From: Xenorhabdus khoisanae
Lineage (GTDB): Bacteria; Pseudomonadota; Gammaproteobacteria; Enterobacterales; Enterobacteriaceae
Assembly (NCBI RefSeq): GCF_001037465.1
Contig: NZ_LFCV01000067.1
Span: 1-64,000 of the forward strand
Direction: 5' to 3'
Length of the DNA stretch: 64,000 nucleotides
The position numbers were made by a program, and so were the translations under genes. Position 1 is the first letter of the stretch, and every line of letters begins with the position of its first letter. This document shows positions 1 to 64,000 of the stretch, piece by piece. Under the pieces are notes generated by a model, which saw only the letters and a list, made by a program, of their open reading frames with translations, had not been told where the DNA came from and made no database searches.

Positions 1-147
1 GAATCTATCCTGATAAACATGGCATAGCTGAGAAAGTTGTTCCACTGTTTTACCATCTTGGGTACTTAAATATAATGGTGCTTTGCTGTCTACAAAAGCA
101 AATAGTGCATTCGATTTACGATAGGCTGTAACCATTTCCAATGACAT
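1..147 (-). CDS. N-terminal 49 residues of an unrecognised protein, cut by the left edge
   Basis: An open frame on the minus strand starts at an ATG at 147 and has no stop before the window ends. An in-frame ATG at 159 would add four residues; neither has a strong ribosome binding site. The visible peptide contains KSNALFAFVDSKAPLYL followed by a TVEQL segment. This loosely resembles the N-terminal winged-helix or dimerisation segment of class I SAM-dependent O-methyltransferases. That is a weak impression; most of the protein is outside the window. It is divergent from the dioxygenase at 589. Confidence 0.5.
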   Translation of the reverse strand, partial: MSLEMVTAYRKSNALFAFVDSKAPLYLSTQDGKTVEQLSQLCHVYQDRF

Positions 148-588
148 TATTATTCTCATATTCAAATTTTTAAATAGATTGAGTCGCCTGATTTTTGAAT
201 CGATTGGGTTAGTGGATATACCCTAAAATCTCAAGCTAACTTGAGGTCAAGTAATATTTATCTAATTACATCTAATATTTTTTGTCATGTATTAAATGCT
301 TAGTTGTTGGATAACATAAAGAACCTTGGAGTACTTACGCATTCACAGGTCACCTGGATTTCAACCGCGAGCCGCTACATTTATTATTCCGGTGCCTTGT
401 TATATATGATGAAATTATACTTAATTAGATGTATTTCATTTAATATCAATGCGATACATAATTAATTCTATTTAAAGAAGAGGGAATTATATATATTTAG
501 ATACCGACTAACTATCTGAATCCACAGATTAAACGATAGCTTACCAATTTACTATACAATAATTAAATGATATATAAGGAGCCACTTT
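148..588. other. Intergenic region between two divergent genes
   Basis: AT-rich and without a convincing open frame. It must hold the promoters of the leftward gene at 147 and of the dioxygenase at 589. A good ribosome binding site (AGGAG, 8 nt before the ATG) lies at its right end. I see no convincing -35/-10 pair. Confidence 0.6.
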
Positions 589-1410
589 ATGAAAAATGAA
601 AGAAGACTTTTTCTGAAAAAGGCGAGTGTGACTGGTGCAATATTTTCATTATTACCTCTGGTTCCGGCAGGAGTTTTCGCCTCTTCACATAGTCAACCAA
701 AGAAAGAGGGTGATATTGATATAGGGGTTTGCGAGATGACCCCAGAGGAAATGTCAGGGCCATATTTTATAAATAACAAATTATTGAGAAGGAATATAAC
801 AGAGGATGAACCCGGAATACCTCTTTTATTGACAATGAAAGTCATTGATTCTGTAACCTGTAAACCTTTACATGATACCCTTATTGATATATGGCATTGT
901 AATGCAATGGGAAAATATTCAGGTTGGAAATACATAAACCCAGACCTTGAGGCTCCATCTAGTGATATAGGGACGATTTCAAGAACTGATGAAAGCACAT
1001 TTCTTCGTGGGGCACAAAGGACAGACAAAGAAGGCATAGTCAGGTTCACCACAATTTTCCCCGGTTTTTATGCCGGAAGAGCCATACATATTCATTTATC
1101 AGCAAGAAATGCGAACGTACAAAAAAGACAGGAAGATAAATTCTATTTTGTAGGTCAGTTATATTTCCCTGAGGGTATATCTAAAGAAGTCATGAATAAC
1201 GATATGTATTCTCCAAGGGATGTTAATAGGCTTAAAAATGAAGATGACTCCATCTTTTCTGGAGTTAAAAACAGAGCTGCAATTTTGACAGTAAAAAAAA
1301 TAGGTGATAATCCATTGGATGGATTACACGGAAAGATAGTTTTATCTATTAATAAAGACAATGTGTCCAAGAAAATAACCCCTAAAGACTTGGCTAAATA
1401 CACTGTGTAG
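589..1410 (+). CDS. Tat-exported intradiol ring-cleavage dioxygenase-like protein
   Basis: This is a 273-residue protein of the intradiol dioxygenase family, whose Fe(III) enzymes cleave catechol-type rings between the two hydroxyls. The four expected iron ligands are visible: Tyr110 in WHCNAMGKYSGW, then Tyr161, His167 and His169 in FPGFYAGRAIHIHL. The N-terminus carries a twin-arginine motif (RRLFLK, residues 5-10), a hydrophobic stretch and a likely cleavage site after Ala31, so the protein is probably exported folded by Tat. Exported dioxygenases of this type form a separate branch from cytoplasmic catechol dioxygenases, and their substrate is usually unknown. The ATG has AGGAG 8 nt upstream. 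It stands alone with its own terminator. No catechol-pathway genes are nearby, so the physiological substrate cannot be inferred. Confidence 0.85.
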   Translation: MKNERRLFLKKASVTGAIFSLLPLVPAGVFASSHSQPKKEGDIDIGVCEMTPEEMSGPYFINNKLLRRNITEDEPGIPLLLTMKVIDSVTCKPLHDTLIDIWHCNAMGKYSGWKYINPDLEAPSSDIGTISRTDESTFLRGAQRTDKEGIVRFTTIFPGFYAGRAIHIHLSARNANVQKRQEDKFYFVGQLYFPEGISKEVMNNDMYSPRDVNRLKNEDDSIFSGVKNRAAILTVKKIGDNPLDGLHGKIVLSINKDNVSKKITPKDLAKYTV

Positions 1411-1437
1411 GTGTAATGACCTTATTCATGCGATAAC

Positions 1438-1476
1438 CGCCAACATTTAATCTATTGATTTGTTGGTGTTTTTATT
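1438..1476 (+). terminator. Rho-independent terminator of the dioxygenase gene
   Basis: An 8-bp stem (CGCCAACA with TGTTGGTG, one G-U pair) encloses a second small stem (AATC/GATT). It is followed by TTTTTATT and begins 27 bp after the dioxygenase stop codon. Confidence 0.75.
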
Positions 1477-1723
1477 CATGTGTCAAAAACGGTCGTTTTC
1501 GGCACATCTGATAGGGTTTCCACTTTTTCGTGAAAGGTGGTTTAAGCGGGCGTGGGGTGGTTATTTGTAATATGGTGAGAGTGGTTCAGGTACATTTGAA
1601 TAAACTAGCGGCGATGGGTTTACAATGAGTAAACCCACCGCCGTCATGAAAATAAAAATTTATTATAAAACAACTATCTTGCTGTGCCGTAAAATAAAGG
1701 CAATATCATCAATAATAAAATAA
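1477..1723. other. Intergenic region between convergent dioxygenase and tpx
   Basis: About 250 bp with no supported gene. The only notable element is the long hairpin at 1609-1643, listed separately. Confidence 0.6.
1609..1643 (-). terminator. Long hairpin downstream of tpx
   Basis: Two 15-nt arms pair with a single mismatch around the loop AATGA. The hairpin is about 80 bp past the tpx stop. Neither side has a perfect T run; the minus-strand side continues CTAGTTTATTC. It may act as terminator or 3' protector of the tpx transcript. Confidence 0.5.
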
Positions 1724-2227
1724 TTATTTTAATGCTGATAATGCACTGTCATAGTCAGGTTCATTAGTGATTTCATCGACTAACTGACTATAAATAACTT
1801 GGTTATTTTCATCCAAAATAACAACGGCACGTGCAGTTAAACCACCCAATGGGCCTTCGGTTATTGCAACGCCGTAATCTTCCTGAAACTTTCCACCACG
1901 AAGTGTAGAAAGAGTAACAACGTTAGACAAACCTTCAGAACCACAGAAACGAGACTGAGCAAAAGGCAAATCTGCTGAAATGCACAATATAACAGTATTG
2001 TCCAACTCACTGGCAAGTTGATTGAATTTACGGACAGATGTGGCACAAACACCGGTATCGATGCTTGGGAAAATGTTAAGCACTTTACGTTTGCCTGCAT
2101 ATTGGCTCAATGCAACATCGGCAAGATCTTTAGCAACTAGAGTGAAGTCTTTCGCTGTCTGGCCTGCTTGTGGAAAATCTCCGTTAACGGTGATATCACT
2201 ACCTTGGAACTTGACTGTTTGTGTCAT
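1724..2227 (-). CDS. tpx: Thiol peroxidase Tpx
   Basis: A 167-residue atypical 2-Cys peroxiredoxin that reduces hydrogen peroxide and organic hydroperoxides with electrons from thioredoxin. The family is periplasmic or cytoplasmic depending on author. The peroxidatic cysteine is Cys61 in [14 protein letters not shown], and the resolving cysteine is Cys95 in SRFCGSEG. These are the same positions as in Escherichia coli Tpx (168 residues). The ATG is preceded by GAGGGAG. The gene is divergent from mppA, which is also close to tpx in E. coli. The interval carries a 16-bp tandem repeat that may be regulatory. Confidence 0.97.
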
Positions 2228-2256
2228 GGTTTTCTCCCTCTATAAAATAAACTGCG

Positions 2257-2288
2257 CCGTCAGTGTAAAGGACCGCCAGTGTAAAGGA
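2257..2288. repeat. Two tandem 16-bp repeats in the tpx/mppA divergent promoter region
   Basis: The unit CCGYCAGTGTAAAGGA occurs twice back to back with one mismatch, 30 bp upstream of the tpx start. On the minus strand each copy contains TTTACA, close to a -35 hexamer. It could be a regulator site or a slippage duplication. Confidence 0.7.
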
Positions 2289-2410
2289 ATAGTGCGATCT
2301 TGCCCACAAAAATAGACACAATATTCATGAAATCTTCAGGCTCCCGTTAATTAACAATGCCTTATAATATATTTTTAGGATAATTATTAGACTCATAAGG
2401 CAAAAGAATC

Positions 2411-4027
2411 ATGCATCGTTTTTCGTTACTCTCCTCTGTATTACTGATGACCGGGCTTTCTTTTTCTGTTTCTGCCGCCCATGTTCCTGCCGGCACTCAA
2501 CTTGACCCTCGGCAGGAATTGGTTCGTCAATTGAAAGATGAACCTGCATCGCTAGACCCGATAAAATCTTTCGGTTTAACTGAGGCACAAATATTGCGTG
2601 ATCTGTTTGAAGGTCTGGTAAATCAAGATGCTCATGGTCAAACCATTCCGGGCGTTGCTACTGACTGGAAAACAACAGATAACAAAACATGGATATTTAC
2701 ACTTCGTCATGATGCCCGTTGGTCTAATGGTGACAGTGTCACAGCCTCTGATTTTGTTTATAGTTGGCAGAGATTGGTCAATCCTGCCAATGCCTCTTCT
2801 TTTTCCTGGTTTGCTGCCTTATCAGGTATTCAGAATGCACAAGAAATCATTGATGGAAAATTACCGCCGGAAAAATTGGGTGTAGAAGCCATCGATCCTT
2901 ACACGTTAAAGGTGAGTCTGGATCGGCCTGTGCCTTATTTTCCCTGCATGACAACCAACTTTAGCCTCTATCCGGTCAATAAGCAGAGCGTCGAAAAATA
3001 TGGCAATGATTGGACCCGGGTAGGGAACTTGGTTGGTAATGGTGCATTTATGTTAACGGGGCGGGTTGTGAATGAAAAAATTGTCCTGAAGCCAAACCCC
3101 TATTATTGGGATAACAAAAATACGGTACTGACAAAAGTTACCTTTATGCCCATCAATCAGGAATCTCATGCAACCAAACGCTATCTGGCGGGAGATCTGG
3201 ATATTACGGAATCTTTCCCTAAGAACATGTACCAGAAATTGTTGCGGGAACTTCCGGGACAAGTTTTCACGCCGGATCAGTTGGGAACATACTACTATGC
3301 TTTTAACACAAAACGGGCACCAACAAATGATGTTCGGGTGAGACAAGCACTTTCCATGGCAATAGACAGGAACTTGATTGCGAAAAAAGTAGTGGGTACG
3401 GGAGAAAAATCGGCATGGCGTTTTACCCCTGATGTGACGGCAGGCTTCCGGCCAGAGAAAAGCCGGCAGGAAACATTCACTCAACAGGAACTCGATAATC
3501 AGGCGAAGGCATTGTTGAAAGCAGCCGGATATGGCCCTGAAAATCCATTAAAAATATCATTACTTTATAACAATCTGGAAAACAACCAGCGGATAGCGAT
3601 CGCCATTAGCTCAGAATGGAAGAAAAAATTGGGCGTGGAGGTGAAATTAGTTAATCAGGAGTGGAAAACCTACGTTGATAACCGTAACACGGGTAATTTC
3701 GATGTGGTCAGGGCATCCTGGACCGGGGATTATAACGAACCATCAAGTTTCCTGTCTCTTTTGACATCCGCTCACAGTGGCAATATCGCGAAATTTCACA
3801 ATGCTGATTATGATGCGTTGCTTAAAGGCGCAAGTTATGAAACTGACGATGTAATCAGGAACCGCGATTACAATCAGGCAGAAAAAATGATCGCAGAACA
3901 AGCGCCCATTGTTCCGATTTATCAATATACCAATGGTCGGTTGATCAAAACGTGGTTAAAAGGATACCCGATCACCAATCCTGAAGATGTGGCCTATAGT
4001 CATAACATGTATATCATCAAGCACTAA
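2411..4027 (+). CDS. mppA: Periplasmic peptide-binding protein MppA (murein tripeptide type)
   Basis: A 538-residue solute-binding protein of the oligopeptide family (SBP_bac_5), close to the 537 residues of E. coli MppA. A cleavable signal peptide (residues 1-22, ending SVSAA, no lipobox) sends it to the periplasm. MppA binds the recycled murein tripeptide L-Ala-gamma-D-Glu-meso-Dap and hands it to the Opp permease. Family signatures include EPASLDPIKS near residue 45, DFVYSWQRL near 115 and the NPYYWD segment near 225. MppA is preferred over OppA because the gene sits beside tpx, as in E. coli, and no oppBCDF genes follow. A TATAAT at 2363-2368 is a possible -10. The stop is 38 bp before zntB, so the two may be cotranscribed. 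Confidence 0.85.
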   Translation: MHRFSLLSSVLLMTGLSFSVSAAHVPAGTQLDPRQELVRQLKDEPASLDPIKSFGLTEAQILRDLFEGLVNQDAHGQTIPGVATDWKTTDNKTWIFTLRHDARWSNGDSVTASDFVYSWQRLVNPANASSFSWFAALSGIQNAQEIIDGKLPPEKLGVEAIDPYTLKVSLDRPVPYFPCMTTNFSLYPVNKQSVEKYGNDWTRVGNLVGNGAFMLTGRVVNEKIVLKPNPYYWDNKNTVLTKVTFMPINQESHATKRYLAGDLDITESFPKNMYQKLLRELPGQVFTPDQLGTYYYAFNTKRAPTNDVRVRQALSMAIDRNLIAKKVVGTGEKSAWRFTPDVTAGFRPEKSRQETFTQQELDNQAKALLKAAGYGPENPLKISLLYNNLENNQRIAIAISSEWKKKLGVEVKLVNQEWKTYVDNRNTGNFDVVRASWTGDYNEPSSFLSLLTSAHSGNIAKFHNADYDALLKGASYETDDVIRNRDYNQAEKMIAEQAPIVPIYQYTNGRLIKTWLKGYPITNPEDVAYSHNMYIIKH

Positions 4028-4065
4028 ACTAAGTACCAAAAGATCAGTACGAACAAGGAGCAGAT

Positions 4066-5049
4066 GTGGAAACGATCTATGGCTCAGTATTCAAAGGCTC
4101 AAATGCCATTTATTCCTGCCAGTTGAATGGCAAAGGGGGGATGGTGACATTTGGGGAAAATTCACTCGCCACCACAGAACAGCCATTTTGGCAACATCTT
4201 GACTATAAAAATCAGGATAGCCATCAATGGCTGATGAATACCACGTTGTTAACGCTTCCTGTCAAGGAAGGATTAATGAATGAAAGTATTCGTCCGAAGA
4301 TGCTGCGCACGGGTGAAGGCACTTTGATTACGTTGAGATCGGTGAACCGTAATGATAATGCGCGGCCTGATCATTTAGTTTCGTTCCGCATCTATGTTAA
4401 TGACAGAATTATTATCTCCAGTCGTCATCGGAAAATTCATTCCATTGATCAAGTTTTGGATGATTTACACAACGGCGTTGGTGCAAAAAGTACGGGTCAT
4501 TGGTTGGTTGAAATCGCCGGAGCAATGACTGATGAAGTGAATGATTTTATCGAAGAGCTGCATGATAACCTGATTGAACTTGAGGATAATATTTTAGAGC
4601 AAAAAGTGCCGGGTCGTGGGGAGTTGGTATTGCTGCGCAAACAATTAATCGTCCTGCGCCGATATATGGCACCTCAACGTGATGTTTTCATTCGTTTAGC
4701 CAGTGAGCGGTTACCGTGGATGAGTGACGAAGAACGTCGCTTAATGCAGGAAATTGCCGATCGCTTGGGGCGAGGTTTGGATGATCTTGATAGTTGTATC
4801 GCCCGGACTGCGGTTCTTGCGGATGAAATAGCATCTATGATGGCAGATGCCATGAATCGTCGCTCTTACATAATGTCTCTGTTAGCAATGATATTCTTGC
4901 CAACAACTTTTTTGACAGGGTTATTTGGTGTCAATCTGGGTGGGATACCCGGCAATACCTATCAGTTTGGGTTCGGCTTATTCAGCCTTTTCTTATCTGT
5001 ATTGATAGTCATTTTCGCTTGGTGGTTAAGGCGCAGTAAGTGGTTATAA
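4066..5049 (+). CDS. zntB: Zinc transport protein ZntB (CorA family)
   Basis: A 327-residue CorA-superfamily inner-membrane transporter, the same length as E. coli ZntB, which moves Zn2+ and assembles as a pentamer. The long cytoplasmic N-terminal part is followed by two transmembrane segments at roughly 270-291 and 300-321. The signature between them reads GVN at 288-290 (GLFGVNLGG), typical of ZntB and related to the GMN of CorA. The start is a GTG at 4066 with AAGGAG 5 nt upstream. An overlapping ATG at 4064 is in the wrong frame. It follows mppA by 38 bp. In E. coli, zntB is close to ttcA; here about 53 kb of accessory DNA separates them. Confidence 0.95.
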   Translation: METIYGSVFKGSNAIYSCQLNGKGGMVTFGENSLATTEQPFWQHLDYKNQDSHQWLMNTTLLTLPVKEGLMNESIRPKMLRTGEGTLITLRSVNRNDNARPDHLVSFRIYVNDRIIISSRHRKIHSIDQVLDDLHNGVGAKSTGHWLVEIAGAMTDEVNDFIEELHDNLIELEDNILEQKVPGRGELVLLRKQLIVLRRYMAPQRDVFIRLASERLPWMSDEERRLMQEIADRLGRGLDDLDSCIARTAVLADEIASMMADAMNRRSYIMSLLAMIFLPTTFLTGLFGVNLGGIPGNTYQFGFGLFSLFLSVLIVIFAWWLRRSKWL

Positions 5050-5113
5050 GTGTTTATAAATCATGTAGTTATAAAGAATCTGGTTATAGATAATTGCTGT
5101 AGGAAAAAATAGA

Positions 5114-5916
5114 GTTCTGTCGCATTAAAGGGAGATCAGGTAATATGTGACCTTTTGCAGAGTGAGCCGTGTCTTTAATTCGAAAAGCTTTCAAACGTTT
5201 ACATTATCCCGTTGATATCATCGCTCAGTGTGTCCGCTGGTACCTATTTTATGCGCTAAGCCTGCGCAATCTCGAAGAGATGATGACTGAGCGCGGTATT
5301 GAGGTCGACCATTCCACTCTGTATCGCTGGGTTATCAGGCTTACCCCATTGCTGGGTAAAGCTTTTCGTCGACATAAACGTCTTGAGGGTCGTCGCTGGC
5401 GCATGGACGAAACCTATATCAAAATCAAAGGACAATGGAAATATTTGTACCGAGCAGTCGATACGGCCGGGCAAACTATCGGCTTCCTGCTGACGGCTAA
5501 GCGGGATGCTCCCGCCGCGTTGCGCTTCTTTCGCAAGGCGATCCGCCATCACGGTGAGCCTGAGGTCGTGACCCTTGATAAAAGTGGAGCGAATACCACT
5601 GCACTGGCGACGCTCAACGCCGATAGACCCAAAGAGGAAACCATCACTATCCGACAGAGTAAATATCTGAACAACTTAGTGGAGCAAGATCACCGCAATA
5701 TCAAACGTCGGATATGGCCAATGTTAGGTTTTAAATCGTTTCGCCGGGCCCAAACGATTTTAGCGGGGATAGAACTCGTTTCGATGCTGCGTAAAGGACA
5801 ATACTCACAATCAGAAGATAAGGCATTGTTACCGGCAGAGACGTTTTATCGATTAGCTGCATAAAATACAACCAATCCCACATTGACTCAGATTTTCTCT
5901 GTTAATACGACAGAAC
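5114..5916 (+). mobile_element. IS6-family insertion sequence (complete)
   Basis: The terminal inverted repeats GTTCTGTCGCATTAA (5114-5128) and TTAATACGACAGAAC (5902-5916) match in 14 of 15 positions and enclose one full-length transposase gene. At about 800 bp it is typical of the IS6/IS26 family. The 8 bp immediately outside the two ends do not match. The expected target duplication is therefore missing, which suggests that flanking DNA was deleted or rearranged after insertion. Confidence 0.85.
5169..5864 (+). CDS. IS6-family transposase
   Basis: A 231-residue DDE transposase, the usual length for the family (IS26: 234). An N-terminal helix-turn-helix (LRNLEEMMTERGIEVDHSTLYRWV, about residues 35-60) precedes the catalytic core. 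The first Asp is in RWRMDETYIKIKG (near 79), the second in VVTLDKSGAN (near 137) and the Glu in LVEQDHRNIKRR (near 171). The gene appears intact and fills its element. It is the only intact transposase in the window, so it could be the agent of the deletions that left the neighbouring plasmid genes as fragments. Confidence 0.93.
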   Translation: MSLIRKAFKRLHYPVDIIAQCVRWYLFYALSLRNLEEMMTERGIEVDHSTLYRWVIRLTPLLGKAFRRHKRLEGRRWRMDETYIKIKGQWKYLYRAVDTAGQTIGFLLTAKRDAPAALRFFRKAIRHHGEPEVVTLDKSGANTTALATLNADRPKEETITIRQSKYLNNLVEQDHRNIKRRIWPMLGFKSFRRAQTILAGIELVSMLRKGQYSQSEDKALLPAETFYRLAA

Positions 5917-6047
5917 CTTTGCAAGTTCGTTCACAACGGCTTCTATCGTCTTGCCGCAAATCTCTGGAGGAAATGGGAAGATTAAAAGGTGAGACAGAAA
6001 CATTACGAACACAGTTAACAGAACTAATAGCAACACTGAAAAAATAA
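5917..6047 (+). pseudogene. 3' remnant of a coiled-coil protein gene cut by the IS6 element
   Basis: An open frame starts at the right end of the IS6 element and runs 43 codons to a TAA at 6045. The peptide ends RKSLEEMGRLKGETETLRT then QLTELIATLKK, with a clear heptad pattern. It looks like the C-terminal coiled coil of a longer protein, perhaps a plasmid KfrA-type or partition-associated protein. That assignment is a guess from the coiled coil and the neighbouring plasmid-type genes. The 5' part is missing, consistent with an IS-linked deletion. Confidence 0.5.
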
Positions 6048-6070
6048 ATATTAGGTTCGCAATCCATTTT

Positions 6071-6685
6071 TTATGGACTCACGCTAATTGAATATGAATT
6101 TTCATAAATGATACGAGCCAAGAAAGACGACTGGCCGTGATAGGCATGAATTGCGGCATCAATCAGGTTTTCAGGGTCGATTTGATCCCAGCGTATCGTA
6201 AACCCTGCATCATGAGCCAGTTGCCGAACATATTCCCGCAACGTGCGCCCGTTGCCTTCTCGGAAGGGATGCAAGACGTTCAATTCGCCCATGTAGAACC
6301 CGACACGGCGGGAAAATTCTTCCCTGTCAAGTCCCTTGAGATAATGCTCGTCGGCCAGTTGGCGCGTGAGCCGTTGCGCTTCCCTTTTGATGGTTCCATG
6401 ATGGGCAAAGCGTGTATTGCCCTTTGAAATGTCGATGGTGCGCACCTGTCCCGCCCATTCGTACACGTCACCAAACAGTTTTTTATGAATGGCTTGCAGA
6501 TGCTCAAGGGTATAGGCACATTCACTTGAAATTGTGAGCGGACGATAGGCGAGTTCGATAGAGCGTGTCGCCACATAGGCGGCTTCGGCCTTGTCGAGTT
6601 CGTCCTGATTGGTCAGGCCGAGCCTGTTTAACAAAACGCCCGTTTTCGGATCGGTGTAGGCGTCTTCAGTTATGTATTTCGACAC
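6071..6685 (-). CDS. Fic-domain toxin, VbhT-like adenylyltransferase
   Basis: This Fic-family enzyme has the full active-site motif HPFREGNGR (about residues 137-145), which transfers AMP from ATP to target proteins. Similarity to the Fic part of Bartonella VbhT runs the whole length: DAYTDPKTGVL, KLFGDVYEWAGQVRTIDI, FAHHGTI and GELNVLHPF. The frame is open to 6730. I prefer the GTG at 6685 because its product (MSKYITEDAYTDP) matches the VbhT N-terminus and AAGAAAG lies just upstream. It would overlap the antitoxin gene by 20 bp. There is no inhibitory helix in the protein itself, so control depends on the upstream VbhA-like antitoxin. The BID secretion domain of Bartonella VbhT is absent; the protein ends after about 204 residues. 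Confidence 0.88.
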   Translation of the reverse strand: MSKYITEDAYTDPKTGVLLNRLGLTNQDELDKAEAAYVATRSIELAYRPLTISSECAYTLEHLQAIHKKLFGDVYEWAGQVRTIDISKGNTRFAHHGTIKREAQRLTRQLADEHYLKGLDREEFSRRVGFYMGELNVLHPFREGNGRTLREYVRQLAHDAGFTIRWDQIDPENLIDAAIHAYHGQSSFLARIIYENSYSISVSP

Positions 6686-6860
6686 GTCGCGTTCTTTCTT
6701 GCAATCGAAACAGTACATCGGAAAGCTCAAGATCGCCAGAGGCGAAGCGGTTCAGGTCTTCAAGGGTCTGAATGTCTGGCTCAATGCCTTCAAGCCGTTG
6801 GCTGGCTATGGCATTGGAAACATGGTGCTGGCGTTCTTCAATTTCACTTTGTGTCAACAT
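6666..6860 (-). CDS. VbhA-like antitoxin of the Fic toxin
   Basis: A 64-residue protein directly upstream of the Fic gene and overlapping it. Residues 20-25 read SQRLEG, matching the inhibitory motif (S/T)xxxE(G/N) of class I Fic antitoxins. The glutamate (Glu24) of this helix enters the Fic active site and blocks productive ATP binding. The ATG has AGGAG 9 nt upstream and lies 3 bp after the stop of the preceding KorA-like gene, so the three genes form one operon. Length and position fit the VbhA family. The identification rests on the motif and the partner gene. Confidence 0.82.
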   Translation of the reverse strand: MLTQSEIEERQHHVSNAIASQRLEGIEPDIQTLEDLNRFASGDLELSDVLFRLQERTRRVEIHN

Positions 6861-6863
6861 GGT

Positions 6864-7169
6864 TCATTTCTCCTCACTGGCCTTGTTTTTGAGCGTGGCT
6901 TTTGCCTCGGTTTCCATCTGGCGAACCTGTCTTGCCAGCTCTGGCGGGAGCCAAACTTCCACGCGTTGCCAACCCGTTGGTATTTCAGAAGCCGCAGTCA
7001 GGACACGCGTAACAATCTCATTCACGCGCTGCCGTGTCAGGCCGTAAGTCCGTGCAACATTTGCTTGATCGTGACCGTGCACAAGCACCTGTTCTGCCAC
7101 CTCAACGTTTTTTGGGGTCAAGCGTCCGAGCCGTGGCCTCAAGGCATGAAATTCTGTTTCATTCATCAT
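6864..7169 (-). CDS. KorA/TrfB-type plasmid transcriptional regulator
   Basis: A 101-residue protein with an N-terminal helix-turn-helix (about residues 22-57: VEVAEQVLVHGHDQANVAR, then YGLTRQRVNEIV) and a short C-terminal tail. This is the layout of TrfB/KorA repressors, which regulate replication, partition and transfer genes of broad-host-range plasmids. It heads an operon with the VbhA/Fic pair and probably represses it. The start is ATG at 7169 or the adjacent ATG at 7166, with no strong ribosome binding site. I found no TTTAGCTAAA palindrome (the RK2 KorA operator) upstream, so its operator must differ. Its presence marks this block as plasmid-derived. Confidence 0.75.
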   Translation of the reverse strand: MMNETEFHALRPRLGRLTPKNVEVAEQVLVHGHDQANVARTYGLTRQRVNEIVTRVLTAASEIPTGWQRVEVWLPPELARQVRQMETEAKATLKNKASEEK

Positions 7170-7203
7170 GGTCTGTTCGGTGTTTTGATGTTTTCAAGGA
7201 AAA

Positions 7204-7232
7204 ATGATAGGATGAATGTAAAGGGATGTCAA
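7204..7232 (-). promoter_or_regulatory. Sigma-70 promoter of the KorA-VbhA-Fic operon
   Basis: On the minus strand TTGACA (7227-7232) and TATCAT (7204-7209) are separated by exactly 17 bp. The -10 is 35 bp upstream of the first start codon. This is the clearest promoter in the window. Confidence 0.8.
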
Positions 7233-8129
7233 GGCTTTTAAAAAACAGAGCGAGTTTTCTTTAAAAACGCATAATCGTATTTCTTCAATTACGATCATAC
7301 GCTTTTACGGCAATGTATCTTTCCTTAAAAGACGATGGATCATGAAAGTTTGCCTTGATTTCCGAGGGCGGGAGCGGGTGGCGGTCATTGACCGCCAAAA
7401 AAAGCAAAGGCCGAACGACCTTTTTCCTTAATGAAGCGCAATGGAAGACACATGGTAGAGAAGGAGTTGTTTACCCGTCATTCGTCGGTTGGTCGCGGTA
7501 ACCCTTCCTTGGTTTGATATGGTCATCTTTCTCATACGATCCCAAAAAATCGGATAAATGCAAGTCCGACCGTTTTCGATTGCAAGCCGTTACATGTAGA
7601 CATCCGGAACCGACCCCTTAATTGTAGTGGCTCGCAATTAATATTTCCTACTGGGTACAGTACTGGATGTAACCTTTCGCGAGGATAATTATCAGATATT
7701 GATACTGCTAGCACTAAATATGATGAAACAAGAAAGCACCAAATTAAGTATAAGAATGAAACGCAAATAGCATGAATGAAAAACCAATTTCTGGAGCAAG
7801 TCTTACAGGCCGAATTGTCCACTCAGGATACTATTTAATCATTCATGTGGTTGTCCTAAATTAGACCCAATTATTAATATAATTGGGTAATACTTATTAT
7901 TAAATAACACATAATGAAATGTAATATTTAAAAAACCAATAAATAAAAACACATATTCATTGATACATCAATTACATAATTAGAAATTTACATCCCTCCC
8001 CAAAAAATATCATTTAACCCAATAGAAAGATAATGCAGGTTTTTTTAAAAAAAACGACTTCATTCCTAAATGAGAAAATGTTCATTAACAATAAATACAT
8101 CCTAAATTTAAAAACTGGAGATTTATACT
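7233..8129. other. Accessory intergenic region without a supported gene
   Basis: The left part (to about 7530) has balanced composition. It holds a short perfect hairpin at 7380-7396 (GGCGGTC/GACCGCC, loop ATT) and an imperfect inverted repeat around 7268-7303 that could be a regulator site. The right part, from about 7680, is strongly AT-rich. Short open frames exist (for example a 96-codon minus frame at 7532-7822) but have cysteine-rich, unnatural compositions and no ribosome binding site. Confidence 0.5.
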
Positions 8130-8426
8130 ATGAATATGAATAGCAATCATGAAACAATACTTCTTAGTAAGAGCAAAATATTAAATGTTTAAGTAAAAGA
8201 TAACAATGCAATAATTACTCTCACTAATCAAGAATTAGGAATTATCTCAAAAAATTTCACACTAAAATATGATTTTGATCACTCCTCTTTAGGAAATTAT
8301 TCATTGGCTGTATATATGTCACTTTTAAATGCTTATCTACAAAAGAAATCTGTGCATGTAAATGTAACTGACCTGAATAGCAACACTATTGAAGATATTA
8401 CTATTACCAATGATATTATTAACTAG
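8130..8426 (+). pseudogene. Small gene (98 codons) interrupted by an in-frame TAA at codon 21
   Basis: An ATG at 8130 has GGAG 9 nt upstream and opens a frame that meets TAA at 8190-8192. The same frame then continues uninterrupted for 77 codons to TAG at 8424. The downstream part looks like real protein: an amphipathic stretch with SLGNYSLAVYMSLLNAYLQK followed by KSVHVNVTDL. It recalls small secreted or toxin-subunit folds, but I do not recognise the family. No start codon with a ribosome binding site follows the stop. Codon use is AT-rich like its surroundings. It is most simply a pseudogene by nonsense mutation; read-through is an alternative. Confidence 0.6.
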
Positions 8427-8486
8427 TAAATAAAGATCATTTACTATTAACTGTATTGATGATTATCCACTCACAAAAACAAAAAT

Positions 8487-8513
8487 AAAGGCGTTACCTT
8501 TGGTAATGCCTTT
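8487..8513 (+). terminator. Hairpin downstream of the interrupted small gene
   Basis: A 12-bp stem (AAAGGCGTTACC with GGTAATGCCTTT, one G-U pair) and a TTT loop lie 60 bp after the TAG at 8426. Terminal A/T pairs give the usual bidirectional terminator look, although no long T run follows. Confidence 0.65.
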
Positions 8514-8514
8514 A

Positions 8515-8540
8515 GCAGTTTTCCCTTAAGGGAAAACTGC
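8515..8540. repeat. Perfect 26-bp palindrome next to the hairpin
   Basis: GCAGTTTTCCC and GGGAAAACTGC are perfect inverted repeats around TTAA, one base after the preceding hairpin. It is between the interrupted small gene and the end of the degenerate minus-strand gene. It may be a second terminator or a protein-binding palindrome. Confidence 0.75.
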
Positions 8541-8543
8541 CCC

Positions 8544-9314
8544 CTAATACGCCGCCTTCTGCCGATACACAAAATCCAGTTTGCTTTTGGATATCTTCCC
8601 TGAAAATTTAGGGCATTTGATATAATCAATCAAACTGGCCTCGATCATGAAGCTTAAAGTTTTTGGCACTTCGGCATTCACTTTATGGAGCACGAGGTTT
8701 TCAAGCTTGCCCTCGTGATAGCTTTGGTCGTTCAGCTCGCGCCTGTAAATCTCAAGTTTGTTTTTAAATACCCATCTAAAATAAAAAAGCGCGATTTAGA
8801 GAATATAGAGACGCTTGAGAAAACGTCAATCGGTCAATCGGTTAATCGTTTCACTGTTCTTCTTCGGTTTTCTGTCGGATTGTTATATCGTTTACTCCCG
8901 CCAGAAATGTTTCCATATCGAGATCCCGATGGTACATGAACAAAATCGGGCTTTCCATTCCCTTCTTTTCAACCAGAATGTATTCGGGTAAGTCATTGGT
9001 CTTGATCAACGTTCTCAACATGCGGGTTTTTCGACTCGACGACCTCACGGTAAATCCATTGCGGGAGTTCGATTTCAACCATTACCAAACGCCCCGTATC
9101 TTCATAGGAGATGGTACGGTAATTGCTGATCAGTCCTTCGGCTTCGGCCTCGCGTATGGTTCTTTGCCCCTTGCCTTTTCTCGTAGGGGTCAAGGGCGGC
9201 TTCTATTTCGAGATATTGCCGTCCCCCTTTGCTGCGCCGACAGAATTTAATGATCTCGCTGACATGGGGGCGAAAGATGCGGCTAGGTATTGCTTCGTCC
9301 CGCCCGTCCAGATA
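8544..9314 (-). pseudogene. Degenerate plasmid-type gene, possibly a replication initiator
   Basis: Protein-like segments follow one another on the minus strand in different frames, implying several frameshifts and at least one stop. In order, segments include SEIIKFCRRSKGGRQYLEIE, then QRTIREAEAEGLISNYRTI, VMVEIELPQWIYREVV, NDLPEYILVEKKGMESPIL and MYHRDLDMETFLAG. Later come KNKLEIYRRELND and a C-terminal piece ending SKLDFVYRQKAAY before TAG at 8544-8546. The winged-helix-like middle and the IELPQWIYREVV segment recall plasmid replication initiators (RepA/RPA families). This is a guess supported by the neighbouring KorA-like gene. Its 5' end is replaced by the IS630 element, which inserted at the TA at 9315. 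Confidence 0.5.
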
Positions 9315-9316
9315 TA

Positions 9317-10140
9317 GCAAAATCAGCATAACATGGCATATTCAATATGCTCTGTAAACAGCTCATCAACTGAACATCTCTTTTGTCTTCTTATTGCTTT
9401 TGCTCCACCCCATTTGTGTTCTATCGGATTCAAATCAGGGCTATAAGCAGGAAGCCATTCCAGTTGACATTCGCTATCAACTATCGCTTGTATCGTGTCA
9501 TTTCTTTTGTGGAAAGACGCATTATCCATGACTATCACGGCACCGTGCGGGAGCTATTGTTGAGAATGGCCCCAATCACGTTAATACGGCCTTTCGCATG
9601 CCAGTCGTGTGTACCAAAACAGCGCTGTCCTTTTTCAGCATACCCATGTGTACGTGGCATGGATTGAGCAAAACCACTTTCATCTAAGTAAACAATCGGT
9701 TTGCCTGCCTGTTCATAGCCATTGATCCGCTCGACAAACGCTTGACGAGCCTGAGGGTCAGCGCGAGGGTGTTCTAGCGTTTTTTTTATGCGTGAGCCGA
9801 AGTCGTTTCAAGGCGTAATGAATAGCCGACTGCGAGACACCTAAACGTTTTGCTCTTTCCCACTGATAATCGTCGGGAAATTTTTGGATATCCGCGATAA
9901 GCACCTCATCAGGAATTTTCATGGGAGGCTTATCACGCGTCATGCAAGGTTCTATTTTATGGCTCCACCGGAACAGGGTACGAATAGAAATCTCAAAATG
10001 GGCACGCGTTTGCTCGAAAGTCAACGAATGTTTATCTTTGTAAGCCAGGACTCTTTTTCGAAAATCTAAACTGTAACCCATTTCACTTTATGCCTTGTCA
10101 TGTTGGATCTGGATATTATGCCATATTAGTGTGATTTAGC
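9317..10140 (-). mobile_element. IS630-family element, internally deleted
   Basis: The ends carry long imperfect inverted repeats: TAGCAAAATCAGCATAACAT (from 9315) and, reading inward on the minus strand from 10142, TAGCTAAATCACACTAATAT, both continuing GGCATA. A TA dinucleotide lies at each junction (9315-9316 and 10141-10142), the target duplication expected for IS630/Tc1-type transposition. At about 820 bp it is shorter than usual for the family, in line with the deletion seen in its transposase gene. Confidence 0.8.
9323..10081 (-). pseudogene. IS630-family transposase, frameshifted and internally deleted
   Basis: The first frame (ATG at 10081) gives the N-terminal helix-turn-helix part (MGYSLDFRKRVLAY, later ERAKRLGVSQSAIHYALKR). 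It runs out of frame at a run of eight A (9780-9787 on the plus strand as T). A -1 shift there restores KTLEHPRADPQARQAFV. The catalytic part then continues through GRINVIGAILNN but jumps to LPHGAVIVMDNASFHKRND in another frame near 9550-9560. The normal segment between those motifs is missing. The end AYSPDLNPIEHKWGGAK is intact. The A8 shift could be programmed, as in some IS630 elements, but the deletion removes part of the DDE core, so the enzyme must be dead. Confidence 0.88.
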
Positions 10141-10142
10141 TA

Positions 10143-10600
10143 TACATTCCAACCGAAAAAACCGAGCTTGAATTTACGAGATACTGATATTGCTATTTTT
10201 AAACAAATCTGAGGTTAGAATACCTTGAGACAAGTCCCTCCCCTATTACTAATGGCGAAGCCCTCCGGCTTTTAGGGTTTGGTACATTACGGATCTTTTT
10301 TTGTGTCTTTTTTATTTACAGGGGAAAACTGATCCTTATTGATCCGCAACGCTCGCCGCAGCATTGACTAGCGAAGTCTGTCAATGTGAGAAAGCGTCAT
10401 TTCATCCGATGTTCAAATGAGCATCGTTCACACTTTACATTGATCTAGGTTACGTGGACAAAGCTTGCCTAGGCCTTGAAAAACCGGAAAATTCTGTCAA
10501 ATGCCAACTTGAAGGGAACCAAGTCCAGATTCAGCGTTTAATTGCCCGTGTTGCCAAAAAAGTTGGCATGAAGCGGTCGACCAGAAAACGTGGGCTAGTA
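10143..10600. other. Region between two IS remnants, with an unrecognised open frame
   Basis: No complete gene is seen. A plus-strand frame is open from 10421 to a TAA at 10610-10612. It reads IDLGYVDKACLGLEKPEN and later QIQRLIARVAKKVGMKRS, which looks like protein but matches no family I know and lacks a plausible start. It runs into the end of the IS701 fragment, so it is probably a truncated gene. Confidence 0.4.
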
Positions 10601-11130
10601 CTACAGTCGTAATCGTTCTGTAATCATAAGGCTATTTCGCCGACGATAATGGCATTGTTGTGCGCGATACTGATGTCGTCGTCGCCAGGTTGACCAATAT
10701 AAAATCTGCTTTAGGGTTTCTCCTGTTTTTCTCATCAGTTTTGACAGGAGCTTACGCAGTTCCGCTACACTCAGGGCTATCAGTCCCGCCGGCGTTTTTT
10801 TCTCCTGTATCCGCAAAGCCGCCAGAACCGCATGCGCCAATAATGACAGCGTAATATGCCGATACCAACTCTGCCACTGCCGGACTTCGTAATGATCCAG
10901 ACCGCACTCGCCTTTTGTTTCCTCAAAACCGCTTTCGATTTCCCAGCAATGTCCGGCCACCTGAATCAGCGTCTTGAGATCGGCCTGCTCTTTAAGAGCA
11001 TAGACAACATAGTAGGCCAGTTCCTGCTTCTCATCCCGGTTACGCCGGATCAGCAGATAATGGCCATAACGCCGTTCCTCTTCACTCACTTGTAAGCGAC
11101 AGAACCAGTTTTTCTCATACTGAGCTTTAT
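10601..11130 (-). pseudogene. 3' fragment of an IS701-family transposase
   Basis: The frame corresponds to the C-terminal part of a DDE transposase of the IS701 group. HYLLIRRNRDEKQELAYYV is followed by the strongly conserved GHCWEIESGFEETKGECGLD, then HYEVRQWQSWYRHITLSLLA and the basic C-terminus WRRRHQYRAQQCHYRRR. An ATG-type start exists at 11089, but family similarity extends upstream (KAQYEKNWFCRLQVSEEE) to about 11130, where it stops. Roughly the N-terminal 60% is missing, so the gene is a truncated relic. It abuts the end of the biosynthetic operon. Confidence 0.85.
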
Positions 11131-11153
11131 ACAGAATAATTGACCATTATTAT

Positions 11154-11178
11154 GCCGATGTTTAGTGTTAGCATCGGC
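11154..11178. terminator. Hairpin at the 3' end of the biosynthetic operon
   Basis: A 7-bp GC-rich stem (GCCGATG/CATCGGC) with an 11-nt loop lies 28 bp beyond the decarboxylase stop. A TATTTTTT run follows on the plus strand, while the minus strand continues ATAATAAT. It is well placed to end the NRPS operon, but the T run favours plus-strand transcripts. Confidence 0.5.
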
Positions 11179-11206
11179 TATTTTTTCTGTCCTCAGCCTT
11201 ATACCC

Positions 11207-12880
11207 TTAACTGACCAAATCCTGTAGCGTTTGCCAGAACGGGCTTTGTAGCGCGAGCTGTCGCTGTTCCTCAAGCATATCTTCAAGTATTTCCGGGGTC
11301 GTCAATGGATTTGCCAGTACAACACGCAAAACGGTTGTTGGTTGTCGATTCCATTGCGCCGGGTTGATAGAGGTGCGGGAGACAAAGGTTTTTCCCGCAG
11401 TCCACTGCATAGCCTGAATGTTTTGGTTAAGTGCATTAAGCATATCATGCAGTTTTTGTTTCGCCGATTCCGGGCCTTCGCGTAATGCTTGTAACACCAT
11501 TGATGGCACGTATCGGTAGGTCAGAAGACAAAGTTGGGGTTCGCTGATTAACTCGAAATCTTCCTGCTGGCGGATGAGATCCGCAAATTGCCGTGCTTTC
11601 TCGATGCTTGCATCTATCAGGTGAGCGAATCCCCGTCTGCCGAGCAGATGGAAGTTACTGTGCAGCATAAGCGACATCGCGCTGCGTGAGCCTTCTAAAG
11701 TATGGCGTCCGAGATCTTTCGAGTCCTTGCGGACAATATAATTAGCATGCTGGGCAATGGCGTCGGTCAGGGTAGGCTGACGGAACAGCACCACACCGGC
11801 TCCCATTGGCACATACATTTGTTTATGCGCATCAATCGTCACAGTATCGGCACGTTCGATACCATCGAATAAATGCCGATAGCGTTCTGACAACAAACTC
11901 GCTCCACCCCAAGCGGCATCAACATGAAAATGACACTGTTCCTGTTCAGCAATATCCGCCAGAACATTCAGCGGATCGATAGAACCGGTTTCTGTGGAAC
12001 CGGCTATCCCGACAATAGCCATGGGCTTGATATTGCGTTGACGCAAATTCTGCAATTGCGTGAGCAGGGCATCAATACAGATCCGGCCATTTCTGTCGGT
12101 AGCGACTTTTACCAGCGCATCTTGTCCCAAACCGAGCACATCCACGGTTTTTTTCAGTGAATAGTGTCCCAATTCCGAAACCAGAATCGCGAGTCCGTTA
12201 TAACCATAATGAATGAGTCCTCTGGCTAAACCTTCACGGGCAAGGCCGGCAAAATCGCCATTGGCTGGCATAAGCTGGTTTCGGCATGCCCACATGGCAG
12301 TCAAATTAGCCAGCGTTCCCCCAGAACAAAAGGTTGCCAGCGCATGATTGCCGTTATGGAGCCACTGTTGATAGAAATCGTCGTCGCGGTTGTATACCAA
12401 TTTGTGCATCATACCCAGCACTTGACGCTCCAGCGCGGTTAAAACATGCGATGTTTCCAGTTTGACCAGATTCTGGTTGAGAGCTGTCAGGATTTTGCCA
12501 AGCGCAGGTAAGTGCTTAGGCAAAGCCGACGTCATGTGACCAACAAATGTTGGTGAGGATACGGGCACGACATGATTAAGCACGTCTTCGCTCAAATGCC
12601 GGACGTATGTCCCGCTATCAACCGGAAGTTCAGGAATAATCACCGAAGTAAACTGTTTTTCAAGCTCCGCCAATTCGTGTACTGGCTTGTTTAACTCGTG
12701 CTGACAATAAGTGACAGGGTCACCAGCAATACTGGTTTCCAGTTCGAGCAGTTCTTCCTCACCGGCATGGGGGATAAACTGGTCGAGCAGCGCTTGCCAT
12801 TCTTGTCCATCAGGACAGGAAGTGTGAAGAGCACTCTTATCCGCCTCGTCGGGATTCAGACCGTCAAGAAAATACAGCAT
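11207..12880 (-). CDS. PLP-dependent aspartate 1-decarboxylase (PanP-like), beta-alanine supply
   Basis: A PLP-dependent decarboxylase of the group II glutamate/aspartate family. The lysine that binds PLP is in TIDAHKQMYVPMGAG (about residue 353), and the cofactor-contacting aspartate is in HFHVDAAWGGASLL. The N-terminal extension and overall sequence resemble PanP-type aspartate 1-decarboxylases, which turn L-aspartate into beta-alanine. The frame is open to a GTG at 12901, but AAGAGGA lies just before the ATG at 12880, so I use that start (557 residues). It is 110 bp downstream of the third NRPS gene on the same strand. One A domain of that NRPS carries a beta-alanine code, so the enzyme most likely provides this precursor. 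Glutamate decarboxylation cannot be excluded from sequence alone. Confidence 0.85.
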   Translation of the reverse strand: MLYFLDGLNPDEADKSALHTSCPDGQEWQALLDQFIPHAGEEELLELETSIAGDPVTYCQHELNKPVHELAELEKQFTSVIIPELPVDSGTYVRHLSEDVLNHVVPVSSPTFVGHMTSALPKHLPALGKILTALNQNLVKLETSHVLTALERQVLGMMHKLVYNRDDDFYQQWLHNGNHALATFCSGGTLANLTAMWACRNQLMPANGDFAGLAREGLARGLIHYGYNGLAILVSELGHYSLKKTVDVLGLGQDALVKVATDRNGRICIDALLTQLQNLRQRNIKPMAIVGIAGSTETGSIDPLNVLADIAEQEQCHFHVDAAWGGASLLSERYRHLFDGIERADTVTIDAHKQMYVPMGAGVVLFRQPTLTDAIAQHANYIVRKDSKDLGRHTLEGSRSAMSLMLHSNFHLLGRRGFAHLIDASIEKARQFADLIRQQEDFELISEPQLCLLTYRYVPSMVLQALREGPESAKQKLHDMLNALNQNIQAMQWTAGKTFVSRTSINPAQWNRQPTTVLRVVLANPLTTPEILEDMLEEQRQLALQSPFWQTLQDLVS

Positions 12881-12959
12881 AGTTTTCCTCTTTAGCGTCA
12901 CTAATAATATCGTTCATGTTTTGCTCATACATACGGTTCAGCAACTTCGCCCCGGTTTT

Positions 12960-12982
12960 AACCGCCCTGACTCAGGGCGGTT
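12960..12982 (-). terminator. GC-rich hairpin just after the third NRPS gene
   Basis: AACCGCCCT and AGGGCGGTT pair perfectly around GACTC, 8 bp after the NRPS stop codon. No T run follows on the minus strand (AAAACC). It is more likely an attenuator, processing or mRNA-stabilising site between the NRPS and the decarboxylase than a full terminator. Confidence 0.5.
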
Positions 12983-12990
12983 TGAATAAA

Positions 12991-13850
12991 TCAGTAAGGT
13001 TTTCTCTTTCCGAACAAGAACGCAGAATTTGGGTTATTCGTGTAATCCAATGTCTGCCATAGCTGAGTCAGCCAGTGCTCAACCTGTGGTGTGGACAACA
13101 TGGTCATATGATTGCCGGGAGCAAGCATCGTGTTCAGTTTAGCAACATGAGTACTCCACTGAGTTTCGCGGGTTTTTCTTTCATCGGTATCCCCGTTTTC
13201 TGCACTGATCAGGTGAACAAGTCCCTCATAACGTGTACGGGGAATATAGCGGGTGTTCAGGTTGGCCTGCATAACGCGGATGACTCCCTGTAGCAGTGAT
13301 ATCGGCGTTTTGACCGGGAAGAGACCGGCTTTCACCAAGGCACTGTGTAAAAATTGGATCTGTTCATCCGGCGCCAGATTATCAAAATCTTGTCTGGTGA
13401 GCGGAAGGGGCTGATTTAATATCATATCGTAGATATCGATCAACTCCATTATCGTTTCAATATAATTGGTTGACTTGCGGGCGCTGCCTTGCTGGTCAGG
13501 TTCATCAGTATCGATAAGAATGAGATCGGAGACTTGTTCCCCTTCAGCCTGCAATTGTAAAGCCATCTCAAAAGCGATCCAGCCGCCAAAAGAATGACCT
13601 AACAGATGATAAGGGCCATGAGGCTGGGTTTCACGGATAACCTGAATATAGGCACGGGCAGCGCCCTCAACGCTGGTATAAGGATAATTATGCTCGACGG
13701 TAAAGCCACGTGCCTGTAAAGCGTATATCGGGAGTGACGGTGGGAATGACAGCGCCAGTTCGAGCAAACTAGAAGGGCTGGCCCCCGCGCCGGGCATGCA
13801 GAATAGCGGCGATACCGATTTAGATCCCAGTTGAATGATAACGCGTGGGT
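12991..13850 (-). other. Second thioesterase domain (TE2) of the tandem
   Basis: Begins around VSPLFCMPGAGASPSS. The nucleophile is in GHSFGGWIAFEM (near 13581-13603), the Asp in LILIDTDEPD and the His in APGNHMTML. All three catalytic residues appear present. In tandem-TE lipopeptide synthetases the second domain supports the first in release or proofreading. Confidence 0.85.
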
Positions 13851-16800
13851 CGAAAGCAGGAACGGCTCGCACGTGTTCGGTGATTGAATCCGCTATCTGA
13901 TTGAGCAGAGGAGGATGCATCATGGAAAAATGCGTCCCACCGATCATGTGGCGTTCTGAATTCTGGCCGGAAATATCGTGCCAACCCCGCCAAATATCCC
14001 CGTTGTTTAACTCATCTGCTGTATAGAGATGGATAGGTAAGGATGATTTCGGCGCGATATAATCTTGCCCAAGCTGCGTAATCAGCTCAGCAGTATATAA
14101 ACGAATGAGGACATCCTCTCGTGTGATATTAGCCGGCAACCATTGGTGTGCAATACAGTGATCAATCACCTGCTCCAATTTGCTGAATTGGTACAGTTCT
14201 GCCAATACCTGTTCGTCTTTAACACTTTCGTGAGTACGCAGTGAGTCAATGATGAACTCAATTTGTCTTGCTTCCTTATCTACAGGCTGGTCAGTAATCA
14301 TTGACAGTTCATCACTCTTTTCAGAGGAACCGTTATTGGCATGATGATAAGAATCAATCAGTCCGAGGAACTCTACCGTTTCTCCGTCACTCGTAAGTTG
14401 TTGAGCTATTTCATAGGCAATCAAACCACCAATTGACCATCCGGCCAGACGATAAGGCCCTTGTGGTTGGAGACGACGGATTGCCTGAATGTGACTGGTC
14501 GCAAGTTCCTCAATTGACACAGGTGGATGCTCAAGTGTGTGAATGCCAAGCGCCTGCAACGCATAAACGGGGAGTTCTGGTGGCAGTAAAGTCGCCAGTG
14601 GTGAATAAACCAAAGGATCGCCGGAAGTTTCATGCACCAGAAATAGAGGTAGCAAAGAGCCTGCCGGACTTAATGGTACGGGGTTCGCATCAAATGGCGA
14701 TACAGGTATAGCAGCTAGGTGTTCACTGGCAGCCAAGGCCAGTGAGCACAACGTCGGATGTGCGAACAAAGCGGTCAGCGGAACTTCCATGTCTTGTTCA
14801 CGCATACGATTCAATAGTTGTACCGCGAGCAATGAGTGACCGCCAAGCTCAAAGAAATGATCATAGCGGCCGATTCGTTCCAGTCCCAATAAATCTTGCC
14901 AAATCTGAGCCAGCGTTGTCTCAGTTTTACCAATCGGGGCGGCATAGCCACGTACTACAATCGCGGACGAGTCTGGCGCAGGGAGCGCCTGACGATCAAG
15001 TTTACCGTTGGATGTCAATGGGAAAGCCTCTAACGTTACAAAGGCGCTGGGTATCATGTACTCAGCGAGATGTTGGGTGAGTTGCTGGCGCAGTTCGGCC
15101 GGCACTAATTTAATACCTGACTGAGGCAGCAAATAAGCGACCAACCGTTTCTGCCCCCCTGTTTTTTCATAACCTGTTTTCTCATAACTTGTTTTCTTAT
15201 AAAAAGCATCTTCGCGGGCAATAACCACGGCTTCGCGCACACCGTGACATTGTGTGAGCCGGGTTTCTATTTCACCGAGTTCAATTCGGAAGCCACGCAG
15301 TTTGACCTGAAAATCATTGCGGCCGAGATATTCGATATTACCATCGGGTAGCCAACGGCCGAGATCGCCGGTCTTATACATGCGTGCATCCGAATCTGAA
15401 GAAAATGGATCGGCCAGAAAACGTTCGACGGTAAGTTCAGGGTAGTTCAGGTAGCCACGGGCAACCCCTGCACCAGCGATATGGATTTCACCTGTGACAC
15501 CAAGGGGAACCGGTTGACCATACAGATCAAGGATATAAATCTGGGTATTGGCAATTGGACGTCCGATCGGAATAGAGCGGGTAACATTAACGGGTGATGC
15601 AATAGTATAAGTTGCAGCAAACGTTGTAGTTTCTGTTGGGCCGTATCCGTTAATGAGATGTGCGGGTTGTGACTCAGCTAACTGCACACGTTGGATTTTC
15701 TTCGGATCGAGAACATCGCCACCGACAAGCAGATAGCGTAACTGTCCAAATAAAGGGGTGAGCATATCGAGATACTCGTTGAATAAGCCTGCGGTTAACC
15801 ATAGGGCGGTCACTTGCCCCTTGATAAGTGAATCACAAAAACGCACCGGATCAAGCAGTACGGATTGTGAAACCACATGCAAACGCCCACCGTTTAACAG
15901 GGCTGACCAAATTTCCCAGGTCGATGCGTCAAAAGCAATATTGGCACAATGGGCTACGCAGTCACTCACACCGATATCCGCATAAGCGTTATTGATAACC
16001 AACCGGTTAACACTGCGGTGCTCAACCATTACCCCTTTGGGTTGTCCTGTCGAGCCGGACGTGTAGATCACGTATGCCAGATGGCGTGAAGTCAGCCCCA
16101 ACATTCGGGCTTCCGGATTGTGCTCCGGTTGTCCCTCCAGAGAAATGTCTTGTGCATCAAGTAATAACATAGACACAGTGTCATGCAGTCTGTCGCTCTG
16201 TGCTGCCTGAGTCAGTAATACTACGGGGGCAGCATCTTTGAGCATATATACCAGCCGTTCAGTGGGATAGGCCGGATCAAGCGGAACATAGGCCCCACCC
16301 GCTTTAAGGATGCCAAGTAAACCCACAATCATTTCGGGGCTGCGTTCGAGACAAATGGCGACCCGATCATCCGGGCGCACACCCAATGCAATCAGATGAT
16401 GAGCCAGACGATTGGCGCGACGGTTGAGTTCGCCATAGCTAATGATTTGATCGCCAAACATCATCGCAATAGCGTCAGGGCGTTGTGCCGCCTGAGCCTC
16501 AAATAGCTGGTGGATCAAGGCATCCTGTGGAAAATGCGTCTGAGTGGCGTTGAAGTCCACCAACAATTGTTGTTGTTCTGATTTCGGTAGCATTGGCAGA
16601 GTGGCAATGGCTTGCGTTTCATCAGCCGCCATCGCTGTCAGTATATTTGTCAGATAACCAACCATACGCTCAACGGTAGTAGAGTCGAACAAATCAGCGG
16701 CATAGGCCAGAGCACCAGCCAAACCAGCTTCAGTTTCGGCTAATGATAATGTCAAATCAAAGTGAGTGCTATGGTGCATTTGTTCAAATGGTGTGAACTG

Positions 16801-19800
16801 TAGTTCAGGTAAAGCCAGTTCTTGAGCCGGCGTGTTATTTAAGGCCAGCATCACCTGAAAGATTGGGCTGTAACTGAGGCTGCGCTCAGGCTGTAGTGCT
16901 TCCACCACCTGCTCGAAAGGCAAATCCTGATGGGCATAGGCCGCGAGCGCCTGTTCCCGGACCTGTGCAAGCACATCAGCCACACTGAGTCCATCATGGA
17001 ATTTGATACGCAGGGCCAGCGTGTTGACAAAGAAACCCATTATTCCTTCAAGTGCATGATGTGGGCGATTGGCCACCGGCGTACCAATCACAATATCATC
17101 CTGACCACTGAGTCGGGCAAGTACGATGCTCCATGCACTCAGCACAGTCATAAACAAGGTGGTGTTATGGCGTTGTCCCAGTCCTTTAAGTGATGCCAAT
17201 AATGTGGCATCAAGATGGAAGGAAACCTGATCGCCAACATAAGTTTGTACCGATGGACGTGGGCGATCAGCAGGCAGTGTCAGTAACGCTGGTGCGCCCT
17301 CAAGTTGGGTACACCAGAAATCACGTTGTTCAGCGAGGGCCGCCCCTTGCAATTGTTCATGTTGCCAGACGGCATAATCAGCATACTGAACGGACAAGGG
17401 CGGCAAAGGATCATCGTGGTTATACAGGGCAGCACGGTAGAAGATACCCAGTTCGCGTACTAATACACCAATAGACCAGCCATCAGTGATAATGTGATGC
17501 AGGGTGAGCAGTAACACATGCTCCTCATCGGTCAGTTGCAGCAGTTGACCGCGAATAAGTGGCCCTTGAGCAAAATCAAAGGGCGTTTTCGCCTCAAGAT
17601 CAGCAAGTTCAGTCACATGGCGGGTATGAAGAGCCGGATCAAGCTGACGCAGGTCATGGCAGGACAGGGCGAAGCCGATATCAGCAGGATCGATGTGTTG
17701 GCAGGGTTGACCTTCCACCAGAACAAAACGGGTACGCAAACTCTCATGGCGGGCAACCAGACGATCAAATGCGATGGTCAAAGCCTGACGATTGAGCGAA
17801 CCGGTCAGGCGCAGTGCGGAAGGAAGATGGTAAGCCAGGCTCGCCGCCGGATCGAGTTGTCCCAGAAACCACAAACGCTGTTGGGCAAAAGACAAAGGTA
17901 ATGGTTGGTTCCGGTCAGCAACAGGAATCATGGCCTGAGTGGTTGCAGCCGCGTCAGTAATGGTATGGGCCAAATCCATCAGGACAGGTTGGGCAAAGAG
18001 TTGTTGTAACGGCAACTCCCGGGCCAGCGCCTGACGTATACGTGCAACGAGCTGAACGGCCAGCAGGGAATGACCGCCGAGTTCAAAGAAATGGTCATGG
18101 CGTCCAACCCGTTCCAGTCCCAGCAACGCTTGCCAGATCTGCGCCAGAACGGTTTCGGTTTCACCGACAGGTGCTGCATAACCACGCGTCACTACGGCAG
18201 ATGAATCCGGAGCAGGAAGCGCTTTACGGTCAAGTTTCCCGTTAGGTGTTAACGGGAAAGCCGCTAACATGACAAAAGCACTGGGCAGCATATATTCGGC
18301 AAGATGTCGGGTGAGTTGCTGACGCAGTTCAGCGGGAACCAGTTCAACCCCCTCCTGTGGACGCAGATAAGCGACCAGACGTTTCTGATCCGGCTCATGT
18401 TCGCGGGCAAGAACAACCGCATCACGCACCCCGTGACACCGCATCAGTTGGGCCTCGATTTCACCCAACTCAATACGGAAGCCGCGTATTTTGATCTGAA
18501 AGTCATTGCGGCCGAGGTATTCAAGATTGCCGTCAGGCAGCCAGCGTCCGAGGTCGCCGGTTTTGTACATACGGGCATCGGGGATCGTGGAGAACGGATC
18601 GGAAAGGAAACGACTGGCAGTGAGTTCAGGGCGGTTCAGATAACCACGGGCAACCCCCGCGCCAGCGATATGGATTTCCCCTGTTACGCCAAGGGGCACA
18701 GGCTGACCAAATTGGTCAAGAATATAGATTTGTGCGTTGGCTATCGGGCGACCGATGGGGGGCAACGTTGGCCAGTGGTCACTCTCTTTGCCCAATATAT
18801 AGGATGTTGCAACATGGCTTTCCGTCGGGCCGTAGTGATTGTGTAACTGGCAGTTGCCAGCCCGTTGCAGGAAACGCTGAATGGCGGGTGTAATGCGCAA
18901 TTGCTCACCGGCAGTAATAATATGAGCCAGACAGGAAAAGTCGTCATCACTGTTGCTGGCGGCTTCCGCAAGATGCTGGAGGGCGATGTAGGGCAGGAAA
19001 ATACGATCTATTCGTTTTTGCTGAATTAACCGGAGGAGCTGCTGAGGCTCCCGACGCATGGTTTCATTAATCAGAACCAGACCGCCGCCTTCACACAGGG
19101 TGGTAAATATTTCCTGAAAAGCGACATCAAATCCCAGCGCGGCAAATTGCAGGGTCTTGCCGGTTCCAGCGGGATGTGAAGGCGCCTGACGATGCCATTG
19201 CAGCAGGTTTGACAAGGCCGCCAGCGGCATTTCTACTCCTTTGGGTAATCCGGTCGAGCCTGATGTGTAGATCACATAGGCCAGATGATGTGATGCCAGC
19301 TCCAATGACTGTGTGTCCGGGTTATGGGTTGGCTGTTCAGACAGACAGACTTGGGGGGCATCGAGTAACACGGTAGTGTATCCGGCGGCAGGCACGGCAT
19401 GGTTCAATGTATCAGCAAGCGTTGTCTGGGTAAGTAAAGCTACCGGTGCTGAATCCCTGAGCATATACGCCAGTCGTTCGGTCGGGTAGGCGGGATCGAG
19501 CGGGACATAAGCACCACCGGCCTTGAGAATGGCGAGTAACCCCACTACCATCTCCGGACTGCGTTCAACACAAATCGCCACCCGTTCATCCGGCCTTACA
19601 CCCAGCGCAATCAGATGATGCGCCAAACGGTTAGCGCGGCGGTTGAGTTCGCCATAGCTCATAGTTTGATCATCAAACATCACGGCTGTCGCATCAGGCT
19701 GCCGGGCGGCCTGAGTTTCAAACAGTGAGTGAACTAAGGTGTTTTGTGGTCTGTCGGTCTGAGTGGCATTGAAATTCACCAACAATTGTTGTTTTTCCGA

Positions 19801-22800
19801 TTCCGGCAGCATCGGCAGAGCAGCAATCGCCTTCGTCTCATCAGAAGCCATCTCAGCCAGTATATTTGCCAGATAGCCAGTCATACGTTCGGCTGTTGTG
19901 AAATCAAACAGGTCAGCGGCATAAGCCAGAACGCCAACCAAACCAGACTCAGTTTCGGTCAGTGATAACGTTAAATCAAAATAGGCACCATGATGTGCCT
20001 GCTCAATTGATGCAAGCTGTAAACCGGGTAATACCAGCCGCTGGGCCGGCGTGTTATTTAAAGTCAGCATCACCTGAAAGATTGGGCTGTAACTGAGGCT
20101 ACGCTCAGGTTGTAATGCTTCCACTATTTGCTCAAAAGGCAGATCCTGATGAGCATAGGCCGCGAGTGCCTGCTCCCGGACCTGTGCAAGCAAGTCAGCA
20201 ACGCTGAGTTCGTTATTGAATCTGACACGCAAAGCCAGCGTATTGACAAAGAAACCAATCAATCCTTCAAGTTCATTATGTGGACGGTTGGCAACGGGTG
20301 TGCCGATAACAATGTCATCCTGACCACTGAGTCGGGCAAGTACAATGCTCCATGCACTCAGCACAGTCATAAATAAGGTGGCATTATGACGCTGTCCCAG
20401 TCCCTTAAGTGATGCTAATAATGTGGCATCAAGATGGAAGGAAACTTGGCCGCCAACATAAGTTTGTACTGATGGACGCGGGCGATCAGCAGGCAGTGTC
20501 AGTAAGGCCGGAGCACCCTCAAGCTGAGTACACCAGAAATTGCGTTGTGCAGTCAGTGTAGCTTCTTGCCGCCAGCCACGTTGCCAGACGGCATAATCGG
20601 CGTATTGAATGGGCAGCGGTGGTAAGGGAGCATCATGACCGTCAAGTGCAGCGCGGTAGAAAGCCCCCAGTTCGCGCACCAGCACACCAATAGACCAGCC
20701 ATCAGTGATAATGTGATGCAGGGTGAGCAATAACACATGCTCCTCATCGGTCAGTTGCAGCAGTTGACCGCGAATAAGTGGACCCTGAACAAAATCGAAG
20801 GGGGTTTGGGCTTCAACATCGACAAGTTGAGCAACACGACTGGCGTGCAAATCGGGAGCAATCTGGCGCAGGTCATGACAGAACAGAGAAAAACCGATAT
20901 CGGCAGGGTCGATGTGTTGGCAGGGTTGCCCTTCAACCGACACAAAGCGGGTACGCAAGCCTTCATGACGGGCAATCAGACGATCAAGGGCAGTAGTCAA
21001 AGCATGACGATCAAGCGAACCGGTCAGGCGCAGTGCCGCAGGGATGTGATAGGCCAGACTGGCTGCCGGATCGAGTTGTCCCAGAAACCACAGACGCTGT
21101 TGGGCAAATGACAGAGGCAGCGGCTGGCTGCGATCAGCGACGGGGATAATGGCTTGCGTCGTTGTGGCAGCCTCAGTAATTGTGTGAGCCAGCGCCATCA
21201 GGATCGGTCGGTCGAAGATCTTCTGTAATGGCAACTCTCGCGCCAACACTTGACGAATGCGTGCTACAAGCTGGACGGCCAGCAGGGAATGACCTCCGAG
21301 TTCGAAGAAATGGTCATTGCGGCCAATTTGCTCCAGTCCCAATAAGTCTTGCCAGATTTGTGCCAAAGAGGTTTCTGTTTCACCGACTGGCGCTGCATAG
21401 CTGCGTGTAACCACCGCAGATGAATCCGGGGCAGGGAGTGCCTTTCGATCAAGTTTACCATTGGGCGTTAATGGGAAAGCTTCAAGCATCATAAAAGCAC
21501 TGGGTAACATATATTCAGCGAGGTGCAGGGCGAGTTGCTGACGCAGTTCAGCGGGAACCAGTTCAACGCCATCCTGTGGACGCAGATAGGCAACCAGCCG
21601 CTGCTGATTCGGTTCATCTTCTTCGCGGACAATTATTTCTTCTCGGACAACTATTTCTTCTTGGACAACAACGACAGCTTCACGTACTCCGTGACACCGC
21701 ATCAGTTGGGCCTCGATTTCACCCAGTTCAATCCGGAAGCCGCGTAGTTTGACCTGAAAATCATTACGACCGAGATACTCGATATTGCCATCAGGCAGCC
21801 AACGGCCGAGATCGCCGGTTTTGTACATGCGGGCGTCCGGATTTGCAGAGAAAGGATCGTTAAAGAAACGTTCAGCGGTCAGTTCAGGACGATTCAAATA
21901 GCCACGGGCAACCCCTGCACCAGCAATATAGATTTCACCTGTTACGCCAAAAGGAACAAGCTGACCGTGAGTATCGAGAATATAGCTTTGGGTATTGGCG
22001 ATGGGGCGGCCAATCACCGAAGCCTCGGGTATGCCGGGCGTCGCGCTGTATTCATACCATGTAGCATCACCATTAATTTCAGACGAACCATAAAAATTCA
22101 GCAGCCGAATCCAGGGGTATTCTGCCACGACCTGCCGTGCCAGTTCAGGGGCAAGCCGTTCTCCGCTGCAAATCAATGTCCTGATTGATTTCAGGTAATG
22201 ACTATTATCATTACGATCCCGTATCAGGAGTTTCAATAGTGAAGGTACGACCACCAAAAGGTTAACATCAAAGTGCTGCAAGCCTTCACAGAAACGAACA
22301 GGGTCTTTCACTTCATGGTTGTTGAAAACCACCAGTTTACCGCCAGCCAGCAACGTGCCCAGTGTTTCCGTGATCGAATCGACAAAGCTGATGCTGGTTT
22401 TCAGCGCTGCGGTCAATGATGACGTTGCGATATCACGCACGAACCACAACAACCGGTTGCACAAAGCCCGGTGGCTACTCATCACGCCTTTGGGGACACC
22501 TGTTGAACCGGACGTATAAACAACATAGGCCAGATGGTGAGCGGTCAGATCCGTCACTTCCGGGTTATGTTCCGGCTGTGTTTCCATAAACGGTTCTTGG
22601 GGGTCGAGCATAACGATGGGTATAGAATCTGTAGACTCAGGGCCGATACATGTATTCAGATCGATAAATGTAGTATTCAGGCCCACCGTTTGCTGAATTG
22701 CTTGTTGGGTCAGCAGCACCACGGGTGCGGAATCCTCAAGCATATAAGCCAGCCGTTCAGTGGGATAAGCCGGATCAAGCGGCACATAAGCACCGCCGGC

Positions 22801-25800
22801 CTTGAGAATACCAAGCAGCCCCACCACCATCTCCAGACTGCGTTCGACACATATCGCTACCCGATCGTCCGGCCTTACACCCAGCGCAATTAAATGATGT
22901 GCTAAACGGTTGGCACGGCGATTCAGCGCTTCATAACTGAGTAATTGTTCTCCACATACCATTGCAATATCAGTGGGATGACGTGCTGCTTCAATTTCAA
23001 ATAATTGATGGATTAAAACATCTTGTGGGAAGTCTGTCTGGGTAGCGTTGAAATCCACCAACAATTGCTGTTGCTCCGCGGCCGGCAAAATCGGCACTTG
23101 CAGAATGGGTTGTTGCGGATCATGGGCTAAGGCATCAATCAGCCCACTGATAGCAGTGGTTAGATATTGAGTCACGCGGACAGGATCGATCCCGGGCACA
23201 GTCTGAGCCATCAGATGGAAACCCAATCCCAGATCATCCACTGACAGGGTGATGGGATAGTTGGTTCGTTCCTCAGCAGCCAGAATACGCATCCCTGTCC
23301 ACGCCGTGTCAGCGGCTTCGGTCTCACTGGCCTGACTGTGGCGATAATTCAGCAAGGCACTGAACAGCGGCATGGGTTGTGCCACACCACTGCATCGTTG
23401 TGCCAGCGCCAACGGTGCCTGTTCATGTTCCAGCAATGTTGTCAGATTGCGATAGGTGGCCTGTATGACTTCCCGCACACTGCGTCCTGTCAGGGAAATC
23501 CGCATCGGCAGGGTATTGATGAACATACCCAGTGTTCGTTTAACCCCTGAAATTCCCTGTAGGCGGCCCAATAATACCGAACCAAAGACCACATCATCGT
23601 GACCGCTGGTATGTGCCAACACCTGTGCCCAGGCGACATGGAACAGTACGCTGGGGCTGACACCCAGACGACGGGCCTGCGCGCGGATATTCTTCGCCAA
23701 AGCGGGATTGAGCGGGAGACGGGATTCGTTGATGGCGCTGCTATCGCTGTGTACTTTGAGTATCCCGAATGGTGCTGTTGGCTCAACAACATCGGCAAGT
23801 TGGGTGCGGAAATAGTCTTCATGCACTGTGCCTGGCACACTTAAAGTTTGGGCGATAAAGTTGCGATAAGGCAATGCAGCGGGCAGCATTGCGGTATTTC
23901 CCTGCAACACCTGAGCAATTTCAGCGAAGATCAACTCTAATGTCACATGGTCGCTGACCAGATGGTGAAAACGTAAGGATAACAGCCATTCACTTTGTAC
24001 TGGATCGTGGGCAATATCCACAGCGAACAGCGGGGCGCGGCTCAGGTCAAGACGATTCCTGCGGGGATCGGTGTGAGCACATAATTGCGATGGAACGTCG
24101 TCCACTGTAACCGGAGTAAAGACGTTGATACACAATGGCGCATGACGCCAAACCACCTGAACAGGTTGGGCCAGCGCTTGCCAATAAGCAGAAGTACGCA
24201 GAATATCATGGCGGTCGATGATTTGTTGCAACGCGCCTGAAAAAGCATCGAGACGCTCACGGGTATCAAAGGCCAGCAAACTTTGCAGCAGATAATCATC
24301 ACCTTGTGTCTGCAACAAGTGATGGAACAGAATTCCTTCCTGCAATGGTGCCAGCGGATAAATGTCCTGTATATTACTTACCCCGCCGGGAATAGTTTCA
24401 ATAATGGCATTGATTTCCGCCTGAGACAGTGAAACCAGCGGCAACATATCAGGTGTGATGGTGGTGCCGTCTTCGCGGATAAGATTGGCGGGCACCACGA
24501 AAGCAGAAGTATTGTTCTGATATGTCAGAATAGCTTGCGCCAGTTCACTCAGGACAGGCGTGGCGAATACACTGCGCACATCAAGCCGCCAGCCGAGGTT
24601 GTGCAGTTGTTCAATCAGGCTGACGATCATCAGTGAGTGACCACCGAGTTCGAAGAAATGGTCATGACGACCGACTTGCTCCAGTCCCAGCAAATCCTGC
24701 CAGATCCGGGCCAACGCAATTTCTAACTCTCCGGTCGGCGCTTCATAGCCACGTGCCACCATGGCAGAGGAATCAGGTGCAGGAAGTGCCTGACGGTCGA
24801 GTTTGCCGTTGGGGGTCAATGGGAAAGTGTCGAGAACCATAAAGGCACTGGGCAGCATATACTCGGCAAGGTGCGAAGAGAGTTGCCGGCGTAATTCCGC
24901 AGGAACCAATTCAACCCCATCTTGCGCCAGCAGGTAAGCAACCAATCGCTTCTGGCCGACGGTTTTTTCAGCAGATATATCTTCGCGGGCCACAACGACA
25001 GCTTCGCGCACACCATGACACTGCATTAACTGCGCTTCGATTTCACCCAGTTCAATCCGGAAACCCCGCAATTTAACCTGAAAATCATTACGACCCAGAT
25101 ATTCGATATTGCCGCTGGGCAGCCAGCGTCCGAGGTCACCGGTTTTGTACATGCGTGCGTTCGGGTCAGAGGAGAACGGATCAATGAGGAAGCGTTCAGC
25201 GGTAAGTTCAGGACGATTTAAGTAACCCCGGGCGACACCTGCACCCGCGATATGAATTTCACCGGTAACACCAAGAGGAACGGGCTGACCGTAAGTGTCG
25301 AGGATATAGATTCGGGTATTAGCGATCGGGCGCCCGATATGAGTGCCAAAACCGGTTGCCCGATTCATGCGTGTCCATGTTGAATAGGTTGTTGTCTCTG
25401 AGGGACCATACAGATTGCACACGTTCTGTACGGAAGAACGGGCAAACAACTGCTCAACAATATGCGGTTTCAGGGCTTCACCCGCTAAATTGATGGTTTT
25501 GGTTACAGCAGGAATCGCATTGGCATCGATCAAATGTGCAATGGCTGATGGCACGGTATTGATTAGGCTGATCGACGGCTTTGTCGCCGTCAGCCCTGTG
25601 GTGATTAATGACAGGGCATCGGAAACAATATGAACCGTGCCACCGGAAATAAGTGGCGCAAGGCATTCATATACCGCCAGATCAAAATTAAGTGACGTAG
25701 CAAAAAGGGTGTTAGCCAGCTCCTCAGGGCTGAACGTCCGTTGTGCCCAGATCAGGAAATTCACCGTATTACGGTGGGCAATGGCGACCCCTTTTGGCCG

Positions 25801-27831
25801 TCCGGTGGAGCCAGAGGTGTAGATCACATAAGCCAGATGGTGCGATGTCAGGCCCAATACTCGGGCATCCGGATTGTCTGCCGCTTGTTTTTGAATAAAT
25901 GGTTTTTGAATAAATGGTTTTTGAATGAACGGTTCTTGGTTATCGATGAATACCGTGGGTACGGTGCTCGTTAGTTTGTCTGAGAGTGTGGTTTGCGTCA
26001 GTATCACCACCGGAGCCGAGTCTTCAAGCATATACGCCAGTCGTTCAGCCGGATAAGCGGGATCAAGGGGGACATAGGCACCCCCAGACTTGAGAATAGC
26101 CAGCAAGCCTACCACCATGTCCAGATTACGTTCAGCACAAATCGCCACACGCTCATCCGGACGTACGCCTTGTGCAATCAAATGATAAGCCAGAAGATTA
26201 GCACGGTGATTCAGTTCGGCATAACTGAGTGATTTCTCTCCGCATACTATGGCGATGGCATTGGGCGTAAGCGCAGCTTGTGCCTCGAAGAGTTGATGAA
26301 TCAGGGCATCCTGTGGGAAATCTGCCTGAGTGTTGTTGAACTCTACCAGCAGTTGTTGTCGTTCCGAAGCCGGCAGTATCGGCAGGGTGGCAATGGATTG
26401 TGTTGCATCCGTCACCATCGCGACCAGCACTTGTTTCAAATAGCCGACCATGCGTTCAATAGTGGCAGAATCGAATAAATCAACGGCGTATTCCAGTTCA
26501 CCGAGCAAGCCAACCTCAGTTTCGGTCAGCGATAGCGTCAAATCAAAGTGGGTACTGTAGCGTATCTGTTCTGCGGGCGCGAGTTGCAGGCCAGATAGCG
26601 TTAGCGTTTTGGCGGGCGTGTTGTTTAAGGCCAGCATCACCTGAAAAACCGGGCTGTAGCTGAGGCTGCGTTCGGGTTGCAATGCTTCCACCACTTGCTC
26701 GAAGGGCAAATCCTGATGAGCATAAGCGGCAAGTGCCCGCTCGCGGACCTGCGTGAGCAAGTCGGCAACACTGGCGGTATCATTCAATGTGACACGCAAG
26801 GCCAGCGTATTAACAAAAAAACCCATCAATCCTTCAAGTTCTTGATTCGGACGGTTAGCGACCGGTGTACCAATCACAATATCGTCCTGACCGCTAAGCC
26901 GGGTAAGTACGATGCTCCAGGCCGACAGTATAGTCATAAACAAGGTAGTGTGATGGCGCTGCCCGAATAATTGAAGTGATTCCAGCAAGGCGGCATCGAA
27001 CTGAACGGGGACTTGGCCTGCGGTATAAGTCTGTATAGCCGGGCGTGGTCGGTCAGTCGGCAGATCCAACAAAGCGGGTGCACCTTTGAGTTGCCCACAC
27101 CAGAAATCACGTTGTTTAGTAAGGACATCACCTTGTAGCCAGTCACGCTGCCAGACAGCATAGTCGGCATACTGAATGGGCAGAGAGGGAAACGGATCAC
27201 CCTGATTGTCGAGAGCAGCCCGATAGAGACTACCCAGTTCGTGAACCAGCACACCAATAGACCAGCCATCAGAAATAATATGATGCTGCGTGATCAGTAA
27301 TACATGTTCTTCATCCGCCATTTGCAGCAAATGACCGCGGATCAGCGGGCCTTGAGTCAGGTCGAAAGGTTTCTGCGCCTCAAGGGAAGTCAGTTCGGCA
27401 AGGCGATGAGCCTGTGTTTCTGAATCCGATGAGCGCAGATCTTGACAGGATAACGCAAAGCCGACATCGGTAGGATCAATATGCTGGCAGGGCTGCCCCC
27501 CGATAAGCATAAAGCGGGTGCGAAGAATTTCGTGGCGGGCAATCAGGCGGCTGAGCGCGCCAGTCAGGGCATAATGATTAAGCTGCCCCGTCAGACGCAA
27601 CGCAACAGGGATATGATAGGCCAGACTGGCGGCCGGATCGAGTTGGTTAAGGAACCACAGACGCTGCTGGGAGAAGGACAATGGCAAGGGAAGATCACGG
27701 GCAACTTGCCTGATTGGTGGCCGTTTCTGATACGTTTGATTCTGATCCTTCTGAGTTTGTAGTTGTTCTTTAATTTTCTTTTTTAAAACGGCACGTTTCA
27801 GATTATCGAGATTCATGTTGGTCCTTATCAT
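12991..27831 (-). CDS. xabC: NRPS, modules 10-13 with tandem thioesterase (XabC-like)
   Basis: A 4946-residue synthetase that finishes and releases the peptide. Domain order is C-A-T, dual E/C-A-T, C-A-T, C-A-T, TE, TE. The four carrier-protein serines lie in GGHSL motifs. A-domain codes give Ala, beta-Ala, Pro and Val. Two alpha/beta-hydrolase thioesterases close the protein (serine motifs GWSIGG and GHSFGG). The first ATG overlaps the previous stop (ATGA). A second in-frame ATG, five codons on (MNLDNLKRAVLKKK), has AAGGA in front and is an equally good start. The N-terminal helix is almost the same as that of the preceding NRPS, as expected for a docking element. The 13-module total, three-synthetase layout and beta-Ala match the xenoamicin synthetase XabABC; the gene name is given on that basis. 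Confidence 0.9.
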   Translation of the reverse strand: MIRTNMNLDNLKRAVLKKKIKEQLQTQKDQNQTYQKRPPIRQVARDLPLPLSFSQQRLWFLNQLDPAASLAYHIPVALRLTGQLNHYALTGALSRLIARHEILRTRFMLIGGQPCQHIDPTDVGFALSCQDLRSSDSETQAHRLAELTSLEAQKPFDLTQGPLIRGHLLQMADEEHVLLITQHHIISDGWSIGVLVHELGSLYRAALDNQGDPFPSLPIQYADYAVWQRDWLQGDVLTKQRDFWCGQLKGAPALLDLPTDRPRPAIQTYTAGQVPVQFDAALLESLQLFGQRHHTTLFMTILSAWSIVLTRLSGQDDIVIGTPVANRPNQELEGLMGFFVNTLALRVTLNDTASVADLLTQVRERALAAYAHQDLPFEQVVEALQPERSLSYSPVFQVMLALNNTPAKTLTLSGLQLAPAEQIRYSTHFDLTLSLTETEVGLLGELEYAVDLFDSATIERMVGYLKQVLVAMVTDATQSIATLPILPASERQQLLVEFNNTQADFPQDALIHQLFEAQAALTPNAIAIVCGEKSLSYAELNHRANLLAYHLIAQGVRPDERVAICAERNLDMVVGLLAILKSGGAYVPLDPAYPAERLAYMLEDSAPVVILTQTTLSDKLTSTVPTVFIDNQEPFIQKPFIQKPFIQKQAADNPDARVLGLTSHHLAYVIYTSGSTGRPKGVAIAHRNTVNFLIWAQRTFSPEELANTLFATSLNFDLAVYECLAPLISGGTVHIVSDALSLITTGLTATKPSISLINTVPSAIAHLIDANAIPAVTKTINLAGEALKPHIVEQLFARSSVQNVCNLYGPSETTTYSTWTRMNRATGFGTHIGRPIANTRIYILDTYGQPVPLGVTGEIHIAGAGVARGYLNRPELTAERFLIDPFSSDPNARMYKTGDLGRWLPSGNIEYLGRNDFQVKLRGFRIELGEIEAQLMQCHGVREAVVVAREDISAEKTVGQKRLVAYLLAQDGVELVPAELRRQLSSHLAEYMLPSAFMVLDTFPLTPNGKLDRQALPAPDSSAMVARGYEAPTGELEIALARIWQDLLGLEQVGRHDHFFELGGHSLMIVSLIEQLHNLGWRLDVRSVFATPVLSELAQAILTYQNNTSAFVVPANLIREDGTTITPDMLPLVSLSQAEINAIIETIPGGVSNIQDIYPLAPLQEGILFHHLLQTQGDDYLLQSLLAFDTRERLDAFSGALQQIIDRHDILRTSAYWQALAQPVQVVWRHAPLCINVFTPVTVDDVPSQLCAHTDPRRNRLDLSRAPLFAVDIAHDPVQSEWLLSLRFHHLVSDHVTLELIFAEIAQVLQGNTAMLPAALPYRNFIAQTLSVPGTVHEDYFRTQLADVVEPTAPFGILKVHSDSSAINESRLPLNPALAKNIRAQARRLGVSPSVLFHVAWAQVLAHTSGHDDVVFGSVLLGRLQGISGVKRTLGMFINTLPMRISLTGRSVREVIQATYRNLTTLLEHEQAPLALAQRCSGVAQPMPLFSALLNYRHSQASETEAADTAWTGMRILAAEERTNYPITLSVDDLGLGFHLMAQTVPGIDPVRVTQYLTTAISGLIDALAHDPQQPILQVPILPAAEQQQLLVDFNATQTDFPQDVLIHQLFEIEAARHPTDIAMVCGEQLLSYEALNRRANRLAHHLIALGVRPDDRVAICVERSLEMVVGLLGILKAGGAYVPLDPAYPTERLAYMLEDSAPVVLLTQQAIQQTVGLNTTFIDLNTCIGPESTDSIPIVMLDPQEPFMETQPEHNPEVTDLTAHHLAYVVYTSGSTGVPKGVMSSHRALCNRLLWFVRDIATSSLTAALKTSISFVDSITETLGTLLAGGKLVVFNNHEVKDPVRFCEGLQHFDVNLLVVVPSLLKLLIRDRNDNSHYLKSIRTLICSGERLAPELARQVVAEYPWIRLLNFYGSSEINGDATWYEYSATPGIPEASVIGRPIANTQSYILDTHGQLVPFGVTGEIYIAGAGVARGYLNRPELTAERFFNDPFSANPDARMYKTGDLGRWLPDGNIEYLGRNDFQVKLRGFRIELGEIEAQLMRCHGVREAVVVVQEEIVVREEIIVREEDEPNQQRLVAYLRPQDGVELVPAELRQQLALHLAEYMLPSAFMMLEAFPLTPNGKLDRKALPAPDSSAVVTRSYAAPVGETETSLAQIWQDLLGLEQIGRNDHFFELGGHSLLAVQLVARIRQVLARELPLQKIFDRPILMALAHTITEAATTTQAIIPVADRSQPLPLSFAQQRLWFLGQLDPAASLAYHIPAALRLTGSLDRHALTTALDRLIARHEGLRTRFVSVEGQPCQHIDPADIGFSLFCHDLRQIAPDLHASRVAQLVDVEAQTPFDFVQGPLIRGQLLQLTDEEHVLLLTLHHIITDGWSIGVLVRELGAFYRAALDGHDAPLPPLPIQYADYAVWQRGWRQEATLTAQRNFWCTQLEGAPALLTLPADRPRPSVQTYVGGQVSFHLDATLLASLKGLGQRHNATLFMTVLSAWSIVLARLSGQDDIVIGTPVANRPHNELEGLIGFFVNTLALRVRFNNELSVADLLAQVREQALAAYAHQDLPFEQIVEALQPERSLSYSPIFQVMLTLNNTPAQRLVLPGLQLASIEQAHHGAYFDLTLSLTETESGLVGVLAYAADLFDFTTAERMTGYLANILAEMASDETKAIAALPMLPESEKQQLLVNFNATQTDRPQNTLVHSLFETQAARQPDATAVMFDDQTMSYGELNRRANRLAHHLIALGVRPDERVAICVERSPEMVVGLLAILKAGGAYVPLDPAYPTERLAYMLRDSAPVALLTQTTLADTLNHAVPAAGYTTVLLDAPQVCLSEQPTHNPDTQSLELASHHLAYVIYTSGSTGLPKGVEMPLAALSNLLQWHRQAPSHPAGTGKTLQFAALGFDVAFQEIFTTLCEGGGLVLINETMRREPQQLLRLIQQKRIDRIFLPYIALQHLAEAASNSDDDFSCLAHIITAGEQLRITPAIQRFLQRAGNCQLHNHYGPTESHVATSYILGKESDHWPTLPPIGRPIANAQIYILDQFGQPVPLGVTGEIHIAGAGVARGYLNRPELTASRFLSDPFSTIPDARMYKTGDLGRWLPDGNLEYLGRNDFQIKIRGFRIELGEIEAQLMRCHGVRDAVVLAREHEPDQKRLVAYLRPQEGVELVPAELRQQLTRHLAEYMLPSAFVMLAAFPLTPNGKLDRKALPAPDSSAVVTRGYAAPVGETETVLAQIWQALLGLERVGRHDHFFELGGHSLLAVQLVARIRQALARELPLQQLFAQPVLMDLAHTITDAAATTQAMIPVADRNQPLPLSFAQQRLWFLGQLDPAASLAYHLPSALRLTGSLNRQALTIAFDRLVARHESLRTRFVLVEGQPCQHIDPADIGFALSCHDLRQLDPALHTRHVTELADLEAKTPFDFAQGPLIRGQLLQLTDEEHVLLLTLHHIITDGWSIGVLVRELGIFYRAALYNHDDPLPPLSVQYADYAVWQHEQLQGAALAEQRDFWCTQLEGAPALLTLPADRPRPSVQTYVGDQVSFHLDATLLASLKGLGQRHNTTLFMTVLSAWSIVLARLSGQDDIVIGTPVANRPHHALEGIMGFFVNTLALRIKFHDGLSVADVLAQVREQALAAYAHQDLPFEQVVEALQPERSLSYSPIFQVMLALNNTPAQELALPELQFTPFEQMHHSTHFDLTLSLAETEAGLAGALAYAADLFDSTTVERMVGYLTNILTAMAADETQAIATLPMLPKSEQQQLLVDFNATQTHFPQDALIHQLFEAQAAQRPDAIAMMFGDQIISYGELNRRANRLAHHLIALGVRPDDRVAICLERSPEMIVGLLGILKAGGAYVPLDPAYPTERLVYMLKDAAPVVLLTQAAQSDRLHDTVSMLLLDAQDISLEGQPEHNPEARMLGLTSRHLAYVIYTSGSTGQPKGVMVEHRSVNRLVINNAYADIGVSDCVAHCANIAFDASTWEIWSALLNGGRLHVVSQSVLLDPVRFCDSLIKGQVTALWLTAGLFNEYLDMLTPLFGQLRYLLVGGDVLDPKKIQRVQLAESQPAHLINGYGPTETTTFAATYTIASPVNVTRSIPIGRPIANTQIYILDLYGQPVPLGVTGEIHIAGAGVARGYLNYPELTVERFLADPFSSDSDARMYKTGDLGRWLPDGNIEYLGRNDFQVKLRGFRIELGEIETRLTQCHGVREAVVIAREDAFYKKTSYEKTGYEKTGGQKRLVAYLLPQSGIKLVPAELRQQLTQHLAEYMIPSAFVTLEAFPLTSNGKLDRQALPAPDSSAIVVRGYAAPIGKTETTLAQIWQDLLGLERIGRYDHFFELGGHSLLAVQLLNRMREQDMEVPLTALFAHPTLCSLALAASEHLAAIPVSPFDANPVPLSPAGSLLPLFLVHETSGDPLVYSPLATLLPPELPVYALQALGIHTLEHPPVSIEELATSHIQAIRRLQPQGPYRLAGWSIGGLIAYEIAQQLTSDGETVEFLGLIDSYHHANNGSSEKSDELSMITDQPVDKEARQIEFIIDSLRTHESVKDEQVLAELYQFSKLEQVIDHCIAHQWLPANITREDVLIRLYTAELITQLGQDYIAPKSSLPIHLYTADELNNGDIWRGWHDISGQNSERHMIGGTHFSMMHPPLLNQIADSITEHVRAVPAFDPRVIIQLGSKSVSPLFCMPGAGASPSSLLELALSFPPSLPIYALQARGFTVEHNYPYTSVEGAARAYIQVIRETQPHGPYHLLGHSFGGWIAFEMALQLQAEGEQVSDLILIDTDEPDQQGSARKSTNYIETIMELIDIYDMILNQPLPLTRQDFDNLAPDEQIQFLHSALVKAGLFPVKTPISLLQGVIRVMQANLNTRYIPRTRYEGLVHLISAENGDTDERKTRETQWSTHVAKLNTMLAPGNHMTMLSTPQVEHWLTQLWQTLDYTNNPNSAFLFGKRKPY
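13875..14670 (-). other. First thioesterase domain (TE1), predicted cyclising release
   Basis: Begins around LLPLFLVHETSGDP. The nucleophile is in GWSIGGLIAYEIA (near 14425-14447), the Asp in LGLIDSYHH and the His in GGTHFSMMHPP. It probably transfers the Val13 carboxylate to an internal hydroxyl, most likely that of Thr6. The ring closure is inference. Confidence 0.85.
14715..17924 (-). other. Module 13: LCL-type C, A (Val), T
   Basis: The C domain has HHIITDG. A-domain residues at the ten Stachelhaus positions read D-A-W-W-L-G-G-T-F-K, close to known Val codes (D-A-F-W-I-G-G-T-F-K). The A domain is nearly the same as those of modules 3 and 7. Confidence 0.75.
15167..15196 (-). repeat. 15-bp tandem repeat x2 in module 13 A domain
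   Basis: TCATAACCTGTTTTC is followed by TCATAACTTGTTTTC. On the coding strand this gives the repeated peptide YEKTG/YEKTS in the loop after the A8 region, just before QKRLVAYL. Confidence 0.85.
17925..21134 (-). other. Module 12: LCL-type C, A (Pro), T
   Basis: The code reads D-V-Q-F-I-A-H-V-A-K, matching proline (D-V-Q-x-I-A-H-V-V-K) except at one position. The A domain closely resembles that of module 1, about 36 kb away, at both protein and DNA level. Confidence 0.85.
21135..24499 (-). other. Module 11: dual E/C, A (beta-Ala), T
   Basis: The A4 region reads SFVDSITETLG instead of the usual FDxxxWE. The lost Asp235 and an Asp at 236 are the hallmark of beta-amino acid activation. The full code V-D-T-V-I-S-F-G-D-K matches the beta-alanine pattern V-D-x-V-I-S-x-x-D-K. 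The C domain has HHLLQTQGD near its start and HHLVSDH later, the dual epimerisation/condensation signature, so residue 10 should be D. Confidence 0.85.
21620..21673 (-). repeat. 18-bp tandem repeat x3 in module 11 A domain
   Basis: Three near copies beginning TCTTCTCGGACAACTATT. The encoded peptide reads VVQEEIVVREEIIVREED, in the same A-subdomain loop as the repeats of modules 1, 7 and 13. Confidence 0.88.
24500..27831 (-). other. Module 10: LCL-type C, A (Ala), T
   Basis: The code reads D-L-Y-N-N-A-L-T-Y-K, within one residue of a known Ala code (D-L-F-N-N-A-L-T-Y-K). The C domain has HHIISDG. It is preceded by the N-terminal docking helix. Confidence 0.8.
25888..25932 (-). repeat. 15-bp tandem repeat x3 in module 10 A domain
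   Basis: The unit TTTTTGAATAAATGG occurs three times, the third with two changes. It encodes PFIQK three times in a loop before the IYTSGSTG core motif. Confidence 0.9.
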
Positions 27832-30800
27832 TTGTTACTGTCTCCACCTAACACCGACATCAGTTCTTCTGCTGACATTAAATCCAGCGTGTTCCGGAGC
27901 GATTCAATATCGTTTTTCCCTATAGCATCCATTTGAGCTGTAAAGATAATTCCGGCCTGTTCCACCAGTTTGGGGGAAAGAAATAACGAAGAAATAGGGA
28001 TATCAACCAGAAATTCGTCTTGTATGCGTGTTGCCAGTTGCACGATCATCAGTGAGTGACCGCCGAGTTCAAAAAAGTTATCGTGGCGTCCCACTCGTTC
28101 CAATCCCAGTAAGTCTTGCCAAATCTGAGCCAGAATGATTTCTTCTTCCTCGTTCGGCGCTTCATACTCGTGGGTTACGATGGCAGATAAATCGGGAAGA
28201 GGAAGCGCCTGACGGTCAAATTTGCCATTGGGCGTCAACGGAAAAGCGTCGAGCGTTACAAAAGCGCTGGGGAGCATATAGTCTGCAAGGTGCGAAGAGA
28301 GTTGTCGGCGCAGTTCAGCCGGAACCAGTTCAACGCCGGTCTGGGAACACAAATAAGCGACCAGCCGTTTTTGGTTCTGCTCATCTTCACGGATAAGGAC
28401 AATAGCTTCCTGTACGCCATGACATTGCCTCAACCTGGCTTCGATTTCCCCAAGTTCAATACGGAAACCCCGCAGTTTGATCTGAAAATCATTGCGACCG
28501 AGATATTCGATATTGCCATCGGAACGCCAACAACCAAGATCACCCGTTTTGTACATACGGGCATCAGGATCTGAGGAGAAAGGATCGGTAAGGAAGCGTT
28601 CAGCCGTCAGTTCAGGGCGGTTTAAATAACCCCGGGCAACGCCTGCACCGGCAATATAAATTTCACCGGCAACGCCGACAGGCACCGGCTGGCCTTGTTT
28701 GTCCAGAATATAGGTTTGGGTATTTGATATCGGGCGCCCGATAGGGATTTTTCTTTCACCTTCACCGTATTGCTCTGCTATGAAAGGTATTTCATAAAAA
28801 GGTATTTCATAAGCAGTGGCAAACGTGGTTGTCTCCGTTGGCCCATATACATGCAGTAAATGTTGTGGCGGATGTTCAGCCCTGAGGCGAAGGGCGGCAC
28901 GGGTATCCGTCTGTTCACCGCCGAAAAGCACATAACGCAAACCTGACAATGCAGGAGCAATTAAAGTCGCATATTGGTTAAACAGTGCCGTGGTGAGGAA
29001 CAGCGCACTGACTCCTTCCGATGACAGGCACTGACCAAAATTGGCGGGCTGGAGTAATTTTTTTTCCGGGATCAACAGAATACGGGCTCCGTGGACTAAA
29101 CCCGACCAGATTTCCCACGTCGCTGCATCAAATGACACATTGGCGCAATGGGCAATGCAGTCATCCGGCCCGATATCGGCAAAGCCATTATTAATGATCA
29201 GGCGGAGAACATTGCGGTGCTCAACCATTACCCCTTTCGGTTGTCCGGTTGAACCCGACGTATAAATCACGTAGGCCAAATGGCGTGATGTCAGCCCGGT
29301 TGCCTGCACATCCGGATTATTGACCGGGAATGATGCTTGGCTGTTGAGTTCATCAAACAGGATTGTCGGCAACGTGCTGGCGAGCTTATCGCGCCACTGG
29401 GTTTGGGTAAGTAAAGCCACCGGTGTGGCATCCTCAAGCATATAGTTCAGCCGTTCAGCCGGATAGGTGGGATCGAGTGGCAAATAAGCCCCGCCCGCCT
29501 TAAGAATAGCCAGCAAACCCACCACCATTTCCAGACTGCGCTCGAGGCAGATCGCAACGCGATCATCCGGACGCACACCCAGCGCAATCAAATGGTGCGC
29601 CAGACGATTGGCGCGTTGGTTCAGTTCGTCATAGCTCAGTGTCTGGCCTTCGCAGACCACGGCGGTGGCATGGGGGCGTTGTAATACCTGAGCCTCAAAA
29701 AGCGGGTGGATGAGGGCATCTTGCGGGAAGTCTCTCTGCGTGGCGTTGAAATCTACCAGCAATTGTTGCCGTTCTGTCTCTGGCAGGATCGGGATATTCA
29801 GAATCGATAGTTGCGGGTCATGAACCAAAGCCTCAATCAGCCCCCTAATCGCGGTTAGCAGATAATGGATGACACGGGACGGATCGATACTGGCTACCGT
29901 TTGGGTGCTTAAATGAAAACCAACACCCAAATCATCCACCGATAGGATAATCGGATAGTTAGTCCGTTCTTTGGTTGCGATGACGCGCATACCTGACCAA
30001 GTCGCATTAACCGCATTTTCTTCGCTGATTTGAGAATGGCGGTAATTGAGCAGGGTACTGAACAACGGCATGGGTTGCTCTACGCCACTACAGCTTTGTG
30101 CGAGCGTCAACGGGGCCTGTTCATGTTCCAGCAATGCCATCAAATTATGATAAGTGTCTCGCACAACATTCTGTACATTACGATCAGCAAGGGAAATGCG
30201 TATTGGCAACGTATTGATAAACATGCCCAGTATTTGGTTGGCCCCGGCGCCACCTTGTAAACGCCCCAGTAACACGGAGCCAAAAACGACATCATCACGA
30301 CCGCTGGTTTGTGCCAGCACCTGTGCCCAGGCAACATGGAACAGGACGCTTGGGCTGACTTTCAGGCGTCGGGCCTGGGCGCGAATGGAGTCTGCCAATA
30401 TCGGATCGAGAGGAAGGTGGGCTTCGGTAATCGATTCATCGTCGTCCGTTATATCGTTGCTCAGTGCTTGATTATTCGGTATTGAGAGCACACCAAATGG
30501 TGCCGTCGGCGCGTCAATATCGGCAAGCTGTGCACGGAAATAAGCTTCATGCTCTGTCGCTGGCACACTCAGGGTTTGGGCAATAAAATTACGATAGGGC
30601 AGCGCTGTGGGCAACGTGTCTGTATGCCCCTGTAATATGAGCGCAATTTCAGCAAAAATTAATTCCAGTGTCATATGGTCGCTGACCAAATGATGAAAAC
30701 GCAAGGCCAACAACCATTCATCCTGCACTGAATCATAAGCAATATCAGCCGCAAACAGGGGGGCCCGGTTCAGATTAATACGGTGCCGGAGTGGGTCGGT

Positions 30801-31214
30801 ATGAGTCCGTAGCTGCGCAGGAATATCGTTCTCTGTGGCAGGCGTAAAAACCTGAATGTCCAGCGGCGCCTGACGCCAAACCGCCTGAACGGGCTGTGCC
30901 AGTCCTTGCCAGTAAACCGCGGTGCGCAGAATATCGTGGCGGTCGATAACCTGCTGCAAGGCGGCTAAAAAGACATCAAGACGTTCGCGGTTATCGAAAG
31001 CCAGTAAACTTTGCAACAAATAAGTATCGCCTTGTGCCTGCATCAAATAGTGAAACAGAATACCTTCCTGTAACGGTGCCAGCGGATAAATATCCTGTAC
31101 ATTACTGGCTCCGCCGGGAATAGTTTCGATAATGGCATCAATCTGGGGTTGAGGCAGCGCAATCAGCGGCAACATATCAGGAACGATTGCAGTACAGCCC
31201 TCTGGAATGCGGTT
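27828..31214 (-). other. Module 9: dual E/C (variant motif), A (Ile), T
   Basis: The code D-A-W-F-L-G-V-T-F-K is close to a known Ile code (D-A-F-F-L-G-V-T-F-K). The dual E/C motif HH(I/L)xxxxGD is altered to HYLMQAQGD. The second motif, HHLVSDH, is intact. Confidence 0.75.
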
Positions 31215-34200
31215 AGGGGGCACGACAAAAGTGTCAGCGTCACGCTGGATAGTCAGTGCCATATCGGCGAGGATCGGTGTGGAGAACACATTACGGACAT
31301 CAAGTTGCCAGCCAATGTTACGCAATTCCTCGATCAGACTGACGATCATTAATGAATGACCGCCGAGTTCAAAGAAATGGTCGTAACGGCCAACGTGTTC
31401 AAGCCCCAATAAATTTTGCCAGATCTGCGCCAGAGCGATTTCTGTTTCACCCGTCGGTGATTCATAGTTGCGTACTATGAAAGCGGACGCATCAGGAGCG
31501 GGAAGAGCGTCACGATCGGTTTTACCGTTAGGGGTCAGAGGGAAAGCCTCAAGTATGATAAAAGCACTGGGCAGCATGTATTCAGCGAGATGTTGGGCAA
31601 GCTGCTGGCGCAGTTCGGCGGGAACCAATTCAACACCTGTCTGGGGCTGTACATAGGCAACCAAACGTTTTTGTCCCCCCGTTTGTTCATGACCTGCTTG
31701 TTCATAAAAAGCCTCTTCGCGAGCGAGAACCACCGCTTTTTGCACGCCATGGCATTGAGTGAGCTGAGCTTCAATTTCCCCCAGTTCAATGCGGAAGCCA
31801 CGAAGTTTGATCTGAAAGTCATTGCGACCGATATACTCGAGATTGCCGTCGGGCAGCCAGCGGCCCAGATCGCCGGTCTTGTACATGCGTGCATCCGGAT
31901 CGGAGGAGAACGGATCGGTTAAGAAGCGCTCGGCAGTGAGTTCAGGGCGGTTCAGATAACCACGTGCAACGCCCGCGCCAGCGACATAAATTTCACCTGT
32001 CACGCCAAGAGGAACGGGCTGACCATGTGAATCAAGGACATAAATCTGAGTATTAGAGATCGGTTGGCCGATGGGGATTTTTCTTTCCTCTTCTGCTATG
32101 AGAGGAATTTCATAGGTAGTGGCAAACGTGGTTGTCTCCGTTGGGCCATACATATGCAGTAAGTGTTTTGGTGGATGTTCCGCCCTGAGGCGGATGGCTG
32201 GACGGGTATCCGTCTGCTCACCACCGAAAAAGACATAACGCAAACTCGACAGAGCAGGTGCTATCAAATTCGCATATTGGTTAAACAGTGCCGTGGTAAG
32301 GAATAGCACACTGACACCTTCCGATGACAAATACTGACCAAAGAGAGTTGGCTGTAGTAAGGCTTTTTCCGGAATCAACAGAATTCGGGCACCATGGACT
32401 AAACCCGACCACACTTCCCAGACCGCCGCATCAAATGAAATATTGGCACAATGGGCAATACAGTCATCTGGCCCGATATCGGCAAAACCATTATTGATAA
32501 TCAGGCGAAGGACACTGCGATGCTCAACTATGACCCCTTTGGGCAATCCCGTTGAACCTGACGTGTAAATGATATATGCCCTATGGCGTGACGTCAGACC
32601 TAATGCCTGAGCGTCCGGATTGTGAACAGAGTCTGTTGTCAGATCCGCAAAAAGAACAGTATCTAAAAGCACAGTGGGCACAAAGTTGCCCAGCTTGCCG
32701 GCCCATTCAGTCTGGGTCAGTAAAGCCACGGGGGCTGCATCCTCAAGCATATAGGCCAGCCGCTCGGCGGGATAGTTGGGATCGAGCGGGACATAAGCTC
32801 CGCCGGCTTTAAGGATGGCAAGCAGACCCACCACCAACTCCAGACTGCGCTCAACACAGATTGCCACCGGATCATCGGGACGCACGCCTAACGCAATCAG
32901 ATGATGAGCCAGACGATTGGCGTGGCGGTTCAGTTCATCATAGCTCAGTGTCTGACCTTCACAGACCACCGCAGTGGCATTGGGGCTCTTTAATGCCTGA
33001 GCCTCAACTAGCTGGTGGATCAGCCTATTTTGCGGAAAATCCGTCTGAGTGGCATTGAAATCAACCAGCAGTTGGTGCCGTTCTGACGCTGGCAGCATTG
33101 GCAGAGTGGTAACGCTTTGTGTCTCATCAACTGCCATTGCCGTTAACACGTTCGTCAAATAGCCGACCATGCGCTCAACGGTGGTAAAGTCGAACAAATC
33201 AGCAGCATATTCCAGATCACCGATTAAGCCGATCTCAGTTTCGTTCAGTGATAGCGTTAAATCAAAATGTGCACCACGACGTTCCTGTTCAATCGGTGTG
33301 AGTTGCAAACCCGGTAATGTCAACTCTTGGCCCGGGGTGTTATTTAATGCCAGCATCACCTGAAAGATGGGGCTATAACTAAGACTGCGCTCAGGCTGTA
33401 GTGCTTCCACAACCTGCTCAAAAGGCAGGTCCTGATTGGCATAGGCGGCAAGCGCCCGCTCCCGAACCTGTGCAAGCAGCTCCGCCACACTGATGTCGTT
33501 ATTTAATGTGACACGTAAAGCCAGCGTGTTGACAAAGAAACCAATCAAGCCCTCAAGTTCATGATGAGGTCGGTTAGCGACTGGCGTACCAATCACAATA
33601 TCATCCTGACCACTAAGCCGGGCGAGTACGATACCCCAGGCAGTCAGCACGGTCATGAACAGAGTAGAGTTATGGCGCTGCCCAAGCCCCTTAAGTGATG
33701 CCAATAAAGTGGCATCAAGATGAAAGGAAACTTTGCCGCCGATATAGGTCTGGACTGCCGGGCGTGGGCGGTCAGCGGGAAGCGTTAATAAAGCCGGAGC
33801 ACCCTTGAGTTGATCACACCAGAAATCACGCTGTTCTGTGAGGGGAGTGCCTTGCAACCGGCTTCCTTGTAACTGTTTGTCTTGTAATTGATCGTGCTGC
33901 CAGACAGCATAGTCAGCATACTGAATGGGCAACGATGGTAAGGGCGCTTTGTGACCTTCAAGAGCGGCACGGTAGAAGGCACCCAGTTCCTGCACCAGAA
34001 TACCGATGGACCAGCCATCAGTGATAATGTGATGCAGGGTGAGCAGTAACACATGCTCTTCGTCGGTCAATTGCAGCAGTTGACCGCGAATAAGCGGACC
34101 CTGAGTAAAATCGAAGGGGGTCTGAGCCTCAGTATCAATGAGTTCGGTAATACGGTCAGTATGCAAGGCCGGGTCTGACTGACGCAGGTCATGGCAAGAC

Positions 34201-34568
34201 AGGGCAAAGCCAATATCGGCCGGTTCGATGTGCTGGCAGGGTTGGCCTTCGACCAGCACAAAACGAGTACGCAGGCTCTCATGGCGGGCGATTAGGTGGT
34301 CGAGTGATGTCACCAGCGCATGGCGGTCGAGTTGACCCCTGAGGCGCAGTATCACCGGCAGATGATAGGCCAGACTGGCCGCCGGATCGAGTTGACTGAG
34401 AAACCATAATCGTTGTTGTGCGAAAGATAACGGTAATGGTTGATTTCGATCCGCTTGTTTTATCAATGACGGTTGCTGCTGATTTCCACGGGTTTTCAAT
34501 TGTTCTTCGAGTTTTTTCTCCAGAACCGCACGTTTCAAGTCATCGAGATTCATGTTAAGCCTTGTCAT
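27828..34568 (-). CDS. xabB: NRPS, modules 8-9 (XabB-like)
   Basis: A 2246-residue bimodular synthetase, C-A-T-dual E/C-A-T, extending the chain by an aliphatic residue and Ile. The first ATG overlaps the previous stop by one base (TAATG). A second in-frame ATG, five codons on (MNLDDLKRAVLEKK), has AAGG in front and is an alternative start. N-terminal helix and C-terminal tail (SAEELMSVLGGD) are docking elements for the flanking synthetases. The tail is nearly the same as that of the upstream protein. The dual E/C domain of module 9 carries HYLMQAQGD instead of the HH form seen in the other four dual domains. No thioesterase is present, so the chain must pass to the next protein. Confidence 0.9.
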   Translation of the reverse strand: MTRLNMNLDDLKRAVLEKKLEEQLKTRGNQQQPSLIKQADRNQPLPLSFAQQRLWFLSQLDPAASLAYHLPVILRLRGQLDRHALVTSLDHLIARHESLRTRFVLVEGQPCQHIEPADIGFALSCHDLRQSDPALHTDRITELIDTEAQTPFDFTQGPLIRGQLLQLTDEEHVLLLTLHHIITDGWSIGILVQELGAFYRAALEGHKAPLPSLPIQYADYAVWQHDQLQDKQLQGSRLQGTPLTEQRDFWCDQLKGAPALLTLPADRPRPAVQTYIGGKVSFHLDATLLASLKGLGQRHNSTLFMTVLTAWGIVLARLSGQDDIVIGTPVANRPHHELEGLIGFFVNTLALRVTLNNDISVAELLAQVRERALAAYANQDLPFEQVVEALQPERSLSYSPIFQVMLALNNTPGQELTLPGLQLTPIEQERRGAHFDLTLSLNETEIGLIGDLEYAADLFDFTTVERMVGYLTNVLTAMAVDETQSVTTLPMLPASERHQLLVDFNATQTDFPQNRLIHQLVEAQALKSPNATAVVCEGQTLSYDELNRHANRLAHHLIALGVRPDDPVAICVERSLELVVGLLAILKAGGAYVPLDPNYPAERLAYMLEDAAPVALLTQTEWAGKLGNFVPTVLLDTVLFADLTTDSVHNPDAQALGLTSRHRAYIIYTSGSTGLPKGVIVEHRSVLRLIINNGFADIGPDDCIAHCANISFDAAVWEVWSGLVHGARILLIPEKALLQPTLFGQYLSSEGVSVLFLTTALFNQYANLIAPALSSLRYVFFGGEQTDTRPAIRLRAEHPPKHLLHMYGPTETTTFATTYEIPLIAEEERKIPIGQPISNTQIYVLDSHGQPVPLGVTGEIYVAGAGVARGYLNRPELTAERFLTDPFSSDPDARMYKTGDLGRWLPDGNLEYIGRNDFQIKLRGFRIELGEIEAQLTQCHGVQKAVVLAREEAFYEQAGHEQTGGQKRLVAYVQPQTGVELVPAELRQQLAQHLAEYMLPSAFIILEAFPLTPNGKTDRDALPAPDASAFIVRNYESPTGETEIALAQIWQNLLGLEHVGRYDHFFELGGHSLMIVSLIEELRNIGWQLDVRNVFSTPILADMALTIQRDADTFVVPPNRIPEGCTAIVPDMLPLIALPQPQIDAIIETIPGGASNVQDIYPLAPLQEGILFHYLMQAQGDTYLLQSLLAFDNRERLDVFLAALQQVIDRHDILRTAVYWQGLAQPVQAVWRQAPLDIQVFTPATENDIPAQLRTHTDPLRHRINLNRAPLFAADIAYDSVQDEWLLALRFHHLVSDHMTLELIFAEIALILQGHTDTLPTALPYRNFIAQTLSVPATEHEAYFRAQLADIDAPTAPFGVLSIPNNQALSNDITDDDESITEAHLPLDPILADSIRAQARRLKVSPSVLFHVAWAQVLAQTSGRDDVVFGSVLLGRLQGGAGANQILGMFINTLPIRISLADRNVQNVVRDTYHNLMALLEHEQAPLTLAQSCSGVEQPMPLFSTLLNYRHSQISEENAVNATWSGMRVIATKERTNYPIILSVDDLGVGFHLSTQTVASIDPSRVIHYLLTAIRGLIEALVHDPQLSILNIPILPETERQQLLVDFNATQRDFPQDALIHPLFEAQVLQRPHATAVVCEGQTLSYDELNQRANRLAHHLIALGVRPDDRVAICLERSLEMVVGLLAILKAGGAYLPLDPTYPAERLNYMLEDATPVALLTQTQWRDKLASTLPTILFDELNSQASFPVNNPDVQATGLTSRHLAYVIYTSGSTGQPKGVMVEHRNVLRLIINNGFADIGPDDCIAHCANVSFDAATWEIWSGLVHGARILLIPEKKLLQPANFGQCLSSEGVSALFLTTALFNQYATLIAPALSGLRYVLFGGEQTDTRAALRLRAEHPPQHLLHVYGPTETTTFATAYEIPFYEIPFIAEQYGEGERKIPIGRPISNTQTYILDKQGQPVPVGVAGEIYIAGAGVARGYLNRPELTAERFLTDPFSSDPDARMYKTGDLGCWRSDGNIEYLGRNDFQIKLRGFRIELGEIEARLRQCHGVQEAIVLIREDEQNQKRLVAYLCSQTGVELVPAELRRQLSSHLADYMLPSAFVTLDAFPLTPNGKFDRQALPLPDLSAIVTHEYEAPNEEEEIILAQIWQDLLGLERVGRHDNFFELGGHSLMIVQLATRIQDEFLVDIPISSLFLSPKLVEQAGIIFTAQMDAIGKNDIESLRNTLDLMSAEELMSVLGGDSNK
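28783..28812 (-). repeat. 15-bp tandem repeat x2 in module 9 A domain
   Basis: AAAGGTATTTCATAA occurs twice in a row, encoding the repeat EIPFYEIPF after the YGPTE motif. Confidence 0.85.
31215..34568 (-). other. Module 8: LCL-type C, A (aliphatic residue), T
   Basis: The code D-A-W-F-F-G-M-T-F-K is a variant of the Ile/Val group and does not match a code I know exactly. Ile, Leu or Val is likely. The C domain has HHIITDG. Confidence 0.65.
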
Positions 34569-37500
34569 TATTCATTGTCCCCGCCTAAAATTGCCATTAG
34601 TTCTTCTGCTGACATTGAATCAAGATCGCTTTGCATTGATTCAATCTCGTTTTCTCCTACCTCGTTCAGTTGAGCCGAAAAGATGATGTTGGCCTGTTCC
34701 ATCAATGTGGGCGAAATGAACAACGAGGTCAGAGGAATGTTGACCATAAATTGGTTTTTTATGCGTGTTATCAGCCGTACCACCATCAACGAGTGACCAC
34801 CGAGTTCAAAGAAATTGTCGTGGCGACTAATACGCGCGAGTCCTAATAAGTCCCGCCAAATCTGTGCCAAGGCCGCTTCTATTCTTCCCTGTGGCGGCTC
34901 ATAGTCATGTGTCACCACGGCAGACGCATCCGGGGCAGGAAGCGCCTGCCGGTCAAGCTTGCCATTCGGTGTCAACGGGAAGGTGTCAAGCATCACAAAG
35001 GCACTGGGCAGCATATAGTCGGCGAGCTGCTGCGTGAGCTGTTGGCGCAGATCGGCAGGAACCAGCTCAACACCCTCCTGAGGCTGTAAATAAGCGACCA
35101 GACGTTTCTGATCTGGCTCATCTTCGCGGGCAAGAACAATTTCACGAGCAAGAACAATCGCATCACGTACACCGTGACACTGCATTAACTGCGCCTCGAT
35201 TTCGCCAGGTTCGATGCGGAAACCACGTAGTTTGATCTGAAAATCGTTGCGACCGAGATATTCGATATTTCCATCGGGCAGCCAGCGTCCGAGGTCGCCG
35301 GTTTTATACATGCGCGCATCCGGCTCTGAGGAGAACGGACAGCTAAGGAAACGTTCCGTGGTCAGTTCAGGACGATTCAGGTAACCGCGGGCAACTCCCA
35401 TGCCGGCGATGTGAATTTCTCCGGTCACACCAAAGGGAACGGGTTGTCCATATTCGTCAAGAATATAGATTTGGGTATTGGCAATTGGCCGGCCGATGGG
35501 AATAGAGCGGGCAACATCGACAGGTGATGCAATCGCGTAAGTTGCGGCAAAGGTTGTCGTTTCCGTTGGGCCATATCCATTGATCAGGGCGGCTGGTTGT
35601 GACTCAGCCAACTGAACAGCCCGTATCTTTCTTGGATCAAGCACATCTCCACCCGCCAGCAGGTAACGCAATTGACCAAATACCGGCTCAAGATAGTGGT
35701 GATATTCGTTGAACAAACCGGCGGTCAACCAGAGCGCAGTGACCTTCCCCTTATTCAGTGAATCGCAGAAACGTACCGGATCAAGTAAGACGGATTGGGA
35801 AACGATATGCAGGCGTGCGCCATTGAGCAGGGCAGACCAAATTTCCCATGTTGATGCGTCGAAGGCAATATTGGCGCAATGAGCAACGCAATCATCGGGC
35901 CTGATATCCGTAAAGCCATTATCAATAATCAGGCGAAGGACATTACGATGCTCAATCATGACGCCTTTGGGAAGACCGGTAGAGCCTGAGGTATAAATCA
36001 CGTATGCCAGATGGTGTGGCATCAGCCCCAATGTCTGTGCGTCTGGGTTACAGGTCGGTTGTTCCGCCAGTAGTGCTGCTTGCGTGTCGAGTACCACGAT
36101 AGGGACAGAAACAGGCACAGAGATCACAGACTCAGAACGGGGTAACTTGTCGGCTTGTGTCGCTTGGGTCAACAAGACGACGGGAGCCGAATCTTCAAGC
36201 ATATAAACCAACCGTTCGGTCGGATAGCTTGGATCAAGCGGAACATAAGCGCCGCCGGCCTTGAGGATAGCGAGCAGACCAACGATCAGCTCCGGGCTAC
36301 GCTCGATACATATCGCGACCCGATCGTCGGGTTGTACACCCAGTGTCATCAGATAGTGGGCCAACTGATTAGCTCTGCGGTTCAGCTCACCGTAACTGAG
36401 AGTTTGCTCTTCAAATACGATGGCAGTGGCATCGGGATGATGCGCCGCGTGAGCTTCGAACAATTGATGTATCAGGGTATTGTGTGGCAGATCTACCTGA
36501 GTGGCATTGAAATCGACCAGTAATTGTTGCTGTTCTGTGGCGGGCAGGATTGATACATTTCGAATCAACTGTTGCGGGTCACGAGCCAGCGCATCAATCA
36601 AACCGCCAATCGCCGTAGCCAGATAATTGATAACCCGGGCGGGTTCGATACCCGCCACTGCTTGGGCAGTCAGTTGGAAACTGACACCTAAATCATCTAC
36701 TGACAGAGTAATTGGATAGTTGGTTCTCTCTTCTGCGGCCAGAACGCGTATGCCTGCCCAGGTTGTATCAATTCCCTCAGCCTCGCTGGTCTGGCTGTGG
36801 CGGTAATTCAGCAACGTACTGAACAGCGGCATAGACTGTGGCACGCCGCTGCAACGTTGTGCCAATACCAATGGGGCCTGTTCGTGCTCCAACAGCATCA
36901 TCAAATTGTGGTAAGTGTCCTGCACCACTTCCTGAACGGTGCGGTTGCTCAGGGAAACCCGCATCGGCAGGGTATTAATAAACATTCCCAGTACGCGTTC
37001 AGCCCCTGCTCCGCCCTGAAGCCGGCCCAATAATACAGAACCGAATACGACATCATTACGGCCGCTGGTTTGTGCCAGTACCTGAGCCCATGCCACATGG
37101 AACAGAACACTTGGACTGACTCCTGAACGGCGCGCTTGGGAACGTATGGTTTCTGCCTGTTCGGATGTAATAGAGAGACGCGCTTCCGTAACGCACTCGC
37201 TGTCAGTAGGGACTTTGAGCACACCAAACGGCGCAGTTGGCTCACTGATATCAGCAAGTTGCTCGCGGAAATACGCTTCATGATCGGAGGCAGGTACGCT
37301 CAGCGTCTGGGCGATAAAGTTGCGATAGGGCAGTACAGCGGGCAGCATATCCGTATTTCTCTGCAATATTTTTCCCTGCAATTTTCCTTGCAATATGAGC
37401 GCAACTTCCGCAAAAATCAGCTCCAGTGTCATATGGTCACTGACCAGATGATGGAAGCGCAGGGCCAGCAGCCATTCATCCTGTGCTATGCCGTGAGTAA

Positions 37501-40500
37501 TAGTGCCGTGAGTAATAGTGCCGTGAGCGATATCTGCGATAAACAGCGGTGCGCGATTCAGATCGATACGGTGCCGACGTGGATCTGTGTGAGTCCTTAG
37601 TTGGGCAGCGACATCATCAGTTGTAGTTGGGTTGAAAACGTTAACCACCAACGGTGCCTGACGCCAGACAACCTGAACGGGTTGTGTCAGCTCTTGCCAG
37701 TAAACAGAGGTGCGCAGGATATCATGGCGGTCAATGACTTGTTGCAGGGCCGTCAGAAAAGTATCAAGGCGTTCACGGGTATCAAAAGCGAGCAAGCTTT
37801 GCAGCAGATAATTGTCACCTTGTGTCTGCAACAGGTGATGGAACAGAATACCTTCCTGCAATGGTGACAATGGATAGATATCCTGCACATTGACCGCGCC
37901 GCCGGGAACCGTCGCGACGATGGTATCGATCTCTGTCTGAGACAGTGAAACCAAAGGCAACATATCCGGCGTGATAGCCGTGCAATCCTGAGGAATACGA
38001 TTAGGTGGCACAACAAAGGGGTCAACATTCCGCTGGACAGATCGTGCCATATCGACAAGAACAGGAGCGACAAACACGCTGCGAACGTCGAGTTGCCAAC
38101 CGATGTTTCTCAGTTCTTCAATCAGGCTGACAATCATCAGAGAATGCCCGCCGAGCTCGAAGAAGTGATCATGCCGACCGACCCGCTCCAGCCCTAAGAG
38201 AGTTTGCCAGATTCGGGCGAGAGCGGTTTCCATTTCGCCAATCGGGGCTTCATAGCTGCGTACCACCATAGCGGATGAATCAGGCGCAGGCAGTGCGCGG
38301 CGGTCAAGTTTCCCATTCGGAGTCAGAGGGAAAGCATCGAGCGTCACAAAAGCACTGGGCAACATGTACTCAGCAAGGTGCTGTGTGAGTTGTTGACGTA
38401 ATTCGGCGGGAACCAGTGAAACACCGGTCTGAGGCAGCAGATAAGCAACCAGACGTTTCTGATTGGGTTCGTCTTCGCGCGCCAGAACCACCGCTTCGCG
38501 CACACCGGAGCATTGCCCAAGCCTTGCCTCAATTTCGCCGAGTTCAATACGGAATCCGCGTAGCTTGACCTGAAAATCATTGCGGCCGAGGTATTCGATA
38601 TTGCCATCGGACAGCCAACGCCCTAAGTCACCCGTTTTATACATACGGGTATCTGAAGCCGGTAAGAACGGATCGGCAAGGAAACGCTCTGCGGTCAGTT
38701 CCGGACGGTTCAGGTAGCCACGGGCAACCCCTGCACCGACGATATAGATCTCACCGGCCACCCCCAGAGGAGCCGGTTGACCATAAGCGTCGAGAATATA
38801 TATCCGCAGATCGGACAGTGGCTGACCAATCAGGCTACCGCGCCCTGAGTTGATATCGGATTCTGTCAGTTCACGGTAGGTGGCATGCACGGTAATCTCG
38901 GTGATGCCATACATATTCACCAGACGAGTTTGCCGGGTAGGATTGTGGGCAACCCACAGGGCAAGCGTATGCAGTTCTAATGCTTCCCCTCCGAATATGA
39001 TACAGCGCAGAGAATGCGGGGTAGCATCCTGAGCCGCAATCAACTGCCGGAAAGCACTGGGTGTTTGATTCAGGACAGTGACCCGTTCACGACACAGCAG
39101 TGAATAGAACATTTGTGGTGAGCGGGCGCAATCGGCGGAAATAACAACCAACCGACCACCGTAAGACAAGGCTCCCCACAATTCCCATACTGAGAAATCA
39201 AAAGCAAAGGAGTGGAACAGCGTCCATACATCGTTGTCATCAAACCGGAAGCGATCCTGTGTGGCGGCTAACAGGCGAATGACATTGGCGTGCCCGACCA
39301 TGACACCTTTGGGTTTTCCGGTCGACCCCGACGTATAAATGACATAGGCCAAATGCCGTGATGTCAGCCCCAGTGTTTGAGGGTCTGGGTTATCGGTTCG
39401 CTGTGTTGTCAGGAACGATGCCTGATCATCAAGTAAAACCGTAGGCAAGGCGCTGGTGAGTTTGTCGGTTAACGTTGCCTGAGTCAGTATTACCACCGGT
39501 GCCGAATCCTCAAGCATATAGGCCAGCCGATCGGCAGGATAGGCCGGATCAAGCGGAACATAAGCCCCACCGGTTTTGAGGATAGCAAGTAAGCCAATCA
39601 CCATTTCCAGACTGCGTTCGACACAGATCGCGACCCGATCATCAGGACGCACGCCCAGCGCAATCAGATGATGAGCCAGACGATTGGCCCGGCAGTTTAG
39701 CTCGCCATAACTGAGAGTCTGTTCCTCAAATACGACGGCAACGGCATCAGGGCGGTGCGCTGCCTGAGCTTCAACCCGTTGGTGGATCAGCGTGTCTTGC
39801 GGAAAATCAACCTGATGAGCATTGAACCCTTCCAGTAATTGTTGTTGCTCTGATAGGGGCAGCATCGGCAGAGTAGCAATGATTTGCGTCTCATCAGCCG
39901 CCATTGCTGTCAGTACATTTGCCAAATAACCCACCATGCGCTCAATGGTTGCAGAGTCAAACAGGTCAGTGGCATAGGCCAGTTCACCTTCCAGACCCGT
40001 GTCGGTTTCAGTTAATGACAACGTTAAATCGAAGTGAGCACTCTGGTGCACTTGTTCAATAGGGGTGAGTTGTAAGCCGGGTAACGCCAAATCTTGGGCC
40101 GGTGTGTTGTTGAAGGCTAACATCACCTGAAAGATCGGGCTGTAACTGAGACTGCGTTCAGGTTGTAGGGCTTCCACGACTTGCTCAAAGGGCAGATCCT
40201 GATGGGCATAGGCGGCAAATGCCTGTTCCCGGACCTGTGTGAGCAAATCGGCAACACGGGAGGAATCATTCAGCGTGACGCGCAGAGCGAGAGTATTGAC
40301 GAAGAAACCGATCATTCCTTCAAGTTCTTGGCGCTGACGGTTAGCAACGGGTGTACCAATAACGATATCATCCTGACCACTGAGCCGGGCGAGTACGATA
40401 CTCCACGCTGTCAGCACAACCATAAACAAAGTGCTGTTATGGCGCTGTCCCAGCCCTTTCAGCGAAGCCAATAAGTCAGCATCGAAATGAACAGGAACCC

Positions 40501-43500
40501 GGCCGCCGATGAAGGATTGCCCCGCCGGGCGAGGGCGCTCGGTCGGGAGTGCCAGCAAGGCCGGTGCACCTTTGAGCTGGGTACACCAGAAATCACGTTG
40601 TGCTGTAAGGGCAGCTTCTTGCAGCCCGTCACGTTGCCATACGGCATAGTCCGCATACTGAATGGGCAGTGGAGGTAATGGCACATCTTGTCCATTAAGG
40701 GCAGCACGGTAGAGAACTCCCATTTCATGCATCAGCACACCGATGGACCAGCCGTCAGAAATAATATGATGCTGGGTGATCAGTAATACATGCTCTTCAT
40801 CCGCCAGTTGCAGCAAATGACCCCGGATCAGCGGGCCTTGGGTAAAGTCAAAAGGCGTCTGGGTTTCGAGGGACGCAAGTTCAGTAATACGGTTAATGTG
40901 TGCATCTGATGCCAGTGCACGTAGATCTTGGTAAGACAAAGCAAAGCCAATATCCGCAGGATCAATTTGCTGACAAGGTTGGCCTGCAACCAGTACAAAG
41001 CGGGTGCGTAGAATTTCCTGTCGGGCAACCAAATTGTCGAGTGCACGGGTCAACGCATGGCGATTAAGTTGACCGGTAAGACGCAATGCCACGGGGATAT
41101 GATAAGCCAGGCTGGCTGCCGGATCGAGTTGACCGAGGAACCACAAGCGTTGCTGGGCGGAAGACAATGGCAGTGGCTGATTACGGTCAGCCACCGGGAT
41201 TGCGGCCTGATTTGTTATCGAAGTAGCGGTAAGCACTCGGGCCAAATCGGTCAGAAGTGGTTGATCAAAAAGTTGTTGTAACGGTAACTCTCGTGCCAAC
41301 ACCTGACGTACACGCGCCGCGAGCTGGACAGCCAGCAGCGAATGCCCGCCCAGTTCAAAGAAATGGTCATAGCGACCAACGCGTTCCAGTCCCAGCAAAT
41401 CTTGCCAAATCCGGGCCAGTGCAATTTCTGTCTCGCCAACAGGAACCTCGTAGCCACGTGTGACCACAGCCGATAAATCAGGGGCAGGGAGTGCCCGCCG
41501 ATCAAGTTTGCCATTAGGGGTCAGCGGGAAAGCATCAAGCATGATAAAGGCACTGGGCAACATATATTCGGCAAGATGCCGGGCGAGTTGCTGGCGCAGT
41601 TCAGCCGGAACCAGTTTAACGCCGGTCTGGGAACACAAATAAGCGACCAAACGTTTTTGGTTCGGCTCATCTTCGCGAATCAGTACCACTGCTTCACGCA
41701 CACCGTGGCATTGTCTGAGTCTTGCCTCGATTTCACCCAGTTCAATACGAAAACCACGCAGTTTGACCTGAAAATCATTGCGGCCGAGGTATTCAACATT
41801 GCCATCGGAAAGCCAACGACCGAGGTCACCGGTTTTATACATGCGGGCATCGTGATCGGAGGAGAACGGATCGGCAAGGAAGCGCTCGGCAGTCAGTTCA
41901 GGGCGATTCAGATAGCCACGGGCAACGCCGACACCCGCGATATAGATTTCGCCGGCAACCCCAAGAGGCGCAGGTTGGCCTTGCCTGTCCAGAATATAGA
42001 TCCGGGTATTAGAGATCGGTTGACCGATAGGGATTTTAATTTCACCTTCGTCCCATTTATCTTCTATGAGAGGTATCTCATAGGTGGTGGCAAACGTGGT
42101 TGTCTCCGTTGGCCCGTAGACATTCAGTAAATGTTGTGGCGGATGTTCAGCTTTGAGGCGAATGGCTGAATGGGTATTAGTTTGTTCACCACCGAAAAGC
42201 ACATAACGTAAGCCAGATAATGATGGCGCAATCAAATCCGCATATTGGTTAAACAGTGTTGTGGTGAGGAATAGCGCACTGACTTTTTCCGATATCAGGC
42301 ACTGACCAAACCGGGCGGGTTGCAGCAGGGTTTTTTCCGGAATCAACAGAACCCGCGCCCCATGAGCCAGAGCAGACCACACTTCCCAGGTCGCGGCATC
42401 AAATGAAATATTGGCACAATGGGCAATGCAGTCATCAGGCCCGATATCAGCAAAGCGATTATTGATAATCAGACGAAGGACACTGCGGTGCTCGATCATC
42501 ACGCCTTTTGGCTGACCGGTTGAACCCGACGTGTAAATCACACAGGCCAGATGACGTGATGTCAGGCCGCGAACCTGAACATCCGGATTGTCAGTCGGTT
42601 GTGTCATCAGGAACGGCGCCTGAGCATTGAGTTCATCACCCATGACATCATCGTTCAGTAAAGTATCAAGTAAGATCGTAGGTAACGCGCGGGTAAGCTT
42701 ATCAATCCACTTAGTTTGGGTCAGTAAAGCCACAGGGGTTGCATCCCTGAGCATATAAGCCAGTCGTTCAACCGGATAGGTCGGATCGAGAGGGAGATAA
42801 GCTCCCCCTGCCTTGAGAATAGCCAGTAAGCCAATTACCATTTCCAGACTGCGTTCGATACAGATTGCTACGCGATCATCAGGACGTACGCCCAGCGTAA
42901 TCAAATAATGAGCCAGACGATTAGCGCGTTGGTTCAGCTCGTCATAGCTCAGTGTCTGGCCTTCGTAAATCACAGCGGTAGCATTGGGGCGTTGTAATAC
43001 CTGAGCCTCAAACCGCTGGTGGATCAGCGCATCCTGTGGAAAATCTGCCTGAGTTGTGTTGAAGTCCGCCAGCAGTTGTTGCCGTTCGGCTTCCGGTAAA
43101 ACCGGCACATCCAAAATTAATTGTTGCGGATTGTGAACTAAAGCACCGACCAAGCCTTTGATCGCAGTCGCCAGATAGGTGGTGACTTGATCCGGCGAGA
43201 TTTCAGTGATGGTCAGCGCAGTGAGTTGGAAACCGTTGCCTAAATCATCCACTGACAGAGTAATGGGATAATTAGTCCGCTCTTTGGCCGTGATCACGCG
43301 CATATCTGCCCATATTGTGTCAGTTTCATCTCCCTGACCGGTTTGACTATGGCGGTAATTCAGCAACGCACTGAACAGCGGCATCGGTTGTGCCACGCCA
43401 CTGCAACGTTGTGCCAATGCCAGTGGTGCCTGCTCATGTTCCAGCAATGTTGTCAAGTTGCGATAGGCATCCTGCACAATTTCCTGCACATTGCGTCCGC

Positions 43501-46500
43501 TCAGGGAAATTCGCACAGGCAGGGTATTGATGAACATCCCCAGTGTTTGATTAGCTCCCGCGACACCTTGCAGGCGGCCCAAAAGTACGGAGCCGAAGAC
43601 GACATCATCACGACCGCTGGTTTTTGCCAGTACCTGAGCCCAGGCGACATGGAATAATACGCTGGGGCTGACGCCCAGACGGCGTGCCTGAATGCGGACG
43701 GCTTCTGCCAGATCGGGACTGAGTGAAAGCGTGGCTTTTGCTACGGTTTCACTGTCTTCGGGTAACTCCCTGTGCTTTGAAATAGCTTTTGGCATGGTGA
43801 GAACACCAAACGGAGCCGTTGGTTCGTCGATATCGGCGAGTTGTTCGCGGAAGTAAGCTTCATGTACTGAAACCGGGACACTCAGGGTCTGGGCGATAAA
43901 GTTGCGATAGGGCACGGCAACAGGCAATGCCTCAGTATTTCCCTGTAGAATCTGGTCAATTTCCGCGAAGATAAGTTCCAGCGTCATATGGTCGCTGACG
44001 ACATGATGAAAACGCAGGGCCAGCAGCCACTCATGTTGGGCCGAATCGTGAGCAATATCAGCCGCGAACAAGGGGGCTTGAGTCAGATCGATACGATGCC
44101 GGCGCGGATCAGTGTGAGCCCGTAACTGGGTGGTAACATCATCCCCCGTCGTCGGGGTGAACACATTGATGGGCAAAAGTGCCTGACGCCAAACCACCTG
44201 AACAGGTTTTGCCAGATCCTGCCAGCAGACTGCGGTGCGCAGGATATCATAGCGGTCGATAACTTGTTGCAAAGCACCCAGAAAAGCATCAAGGCGTTCG
44301 CGGGTATGAAAGGCAAGTAAGACTTGTAACAGATAGTCATCACCTTGTGTCTGTAACAGGTGATGGAACAAAATACCTTCCTGCAACGGAGCCAGCGGAT
44401 AGATATCCTGAACATTACCCGCCCCATCAGGAGTATTATTGATGATGGCGTCAATCTCAGACTGGGACAGAGAAACCAGTGGCAACATATCGGGCGTGAT
44501 AGCGGTACAGTTATCAGGGATTGGGTTAGGCGGTACAACAAAAGTGTTGGCATCACGCTGAGCCGCTTTTGCCATATCAGCAAGCACCGGCGCAGCGAAC
44601 ACACTGCGGACGTCAAGTTGCCGGCCGCTACCGCGCAATTCTTCGATGAGACTGACGATCATCAGCGAATGCCCGCCCAGTTCAAAGAAATGGTCGTGGC
44701 GACTGACGTGTTTCAGTCCTAATAGATTTTGCCAGATCTGAGCAAGAGCGATTTCTGCTTCACCGATTGGCGATTCATAGTGACTTGCGACAAAAGCGGA
44801 CGCATCAGGCGCAGGAAGCGCCCGACGATCAAGTTTGCCATTAGGGGTCAGCGGAAAAGCCTCAAGTGTGACAAACGCGCTGGGCAGCATATACTCCGCA
44901 AGATGCAGGGAAAGTTGCTGGCGTAGTTCAACCGGAACCAGTTTAACGCCGGTCTGGGAACACAAATAAGCGACCAAACGTTTTTGGTTCGGCTCATCTT
45001 CGCGAATAAGGACAATAGCTTCACGCACGTCTTGGCATTGCACCAGTTTGGCTTCAATTTCGCCAAGTTCAATTCGGAAGCCACGCAATTTGACCTGAAA
45101 ATCATTGCGTCCGAGGTATTCAACATTACCATCAGCACGCCAACGGCCAAGGTCACCGGTTTTGTACATACGGGCATCAGGTTCTGAAGAGAACGGATCA
45201 GTGAGGAAACGTTCCGCAGTCAGTTCGGGGCGGTTCAGATAGCCACGGGCAACACCCGCGCCAGCGATATAGATTTCGCCGGTTACTCCGACAGGAACAG
45301 GCTGACCTTGAGGATCAAGGAGATAAATTTGCGTGTTGGCAATCGGGCGACCAATAGGCGGCGCGCTTTGTTCCTGACTGTCACACAGATACATCGCCGC
45401 ACAAACTGTGATTTCAGTAGGGCCATAAGCGTTCAGCATACGCCGTCCTTCTGACCAGCGTTGAACCTGTGAAGCTGGGCAGGCTTCACCACCCACGAGC
45501 AGCGTTTCCAGCGTTTCAGGTATGGCATCCATGGCTGCCAGTGCCGTTGGGGGCAGAAGTGTGTGTGTAATGGCCTGCGTTTCTAACACCTCCTGCAATG
45601 CAGGGCCGGGTAAAAGATGAGTACGGCGGGCAAGATGGAGGCGAGCGCCACCCAAAAGTGCCATGCAGCATTCCCAGATACTGGCATCGAAACTGTTTGA
45701 AGCAAATTGCAGGATACGGCTGTCTGGTGTGATCGCTAAGGTATCTTGCTGTGTCGTAATCAGGTTACTTAAGCTGCGATGTTCAACCATGACCCCTTTA
45801 GGCAATCCTGTGGAGCCGGAAGTATAGATGACATAAGCCAGATGGCGGGATGTCAGCCCTAATGCTTGAGTATCCGGATTGTGGGCTGGCTGTGAAACCA
45901 GTAGTGGGCTTTGGGTATCGAGCAGTAACACAGGGACTGAATCGGGCAGTTTGTCGGCCAGCGTTTCTTGTGTCAGCAACATTCTCGGTGCCGCGTCCTC
46001 AAGCATATAAGCCAACCGCTCAGGGGGATAGGCCGGATCAAGCGGCACATAAGCTCCCCCGGCTTTGAGGATAGCCATTAAGCCGACCACCATTTCCAGA
46101 CTGCGCTCGACACACATCGCCACGCGGTCATCCGGGCGAACACCCAGTGTAAGCAAATAATGGGCCAGACGATTGGCGCGGCAGTTTAATTCGTTATAGC
46201 TGAGTGTTTGCTCCTCGAATACGACGGCAATCGCATCGGGATGATGTTGCACTTGGGCTTCAAACAGTTGGTGGATCAGTGCGTCTTGGGGGAAATCAGC
46301 CTGAGTGGTATTGAAATCCACCAGCAGTTGTTGCCGCTCCGATGCGGGTAACATGGGCAAAGTGGCAATGGATTGTGTTTCATCAGCCACCATTGCGGCT
46401 AACACATTGTTCAAGTAACCGACCATGCGCTCAATGGCTGCGGAATCGAACAAATCGGCCGCATAAACCAGATCACCCACCAAACCGGTTTCAGTTTCAG

Positions 46501-49500
46501 TCAGTGACAGGGTTAAATCAAAATGAGCACTATAATGCGCCTGTTCAATCGGAGTGAACTGGAGTTCCGGTAACGCCAGCGCTTGAGATGGCGTGTTGTT
46601 CAGGGCCAGCATGACCTGAAAGATTGGGCTATAGCTTAGGTTACGCTCAGGCTGTAGGGCTTCCACCACTTGTTCAAAGGGCAGATCCTGATGAGCATAG
46701 GCAGCGAGTGCCCGTTCACGAACTTGGGTAAGCAGGTCAGCGACACTGATGGAATTATTCAGCGTGACACGCAAGGCCAATGTATTGACGAAGAAACCCA
46801 TTAACCCTTCAAGTTCATGATGAGGCCGGTTAGCGACCGGTGTGCCGATGACGATATCATCCTGACCGCTGAGGCGGGCAAGGACGAGACTCCAGCCAGT
46901 CAACACCGTCATAAACAGGGTGCTGTTATGGCGTTGCCCGAATCCTTTCAGTGATGCCAGTAGATCCCTGTCAAAATGGACAGGAACCCGGCCTCCGGCG
47001 AAGGATCGCACTGTCGGGCGCGGATGGTCAGTCGGCAGTGTCAGTAAGGCCGGAGCCTCTTCAAGCTGGGTACGCCAGAAATCGCGTTGTGTCGTCAGGG
47101 GCGTTTCTTGCAACCAGTGACGCTGCCAGACGGCATAGTCGGCGTATTGAATGGGCAGAGGCGGCAATGGATCGCTTTCACCCTCAAGGGCAGCACGATA
47201 GAGGGCGCTCAACTCACGCATCAGCACACTGATAGACCAACCATCAGAGATAATATGATGGTGGGTGAGCAATAAGGCATGCTCTTCGTCTGCCAGTTGT
47301 AGCAAGTAACCCCGGATCAGCGGGCCTTGAATAAAGTCAAAAGGCGTCCGGGTTTCAAGCAAGACAAGCTCAGTCATCCGGTGATGACGCTCTTCTGGTG
47401 CTAATGGGCGCAGGTCTTGGTAAGACAAGGTAAAGCCAATATCAACAGGATCGATTTGCTGGCAGGGTTGACCCGCAACCAGCACAAAGCGGGTACGTAA
47501 TATTTCCTGTCGGGCAACCAGATTATCGAGTGCGAGGCTTAATGCCTGATGATTGAGCTGACCCGTGAGGCGTAATGCCACGGGAATATGATAGGCCAGA
47601 CTGGCTGCCTGATCGAGTTGACTCAGAAACCATAACCGCTGTTGAGCGAAGGATAACGGTAGTGGCTGATTTCGATCAGCCACAGTAATCGTTAGCGGGG
47701 CGGTTGTTGAAGCGTCAGTCAGCGTTTGAGCCAAATCCATCAGAAGCGGTTGGTCAAAGAGTTGCTGTAGTGACAACTCTCGCGCCAGATCCTGACGTAT
47801 ATGCGCAACGAGTTGGACAGCCAGCAGTGAATGACCACCCAGTTCAAAGAAATGGTCATGGCGCCCAATCTGTTCCAGTCCCAGTAATTTTTGCCAAATC
47901 CGGGCCAGTGCAATCTCTGTCTCACCAACAGGCGCTTCATAGCCGCGTGCGACCACAGCCGATAAATCAGGGGCAGGGAGTGCCTGACGATCAAGTTTGC
48001 CATTAGGGGTCAGCGGGAAAGTCTTAAGCGTGACAAACGCGCTCGGTAGCATATATTCCGCAAGATGTCTGGCGAGCTGCTGACGCAGTTCGGCTGGTAC
48101 TAACTCGACGCCATCCATCGGTTGCACATAGGCGACCAGACGTTTATCTTCACGGGCGATCACGACCGCTTCGCGCACACCATCACATTGCTCAAGTTTT
48201 GCCTCTATTTCGCCAGGTTCAATCCGGAAACCCCGCAGTTTGACCTGAAAATCGTTGCGACCGAGGTATTCGATATTGCCATCGGACAGCCAGCGCCCGA
48301 GGTCACCGGTTTTGTACATACGGGCATCCGGCTCTGAAGAGAACGGATCGACGAGGAAACGTTCTGCGGTCAGTTCGGGGTGGTTCAGATAACCCCGGGC
48401 AACGCCAGCTCCGGCAATATAGATTTCGCCGGCCGCACCGAGAGGAACCGGTTGCCCGTAGGGATCGAGGATATAGATCTGAGTATTCGCAATCGGGCTG
48501 CCAATGGGAATAGAACGAGTCACATCAACAGGTGAGGTAATCGCATAGGTTGCAGCAAACGTGGTGGTTTCCGTTGGGCCATATCCATTAATCAAACAGG
48601 CGGGCTGCGATCCAGCCAATTGAACATGCTGTATCTTTTTGGGATCGAGTACATCACCGCCGACAAGCAGATAACGCAATTGCCCAAACAGGGATTTGAG
48701 TGCATCAAGGTACTCATTGAATAAGCCAGCCGTTAACCAGAGCGCAGTGACTTGTCCCTTGATCAGGGAATCGCAGAAACGCACCGGATCAAGCAGTACG
48801 GATTGTGCAACGACATGCAGACGCCCACCATTGAGCAGGGCAGACCAGATTTCCCACGTTGATGCGTCAAAAGCAATATTGGCACAATGGGCAACGCAAT
48901 CATCAGGGCCAATATCAGCAAAACCACTGTTGATGATGAGGCGAAGCACATTGCGGTGCTCGACCATTACGCCTTTAGGCAATCCGGTAGAACCTGACGT
49001 GTAAATCACGTAAGCCAAATGGCGTGATGTCAGATTCAGCGCCTGAATATCCGGATTATGCGTCGGTTGGGTTGCCAGAAACGATTCTTGTGCATCAAGC
49101 AACACAGCAGGGATGTGGTTGTTCAGTTTGTCCACATGGGGTGTTTGAGTCAGCAAGGCTACTGGCTCTGCATCCTCAAGCATATACACCAATCGTTCGG
49201 ACGGATAAGTCGGATCAAGCGGCAGATAGGCCCCACCCGCCTTAAGGATGGCGAGCAAACCCACAATAAGTTGCGGACTACGTTCGACACAGATCGCCAC
49301 CCGATCGTCAGGACGTACGCCCAGTGTAATTAAATGATGGGCCAGACGGTTAGCACGACGGTTCAGTTCGTCATAGCTTAATGACTCGCCGCCAAACACG
49401 ACGGCAATCGCATCGGGATGATGTTGCACTTGGGTTTCGAACAGTTGGTGGATCAAGGCATTTTGTGGGAAATCCACCTGAGTGGCATTAAAGTCCACCA

Positions 49501-52500
49501 ATAATTGCTGCTGCTCTGTAGCTGGCAGGATTGATAGCGTTTGAATCAACTGTTGTGGATGGTGAGCCAAAGCATCAACCAGACCACGAACAGCGGTCAT
49601 CAGATAAGCGGTAATGCGTGTTGGATCAATACGGGTTACTGTTTGCGCTGTGAGGCGGAAACCGAAGTTCGTATCATCTACTGTCAACGTGACGGGATAG
49701 TTAGTCCGTTCTTCAATAGCGATAATACGCATACCTATCTGGGGCATCTCAATAACGTCCGTCTCATTAAGTTGAGTGTGACGGTAATTGAGTAACGCAC
49801 TGAACAGTGGAATTGGCTGCACTACGGCGCTGCAACGCTGTGCCAGCGCCAGTGGTGCCTGCTCGTGTTCCAGTAGGGCCGTTAAATTGTGATAGGTGGC
49901 CTGTATCACATCCTGCACACGATGACCGGTGAGAGAAACCCGTACCGGCAGCGTATTGATAAACATCCCCAGTGTTCGGGACGCGCCCGCACCGCCCTGT
50001 AGACGGCCTGACAGCACAGAACCGAAAACAACCTCGTTGCAACCGCTGGTTTGTGCCAGCACTTGCGCCCAGGCGACATGGAATAATACGCTGGGGCTGA
50101 CGCCCAGACGGCGGGCCTGAGCGCGGATCGCTTCTGCAAGAGCAGAATCGAGCGAGAGATGCGCTTCAACGATAGGCTCACTATTATCCTGTACTAAATC
50201 ATCCTGTACTAAATCATCCTGCACTGAATCATCCTGCACTGAAAGTACACCGAAGGGCGCTGTCGGTGTGTCGATATCAGCAAGCTGTGTACGGAAATAC
50301 GCTTCATGAACATCTGTCGGCACATTCAGCGTCTGGGCAATAAAGTTACGGTAAGGAAGCGCCGCAGGCAGTGCTTCGGTTTGCCCTTGTTGTATCTGGG
50401 CAATCTCAGCGAAAATCAGCTCCAGAGTCATATGGTCGCTGACCAGATGATGGAAGCGCAGGGCCAGCAGCCATCTGTCCTGCGCGGGATCATGGGCAAT
50501 ATCTGCGGCAAACAGCGGTGCCCGGCTGAGGTCGAGACGGCTTTCACGTGGGTTAGCATGGGCCTGTAACTGAGATGGCACGTCATCCGCCGTCGCTGGC
50601 GTGAACACATTGACATGCAGCGATGCCTGACGCCAAACTACCTGAACCGGTTTTACCAATCCTTGCCAGCAGGCGGCGGTACGCAGGATATCGTGGCGGT
50701 CAATGACTTGTTGCAGGCCGGACAGGAAAGCATCAAGGTCGCTGCGGGTATCAAAGGCGAGCATGCAATGTAACAGGTAGGTATCGCCTTGCGTTTGTAA
50801 CAGGTGATGGAACAGAATACCTTCCTGTAGTGGTGCCAGAGGATAGATATCCTGTATATTGCCGGCCCCGCCGGGGGTTGCTGCGACGATCGCATCAATC
50901 TCAGTCTGGGAGAGTGATACCAAAGGCAGCATATCAGGTGTAATGGCGGTGCAACCGTCAGTAATACGGTTAGGCGGCACAAAGAAGGTATCAAAATCGC
51001 CCTGAATCGCCTGTGCCATTGCAGACAGTACGGGAGCAGAAAACACACTGCGGACGTCAAGTTGCCAGCCGAGGCTGTACAATCGTTCAATCAGGCTGAC
51101 AATCATCAGTGAATGGCCGCCCAGTTCAAAGAAATGGTCATGACGGCCGACTTGCTCTAATCCCAACAGATCTTGCCAGATTTGCGTCAGCGCAGTTTCC
51201 GCCTCTCCGATCGGGGCTTCATAGCCGCGGGCGATAACAGCGAAGGCATCCGGAGCAGGAAGCGCCTGACGATCAAGTTTACCGTTAGGTGTTAACGGGA
51301 AAGCCGCTAACGTCACAAAGGCACTGGGCAACATATACTCAGCAAGGTGTTGGGCTAGTTGTTGGCGCAGTTCGTTGGGAAGTAACTCAACACCCTCCTG
51401 TGGACGTAAATAGGCGACTAATCGCTGCTGTCCGGACTCATCTTCACGGGAGATAACCACCGCTTCGCGTACACCGTGACACTGCATCAGTTGCACTTCG
51501 ATTTCACCCAACTCAATACGGAAGCCGCGTATTTTGACCTGAAAGTCATTGCGACCAAGGTATTCGATATTGCCATCAGACAACCAGCGGCCGAGGTCAC
51601 CGGTTTTGTACATACGGGCATCGGGATCTGAAGAGAACGGATCGGAAAGGAAGCGTTCGGTGGTCAACTCAGGGCGATTCAGATAACCGCGGGCAACCCC
51701 CACGCCGGCAATATGAATTTCACCGACAACGCCAAGTGGCACTGGTTGACCATACGCATCAAGGAGATAAATCCGGGTATTGGCAATCGGACGGCCGATA
51801 TGGCTGTCAAATCCCGTTGCACGCTGCATTCGTGTCCACGTTGAATAGGTTGTCGTTTCAGAAGGGCCGTACAAATTGCATACATTCTGGACATTGGTGT
51901 GGGCAAATAAGTGTTCAACAACGTGTGGTTTCAGGGCTTCACCGGCTAAATTGACGGTTAGGACACTCATGGGCACCGCATTGACTTCAATCAGTCTTGC
52001 GATAGCCGATGGCACGGTGTTAATCAGGCTGATGGCCTGTTTTGTGATGGCTGATTCTGTGTTAACCAGCGACAACACATCAGGGACAAGGTGCACCGTA
52101 CCGCCAGAGAGCAAAGGAGCAAAACATTCGTACACAGCCAAATCAAAATTCAGCGAAGTGGCAAACAACGTGTGTGCCAATTCCGCCGGACTGAACATGT
52201 GTTGTGCCCACGTCAGGAAATTCACGGTATTGCGGTGTTCGATAGCCACGCCTTTGGGCAGACCGGTAGAGCCTGATGTGTAAATGACATACGCCAAATG
52301 GCGTGAAGTCAGCCCCAGAACCTGCATATCGGGATTGTGGTCTGGCTGTTCTGACAGGAATGGTGTTCGGGTGTCGAGTATATTATCGAGCAGAACTTTG
52401 GGTACAGGGCTGGTCAGCTTGTTGGCAAGTGCCGTTTGGGTCAGTATTACTATCGGTGCTGAATCTTCCAGCATATACACCAGCCGTTCGGTGGGATAGG

Positions 52501-55500
52501 CCGGATCTAGCGGCACATAAGCCCCGCCAGCTTTGAGGATGGCGAGCAAACCCACCATCATTTCGAGACGGCGCTCGATACAAATGGTTACCCGATCATC
52601 CGGGCGTACCCCCAATGCAATCAGATGATGGGCCAGACGATTGGCGTGACGGTTTAATTCGTCATAACTGAGCGTTTGGTTTTCACATACAACGGCTGTT
52701 GCAGTAGGGCATTGAGCCGCCTGAGCTTCAAATAGCTGGTGGATCAGGGCATCTTGCGGGAAATCGGCGTGGGTGGCGTTGAAATCCACCAACAATTGTT
52801 GCCGCTCCGATTTTGACAACATCGGTAAACGCGCAATGGCTTGGGTTGTATCGGTTGCCATTGCTGTCAACACTCGTTGTAAATAGCCGACCATACGCTC
52901 AACGGTGGTGGAATCGAACAGATCAGACGCATATTCCAATCCGCCAATCAAGCCGGTGTCGGTTTCAGTTAACAACAACATCAAATCAAAGTGTGCGCTA
53001 TGACTTACCTGTTCAATGCGAGAGATCTGTAAGCCGGGTGAAGTCTGCTCTTGAACCGGCGTATTGTCCAAGGCCAGCATCACCTGAAAAATGGGGCTGT
53101 AGCTGAGACTGCGTTCAGGCTGTAACGCCTCTACCACTTGCTCGAAGGGCAAATCCTGATGGGCATAGGCGGCGAGTGCCAGCTCCCGGACTTGGGTAAG
53201 CAGGTCAGCAACGCTGAGGTCATCATTGAGTCTGACACGCAAAGCCAGCGTATTGACAAAAAAGCCCATTAAGCCCTCAAGCTCACGGTGTGGGCGATTG
53301 GCGACCGGCGTACCAATCACAATATCATCCTGACCACTGAGTCGGGCAAGGACAATACTCCAGGCTGCCAGTACCGTCATAAATAAGGTGGTGTTATGAC
53401 GTTGCCCAAGCGATTTCAGCGATGTCAGTACACTGGCATCAAGATGGAAGGGCACCTGACTGCCAACATAAGTTTGTACTGCCGGGCGTGGCCGATCAGT
53501 GGGAAGTGACAATAGGGCTGGTGCATTTTCGAGTTGTGTATACCAGAAATCCCGTTGTTCTGTAAGGTTGTTTCCCTGCAACCATTCACGCTGCCAGACA
53601 GCATAATCGACATATTGAATCGGCAAAGGTGGCAAGGGAGCGTCATAGCCATTGAGGACAGCGTGATAGAGAACATCAAGTTCGCGTACTAATACACCAA
53701 TAGACCAGCCATCAGTAATAATGTGATGCAGGGTGAGCAATAACACATGTTCTTCGTCGGTCAATTGCAACAATTGACCACGAATAAGCGGACCCTGAGT
53801 AAAACCGAAAGGGGTTTGCGCCTCAAGGTCAGTGAGTTTAGTGATATGGCTGATGTGCAGAGCCGGATCGAGCTGACGCAGGTCATGGCTGGACAGGGCA
53901 AAACCAATATCAGCGGGATCGATGTGTTGGCAGGGTTGACCTTCCACCAGAACAAAACGAGTCCGTAAGCTCTCGTGGCGGGCAACCAGACGTTCCAGTG
54001 CGGTCGTCAGGGCGTGGGAGTTAAGTTCACCAGTCAGACGCAATGCCACGGGAATATGGTAAGCCAGACTTGCCGCCGGATCGAGCTGACTCAGGAACCA
54101 CAAACGCTGTTGGGCAAAAGATAAAGGCAATGGCTGGCTGCGGTCAGCCACGGCAATCATGGCCTGAGTGGTTGTGGCCGCCTCGGTAATGGTATGCGCC
54201 AACGCCATCAGAACAGGCTGGGCAAAGAGCTGTTGTAGCGGCAACTCCCGAGCCAGCGTCTGACGTATGCGAGCTACGAGCTGGACAGCCAGCAGGGAAT
54301 GACCGCCCAGTTCAAAGAAATGGTCATGACGGCCCACTCGCTCCAATCCCAGCAAGTCTTGCCAGATTTGCGCCAAAGCGATTTCCATTTCACCGACCGG
54401 TACTGCATAACCGCGCGTCACCACGGCAGATGAGTCCGGAGCAGGCAGTGCCTTACGGTCAAGTTTGCCGTTAGGCGTTAACGGGAAAGTCACTAACGTA
54501 ACAAAAGCACTGGGCAGCATATATTCAGCCAGATGTTCGGCGAGTTGCTGACGCAGTTCAGCCGGAACCAGTTCAACCCCCTCCTGTGGACGCAGATAAG
54601 CGACCAGCCGCTTCTGGCCTCCGGTTTTTTCATAATTCCCGTTTTTTGCATAATTTCCGTTTCTTGCATAAGAAGTATCTTCACGGGCGATAACTATTGC
54701 TTCACGTACCCCATGACACCGCATCAGTTGCGCTTCGATTTCACCCAGTTCAATACGGAAGCCACGTAGCTTGACCTGAAAATCATTGCGGCCGAGGTAT
54801 TCAATATTGCCATCAGACAGCCAGCGGCCGAGGTCGCCGGTTTTGTACATGCGGGCATTCGGATCGGCGGAAAACGGATCAGCAAGGAAACGTTCGGCAG
54901 TGAGTTCGGGACGGTTCAAATAACCACGGGCAACCCCCGCACCCGCGATATGGATTTCTCCTGTTATGCCAAGGGGCACTGGCTGACCATATTCGTCAAG
55001 AATATAAATTTGAGTATTCGCTATCGGGCGACCGATGGGAGGAAGCGTTGACCACTGTTCAATTTCTTTGCCCAAGGTATATGACGTTACGACATGGCTT
55101 TCTGTCGGGCCATAGTGATTGTGTAACTGGCAGTTACCCGCCCGTTGCAGGAAACGCTGAATGGCGGGTGTAATGCGTAATTGCTCACCGGCAGTAATAA
55201 TATGAGCCAGATAAGCAAAATCGTCTTCACTGCCGCTGGCGGCTTCCGCAAGGTGCTGGAGGGCAATGTAGGGAAGAAAAATACGATTAACCTGTTTTTG
55301 CTGGATCAGCCGTAGGAACTGTTGAGGCTCCCGACGCATGGCTTCATTAATCAAAACCAGACAGCCGCCTTCACACAGGGTGGTAAAAATTTCCTGAAAA
55401 GCAACATCAAATCCCAGCGCAGCAAATTGCAGGGTTTTACCTGTGCCGGCGGGAGTTGAAGGGGAGTGACGGTGCCAATGCAGCAAGTTTGATAATGCTG

Positions 55501-57472
55501 CAAGCGGCATTTCTACCCCTTTGGGTAATCCGGTCGAACCTGACGTATAGATCACATAGGCCAAGTGGTGTGAGGCCAGCCCCAGAGCTTGAGTATCCGG
55601 GTTATGAGTCGGTTGTTCAGCCAGATAGGATGGCTGGGCATCAAGTAGCACGGTAGTGTATCCGGCAGTCGGTACGACGCCGTTCAGGGTTTCGGCAAGG
55701 GCCGTCTGGGTGAGTAACACTACCGGAGCCGAATCCCTGAGCATATACGCCAGCCGTTCGGCCGGATAGGCGGGGTCGAGCGGAACATAAGCACCACCGG
55801 CCTTGAGAATAGCGAGTAACCCCACCACCATCTCCAGACTGCGTTCAACACAAATCGCCACCCGTTCATCCGGGCGAACACCCAGCGCAATCAAATGATG
55901 CGCTAAACGGTTGGCGCGGCGATTGAGTTCGCCATAGCTGAGTGTTTGTTCTGCAAACATCACGGCTGTGGCATCAGGTTGTTGTGCAGCCTGCGTTTCA
56001 AACAGTGGATGAACTAAAGCATTTTGCGGGTAATCCGCCTGCGTAGCATTGAAATCCACCAACAATTGTTGGTGTTCTGCCAGTGGTAATATCGGTAGGT
56101 TGTGGACCTGAGTCTCCGGAGACGTAAGGGCACCTTCTATCAGTGTCATCAGGCGGGATTGGAGCGCGATGGCTTCGGCACGGCTCAGATAATCGGGTGA
56201 ATAATCAAACTCAAGTGTGTAAGGTTTATGGGCATCCTTACTGTTGGCGAAGGCGTATTGATGGATTGCAACGACGAGAGGGAATGGGGCACCACGTTGT
56301 ATTTTTGAGTATTCGAGAGTGGCGTTTGGCATACTGGCATTCACTTCGATCTGCTCAAATGACAGCATGATATCGAATAATTGAGTTTGCCCTGTCTTCT
56401 GTTGGGCCTGTATGTGTCGGTTCAGCTCGGCAATTGGCAAACGCTGACGTTTATAGCAACGACGCAATTCTGCTGCGGTTTTGCTCATCACATCGAGGAA
56501 AGTATCATGTGGTGTAACGGTAATACCGACGGGAATAACGGATGAAAACATCCCTACCATGCGTCTTTGTTTGACGTTTTTACGATTGTGCACGGGGATG
56601 CCAAGAACAATTTCCTCAACATGGCTAGTGCGGGAGAAGTAACAAGCCAGAACGGCATACATAAAATGCAGGACAGATAATCCTTGTGCGGCCACCATAT
56701 CTTCGATTCGCTGATAAATCGCTTTGTCCAGTTGCCAAATTAAAGGCTCAGGGTGTTCGTGTTCTGTTATTTTGTTTGAATTTGATGGTTGAATTAATGC
56801 GGGCGGTAAATTTTTATAGCGTTCCAGCCAAAACTGCCGATCCTGTCTATAGCGTTGTGAGTTCAGGTAAGCGATGTCCTCATCAATAAAGCCGAGATAA
56901 GAAGGAGCCGCTTCGGTAAGTTCCTCACCTTTGGCTAAGAGGCTATAAGTGTTGGCTATCTCTTCGGGGATAAGTCCTAACGTTATCCCATCAGCAACGA
57001 GATGATGGCAACTGAACTGCCAGTACCAGCGGTTATCACTCACCCGCAGCAGCTCAAAGCGCCATAGTTCGCGATTCAAATCGAACGGACGTATTAGGGC
57101 TGCCCGAATGTGTTGCCCGGCAAGTTCTTCCGGATTGTCCTGACCAGAAAAATCATGAATTGTCACGGACACGGGCAAAACGTCTGTCAGTTCTTGCAGT
57201 GGTAGTTCCTGGGTATTAACGAGTCGTAAGCGCAATCCATCATGACGATCAACAACGGTCTCAAAGGCGCGCACTAACAGCGCTTCATCCAGCTCTCCCT
57301 CAATGAGAATAACTGAACCAAGATTGTAGCAGGTGCTGTCAGGGCGAAGGATCTGGTCAAGCCAGACGACTTGCTGGGGGGAGCTGAGGGGAAATTGGTG
57401 AGAGGGGGAGGAAGAACAATTCTCAAACGAAAGTTGATTTTCGTTGTTAATACGATTGCATGACATAGACAT
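34568..57472 (-). CDS. xabA: NRPS, modules 1-7, initiating synthetase (XabA-like)
   Basis: A 7634-residue synthetase of seven C-A-T modules that starts the chain. Carrier serines lie near residues 1055, 2120, 3213, 4267, 5377, 6442 and 7558. Module 1 begins with a divergent C domain (HHLVADG), as expected for a starter domain that adds an acyl group to the first amino acid. C domains of modules 3, 5 and 7 carry HHLLQTQGD and HHLVSDH or HHVVSDH, the dual epimerisation/condensation type; those of 2, 4 and 6 are ordinary LCL. Codes give Pro, Ala, Val, a hydrophobic residue, Ile, Thr and Val. The ATG at 57472 has AGGAG 7 nt upstream. No internal stop or frameshift is seen in 22.9 kb. The C-terminal SAEELMAILGGD tail should dock to the next protein. 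It matches XabA of the xenoamicin pathway in module number and role. Confidence 0.92.
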   Translation of the reverse strand: MSMSCNRINNENQLSFENCSSSPSHQFPLSSPQQVVWLDQILRPDSTCYNLGSVILIEGELDEALLVRAFETVVDRHDGLRLRLVNTQELPLQELTDVLPVSVTIHDFSGQDNPEELAGQHIRAALIRPFDLNRELWRFELLRVSDNRWYWQFSCHHLVADGITLGLIPEEIANTYSLLAKGEELTEAAPSYLGFIDEDIAYLNSQRYRQDRQFWLERYKNLPPALIQPSNSNKITEHEHPEPLIWQLDKAIYQRIEDMVAAQGLSVLHFMYAVLACYFSRTSHVEEIVLGIPVHNRKNVKQRRMVGMFSSVIPVGITVTPHDTFLDVMSKTAAELRRCYKRQRLPIAELNRHIQAQQKTGQTQLFDIMLSFEQIEVNASMPNATLEYSKIQRGAPFPLVVAIHQYAFANSKDAHKPYTLEFDYSPDYLSRAEAIALQSRLMTLIEGALTSPETQVHNLPILPLAEHQQLLVDFNATQADYPQNALVHPLFETQAAQQPDATAVMFAEQTLSYGELNRRANRLAHHLIALGVRPDERVAICVERSLEMVVGLLAILKAGGAYVPLDPAYPAERLAYMLRDSAPVVLLTQTALAETLNGVVPTAGYTTVLLDAQPSYLAEQPTHNPDTQALGLASHHLAYVIYTSGSTGLPKGVEMPLAALSNLLHWHRHSPSTPAGTGKTLQFAALGFDVAFQEIFTTLCEGGCLVLINEAMRREPQQFLRLIQQKQVNRIFLPYIALQHLAEAASGSEDDFAYLAHIITAGEQLRITPAIQRFLQRAGNCQLHNHYGPTESHVVTSYTLGKEIEQWSTLPPIGRPIANTQIYILDEYGQPVPLGITGEIHIAGAGVARGYLNRPELTAERFLADPFSADPNARMYKTGDLGRWLSDGNIEYLGRNDFQVKLRGFRIELGEIEAQLMRCHGVREAIVIAREDTSYARNGNYAKNGNYEKTGGQKRLVAYLRPQEGVELVPAELRQQLAEHLAEYMLPSAFVTLVTFPLTPNGKLDRKALPAPDSSAVVTRGYAVPVGEMEIALAQIWQDLLGLERVGRHDHFFELGGHSLLAVQLVARIRQTLARELPLQQLFAQPVLMALAHTITEAATTTQAMIAVADRSQPLPLSFAQQRLWFLSQLDPAASLAYHIPVALRLTGELNSHALTTALERLVARHESLRTRFVLVEGQPCQHIDPADIGFALSSHDLRQLDPALHISHITKLTDLEAQTPFGFTQGPLIRGQLLQLTDEEHVLLLTLHHIITDGWSIGVLVRELDVLYHAVLNGYDAPLPPLPIQYVDYAVWQREWLQGNNLTEQRDFWYTQLENAPALLSLPTDRPRPAVQTYVGSQVPFHLDASVLTSLKSLGQRHNTTLFMTVLAAWSIVLARLSGQDDIVIGTPVANRPHRELEGLMGFFVNTLALRVRLNDDLSVADLLTQVRELALAAYAHQDLPFEQVVEALQPERSLSYSPIFQVMLALDNTPVQEQTSPGLQISRIEQVSHSAHFDLMLLLTETDTGLIGGLEYASDLFDSTTVERMVGYLQRVLTAMATDTTQAIARLPMLSKSERQQLLVDFNATHADFPQDALIHQLFEAQAAQCPTATAVVCENQTLSYDELNRHANRLAHHLIALGVRPDDRVTICIERRLEMMVGLLAILKAGGAYVPLDPAYPTERLVYMLEDSAPIVILTQTALANKLTSPVPKVLLDNILDTRTPFLSEQPDHNPDMQVLGLTSRHLAYVIYTSGSTGLPKGVAIEHRNTVNFLTWAQHMFSPAELAHTLFATSLNFDLAVYECFAPLLSGGTVHLVPDVLSLVNTESAITKQAISLINTVPSAIARLIEVNAVPMSVLTVNLAGEALKPHVVEHLFAHTNVQNVCNLYGPSETTTYSTWTRMQRATGFDSHIGRPIANTRIYLLDAYGQPVPLGVVGEIHIAGVGVARGYLNRPELTTERFLSDPFSSDPDARMYKTGDLGRWLSDGNIEYLGRNDFQVKIRGFRIELGEIEVQLMQCHGVREAVVISREDESGQQRLVAYLRPQEGVELLPNELRQQLAQHLAEYMLPSAFVTLAAFPLTPNGKLDRQALPAPDAFAVIARGYEAPIGEAETALTQIWQDLLGLEQVGRHDHFFELGGHSLMIVSLIERLYSLGWQLDVRSVFSAPVLSAMAQAIQGDFDTFFVPPNRITDGCTAITPDMLPLVSLSQTEIDAIVAATPGGAGNIQDIYPLAPLQEGILFHHLLQTQGDTYLLHCMLAFDTRSDLDAFLSGLQQVIDRHDILRTAACWQGLVKPVQVVWRQASLHVNVFTPATADDVPSQLQAHANPRESRLDLSRAPLFAADIAHDPAQDRWLLALRFHHLVSDHMTLELIFAEIAQIQQGQTEALPAALPYRNFIAQTLNVPTDVHEAYFRTQLADIDTPTAPFGVLSVQDDSVQDDLVQDDLVQDNSEPIVEAHLSLDSALAEAIRAQARRLGVSPSVLFHVAWAQVLAQTSGCNEVVFGSVLSGRLQGGAGASRTLGMFINTLPVRVSLTGHRVQDVIQATYHNLTALLEHEQAPLALAQRCSAVVQPIPLFSALLNYRHTQLNETDVIEMPQIGMRIIAIEERTNYPVTLTVDDTNFGFRLTAQTVTRIDPTRITAYLMTAVRGLVDALAHHPQQLIQTLSILPATEQQQLLVDFNATQVDFPQNALIHQLFETQVQHHPDAIAVVFGGESLSYDELNRRANRLAHHLITLGVRPDDRVAICVERSPQLIVGLLAILKAGGAYLPLDPTYPSERLVYMLEDAEPVALLTQTPHVDKLNNHIPAVLLDAQESFLATQPTHNPDIQALNLTSRHLAYVIYTSGSTGLPKGVMVEHRNVLRLIINSGFADIGPDDCVAHCANIAFDASTWEIWSALLNGGRLHVVAQSVLLDPVRFCDSLIKGQVTALWLTAGLFNEYLDALKSLFGQLRYLLVGGDVLDPKKIQHVQLAGSQPACLINGYGPTETTTFAATYAITSPVDVTRSIPIGSPIANTQIYILDPYGQPVPLGAAGEIYIAGAGVARGYLNHPELTAERFLVDPFSSEPDARMYKTGDLGRWLSDGNIEYLGRNDFQVKLRGFRIEPGEIEAKLEQCDGVREAVVIAREDKRLVAYVQPMDGVELVPAELRQQLARHLAEYMLPSAFVTLKTFPLTPNGKLDRQALPAPDLSAVVARGYEAPVGETEIALARIWQKLLGLEQIGRHDHFFELGGHSLLAVQLVAHIRQDLARELSLQQLFDQPLLMDLAQTLTDASTTAPLTITVADRNQPLPLSFAQQRLWFLSQLDQAASLAYHIPVALRLTGQLNHQALSLALDNLVARQEILRTRFVLVAGQPCQQIDPVDIGFTLSYQDLRPLAPEERHHRMTELVLLETRTPFDFIQGPLIRGYLLQLADEEHALLLTHHHIISDGWSISVLMRELSALYRAALEGESDPLPPLPIQYADYAVWQRHWLQETPLTTQRDFWRTQLEEAPALLTLPTDHPRPTVRSFAGGRVPVHFDRDLLASLKGFGQRHNSTLFMTVLTGWSLVLARLSGQDDIVIGTPVANRPHHELEGLMGFFVNTLALRVTLNNSISVADLLTQVRERALAAYAHQDLPFEQVVEALQPERNLSYSPIFQVMLALNNTPSQALALPELQFTPIEQAHYSAHFDLTLSLTETETGLVGDLVYAADLFDSAAIERMVGYLNNVLAAMVADETQSIATLPMLPASERQQLLVDFNTTQADFPQDALIHQLFEAQVQHHPDAIAVVFEEQTLSYNELNCRANRLAHYLLTLGVRPDDRVAMCVERSLEMVVGLMAILKAGGAYVPLDPAYPPERLAYMLEDAAPRMLLTQETLADKLPDSVPVLLLDTQSPLLVSQPAHNPDTQALGLTSRHLAYVIYTSGSTGLPKGVMVEHRSLSNLITTQQDTLAITPDSRILQFASNSFDASIWECCMALLGGARLHLARRTHLLPGPALQEVLETQAITHTLLPPTALAAMDAIPETLETLLVGGEACPASQVQRWSEGRRMLNAYGPTEITVCAAMYLCDSQEQSAPPIGRPIANTQIYLLDPQGQPVPVGVTGEIYIAGAGVARGYLNRPELTAERFLTDPFSSEPDARMYKTGDLGRWRADGNVEYLGRNDFQVKLRGFRIELGEIEAKLVQCQDVREAIVLIREDEPNQKRLVAYLCSQTGVKLVPVELRQQLSLHLAEYMLPSAFVTLEAFPLTPNGKLDRRALPAPDASAFVASHYESPIGEAEIALAQIWQNLLGLKHVSRHDHFFELGGHSLMIVSLIEELRGSGRQLDVRSVFAAPVLADMAKAAQRDANTFVVPPNPIPDNCTAITPDMLPLVSLSQSEIDAIINNTPDGAGNVQDIYPLAPLQEGILFHHLLQTQGDDYLLQVLLAFHTRERLDAFLGALQQVIDRYDILRTAVCWQDLAKPVQVVWRQALLPINVFTPTTGDDVTTQLRAHTDPRRHRIDLTQAPLFAADIAHDSAQHEWLLALRFHHVVSDHMTLELIFAEIDQILQGNTEALPVAVPYRNFIAQTLSVPVSVHEAYFREQLADIDEPTAPFGVLTMPKAISKHRELPEDSETVAKATLSLSPDLAEAVRIQARRLGVSPSVLFHVAWAQVLAKTSGRDDVVFGSVLLGRLQGVAGANQTLGMFINTLPVRISLSGRNVQEIVQDAYRNLTTLLEHEQAPLALAQRCSGVAQPMPLFSALLNYRHSQTGQGDETDTIWADMRVITAKERTNYPITLSVDDLGNGFQLTALTITEISPDQVTTYLATAIKGLVGALVHNPQQLILDVPVLPEAERQQLLADFNTTQADFPQDALIHQRFEAQVLQRPNATAVIYEGQTLSYDELNQRANRLAHYLITLGVRPDDRVAICIERSLEMVIGLLAILKAGGAYLPLDPTYPVERLAYMLRDATPVALLTQTKWIDKLTRALPTILLDTLLNDDVMGDELNAQAPFLMTQPTDNPDVQVRGLTSRHLACVIYTSGSTGQPKGVMIEHRSVLRLIINNRFADIGPDDCIAHCANISFDAATWEVWSALAHGARVLLIPEKTLLQPARFGQCLISEKVSALFLTTTLFNQYADLIAPSLSGLRYVLFGGEQTNTHSAIRLKAEHPPQHLLNVYGPTETTTFATTYEIPLIEDKWDEGEIKIPIGQPISNTRIYILDRQGQPAPLGVAGEIYIAGVGVARGYLNRPELTAERFLADPFSSDHDARMYKTGDLGRWLSDGNVEYLGRNDFQVKLRGFRIELGEIEARLRQCHGVREAVVLIREDEPNQKRLVAYLCSQTGVKLVPAELRQQLARHLAEYMLPSAFIMLDAFPLTPNGKLDRRALPAPDLSAVVTRGYEVPVGETEIALARIWQDLLGLERVGRYDHFFELGGHSLLAVQLAARVRQVLARELPLQQLFDQPLLTDLARVLTATSITNQAAIPVADRNQPLPLSSAQQRLWFLGQLDPAASLAYHIPVALRLTGQLNRHALTRALDNLVARQEILRTRFVLVAGQPCQQIDPADIGFALSYQDLRALASDAHINRITELASLETQTPFDFTQGPLIRGHLLQLADEEHVLLITQHHIISDGWSIGVLMHEMGVLYRAALNGQDVPLPPLPIQYADYAVWQRDGLQEAALTAQRDFWCTQLKGAPALLALPTERPRPAGQSFIGGRVPVHFDADLLASLKGLGQRHNSTLFMVVLTAWSIVLARLSGQDDIVIGTPVANRQRQELEGMIGFFVNTLALRVTLNDSSRVADLLTQVREQAFAAYAHQDLPFEQVVEALQPERSLSYSPIFQVMLAFNNTPAQDLALPGLQLTPIEQVHQSAHFDLTLSLTETDTGLEGELAYATDLFDSATIERMVGYLANVLTAMAADETQIIATLPMLPLSEQQQLLEGFNAHQVDFPQDTLIHQRVEAQAAHRPDAVAVVFEEQTLSYGELNCRANRLAHHLIALGVRPDDRVAICVERSLEMVIGLLAILKTGGAYVPLDPAYPADRLAYMLEDSAPVVILTQATLTDKLTSALPTVLLDDQASFLTTQRTDNPDPQTLGLTSRHLAYVIYTSGSTGKPKGVMVGHANVIRLLAATQDRFRFDDNDVWTLFHSFAFDFSVWELWGALSYGGRLVVISADCARSPQMFYSLLCRERVTVLNQTPSAFRQLIAAQDATPHSLRCIIFGGEALELHTLALWVAHNPTRQTRLVNMYGITEITVHATYRELTESDINSGRGSLIGQPLSDLRIYILDAYGQPAPLGVAGEIYIVGAGVARGYLNRPELTAERFLADPFLPASDTRMYKTGDLGRWLSDGNIEYLGRNDFQVKLRGFRIELGEIEARLGQCSGVREAVVLAREDEPNQKRLVAYLLPQTGVSLVPAELRQQLTQHLAEYMLPSAFVTLDAFPLTPNGKLDRRALPAPDSSAMVVRSYEAPIGEMETALARIWQTLLGLERVGRHDHFFELGGHSLMIVSLIEELRNIGWQLDVRSVFVAPVLVDMARSVQRNVDPFVVPPNRIPQDCTAITPDMLPLVSLSQTEIDTIVATVPGGAVNVQDIYPLSPLQEGILFHHLLQTQGDNYLLQSLLAFDTRERLDTFLTALQQVIDRHDILRTSVYWQELTQPVQVVWRQAPLVVNVFNPTTTDDVAAQLRTHTDPRRHRIDLNRAPLFIADIAHGTITHGTITHGIAQDEWLLALRFHHLVSDHMTLELIFAEVALILQGKLQGKILQRNTDMLPAVLPYRNFIAQTLSVPASDHEAYFREQLADISEPTAPFGVLKVPTDSECVTEARLSITSEQAETIRSQARRSGVSPSVLFHVAWAQVLAQTSGRNDVVFGSVLLGRLQGGAGAERVLGMFINTLPMRVSLSNRTVQEVVQDTYHNLMMLLEHEQAPLVLAQRCSGVPQSMPLFSTLLNYRHSQTSEAEGIDTTWAGIRVLAAEERTNYPITLSVDDLGVSFQLTAQAVAGIEPARVINYLATAIGGLIDALARDPQQLIRNVSILPATEQQQLLVDFNATQVDLPHNTLIHQLFEAHAAHHPDATAIVFEEQTLSYGELNRRANQLAHYLMTLGVQPDDRVAICIERSPELIVGLLAILKAGGAYVPLDPSYPTERLVYMLEDSAPVVLLTQATQADKLPRSESVISVPVSVPIVVLDTQAALLAEQPTCNPDAQTLGLMPHHLAYVIYTSGSTGLPKGVMIEHRNVLRLIIDNGFTDIRPDDCVAHCANIAFDASTWEIWSALLNGARLHIVSQSVLLDPVRFCDSLNKGKVTALWLTAGLFNEYHHYLEPVFGQLRYLLAGGDVLDPRKIRAVQLAESQPAALINGYGPTETTTFAATYAIASPVDVARSIPIGRPIANTQIYILDEYGQPVPFGVTGEIHIAGMGVARGYLNRPELTTERFLSCPFSSEPDARMYKTGDLGRWLPDGNIEYLGRNDFQIKLRGFRIEPGEIEAQLMQCHGVRDAIVLAREIVLAREDEPDQKRLVAYLQPQEGVELVPADLRQQLTQQLADYMLPSAFVMLDTFPLTPNGKLDRQALPAPDASAVVTHDYEPPQGRIEAALAQIWRDLLGLARISRHDNFFELGGHSLMVVRLITRIKNQFMVNIPLTSLFISPTLMEQANIIFSAQLNEVGENEIESMQSDLDSMSAEELMAILGGDNE
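35124..35159 (-). repeat. 18-bp tandem repeat x2 in module 7 A domain
   Basis: TCGCGGGCAAGAACAATT is followed by TCACGAGCAAGAACAATC. It encodes IVLAREIVLARE in the loop before QKRLVAYL. Confidence 0.85.
37491..37528 (-). repeat. 15-bp tandem repeat x2.5 in module 7 C domain
   Basis: CCGTGAGTAATAGTG occurs twice plus a half copy. It encodes HGTITHGTITHG in a loop shortly before the HHLVSDH motif. Confidence 0.88.
38010..41194 (-). other. Module 6: LCL-type C, A (Thr), T
   Basis: The code D-F-W-N-I-G-M-V-H-K is the exact classical threonine code. This is the only hydroxyl-bearing residue predicted in the 13-mer (modules 4 and 8 are uncertain but look hydrophobic), so its side chain is the natural acceptor for macrolactone closure. 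Confidence 0.9.
41195..44539 (-). other. Module 5: dual E/C, A (Ile), T
   Basis: The code D-A-W-F-L-G-V-T-F-K is close to known Ile codes. The dual E/C motif HHLLQTQGD predicts D configuration at residue 4. Confidence 0.75.
44540..47689 (-). other. Module 4: LCL-type C, A (hydrophobic residue), T
   Basis: The code D-A-W-L-L-G-A-V-C-K does not match a code I know exactly. It lies between Leu-type and Phe/Tyr-type pockets, so a bulky hydrophobic residue is expected. Confidence 0.6.
47690..50974 (-). other. Module 3: dual E/C, A (Val), T
   Basis: The code D-A-W-W-L-G-G-T-F-K indicates Val. HHLLQTQGD near the start of the C domain predicts D-Ala at position 2. Confidence 0.75.
50186..50245 (-). 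repeat. 15-bp tandem repeat x4 in module 3 C domain
   Basis: ATCCTGTACTAAATC occurs four times with a few changes, encoding VQDDS/VQDDL/VQDDL/VQDN in the loop between the two lobes of the dual E/C domain. Confidence 0.92.
50975..54149 (-). other. Module 2: LCL-type C, A (Ala), T
   Basis: The code D-L-Y-N-N-A-L-T-Y-K indicates Ala, the same as module 10. The C domain has HHIITDG. Confidence 0.8.
54150..57472 (-). other. Module 1: starter-type C, A (Pro), T
   Basis: The C domain starts PLSSPQQVVWLDQILRPD, differs clearly from the internal C domains and has HHLVADG. No amino acid precedes it, so an acyl donor (acyl-CoA or acyl-ACP) is the expected substrate. The A code D-V-Q-F-I-A-H-V-V-K is proline. 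Confidence 0.85.
54631..54666 (-). repeat. 18-bp tandem repeat x2 in module 1 A domain
   Basis: CATAATTCCCGTTTTTTG is followed by CATAATTTCCGTTTCTTG. It encodes YAKNGNYAKNGN-like repeats in the loop before QKRLVAYL. Confidence 0.87.
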
Positions 57473-57893
57473 TACTTAACTCCTGCTCGCGAGTCTAATA
57501 AATCAGTCTAATGAATTAAGTGTGATTTATGTGACATTGCGACACGATGAAGATGTTAAAGGACTAACTATTTAATAACCATAACTGGTTACTTTATTTT
57601 TTTAATTTCTATTATGAAAGAGCAAAGATTCATCTATTTTTGATAGGTGTTTATAAAAATTCTAATATGGTTGTCGTGAGAAATAGCATCCCGAATAAAT
57701 TTCTCTGCATATTCAACGTTAATTCGTGTACGACAACAAAATCGTGAATGTCCTGCAATAGAAATATTTCTTAACTACTCTTTATTAACACCTATGTAGA
57801 TTCCATGTTGATTGGCATTATGGACGGGGGGATTTAAGGTGCAATCGGAAAGGCAGCGGGTATATTTCCCTTGGTGGTGGGCAAAAAAGAATT
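57473..57893 (-). promoter_or_regulatory. Leader and presumed promoter region of the 46-kb biosynthetic operon
   Basis: An AT-rich 420-bp stretch lies between the ttcA terminator and the first NRPS gene, the only place for the main promoter of the operon. AGGAG at 57480-57484 (plus-strand CTCCT) is the ribosome binding site. CATAAT at 57611-57616 (minus strand) is a possible -10, but no good -35 matches it. A distant inverted repeat GTTGTCGT (57670-57677)/ACGACAAC (57730-57737) may be chance. Confidence 0.5.
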
Positions 57894-57920
57894 AAAGCAG
57901 CCTTTATGACAGGCTGCTTT
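57894..57920 (-). terminator. Rho-independent terminator of ttcA
   Basis: A perfect 10-bp stem (AAAGCAGCCT/AGGCTGCTTT) with a 7-nt loop is followed on the minus strand by AATTCTTTTTT, about 75 bp after the ttcA stop. It separates ttcA transcription from the NRPS operon on the same strand. Confidence 0.9.
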
Positions 57921-57995
57921 GGGATATACAGCGGAATGCTGACAGGCGCAATTAATGTGCACTATCAGTGGGGACATTAATTTAACTATATGTTT

Positions 57996-58889
57996 TTAAA
58001 TGTTTGTAACATCAATAAACATTTCTTCATTAATGTTCGTTGATGATACGACCGCTTCGTTAAACGCATACTCTTCTCTTTCTCCCTCGCGGGATAATGG
58101 TAAGTTAACAAAGTCGAAAAGCGTTCTATCGGCCAATTGGCTTGGGCTAACATTTTGCAGAGATTTGAAAATACTTTCTACTCTGCCCGGTGTTTTCTTG
58201 TCCCAATCCACCAACATTGCTTTGATTGTTTTGCGTTGTAGGTTTTCTTGAGAACCACATAAATTGCAAGGAATGATTGGGAATGCTTTGTGTTCCGCAT
58301 ACTTAATCAGATCTTTCTCCCGGCAATATGCCAGTGGCCTTATGACTACATTACGGCCATCATCAGAACGTAGCTTTGGCGGCATCGCTTTCATTCGTGA
58401 GCCGTGGAACATGTTAAGAAACAGAGTCTCAACAATGTCATCTAAATGATGTCCAAGTGCAATTTTCGTCGCCCCAATTTTTTCTGCAAAAGAATAAAGT
58501 GTGCCCCGGCGCAATCTTGAACACAATCCACATGTGGTTTTGCCTTCCGGTACTTTTTCTTTCACCACTGAATAGGTGTCTTTGTCAACGATATAGTAGG
58601 GAATATCCAGACTTTCAAAATATTGAGGTAAGATATACTCAGGAAAACCAGGCTGTTTCTGATCAAGGTTCACTGCAACGACTTCAAATTTTATTGGCGC
58701 GGCTTTTTGCAGATTCAATAGAATATCTAACATCGCAAATGAATCTTTGCCGCCACTGATACATGCCATTACAACATCATTAGCTTCAATCATATTGTAA
58801 TCAATAATAGCATTACCAACACTTCTCCTCAGGCGTTTCTGGAGCTTGTTGAATTCAAGTGTTTCTTTTCTCGTATCTTTCTGATTCAT
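57996..58889 (-). CDS. ttcA: tRNA 2-thiocytidine biosynthesis protein TtcA
   Basis: A 297-residue enzyme that makes 2-thiocytidine at position 32 of certain tRNAs, using ATP and an iron-sulfur cluster. The PP-loop motif SGGKDS is at 45-50. The cluster-binding cysteines are Cys120 and Cys123 ([12 protein letters not shown]) plus the later [10 protein letters not shown] pair region. [15 protein letters not shown] is also characteristic. It is slightly shorter than E. coli TtcA (311). The gene is intact. In E. coli, ttcA is the integration site of the Rac prophage and lies near zntB, so this neighbourhood is a known place for foreign DNA. Here both flanks of ttcA carry NRPS genes. Confidence 0.96.
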
Positions 58890-59030
58890 TGCGACTTCTC
58901 ACCATTGCCGATCGTATCGACGATAGATTTCTTATAGGGATTCTTTGCAGGGGGTGGATTATACGGATTTTTCTTTTTGTTTGAAACAGATCTGTGTTTA
59001 ATCAAGTCCAGTCCTATAGCGTGTATTGTT

Positions 59031-59219
59031 ATGAAAGAACTCCAGTTATCACAATTGACTGCGAACCTTACCTCCTCATCAGACAAAGAATTAAAGAAAC
59101 TGCTATCGTTTCACGTTGTTGCAAGGCTGGATGATCGCTCAGTTTATCAACTGAAATTAACTTTATTGAGGAGCGCTCAAACAAAAATGTTGTTGGTCAA
59201 AAAACGGAAGAAAATATGA
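59031..59219 (+). CDS. Possible small basic protein, divergent from ttcA
   Basis: A 62-codon frame from ATG at 59031 (an earlier ATG at 58977 would give 80). The product is lysine-rich at the end (LLVKKRKKI) with a DKELKKLLSFHVVARLDDRS middle. I do not recognise it. There is no clear ribosome binding site and the stop overlaps the hairpin that seems to terminate the neighbouring NRPS, so it may not be a real gene. Confidence 0.3.
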   Translation: MKELQLSQLTANLTSSSDKELKKLLSFHVVARLDDRSVYQLKLTLLRSAQTKMLLVKKRKKI

Positions 59220-59240
59220 GGCCAGCAAAACCGGCCTCAT
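59216..59240 (-). terminator. Terminator of the second NRPS gene
   Basis: An 8-bp stem (ATGAGGCC/GGCCTCAT) with a 9-nt loop begins 9 bp after the NRPS stop. On the minus strand it is followed by ATTTTCTTCCGTTTTTT. Confidence 0.75.
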
Positions 59241-59248
59241 TAATAAAA

Positions 59249-62200
59249 TTAACTTATATTATCCTTAATTGATAATGTGTTGATTATTTCTGTGCTGATA
59301 ATGGGAACGGCTTCAATAATATTTTCATGATAACAATCATCAACCAATGTAATTACTAATGGGTTGACTGTAAATTGAGAAATATTATTATCCGGGATTT
59401 TCCTTGTCAATTGACTAAGCTCAAATCCAACACCTTCTTTATAGTATGGATTTGTTCTTCCTGCTTTAAATAAGGTGATATTTGTATGTGTTAATTTCCC
59501 GCTTAAATTACCATTCCCTATTTCAATCTCAAGCGGTATTGCTTCCAATACTGTATTGATATAAGCATCGCTCGCGCCCATTTCCTGCAATTTTCTGGTG
59601 GCTTTCTTATATTCACTTGGCATATTCAGTTTATTTTTCAGATCCTTTATCTCATCGTTATTGATAATAGTATCTAATAAGAATAAATGAATCTCTTTTG
59701 CACCTAGCTGTTCTAATTGAAATGCAATTTCCATAGCGAGTTGTCCTCCTAATGACCAACCTAAAATGCGAATAGGTTTATCAATAGCAGTTTCTGTCAG
59801 GATTAACTCCATGTAGATTTGGGTTAGCTTCTGTAGCGAATCTGTCTGATTATCCATGCAGTGATTATAATTATTGATGCCTATGCAGTTATACGCATCA
59901 GATAATGTATTTGCCAGAGCAGCATATACTTCACTACCGCTATTAGCCGGATGAACCATAAACAGTTTATTGGTTGCCGTTGATTCCGGTGTTAAGAAAT
60001 TAAGTAAATCCGGTTTAACACTGCCTGTTTCCAGCCATTGAGCTAACAAAGCAATACATTTGTAGCTAAACAGAATATTTAAAGGAATATCAACGTCTAT
60101 TTCATTGCGCATTGCGGCGGTCAGTTTAATCGCCGTTAAGGAATTACCACCAATGCGGAAGAAATTATCTTCGATGCCAATCTGCTCCAGTCCCAATATT
60201 TCCTGCCAAATAGCACACAGTCGGGTTTCCAGTGTATTGCGGGGAGCAACATAACTGTCCTGCGTCCCCCATATCGGCTCTGGCAGGGCGCGGCGGTTCA
60301 GCTTGCCATTCAGGGTCAGCGGCACGGACGTAATGCGGGTAAAGCTGGCGGGCAGCATATATTCCGGCAGGCGGGCGGAGAGGTGCTTAATCAGGGTTTC
60401 ATCGGACAGTACTTCCGCTGCCACCAGATAGGCGGCCAGCACTTTATTTCCCTTATACTCGTGGTCAATCACCACCGCTTGTTTTACCTGCGGATGGGCA
60501 GCGAGGGCGTTTTCGATTTCGCCCAGCTCAATGCGGTAACCGCGGATTTTGACCTGAAAATCATTACGTCCGAGGTAGTCCAGATTGCCGTCCGGTCGCC
60601 AGCACACCCGGTCGCCGGTTTTGTACAGGCGGGTATAGCCTTTGGCCTTATCTTCGGCCGTCGCGAATGGGTTTGCCACAAAACGCTCGGCAGTCAGTTC
60701 AGGCCGGTTCCAGTATCCCCGCGCCAGTCCTGCACCGCCGATGTACAGTTCTCCCGGTGCGCCGACAGGAGCGGGATTGCCGTCATCATCAAGAACATAC
60801 AGACGGGTATTGTCGATGCCTTTGCCGATGGTTCTCTCCCCGTCCTGTAATAAGTGCTGGGTCGCACAGACAGTAATTTCAGTGGGACCATATTGGTTAA
60901 ACAGGGTGATCCCTGAGCGTAAATTCAGGGCATTCAGGGCCTCCCCGCCCGTATGGATAACCTGTAAGGTGGACTGGAATAATTCAGCGGAAAAATGGTT
61001 CATCAAGGCTGTTGGAATAAACGCCTTGGTAATGTTATGGAAATTGATGAATGCCAACAACTGTTCACTGTCTTTGGTCACCGAAGTGGGGGCAATAAAC
61101 AGGGAGGCTCCCGTTATCAGGACAGGGAAAATCTCAAAGACAGAGGCATCAAAGACGTAATTGGAGAAAAACAGCGCCTTGGTTTGCGGGCACAGTAAAT
61201 GTGTTCTGGCAATAAACCGGGCTAAGTTATTGACGCTGGTATGCTCAATCATCACGCCTTTGGGCTGACCGGTGGTGCCGGAGGTGTAAATGATATAGGC
61301 CAAATCGGTTGGTTTGTTGACTGGCGCCGGATTTTCTACGGGCTGGCCTGCGGTGATTGTCTGGTCATCCGCCGCTATCAGTGTTGGCTGTTCAACCCAT
61401 GTTTGGGTGTATTCCTTCAATGTCGCCAGATGCCGTTGCTGGGTAATGACATACGGGGTCCGGATATCTTGCAGAATAAAACTGACGCGTTCTGCGGGAT
61501 ATTCCGGAGAAATGGGCACATAAGCACCGCCGGCTTTCAGCACTGCCAACATACTGATCACCATTTCCGGACTGCGGTCAAGATAAAGGGCGATTGGCGT
61601 GTCGGCTTGCAGCGGTGCATTACGTTGCTGTTGATCGCATAGCTGTTGATCGCATTGTTGTTGATCGTATTGCTGCTGATAATTCCCGCGGATAGCGTGT
61701 GCCAACTGATTTGCCCGTTCGTTGAGCTGGCGATAGGTTAGCGTTTCTCCCTCAAACACCAGTGCCACGTTATCCGGTGTGGTTTCCACCTGAGCTTCAA
61801 ACAATTGTTGCAGGGATTGGTCCTGCGGGTAGGAAACATTGGTCTGGTTCCAGATGTGCAGCAGGGTATGGCGCTCTCCTTCACTGAGGAACATCATGGA
61901 AGTATGCGGCTGGTGTGGGTCACAGGCCGCGGCGTGCAGAATACGTTCAAGCTGATCAAGCAAACGTTGAGCCTGTTCCCCGGTCAACCAATCTTCTCCA
62001 TAACTTAATTTCACTATCAGGCGGTTATCTTGCTCATAAGCCATCAGCGACAACGGATAATCCACTTTTTCGATAGCCTGACGGAACACCAGAGTGTTCT
62101 CAATCCCTTCCTCATTTTCGCTCACTACTGGGTCAGGGTAGTTTTCAAAGATCAACAGGCTATGGAATAACCGCTCCCCATCTGGCTGTAAGCCGGCGAG

Positions 62201-64000
62201 TGATACGGCACTGTGGCTGTTGAGTGCGGCGATATCCTTCTGTATGTCTTGTAAAACCGTAGCTATATTTCCTGCCGGAGTCCATTGCACTGCTAATGGC
62301 AGGGTATTGATATACAGGCCAACACTGGACTCGATTCCATCCACTGGAACATCACGCCCGGATACCGTCGTGCCGACAAGGGTCTGTTCATCCCCACTGT
62401 AATTGTGTAGCAATTTATGCCAGGCAAATTGCAGTACCACATTCAGAGTCACACCTTGTTCGCGACACATTTTTTTAAGCTGATGGTAAGCATTTCCTTG
62501 TACGGTAATCGCTTTTCCCGCTGGTTTTTCAATCGCTTTTATTTGCGTTAAATCAACGTGGTGACTTAACAGAGCCGAAAGATCGTTGGCTCTATGGAAT
62601 TGTATTTTGCGTTCATCCCAATAAGCCTCAGATTCTGCTCTATGATCCAAATGGTATTGTTGGGTTGCCAGATAAGCGTTGTCTAATGTTATCTGGGGGA
62701 CCCGTCCTTGTATCAGCTCGTTGTAATATTCATGCACCGCTTGTAATAAAATCGGGTTACTCCAGCCGTCGGTAATCGAGTGGTGTTGAGTGATGAGAAC
62801 CGTTACTAACTGTTCATTCTGTTTAATTAAGGTGAAGCGGATTAAACCGGGTTGACTTAAATCAAAAGACAGATTGCGGTCATGTTGTTGAATCGCTTCA
62901 ATCGCTTTGTTTCGGGCTTCTTCTGGTAATTGACTGATATCCTTGATGGTGAAATTTGCCGCACCAAGACTTGCGCCCTCAGTCACAATCTGCAAGGCTT
63001 CCTCTTCCCAGTTAAATGCGGTTCTGAGGATGGGGAAGCGCAGTGAAGCCAGCGTCCAGGCTTGCTGGTAAGCGGTAAGATCCAGTTGTGTGCGGTAATC
63101 TAACAGCAGTTGCACGCGATAGGCATCATCCTGTGGTTGAGCCAGATGATGATAAATAAATCCCTGCTGCAAGCTGGTAGCAGGATACAGCGCTTCAATG
63201 TGATACATCTTCTGAAGGCGACGCAGAAGCTTAATGGAAATTCCTTTAATGCCGTAATCATGGGGGGTTTTTATTCCCCCCGCTTGAGCCTGTTTTTGAC
63301 CTGCCATGATGACAGAATTGAGTGCCTGTTCAAATGCGGTGATGAATACCTGCGTCTGAGCCTGTGACAAGTGCGAGCTGACACTAAATTGCAATCTTCC
63401 CGCTTGAATCAGGCCATTAATATTCAACAACAAATGACTACGATTATCGTCTGCCGCTACGGTTCCACAATCGTCATTGGTCAGTGACCAGTTTTGCTCA
63501 TCCTCTCCGCTTAATTTGCCGAGGTAGTTAAAGCTGAGCGCTGGCAGTTCATCGGTCAGGTGACCTGCCTGACATAGCGCCCCATAACCAATACCTTTGT
63601 TTGGTATAGCACGGAGCATCTCTTTGGTATGAATAATGGTTTCCGCAATATCATCCTGCATTGCCAGACGAACAGGGTACACAGTTGTAAACCAGCCGAC
63701 GGTTTCGGAGACATCCAGTGTGTTGTCGATGGCTTCCCGTCCATGACCTTCAAGTATGATGTGGTTAACAGGGCGCGAAAAGACGGCCTGTAATGCCAAC
63801 GTCAGGGCACTGAGAAGCAGGTCATTGATTTCGGTGTGGTAACCGGTATTGGCTTCACGCAACAGAATGTCGGTTAATTCAACGGAAATACCCAACATAT
63901 GTTGACTGCTTTCATCTGAAACAGAGTGAATCTGGTTCTCTGCCATCACTTGTTGCCAGTAGGGAATTTCCTGTTGGTGGTGTTCTGCATAGTGATGGAC
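59249..64000 (-). CDS. 3' part of a second NRPS: E (partial)-C-A-T-TE
   Basis: The frame is open across the right edge, so the true start lies outside; an internal GTG at 63949 is not the start. Positions below count from that GTG. The first part is the C-terminal half of an epimerisation domain (ILEGHGRE, ETVGWFTTVYP, KGIGYGAL, FNYLGKL; about residues 1-235). A C domain follows (HHSITDG near 391; start LYPATSLQQGF fits a DCL type accepting the D residue). Then come an A domain (FDASVFE near 933), a carrier (FFRIGGNSL near 1264) and a terminal thioesterase (GWSLGG near 1399). The A code reads about D-A-F-F-H-G-Q-V-C-K, which I cannot assign. It is more diverged from the xab modules than they are from each other, so it belongs to a separate pathway. 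It is the last protein of its assembly line. Confidence 0.92.
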   Translation of the reverse strand, partial: VHHYAEHHQQEIPYWQQVMAENQIHSVSDESSQHMLGISVELTDILLREANTGYHTEINDLLLSALTLALQAVFSRPVNHIILEGHGREAIDNTLDVSETVGWFTTVYPVRLAMQDDIAETIIHTKEMLRAIPNKGIGYGALCQAGHLTDELPALSFNYLGKLSGEDEQNWSLTNDDCGTVAADDNRSHLLLNINGLIQAGRLQFSVSSHLSQAQTQVFITAFEQALNSVIMAGQKQAQAGGIKTPHDYGIKGISIKLLRRLQKMYHIEALYPATSLQQGFIYHHLAQPQDDAYRVQLLLDYRTQLDLTAYQQAWTLASLRFPILRTAFNWEEEALQIVTEGASLGAANFTIKDISQLPEEARNKAIEAIQQHDRNLSFDLSQPGLIRFTLIKQNEQLVTVLITQHHSITDGWSNPILLQAVHEYYNELIQGRVPQITLDNAYLATQQYHLDHRAESEAYWDERKIQFHRANDLSALLSHHVDLTQIKAIEKPAGKAITVQGNAYHQLKKMCREQGVTLNVVLQFAWHKLLHNYSGDEQTLVGTTVSGRDVPVDGIESSVGLYINTLPLAVQWTPAGNIATVLQDIQKDIAALNSHSAVSLAGLQPDGERLFHSLLIFENYPDPVVSENEEGIENTLVFRQAIEKVDYPLSLMAYEQDNRLIVKLSYGEDWLTGEQAQRLLDQLERILHAAACDPHQPHTSMMFLSEGERHTLLHIWNQTNVSYPQDQSLQQLFEAQVETTPDNVALVFEGETLTYRQLNERANQLAHAIRGNYQQQYDQQQCDQQLCDQQQRNAPLQADTPIALYLDRSPEMVISMLAVLKAGGAYVPISPEYPAERVSFILQDIRTPYVITQQRHLATLKEYTQTWVEQPTLIAADDQTITAGQPVENPAPVNKPTDLAYIIYTSGTTGQPKGVMIEHTSVNNLARFIARTHLLCPQTKALFFSNYVFDASVFEIFPVLITGASLFIAPTSVTKDSEQLLAFINFHNITKAFIPTALMNHFSAELFQSTLQVIHTGGEALNALNLRSGITLFNQYGPTEITVCATQHLLQDGERTIGKGIDNTRLYVLDDDGNPAPVGAPGELYIGGAGLARGYWNRPELTAERFVANPFATAEDKAKGYTRLYKTGDRVCWRPDGNLDYLGRNDFQVKIRGYRIELGEIENALAAHPQVKQAVVIDHEYKGNKVLAAYLVAAEVLSDETLIKHLSARLPEYMLPASFTRITSVPLTLNGKLNRRALPEPIWGTQDSYVAPRNTLETRLCAIWQEILGLEQIGIEDNFFRIGGNSLTAIKLTAAMRNEIDVDIPLNILFSYKCIALLAQWLETGSVKPDLLNFLTPESTATNKLFMVHPANSGSEVYAALANTLSDAYNCIGINNYNHCMDNQTDSLQKLTQIYMELILTETAIDKPIRILGWSLGGQLAMEIAFQLEQLGAKEIHLFLLDTIINNDEIKDLKNKLNMPSEYKKATRKLQEMGASDAYINTVLEAIPLEIEIGNGNLSGKLTHTNITLFKAGRTNPYYKEGVGFELSQLTRKIPDNNISQFTVNPLVITLVDDCYHENIIEAVPIISTEIINTLSIKDNIS
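61626..61680 (-). repeat. 15-bp tandem repeat x3.7 in the second NRPS
   Basis: Copies of TGCTGTTGATCGCAT run from 61626 to 61680. They encode a glutamine-rich repeat (QYDQQQCDQQLCDQQQ) in a loop near the start of the A domain. Confidence 0.9.

Follow-up and report, generated by a model that had tools for sequence, protein, structure and literature searches.

Gene and domain organization of the locus

The window analyzed here spans 64,000 nucleotides, bases 1-64000 of contig C67 (65,655 bp) in a draft genome of 265 contigs. At its right-hand end lies a nonribosomal peptide synthetase (NRPS) gene read on the reverse strand (Table 1). Its reading frame stays open to the end of C67, where it amounts to 2,134 aa with the domain order A (part)-T-E-C-A-T-TE, so that the window holds only the 3' part. 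On this part Pfam recognizes two Condensation-type stretches, AMP-binding, AMP-binding_C, PP-binding and Thioesterase, which seed searches resolve into E, C, A, T and TE domains; both methods agree with the order of DCL-type C, A, T and TE after E that the initial annotation had read from the DNA. The E motif HHLIIDVVSW is found on the contig about 120 bases past the window edge. We assign the C domain of module 5 to the DCL type because C domains that follow an E domain, in their own or the preceding gene, score it at 706-816 bits, compared with 37-79 bits for those that do not. The residue incorporated before it is predicted to be D-configured, as had been proposed. Among the best 25 of 106 NCBIfam families listed, only the general TIGR01733 exceeded its cut-off, and no equivalog did.

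Table 1. Features of the terminal NRPS gene and its surroundings (window coordinates).
Feature	Position	Strand	Basis or remark
Terminal NRPS ORF, 3' part	59249-64000	-	C-terminal part of E, then DCL-type C, A, T, TE
E (epimerization) domain, module 4, C-terminal 262 residues	63215..64000	-	Remainder on the contig, to 65,655
C domain, module 5, DCL type	61853..63205	-	Pfam and seed search; motif HHSITDG in the window
A domain, module 5, code DAFFHGQVCK (predicted leucine)	60272..61834	-	Pfam, seed search, GrsA alignment
A-core cassette, leucine clade, about 158 residues, after A3 to before A6	60767..61240 (edges approximate)	-	Identities, tree, sliding comparison
T (carrier) domain, module 5	60023..60244	-	Pfam and seed search; motif GGNSL
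TE (thioesterase/cyclase) domain	59255..60022	-	Pfam and seed search; motif GWSLGG
Neighbor of the terminal NRPS gene, presumed ttcA	57996..58889	-	Pfam ATP_bind_3 (PP-loop)
PLP decarboxylase, in the large operon	11207-12901		

The terminal A domain carries a Gln-rich insertion of 15 residues that derives from a tandem repeat at 61625-61680 and is absent from all 10 related modules aligned. Tandem arrays are found mostly within NRPS genes (10 of 13, with periods of 12, 15 or 18 bp); the three outside have periods of 8, 13 and 16.

The neighboring gene is one we take to be ttcA, encoding TtcA. In X. anantnagensis, ttcA is followed at a distance of about 1.4 kb by a gene for an SBP_bac_5 solute-binding protein. 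In the window, a 47-kb xenoamicin-type cluster stands between ttcA and the SBP_bac_5 gene (2411-4027; whole region 2411-58889), as if it had been inserted there. The large operon (10601-57472, reverse strand) encodes 13 A domains whose codes fit xenoamicin, including two of Pro type, one of beta-Ala type (VDTVISFGDK) and others of Val, Ile, Thr and Ala types. Here and below, the assignment of codes to Thr, Val, Ala, Pro, beta-Ala and Ile/Leu is one that we assume. Xenoamicin was set aside as the pathway of the terminal NRPS gene on the basis of its codes. The codes of the terminal pathway predict another peptide than that of the large operon, a difference that the initial annotation had suggested as a possibility.

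The code DAFFHGQVCK and its probable reading as leucine

Extraction based on GrsA gives the module 5 A domain the code D-A-F-F-H-G-Q-V-C-K, identical to that of the initial annotation, which had regarded it as unassigned. When 30 genomes of the genus were searched with the A-core, 11 of them yielded a total of 25 cores of at least 71% identity, and the next matches reached at most 49%. The code is DAFFHGQVCK in 23 of these cores, DAAFHGQVCK in one and DATFDGQVCK in another, and together they form one clade that includes the window core (SH-aLRT 99 in a quick A-core tree of 114 distinct rows, short rows and duplicates left out). The stretches in which codes were read come from 21 of the 30 genomes, counting the one studied here, and include all 25 cores. 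We take genome G005 to be X. bovienii SS-2004, G020 to be X. nematophila and G021 to be X. poinarii.

X. indica is reported to make the taxlllaids, T-A-X-L-L-L-A with X being L, F or Y, by means of TxlA with four modules and TxlB with three (PMC6305712). On the X. indica contig, module 3 carries DATFDGQVCK and modules 4-6 carry DAFFHGQVCK, with modules 1, 2 and 7 partly missing; complete seven-module synthetases of taxlllaid architecture are present in X. lircayensis and G005. Because modules 4-6 correspond to the fixed L-L-L of the peptide, DAFFHGQVCK is, by its place in this synthetase, a predicted leucine code, and "unassigned" no longer describes it. Module 5 of the window fits these leucine A domains both in code and in clade membership, and its A-core is 77% identical to the leucine cores of X. 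indica and G005. A further occurrence lies on contig C82 (L023), which holds a second pathway of the same genome with the series Thr, DAFFHGQVCK followed by E, DAWFLGVTFK, Val followed by E, and DAWFLGVTF before the contig ends.

The histidine at the fifth pocket position (position 299) had been singled out as unusual, and this holds: among 144 A domains that a motif search located in non-Xenorhabdus loci (L044-L104), only three carry it, all with DAFFHGQVCK or a code one letter off. Judged by these codes, H299 is unusual but restricted to the leucine clade and its close kin. Its rarity outside the clade leaves some room for module 5 to select another residue (His, Trp, Phe or a non-proteinogenic one) or to be broadly promiscuous, as does the sister core DATFDGQVCK of X. 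indica, which groups with DAAFHGQVCK in the tree and serves position X. By analogy, A domains of the leucine clade can be promiscuous, since position 3 of the taxlllaids is reported to take L, F or Y (PMC6305712), though with other codes than that of module 5. We nevertheless regard this alternative as unlikely, because the module 5 code is that of the three fixed leucine positions of X. indica, unlike that of position X, and its core is closely similar to the leucine cores there and in G005.

A literature search by code fragments found no paper that prints DAFFHGQVCK or DGFIIGGVCK (the latter from the upstream modules described below), and DAFF, DGFI and FHGQ are absent from the main text of a paper on such signatures (PMC12283262). 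The related DAYFHGQVCK of Photobacterium galatheae was dropped as substrate evidence because the solonamide cluster of this species is, in the sources at hand, a bioinformatic prediction only (PMC7793655, PMC4359443) and the matching contig measures 3.3 kb.

The reconstructed pathway and its probable affiliation with PrtA/PrtB

As had been expected, the pathway continues past the window, first to the open end of C67 and then on contig C157. The ends of the two contigs overlap by 133 bp at 99% identity, with one mismatch, inside a repeated A domain. C157 is the only contig with an end that matches the C67 end at this level (the end of C82 reaches 69%), and the sole other place of comparable identity is module 2 within C157, whose A domain is nearly a copy of the split one of module 4 (98.3% over 983 bp). 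The DNA of these two A domains agrees at 98-99% over about 1.6 kb, which suggests a recent duplication or gene conversion, and this repeat accounts for the assembly break. C157 contains one gene of 4,119 aa and the start of the next, and the two pieces of this second gene align consecutively to a single gene of X. yunnanensis. An assembly chimera, in which C67 and C157 are not neighbors, might be suspected from the repeat at the break and the mismatch in the overlap, but is very improbable given this consecutive alignment and the absence of any other contig end matching at 99%.

On the strength of the overlap and the alignment we reconstruct a two-gene pathway of five modules, C-A-T-E-C-A-T-C-A-T-E (gene 1) and C-A-T-E-C-A-T-TE (gene 2), modules 1, 3 and 4 each being followed by an E domain. 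The codes are, in order, DAWQLGLNDK (Lys), DGFIIGGVCK, DAWWLGGTFK (Val), DGFIIGGVCK and DAFFHGQVCK (Leu), the fourth having been pieced together by eye with D-G-F-I from C157 and the remainder from C67. Beyond modules 2 and 4, DGFIIGGVCK was not seen in the stretches read, which represent 21 of the 30 genomes of the genus. Module 2 retains a core of the aromatic clade (nearest match 80%) in which the pocket has changed, and so does module 4 as far as it was read. In module 3 the core has been replaced by one of Val type, 30-34% identical to protegomycin-type cores.

Seven relatives carry a two-part synthetase of five or six modules with the first code DAWQLGLNDK. In all seven such loci fetched (BG5 counted once), as in the window, ttcA lies directly beside the last gene; an eighth locus that begins with Lys, G019a, consists of one gene with three modules and shows no ttcA within the 2.7 kb that follow it in the fetched stretch. 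One of the seven, G008, has binding sites for the gene-specific portions of the two primers published for X. doucetiae prtA; these sites lie 598 bp apart, the spacing given in the paper (PMC8163882, section 22). By this primer match, G008 is the protegomycin producer X. doucetiae. Protegomycin is reported as K-Y-Y-Y-Y-W, with an NMR structure comprising a short acyl starter, a Lys cyclized by the TE, and then Tyr and Trp (PMC8163882, section 11). The code series of G008, DAWQLGLNDK, DASTVAAVCK four times and DGFAVASVCK (Lys, four times Tyr, and a sixth that fits Trp), agrees with this sequence. A version of the protegomycin type with five A domains is also reported from X. poinarii (PMC8163882). 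The first NRPS gene of G008 (L107/L108) appears as two overlapping frames of 2,081 and 2,039 aa and is, to judge from these frames, split in two or frame-shifted. In G021 (L105), one TGA stop was counted within the match to the window gene.

The first C domain of gene 1 on C157 is 74% identical to that of the G008 PrtA over 448 aa, the code of its first A domain is identical, and an E domain follows; gene 1 is, by these features, a prtA orthologue with a Lys code. From its locus, gene order and Lys module, the window gene is in turn a putative prtB orthologue. Our assignment to the protegomycin type leans on locus, Lys module and TE identity because the E and C domains are almost equally similar to those of other Xenorhabdus synthetases (64-79% for E and 73-78% for C domains following E), so that these domains separate the families poorly. 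PrtA/PrtB of X. doucetiae (PMC8163882) shares with the pathway the ttcA locus, the N-terminal C domain (the C-starter of PrtA) and the Lys code with its E domain, and its terminal TE is 74% identical, but it has six modules with Tyr and Trp codes, whereas there are five here and these aromatic codes are absent from modules 2-5. TxlA/TxlB of X. indica shares the identical code in its leucine modules, but the taxlllaids are lipodepsipeptides of seven residues beginning with Thr, and their seven-module T-A-X-L-L-L-A architecture is not matched by five modules with Lys first; the window TE is 63% identical to that of the taxlllaid-type homologue in G005. The initial annotation had held that a close match to a characterized synthetase of known product would speak against its reading, and such a match exists in part: locus and gene layout are those of PrtA/PrtB and the A-core is that of the taxlllaid leucine modules, but the pathway as a whole has no such counterpart, its codes 2-5 differing from those of protegomycin.

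The window TE is 70-77% identical to five protegomycin-type TEs, compared with 60-67% for six others. In tests of the TE tree, a clade with the seven protegomycin-type TEs was weakly rejected (p 0.025) but not once G019a was added (p 0.073), and clades with the taxlllaid-type TEs (p 0.08) or with X. stockiae and X. innexi (p 0.077) were likewise not rejected; one with X. anantnagensis, X. yunnanensis and G028 gave p 0.19. Pairing with X. szentirmaii was rejected both alone (p 5e-44) and together with X. stockiae and X. innexi (p 4e-34, with an additional X. stockiae TE that belongs to a different cluster left out). The tree excludes only the X. szentirmaii pairing and does not decide between a place with the protegomycin types, one with the taxlllaid types and one with X. 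stockiae/X. innexi.

That the ORF ends a pathway unrelated to protegomycin, such as the six-module type of X. szentirmaii and X. stockiae, is scarcely credible: the terminal modules of that type do have the same code before the TE, with A-cores 76-80% and C domains 75-76% identical and an admissible TE clade with X. stockiae and X. innexi, but its first residue is Thr rather than Lys, its TEs are 61-62% identical to that of the window against 70-77% for the protegomycin types, the X. szentirmaii TE is rejected as a partner, the ttcA synteny speaks against it, and the gene upstream is the prtA orthologue with its Lys code. Lipocitide synthetases (four modules, unusual end) and GameXPeptide synthetases (Val/Leu/Phe) were set apart by the descriptions in the respective papers. 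Xenobactin was dropped as a candidate product of the X. stockiae cluster, with no structure found in the parts of the literature consulted.

A probable leucine A-core cassette in a protegomycin-type backbone

The module in the window is a mosaic. Its E domain shares 77-81% identity with five protegomycin-type proteins, its C domain 76-81% and its TE 70-77%. Within the A domain, identity to the same proteins is 66-73% in the first part, 45-46% in the A-core and 76-87% after it, and the A-core is 71-80% identical to six proteins with the leucine code. Each of these values is the best local match at any position in the protein concerned, and some fall in another module (E, C and the first part of A for X. 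doucetiae, the first part of A for G028, and the part after the core for X. yunnanensis). A sliding comparison over 20 residues places the switch after A3 (residue ~920) and the return before A6 (~1078), which corresponds to about 60767-61240 of the window; the right edge is less sharp. The motif numbers used for these edges follow the A-motif scheme as we presume it to run.

Because the core departs so strongly from the protegomycin types that its flanks resemble, and resembles the leucine cores instead, it has apparently entered a protegomycin-type backbone by a natural exchange of an A-core cassette. Such exchange is already known as a process: in the wollamide and desotamide synthetases the pocket-bearing A-core is reported to have been exchanged with the neighboring contacts kept (PMC9205934), as here. 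The wollamide/desotamide exchange is described as starting at A2 (PMC9205934), whereas the cassette in the window runs from just behind A3 to a point before A6.

Architecture, locus, codes and mosaic can be read directly from the DNA, and from them we consider it very likely that this ORF is the 3' portion of a prtB orthologue, that it belongs with its partner gene to a protegomycin-type lipopeptide synthetase of five modules, and that module 5 acquired its leucine specificity when its A-core was exchanged with that of a taxlllaid-clade leucine A domain. If the genes are expressed, the N-terminal C domain (a C-starter in PrtA) would acylate residue 1, predicted to be lysine, and the three E domains would convert residues 1, 3 and 4 to the D form. 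The DCL domain of module 5 would then accept the D-configured tetrapeptide and add L-leucine, and the TE would release the chain by cyclizing it onto the side chain of lysine, the mode of release reported for protegomycin. The predicted product is an acyl-D-Lys-X-D-Val-D-X-Leu lactam, where X stands for the substrate of DGFIIGGVCK.

The pathway would thus add a protegomycin-type lipopeptide predicted from sequence, and the assignment of DAFFHGQVCK to leucine fills a gap that prediction tools may leave. With about even confidence, we propose that the locus encodes a naturally reprogrammed protegomycin synthetase, whose product keeps the Lys ring while four of its five residues are changed, and that modules 2 and 4 load a residue new to the code DGFIIGGVCK. 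The leucine A-core of about 158 residues would, on the same proposal, be a portable cassette present in at least four synthetase types of the genus (taxlllaid, six-module terminal, the Thr-Leu pathway on C82, and protegomycin). A natural specificity cassette with fairly sharp edges could guide NRPS engineering.
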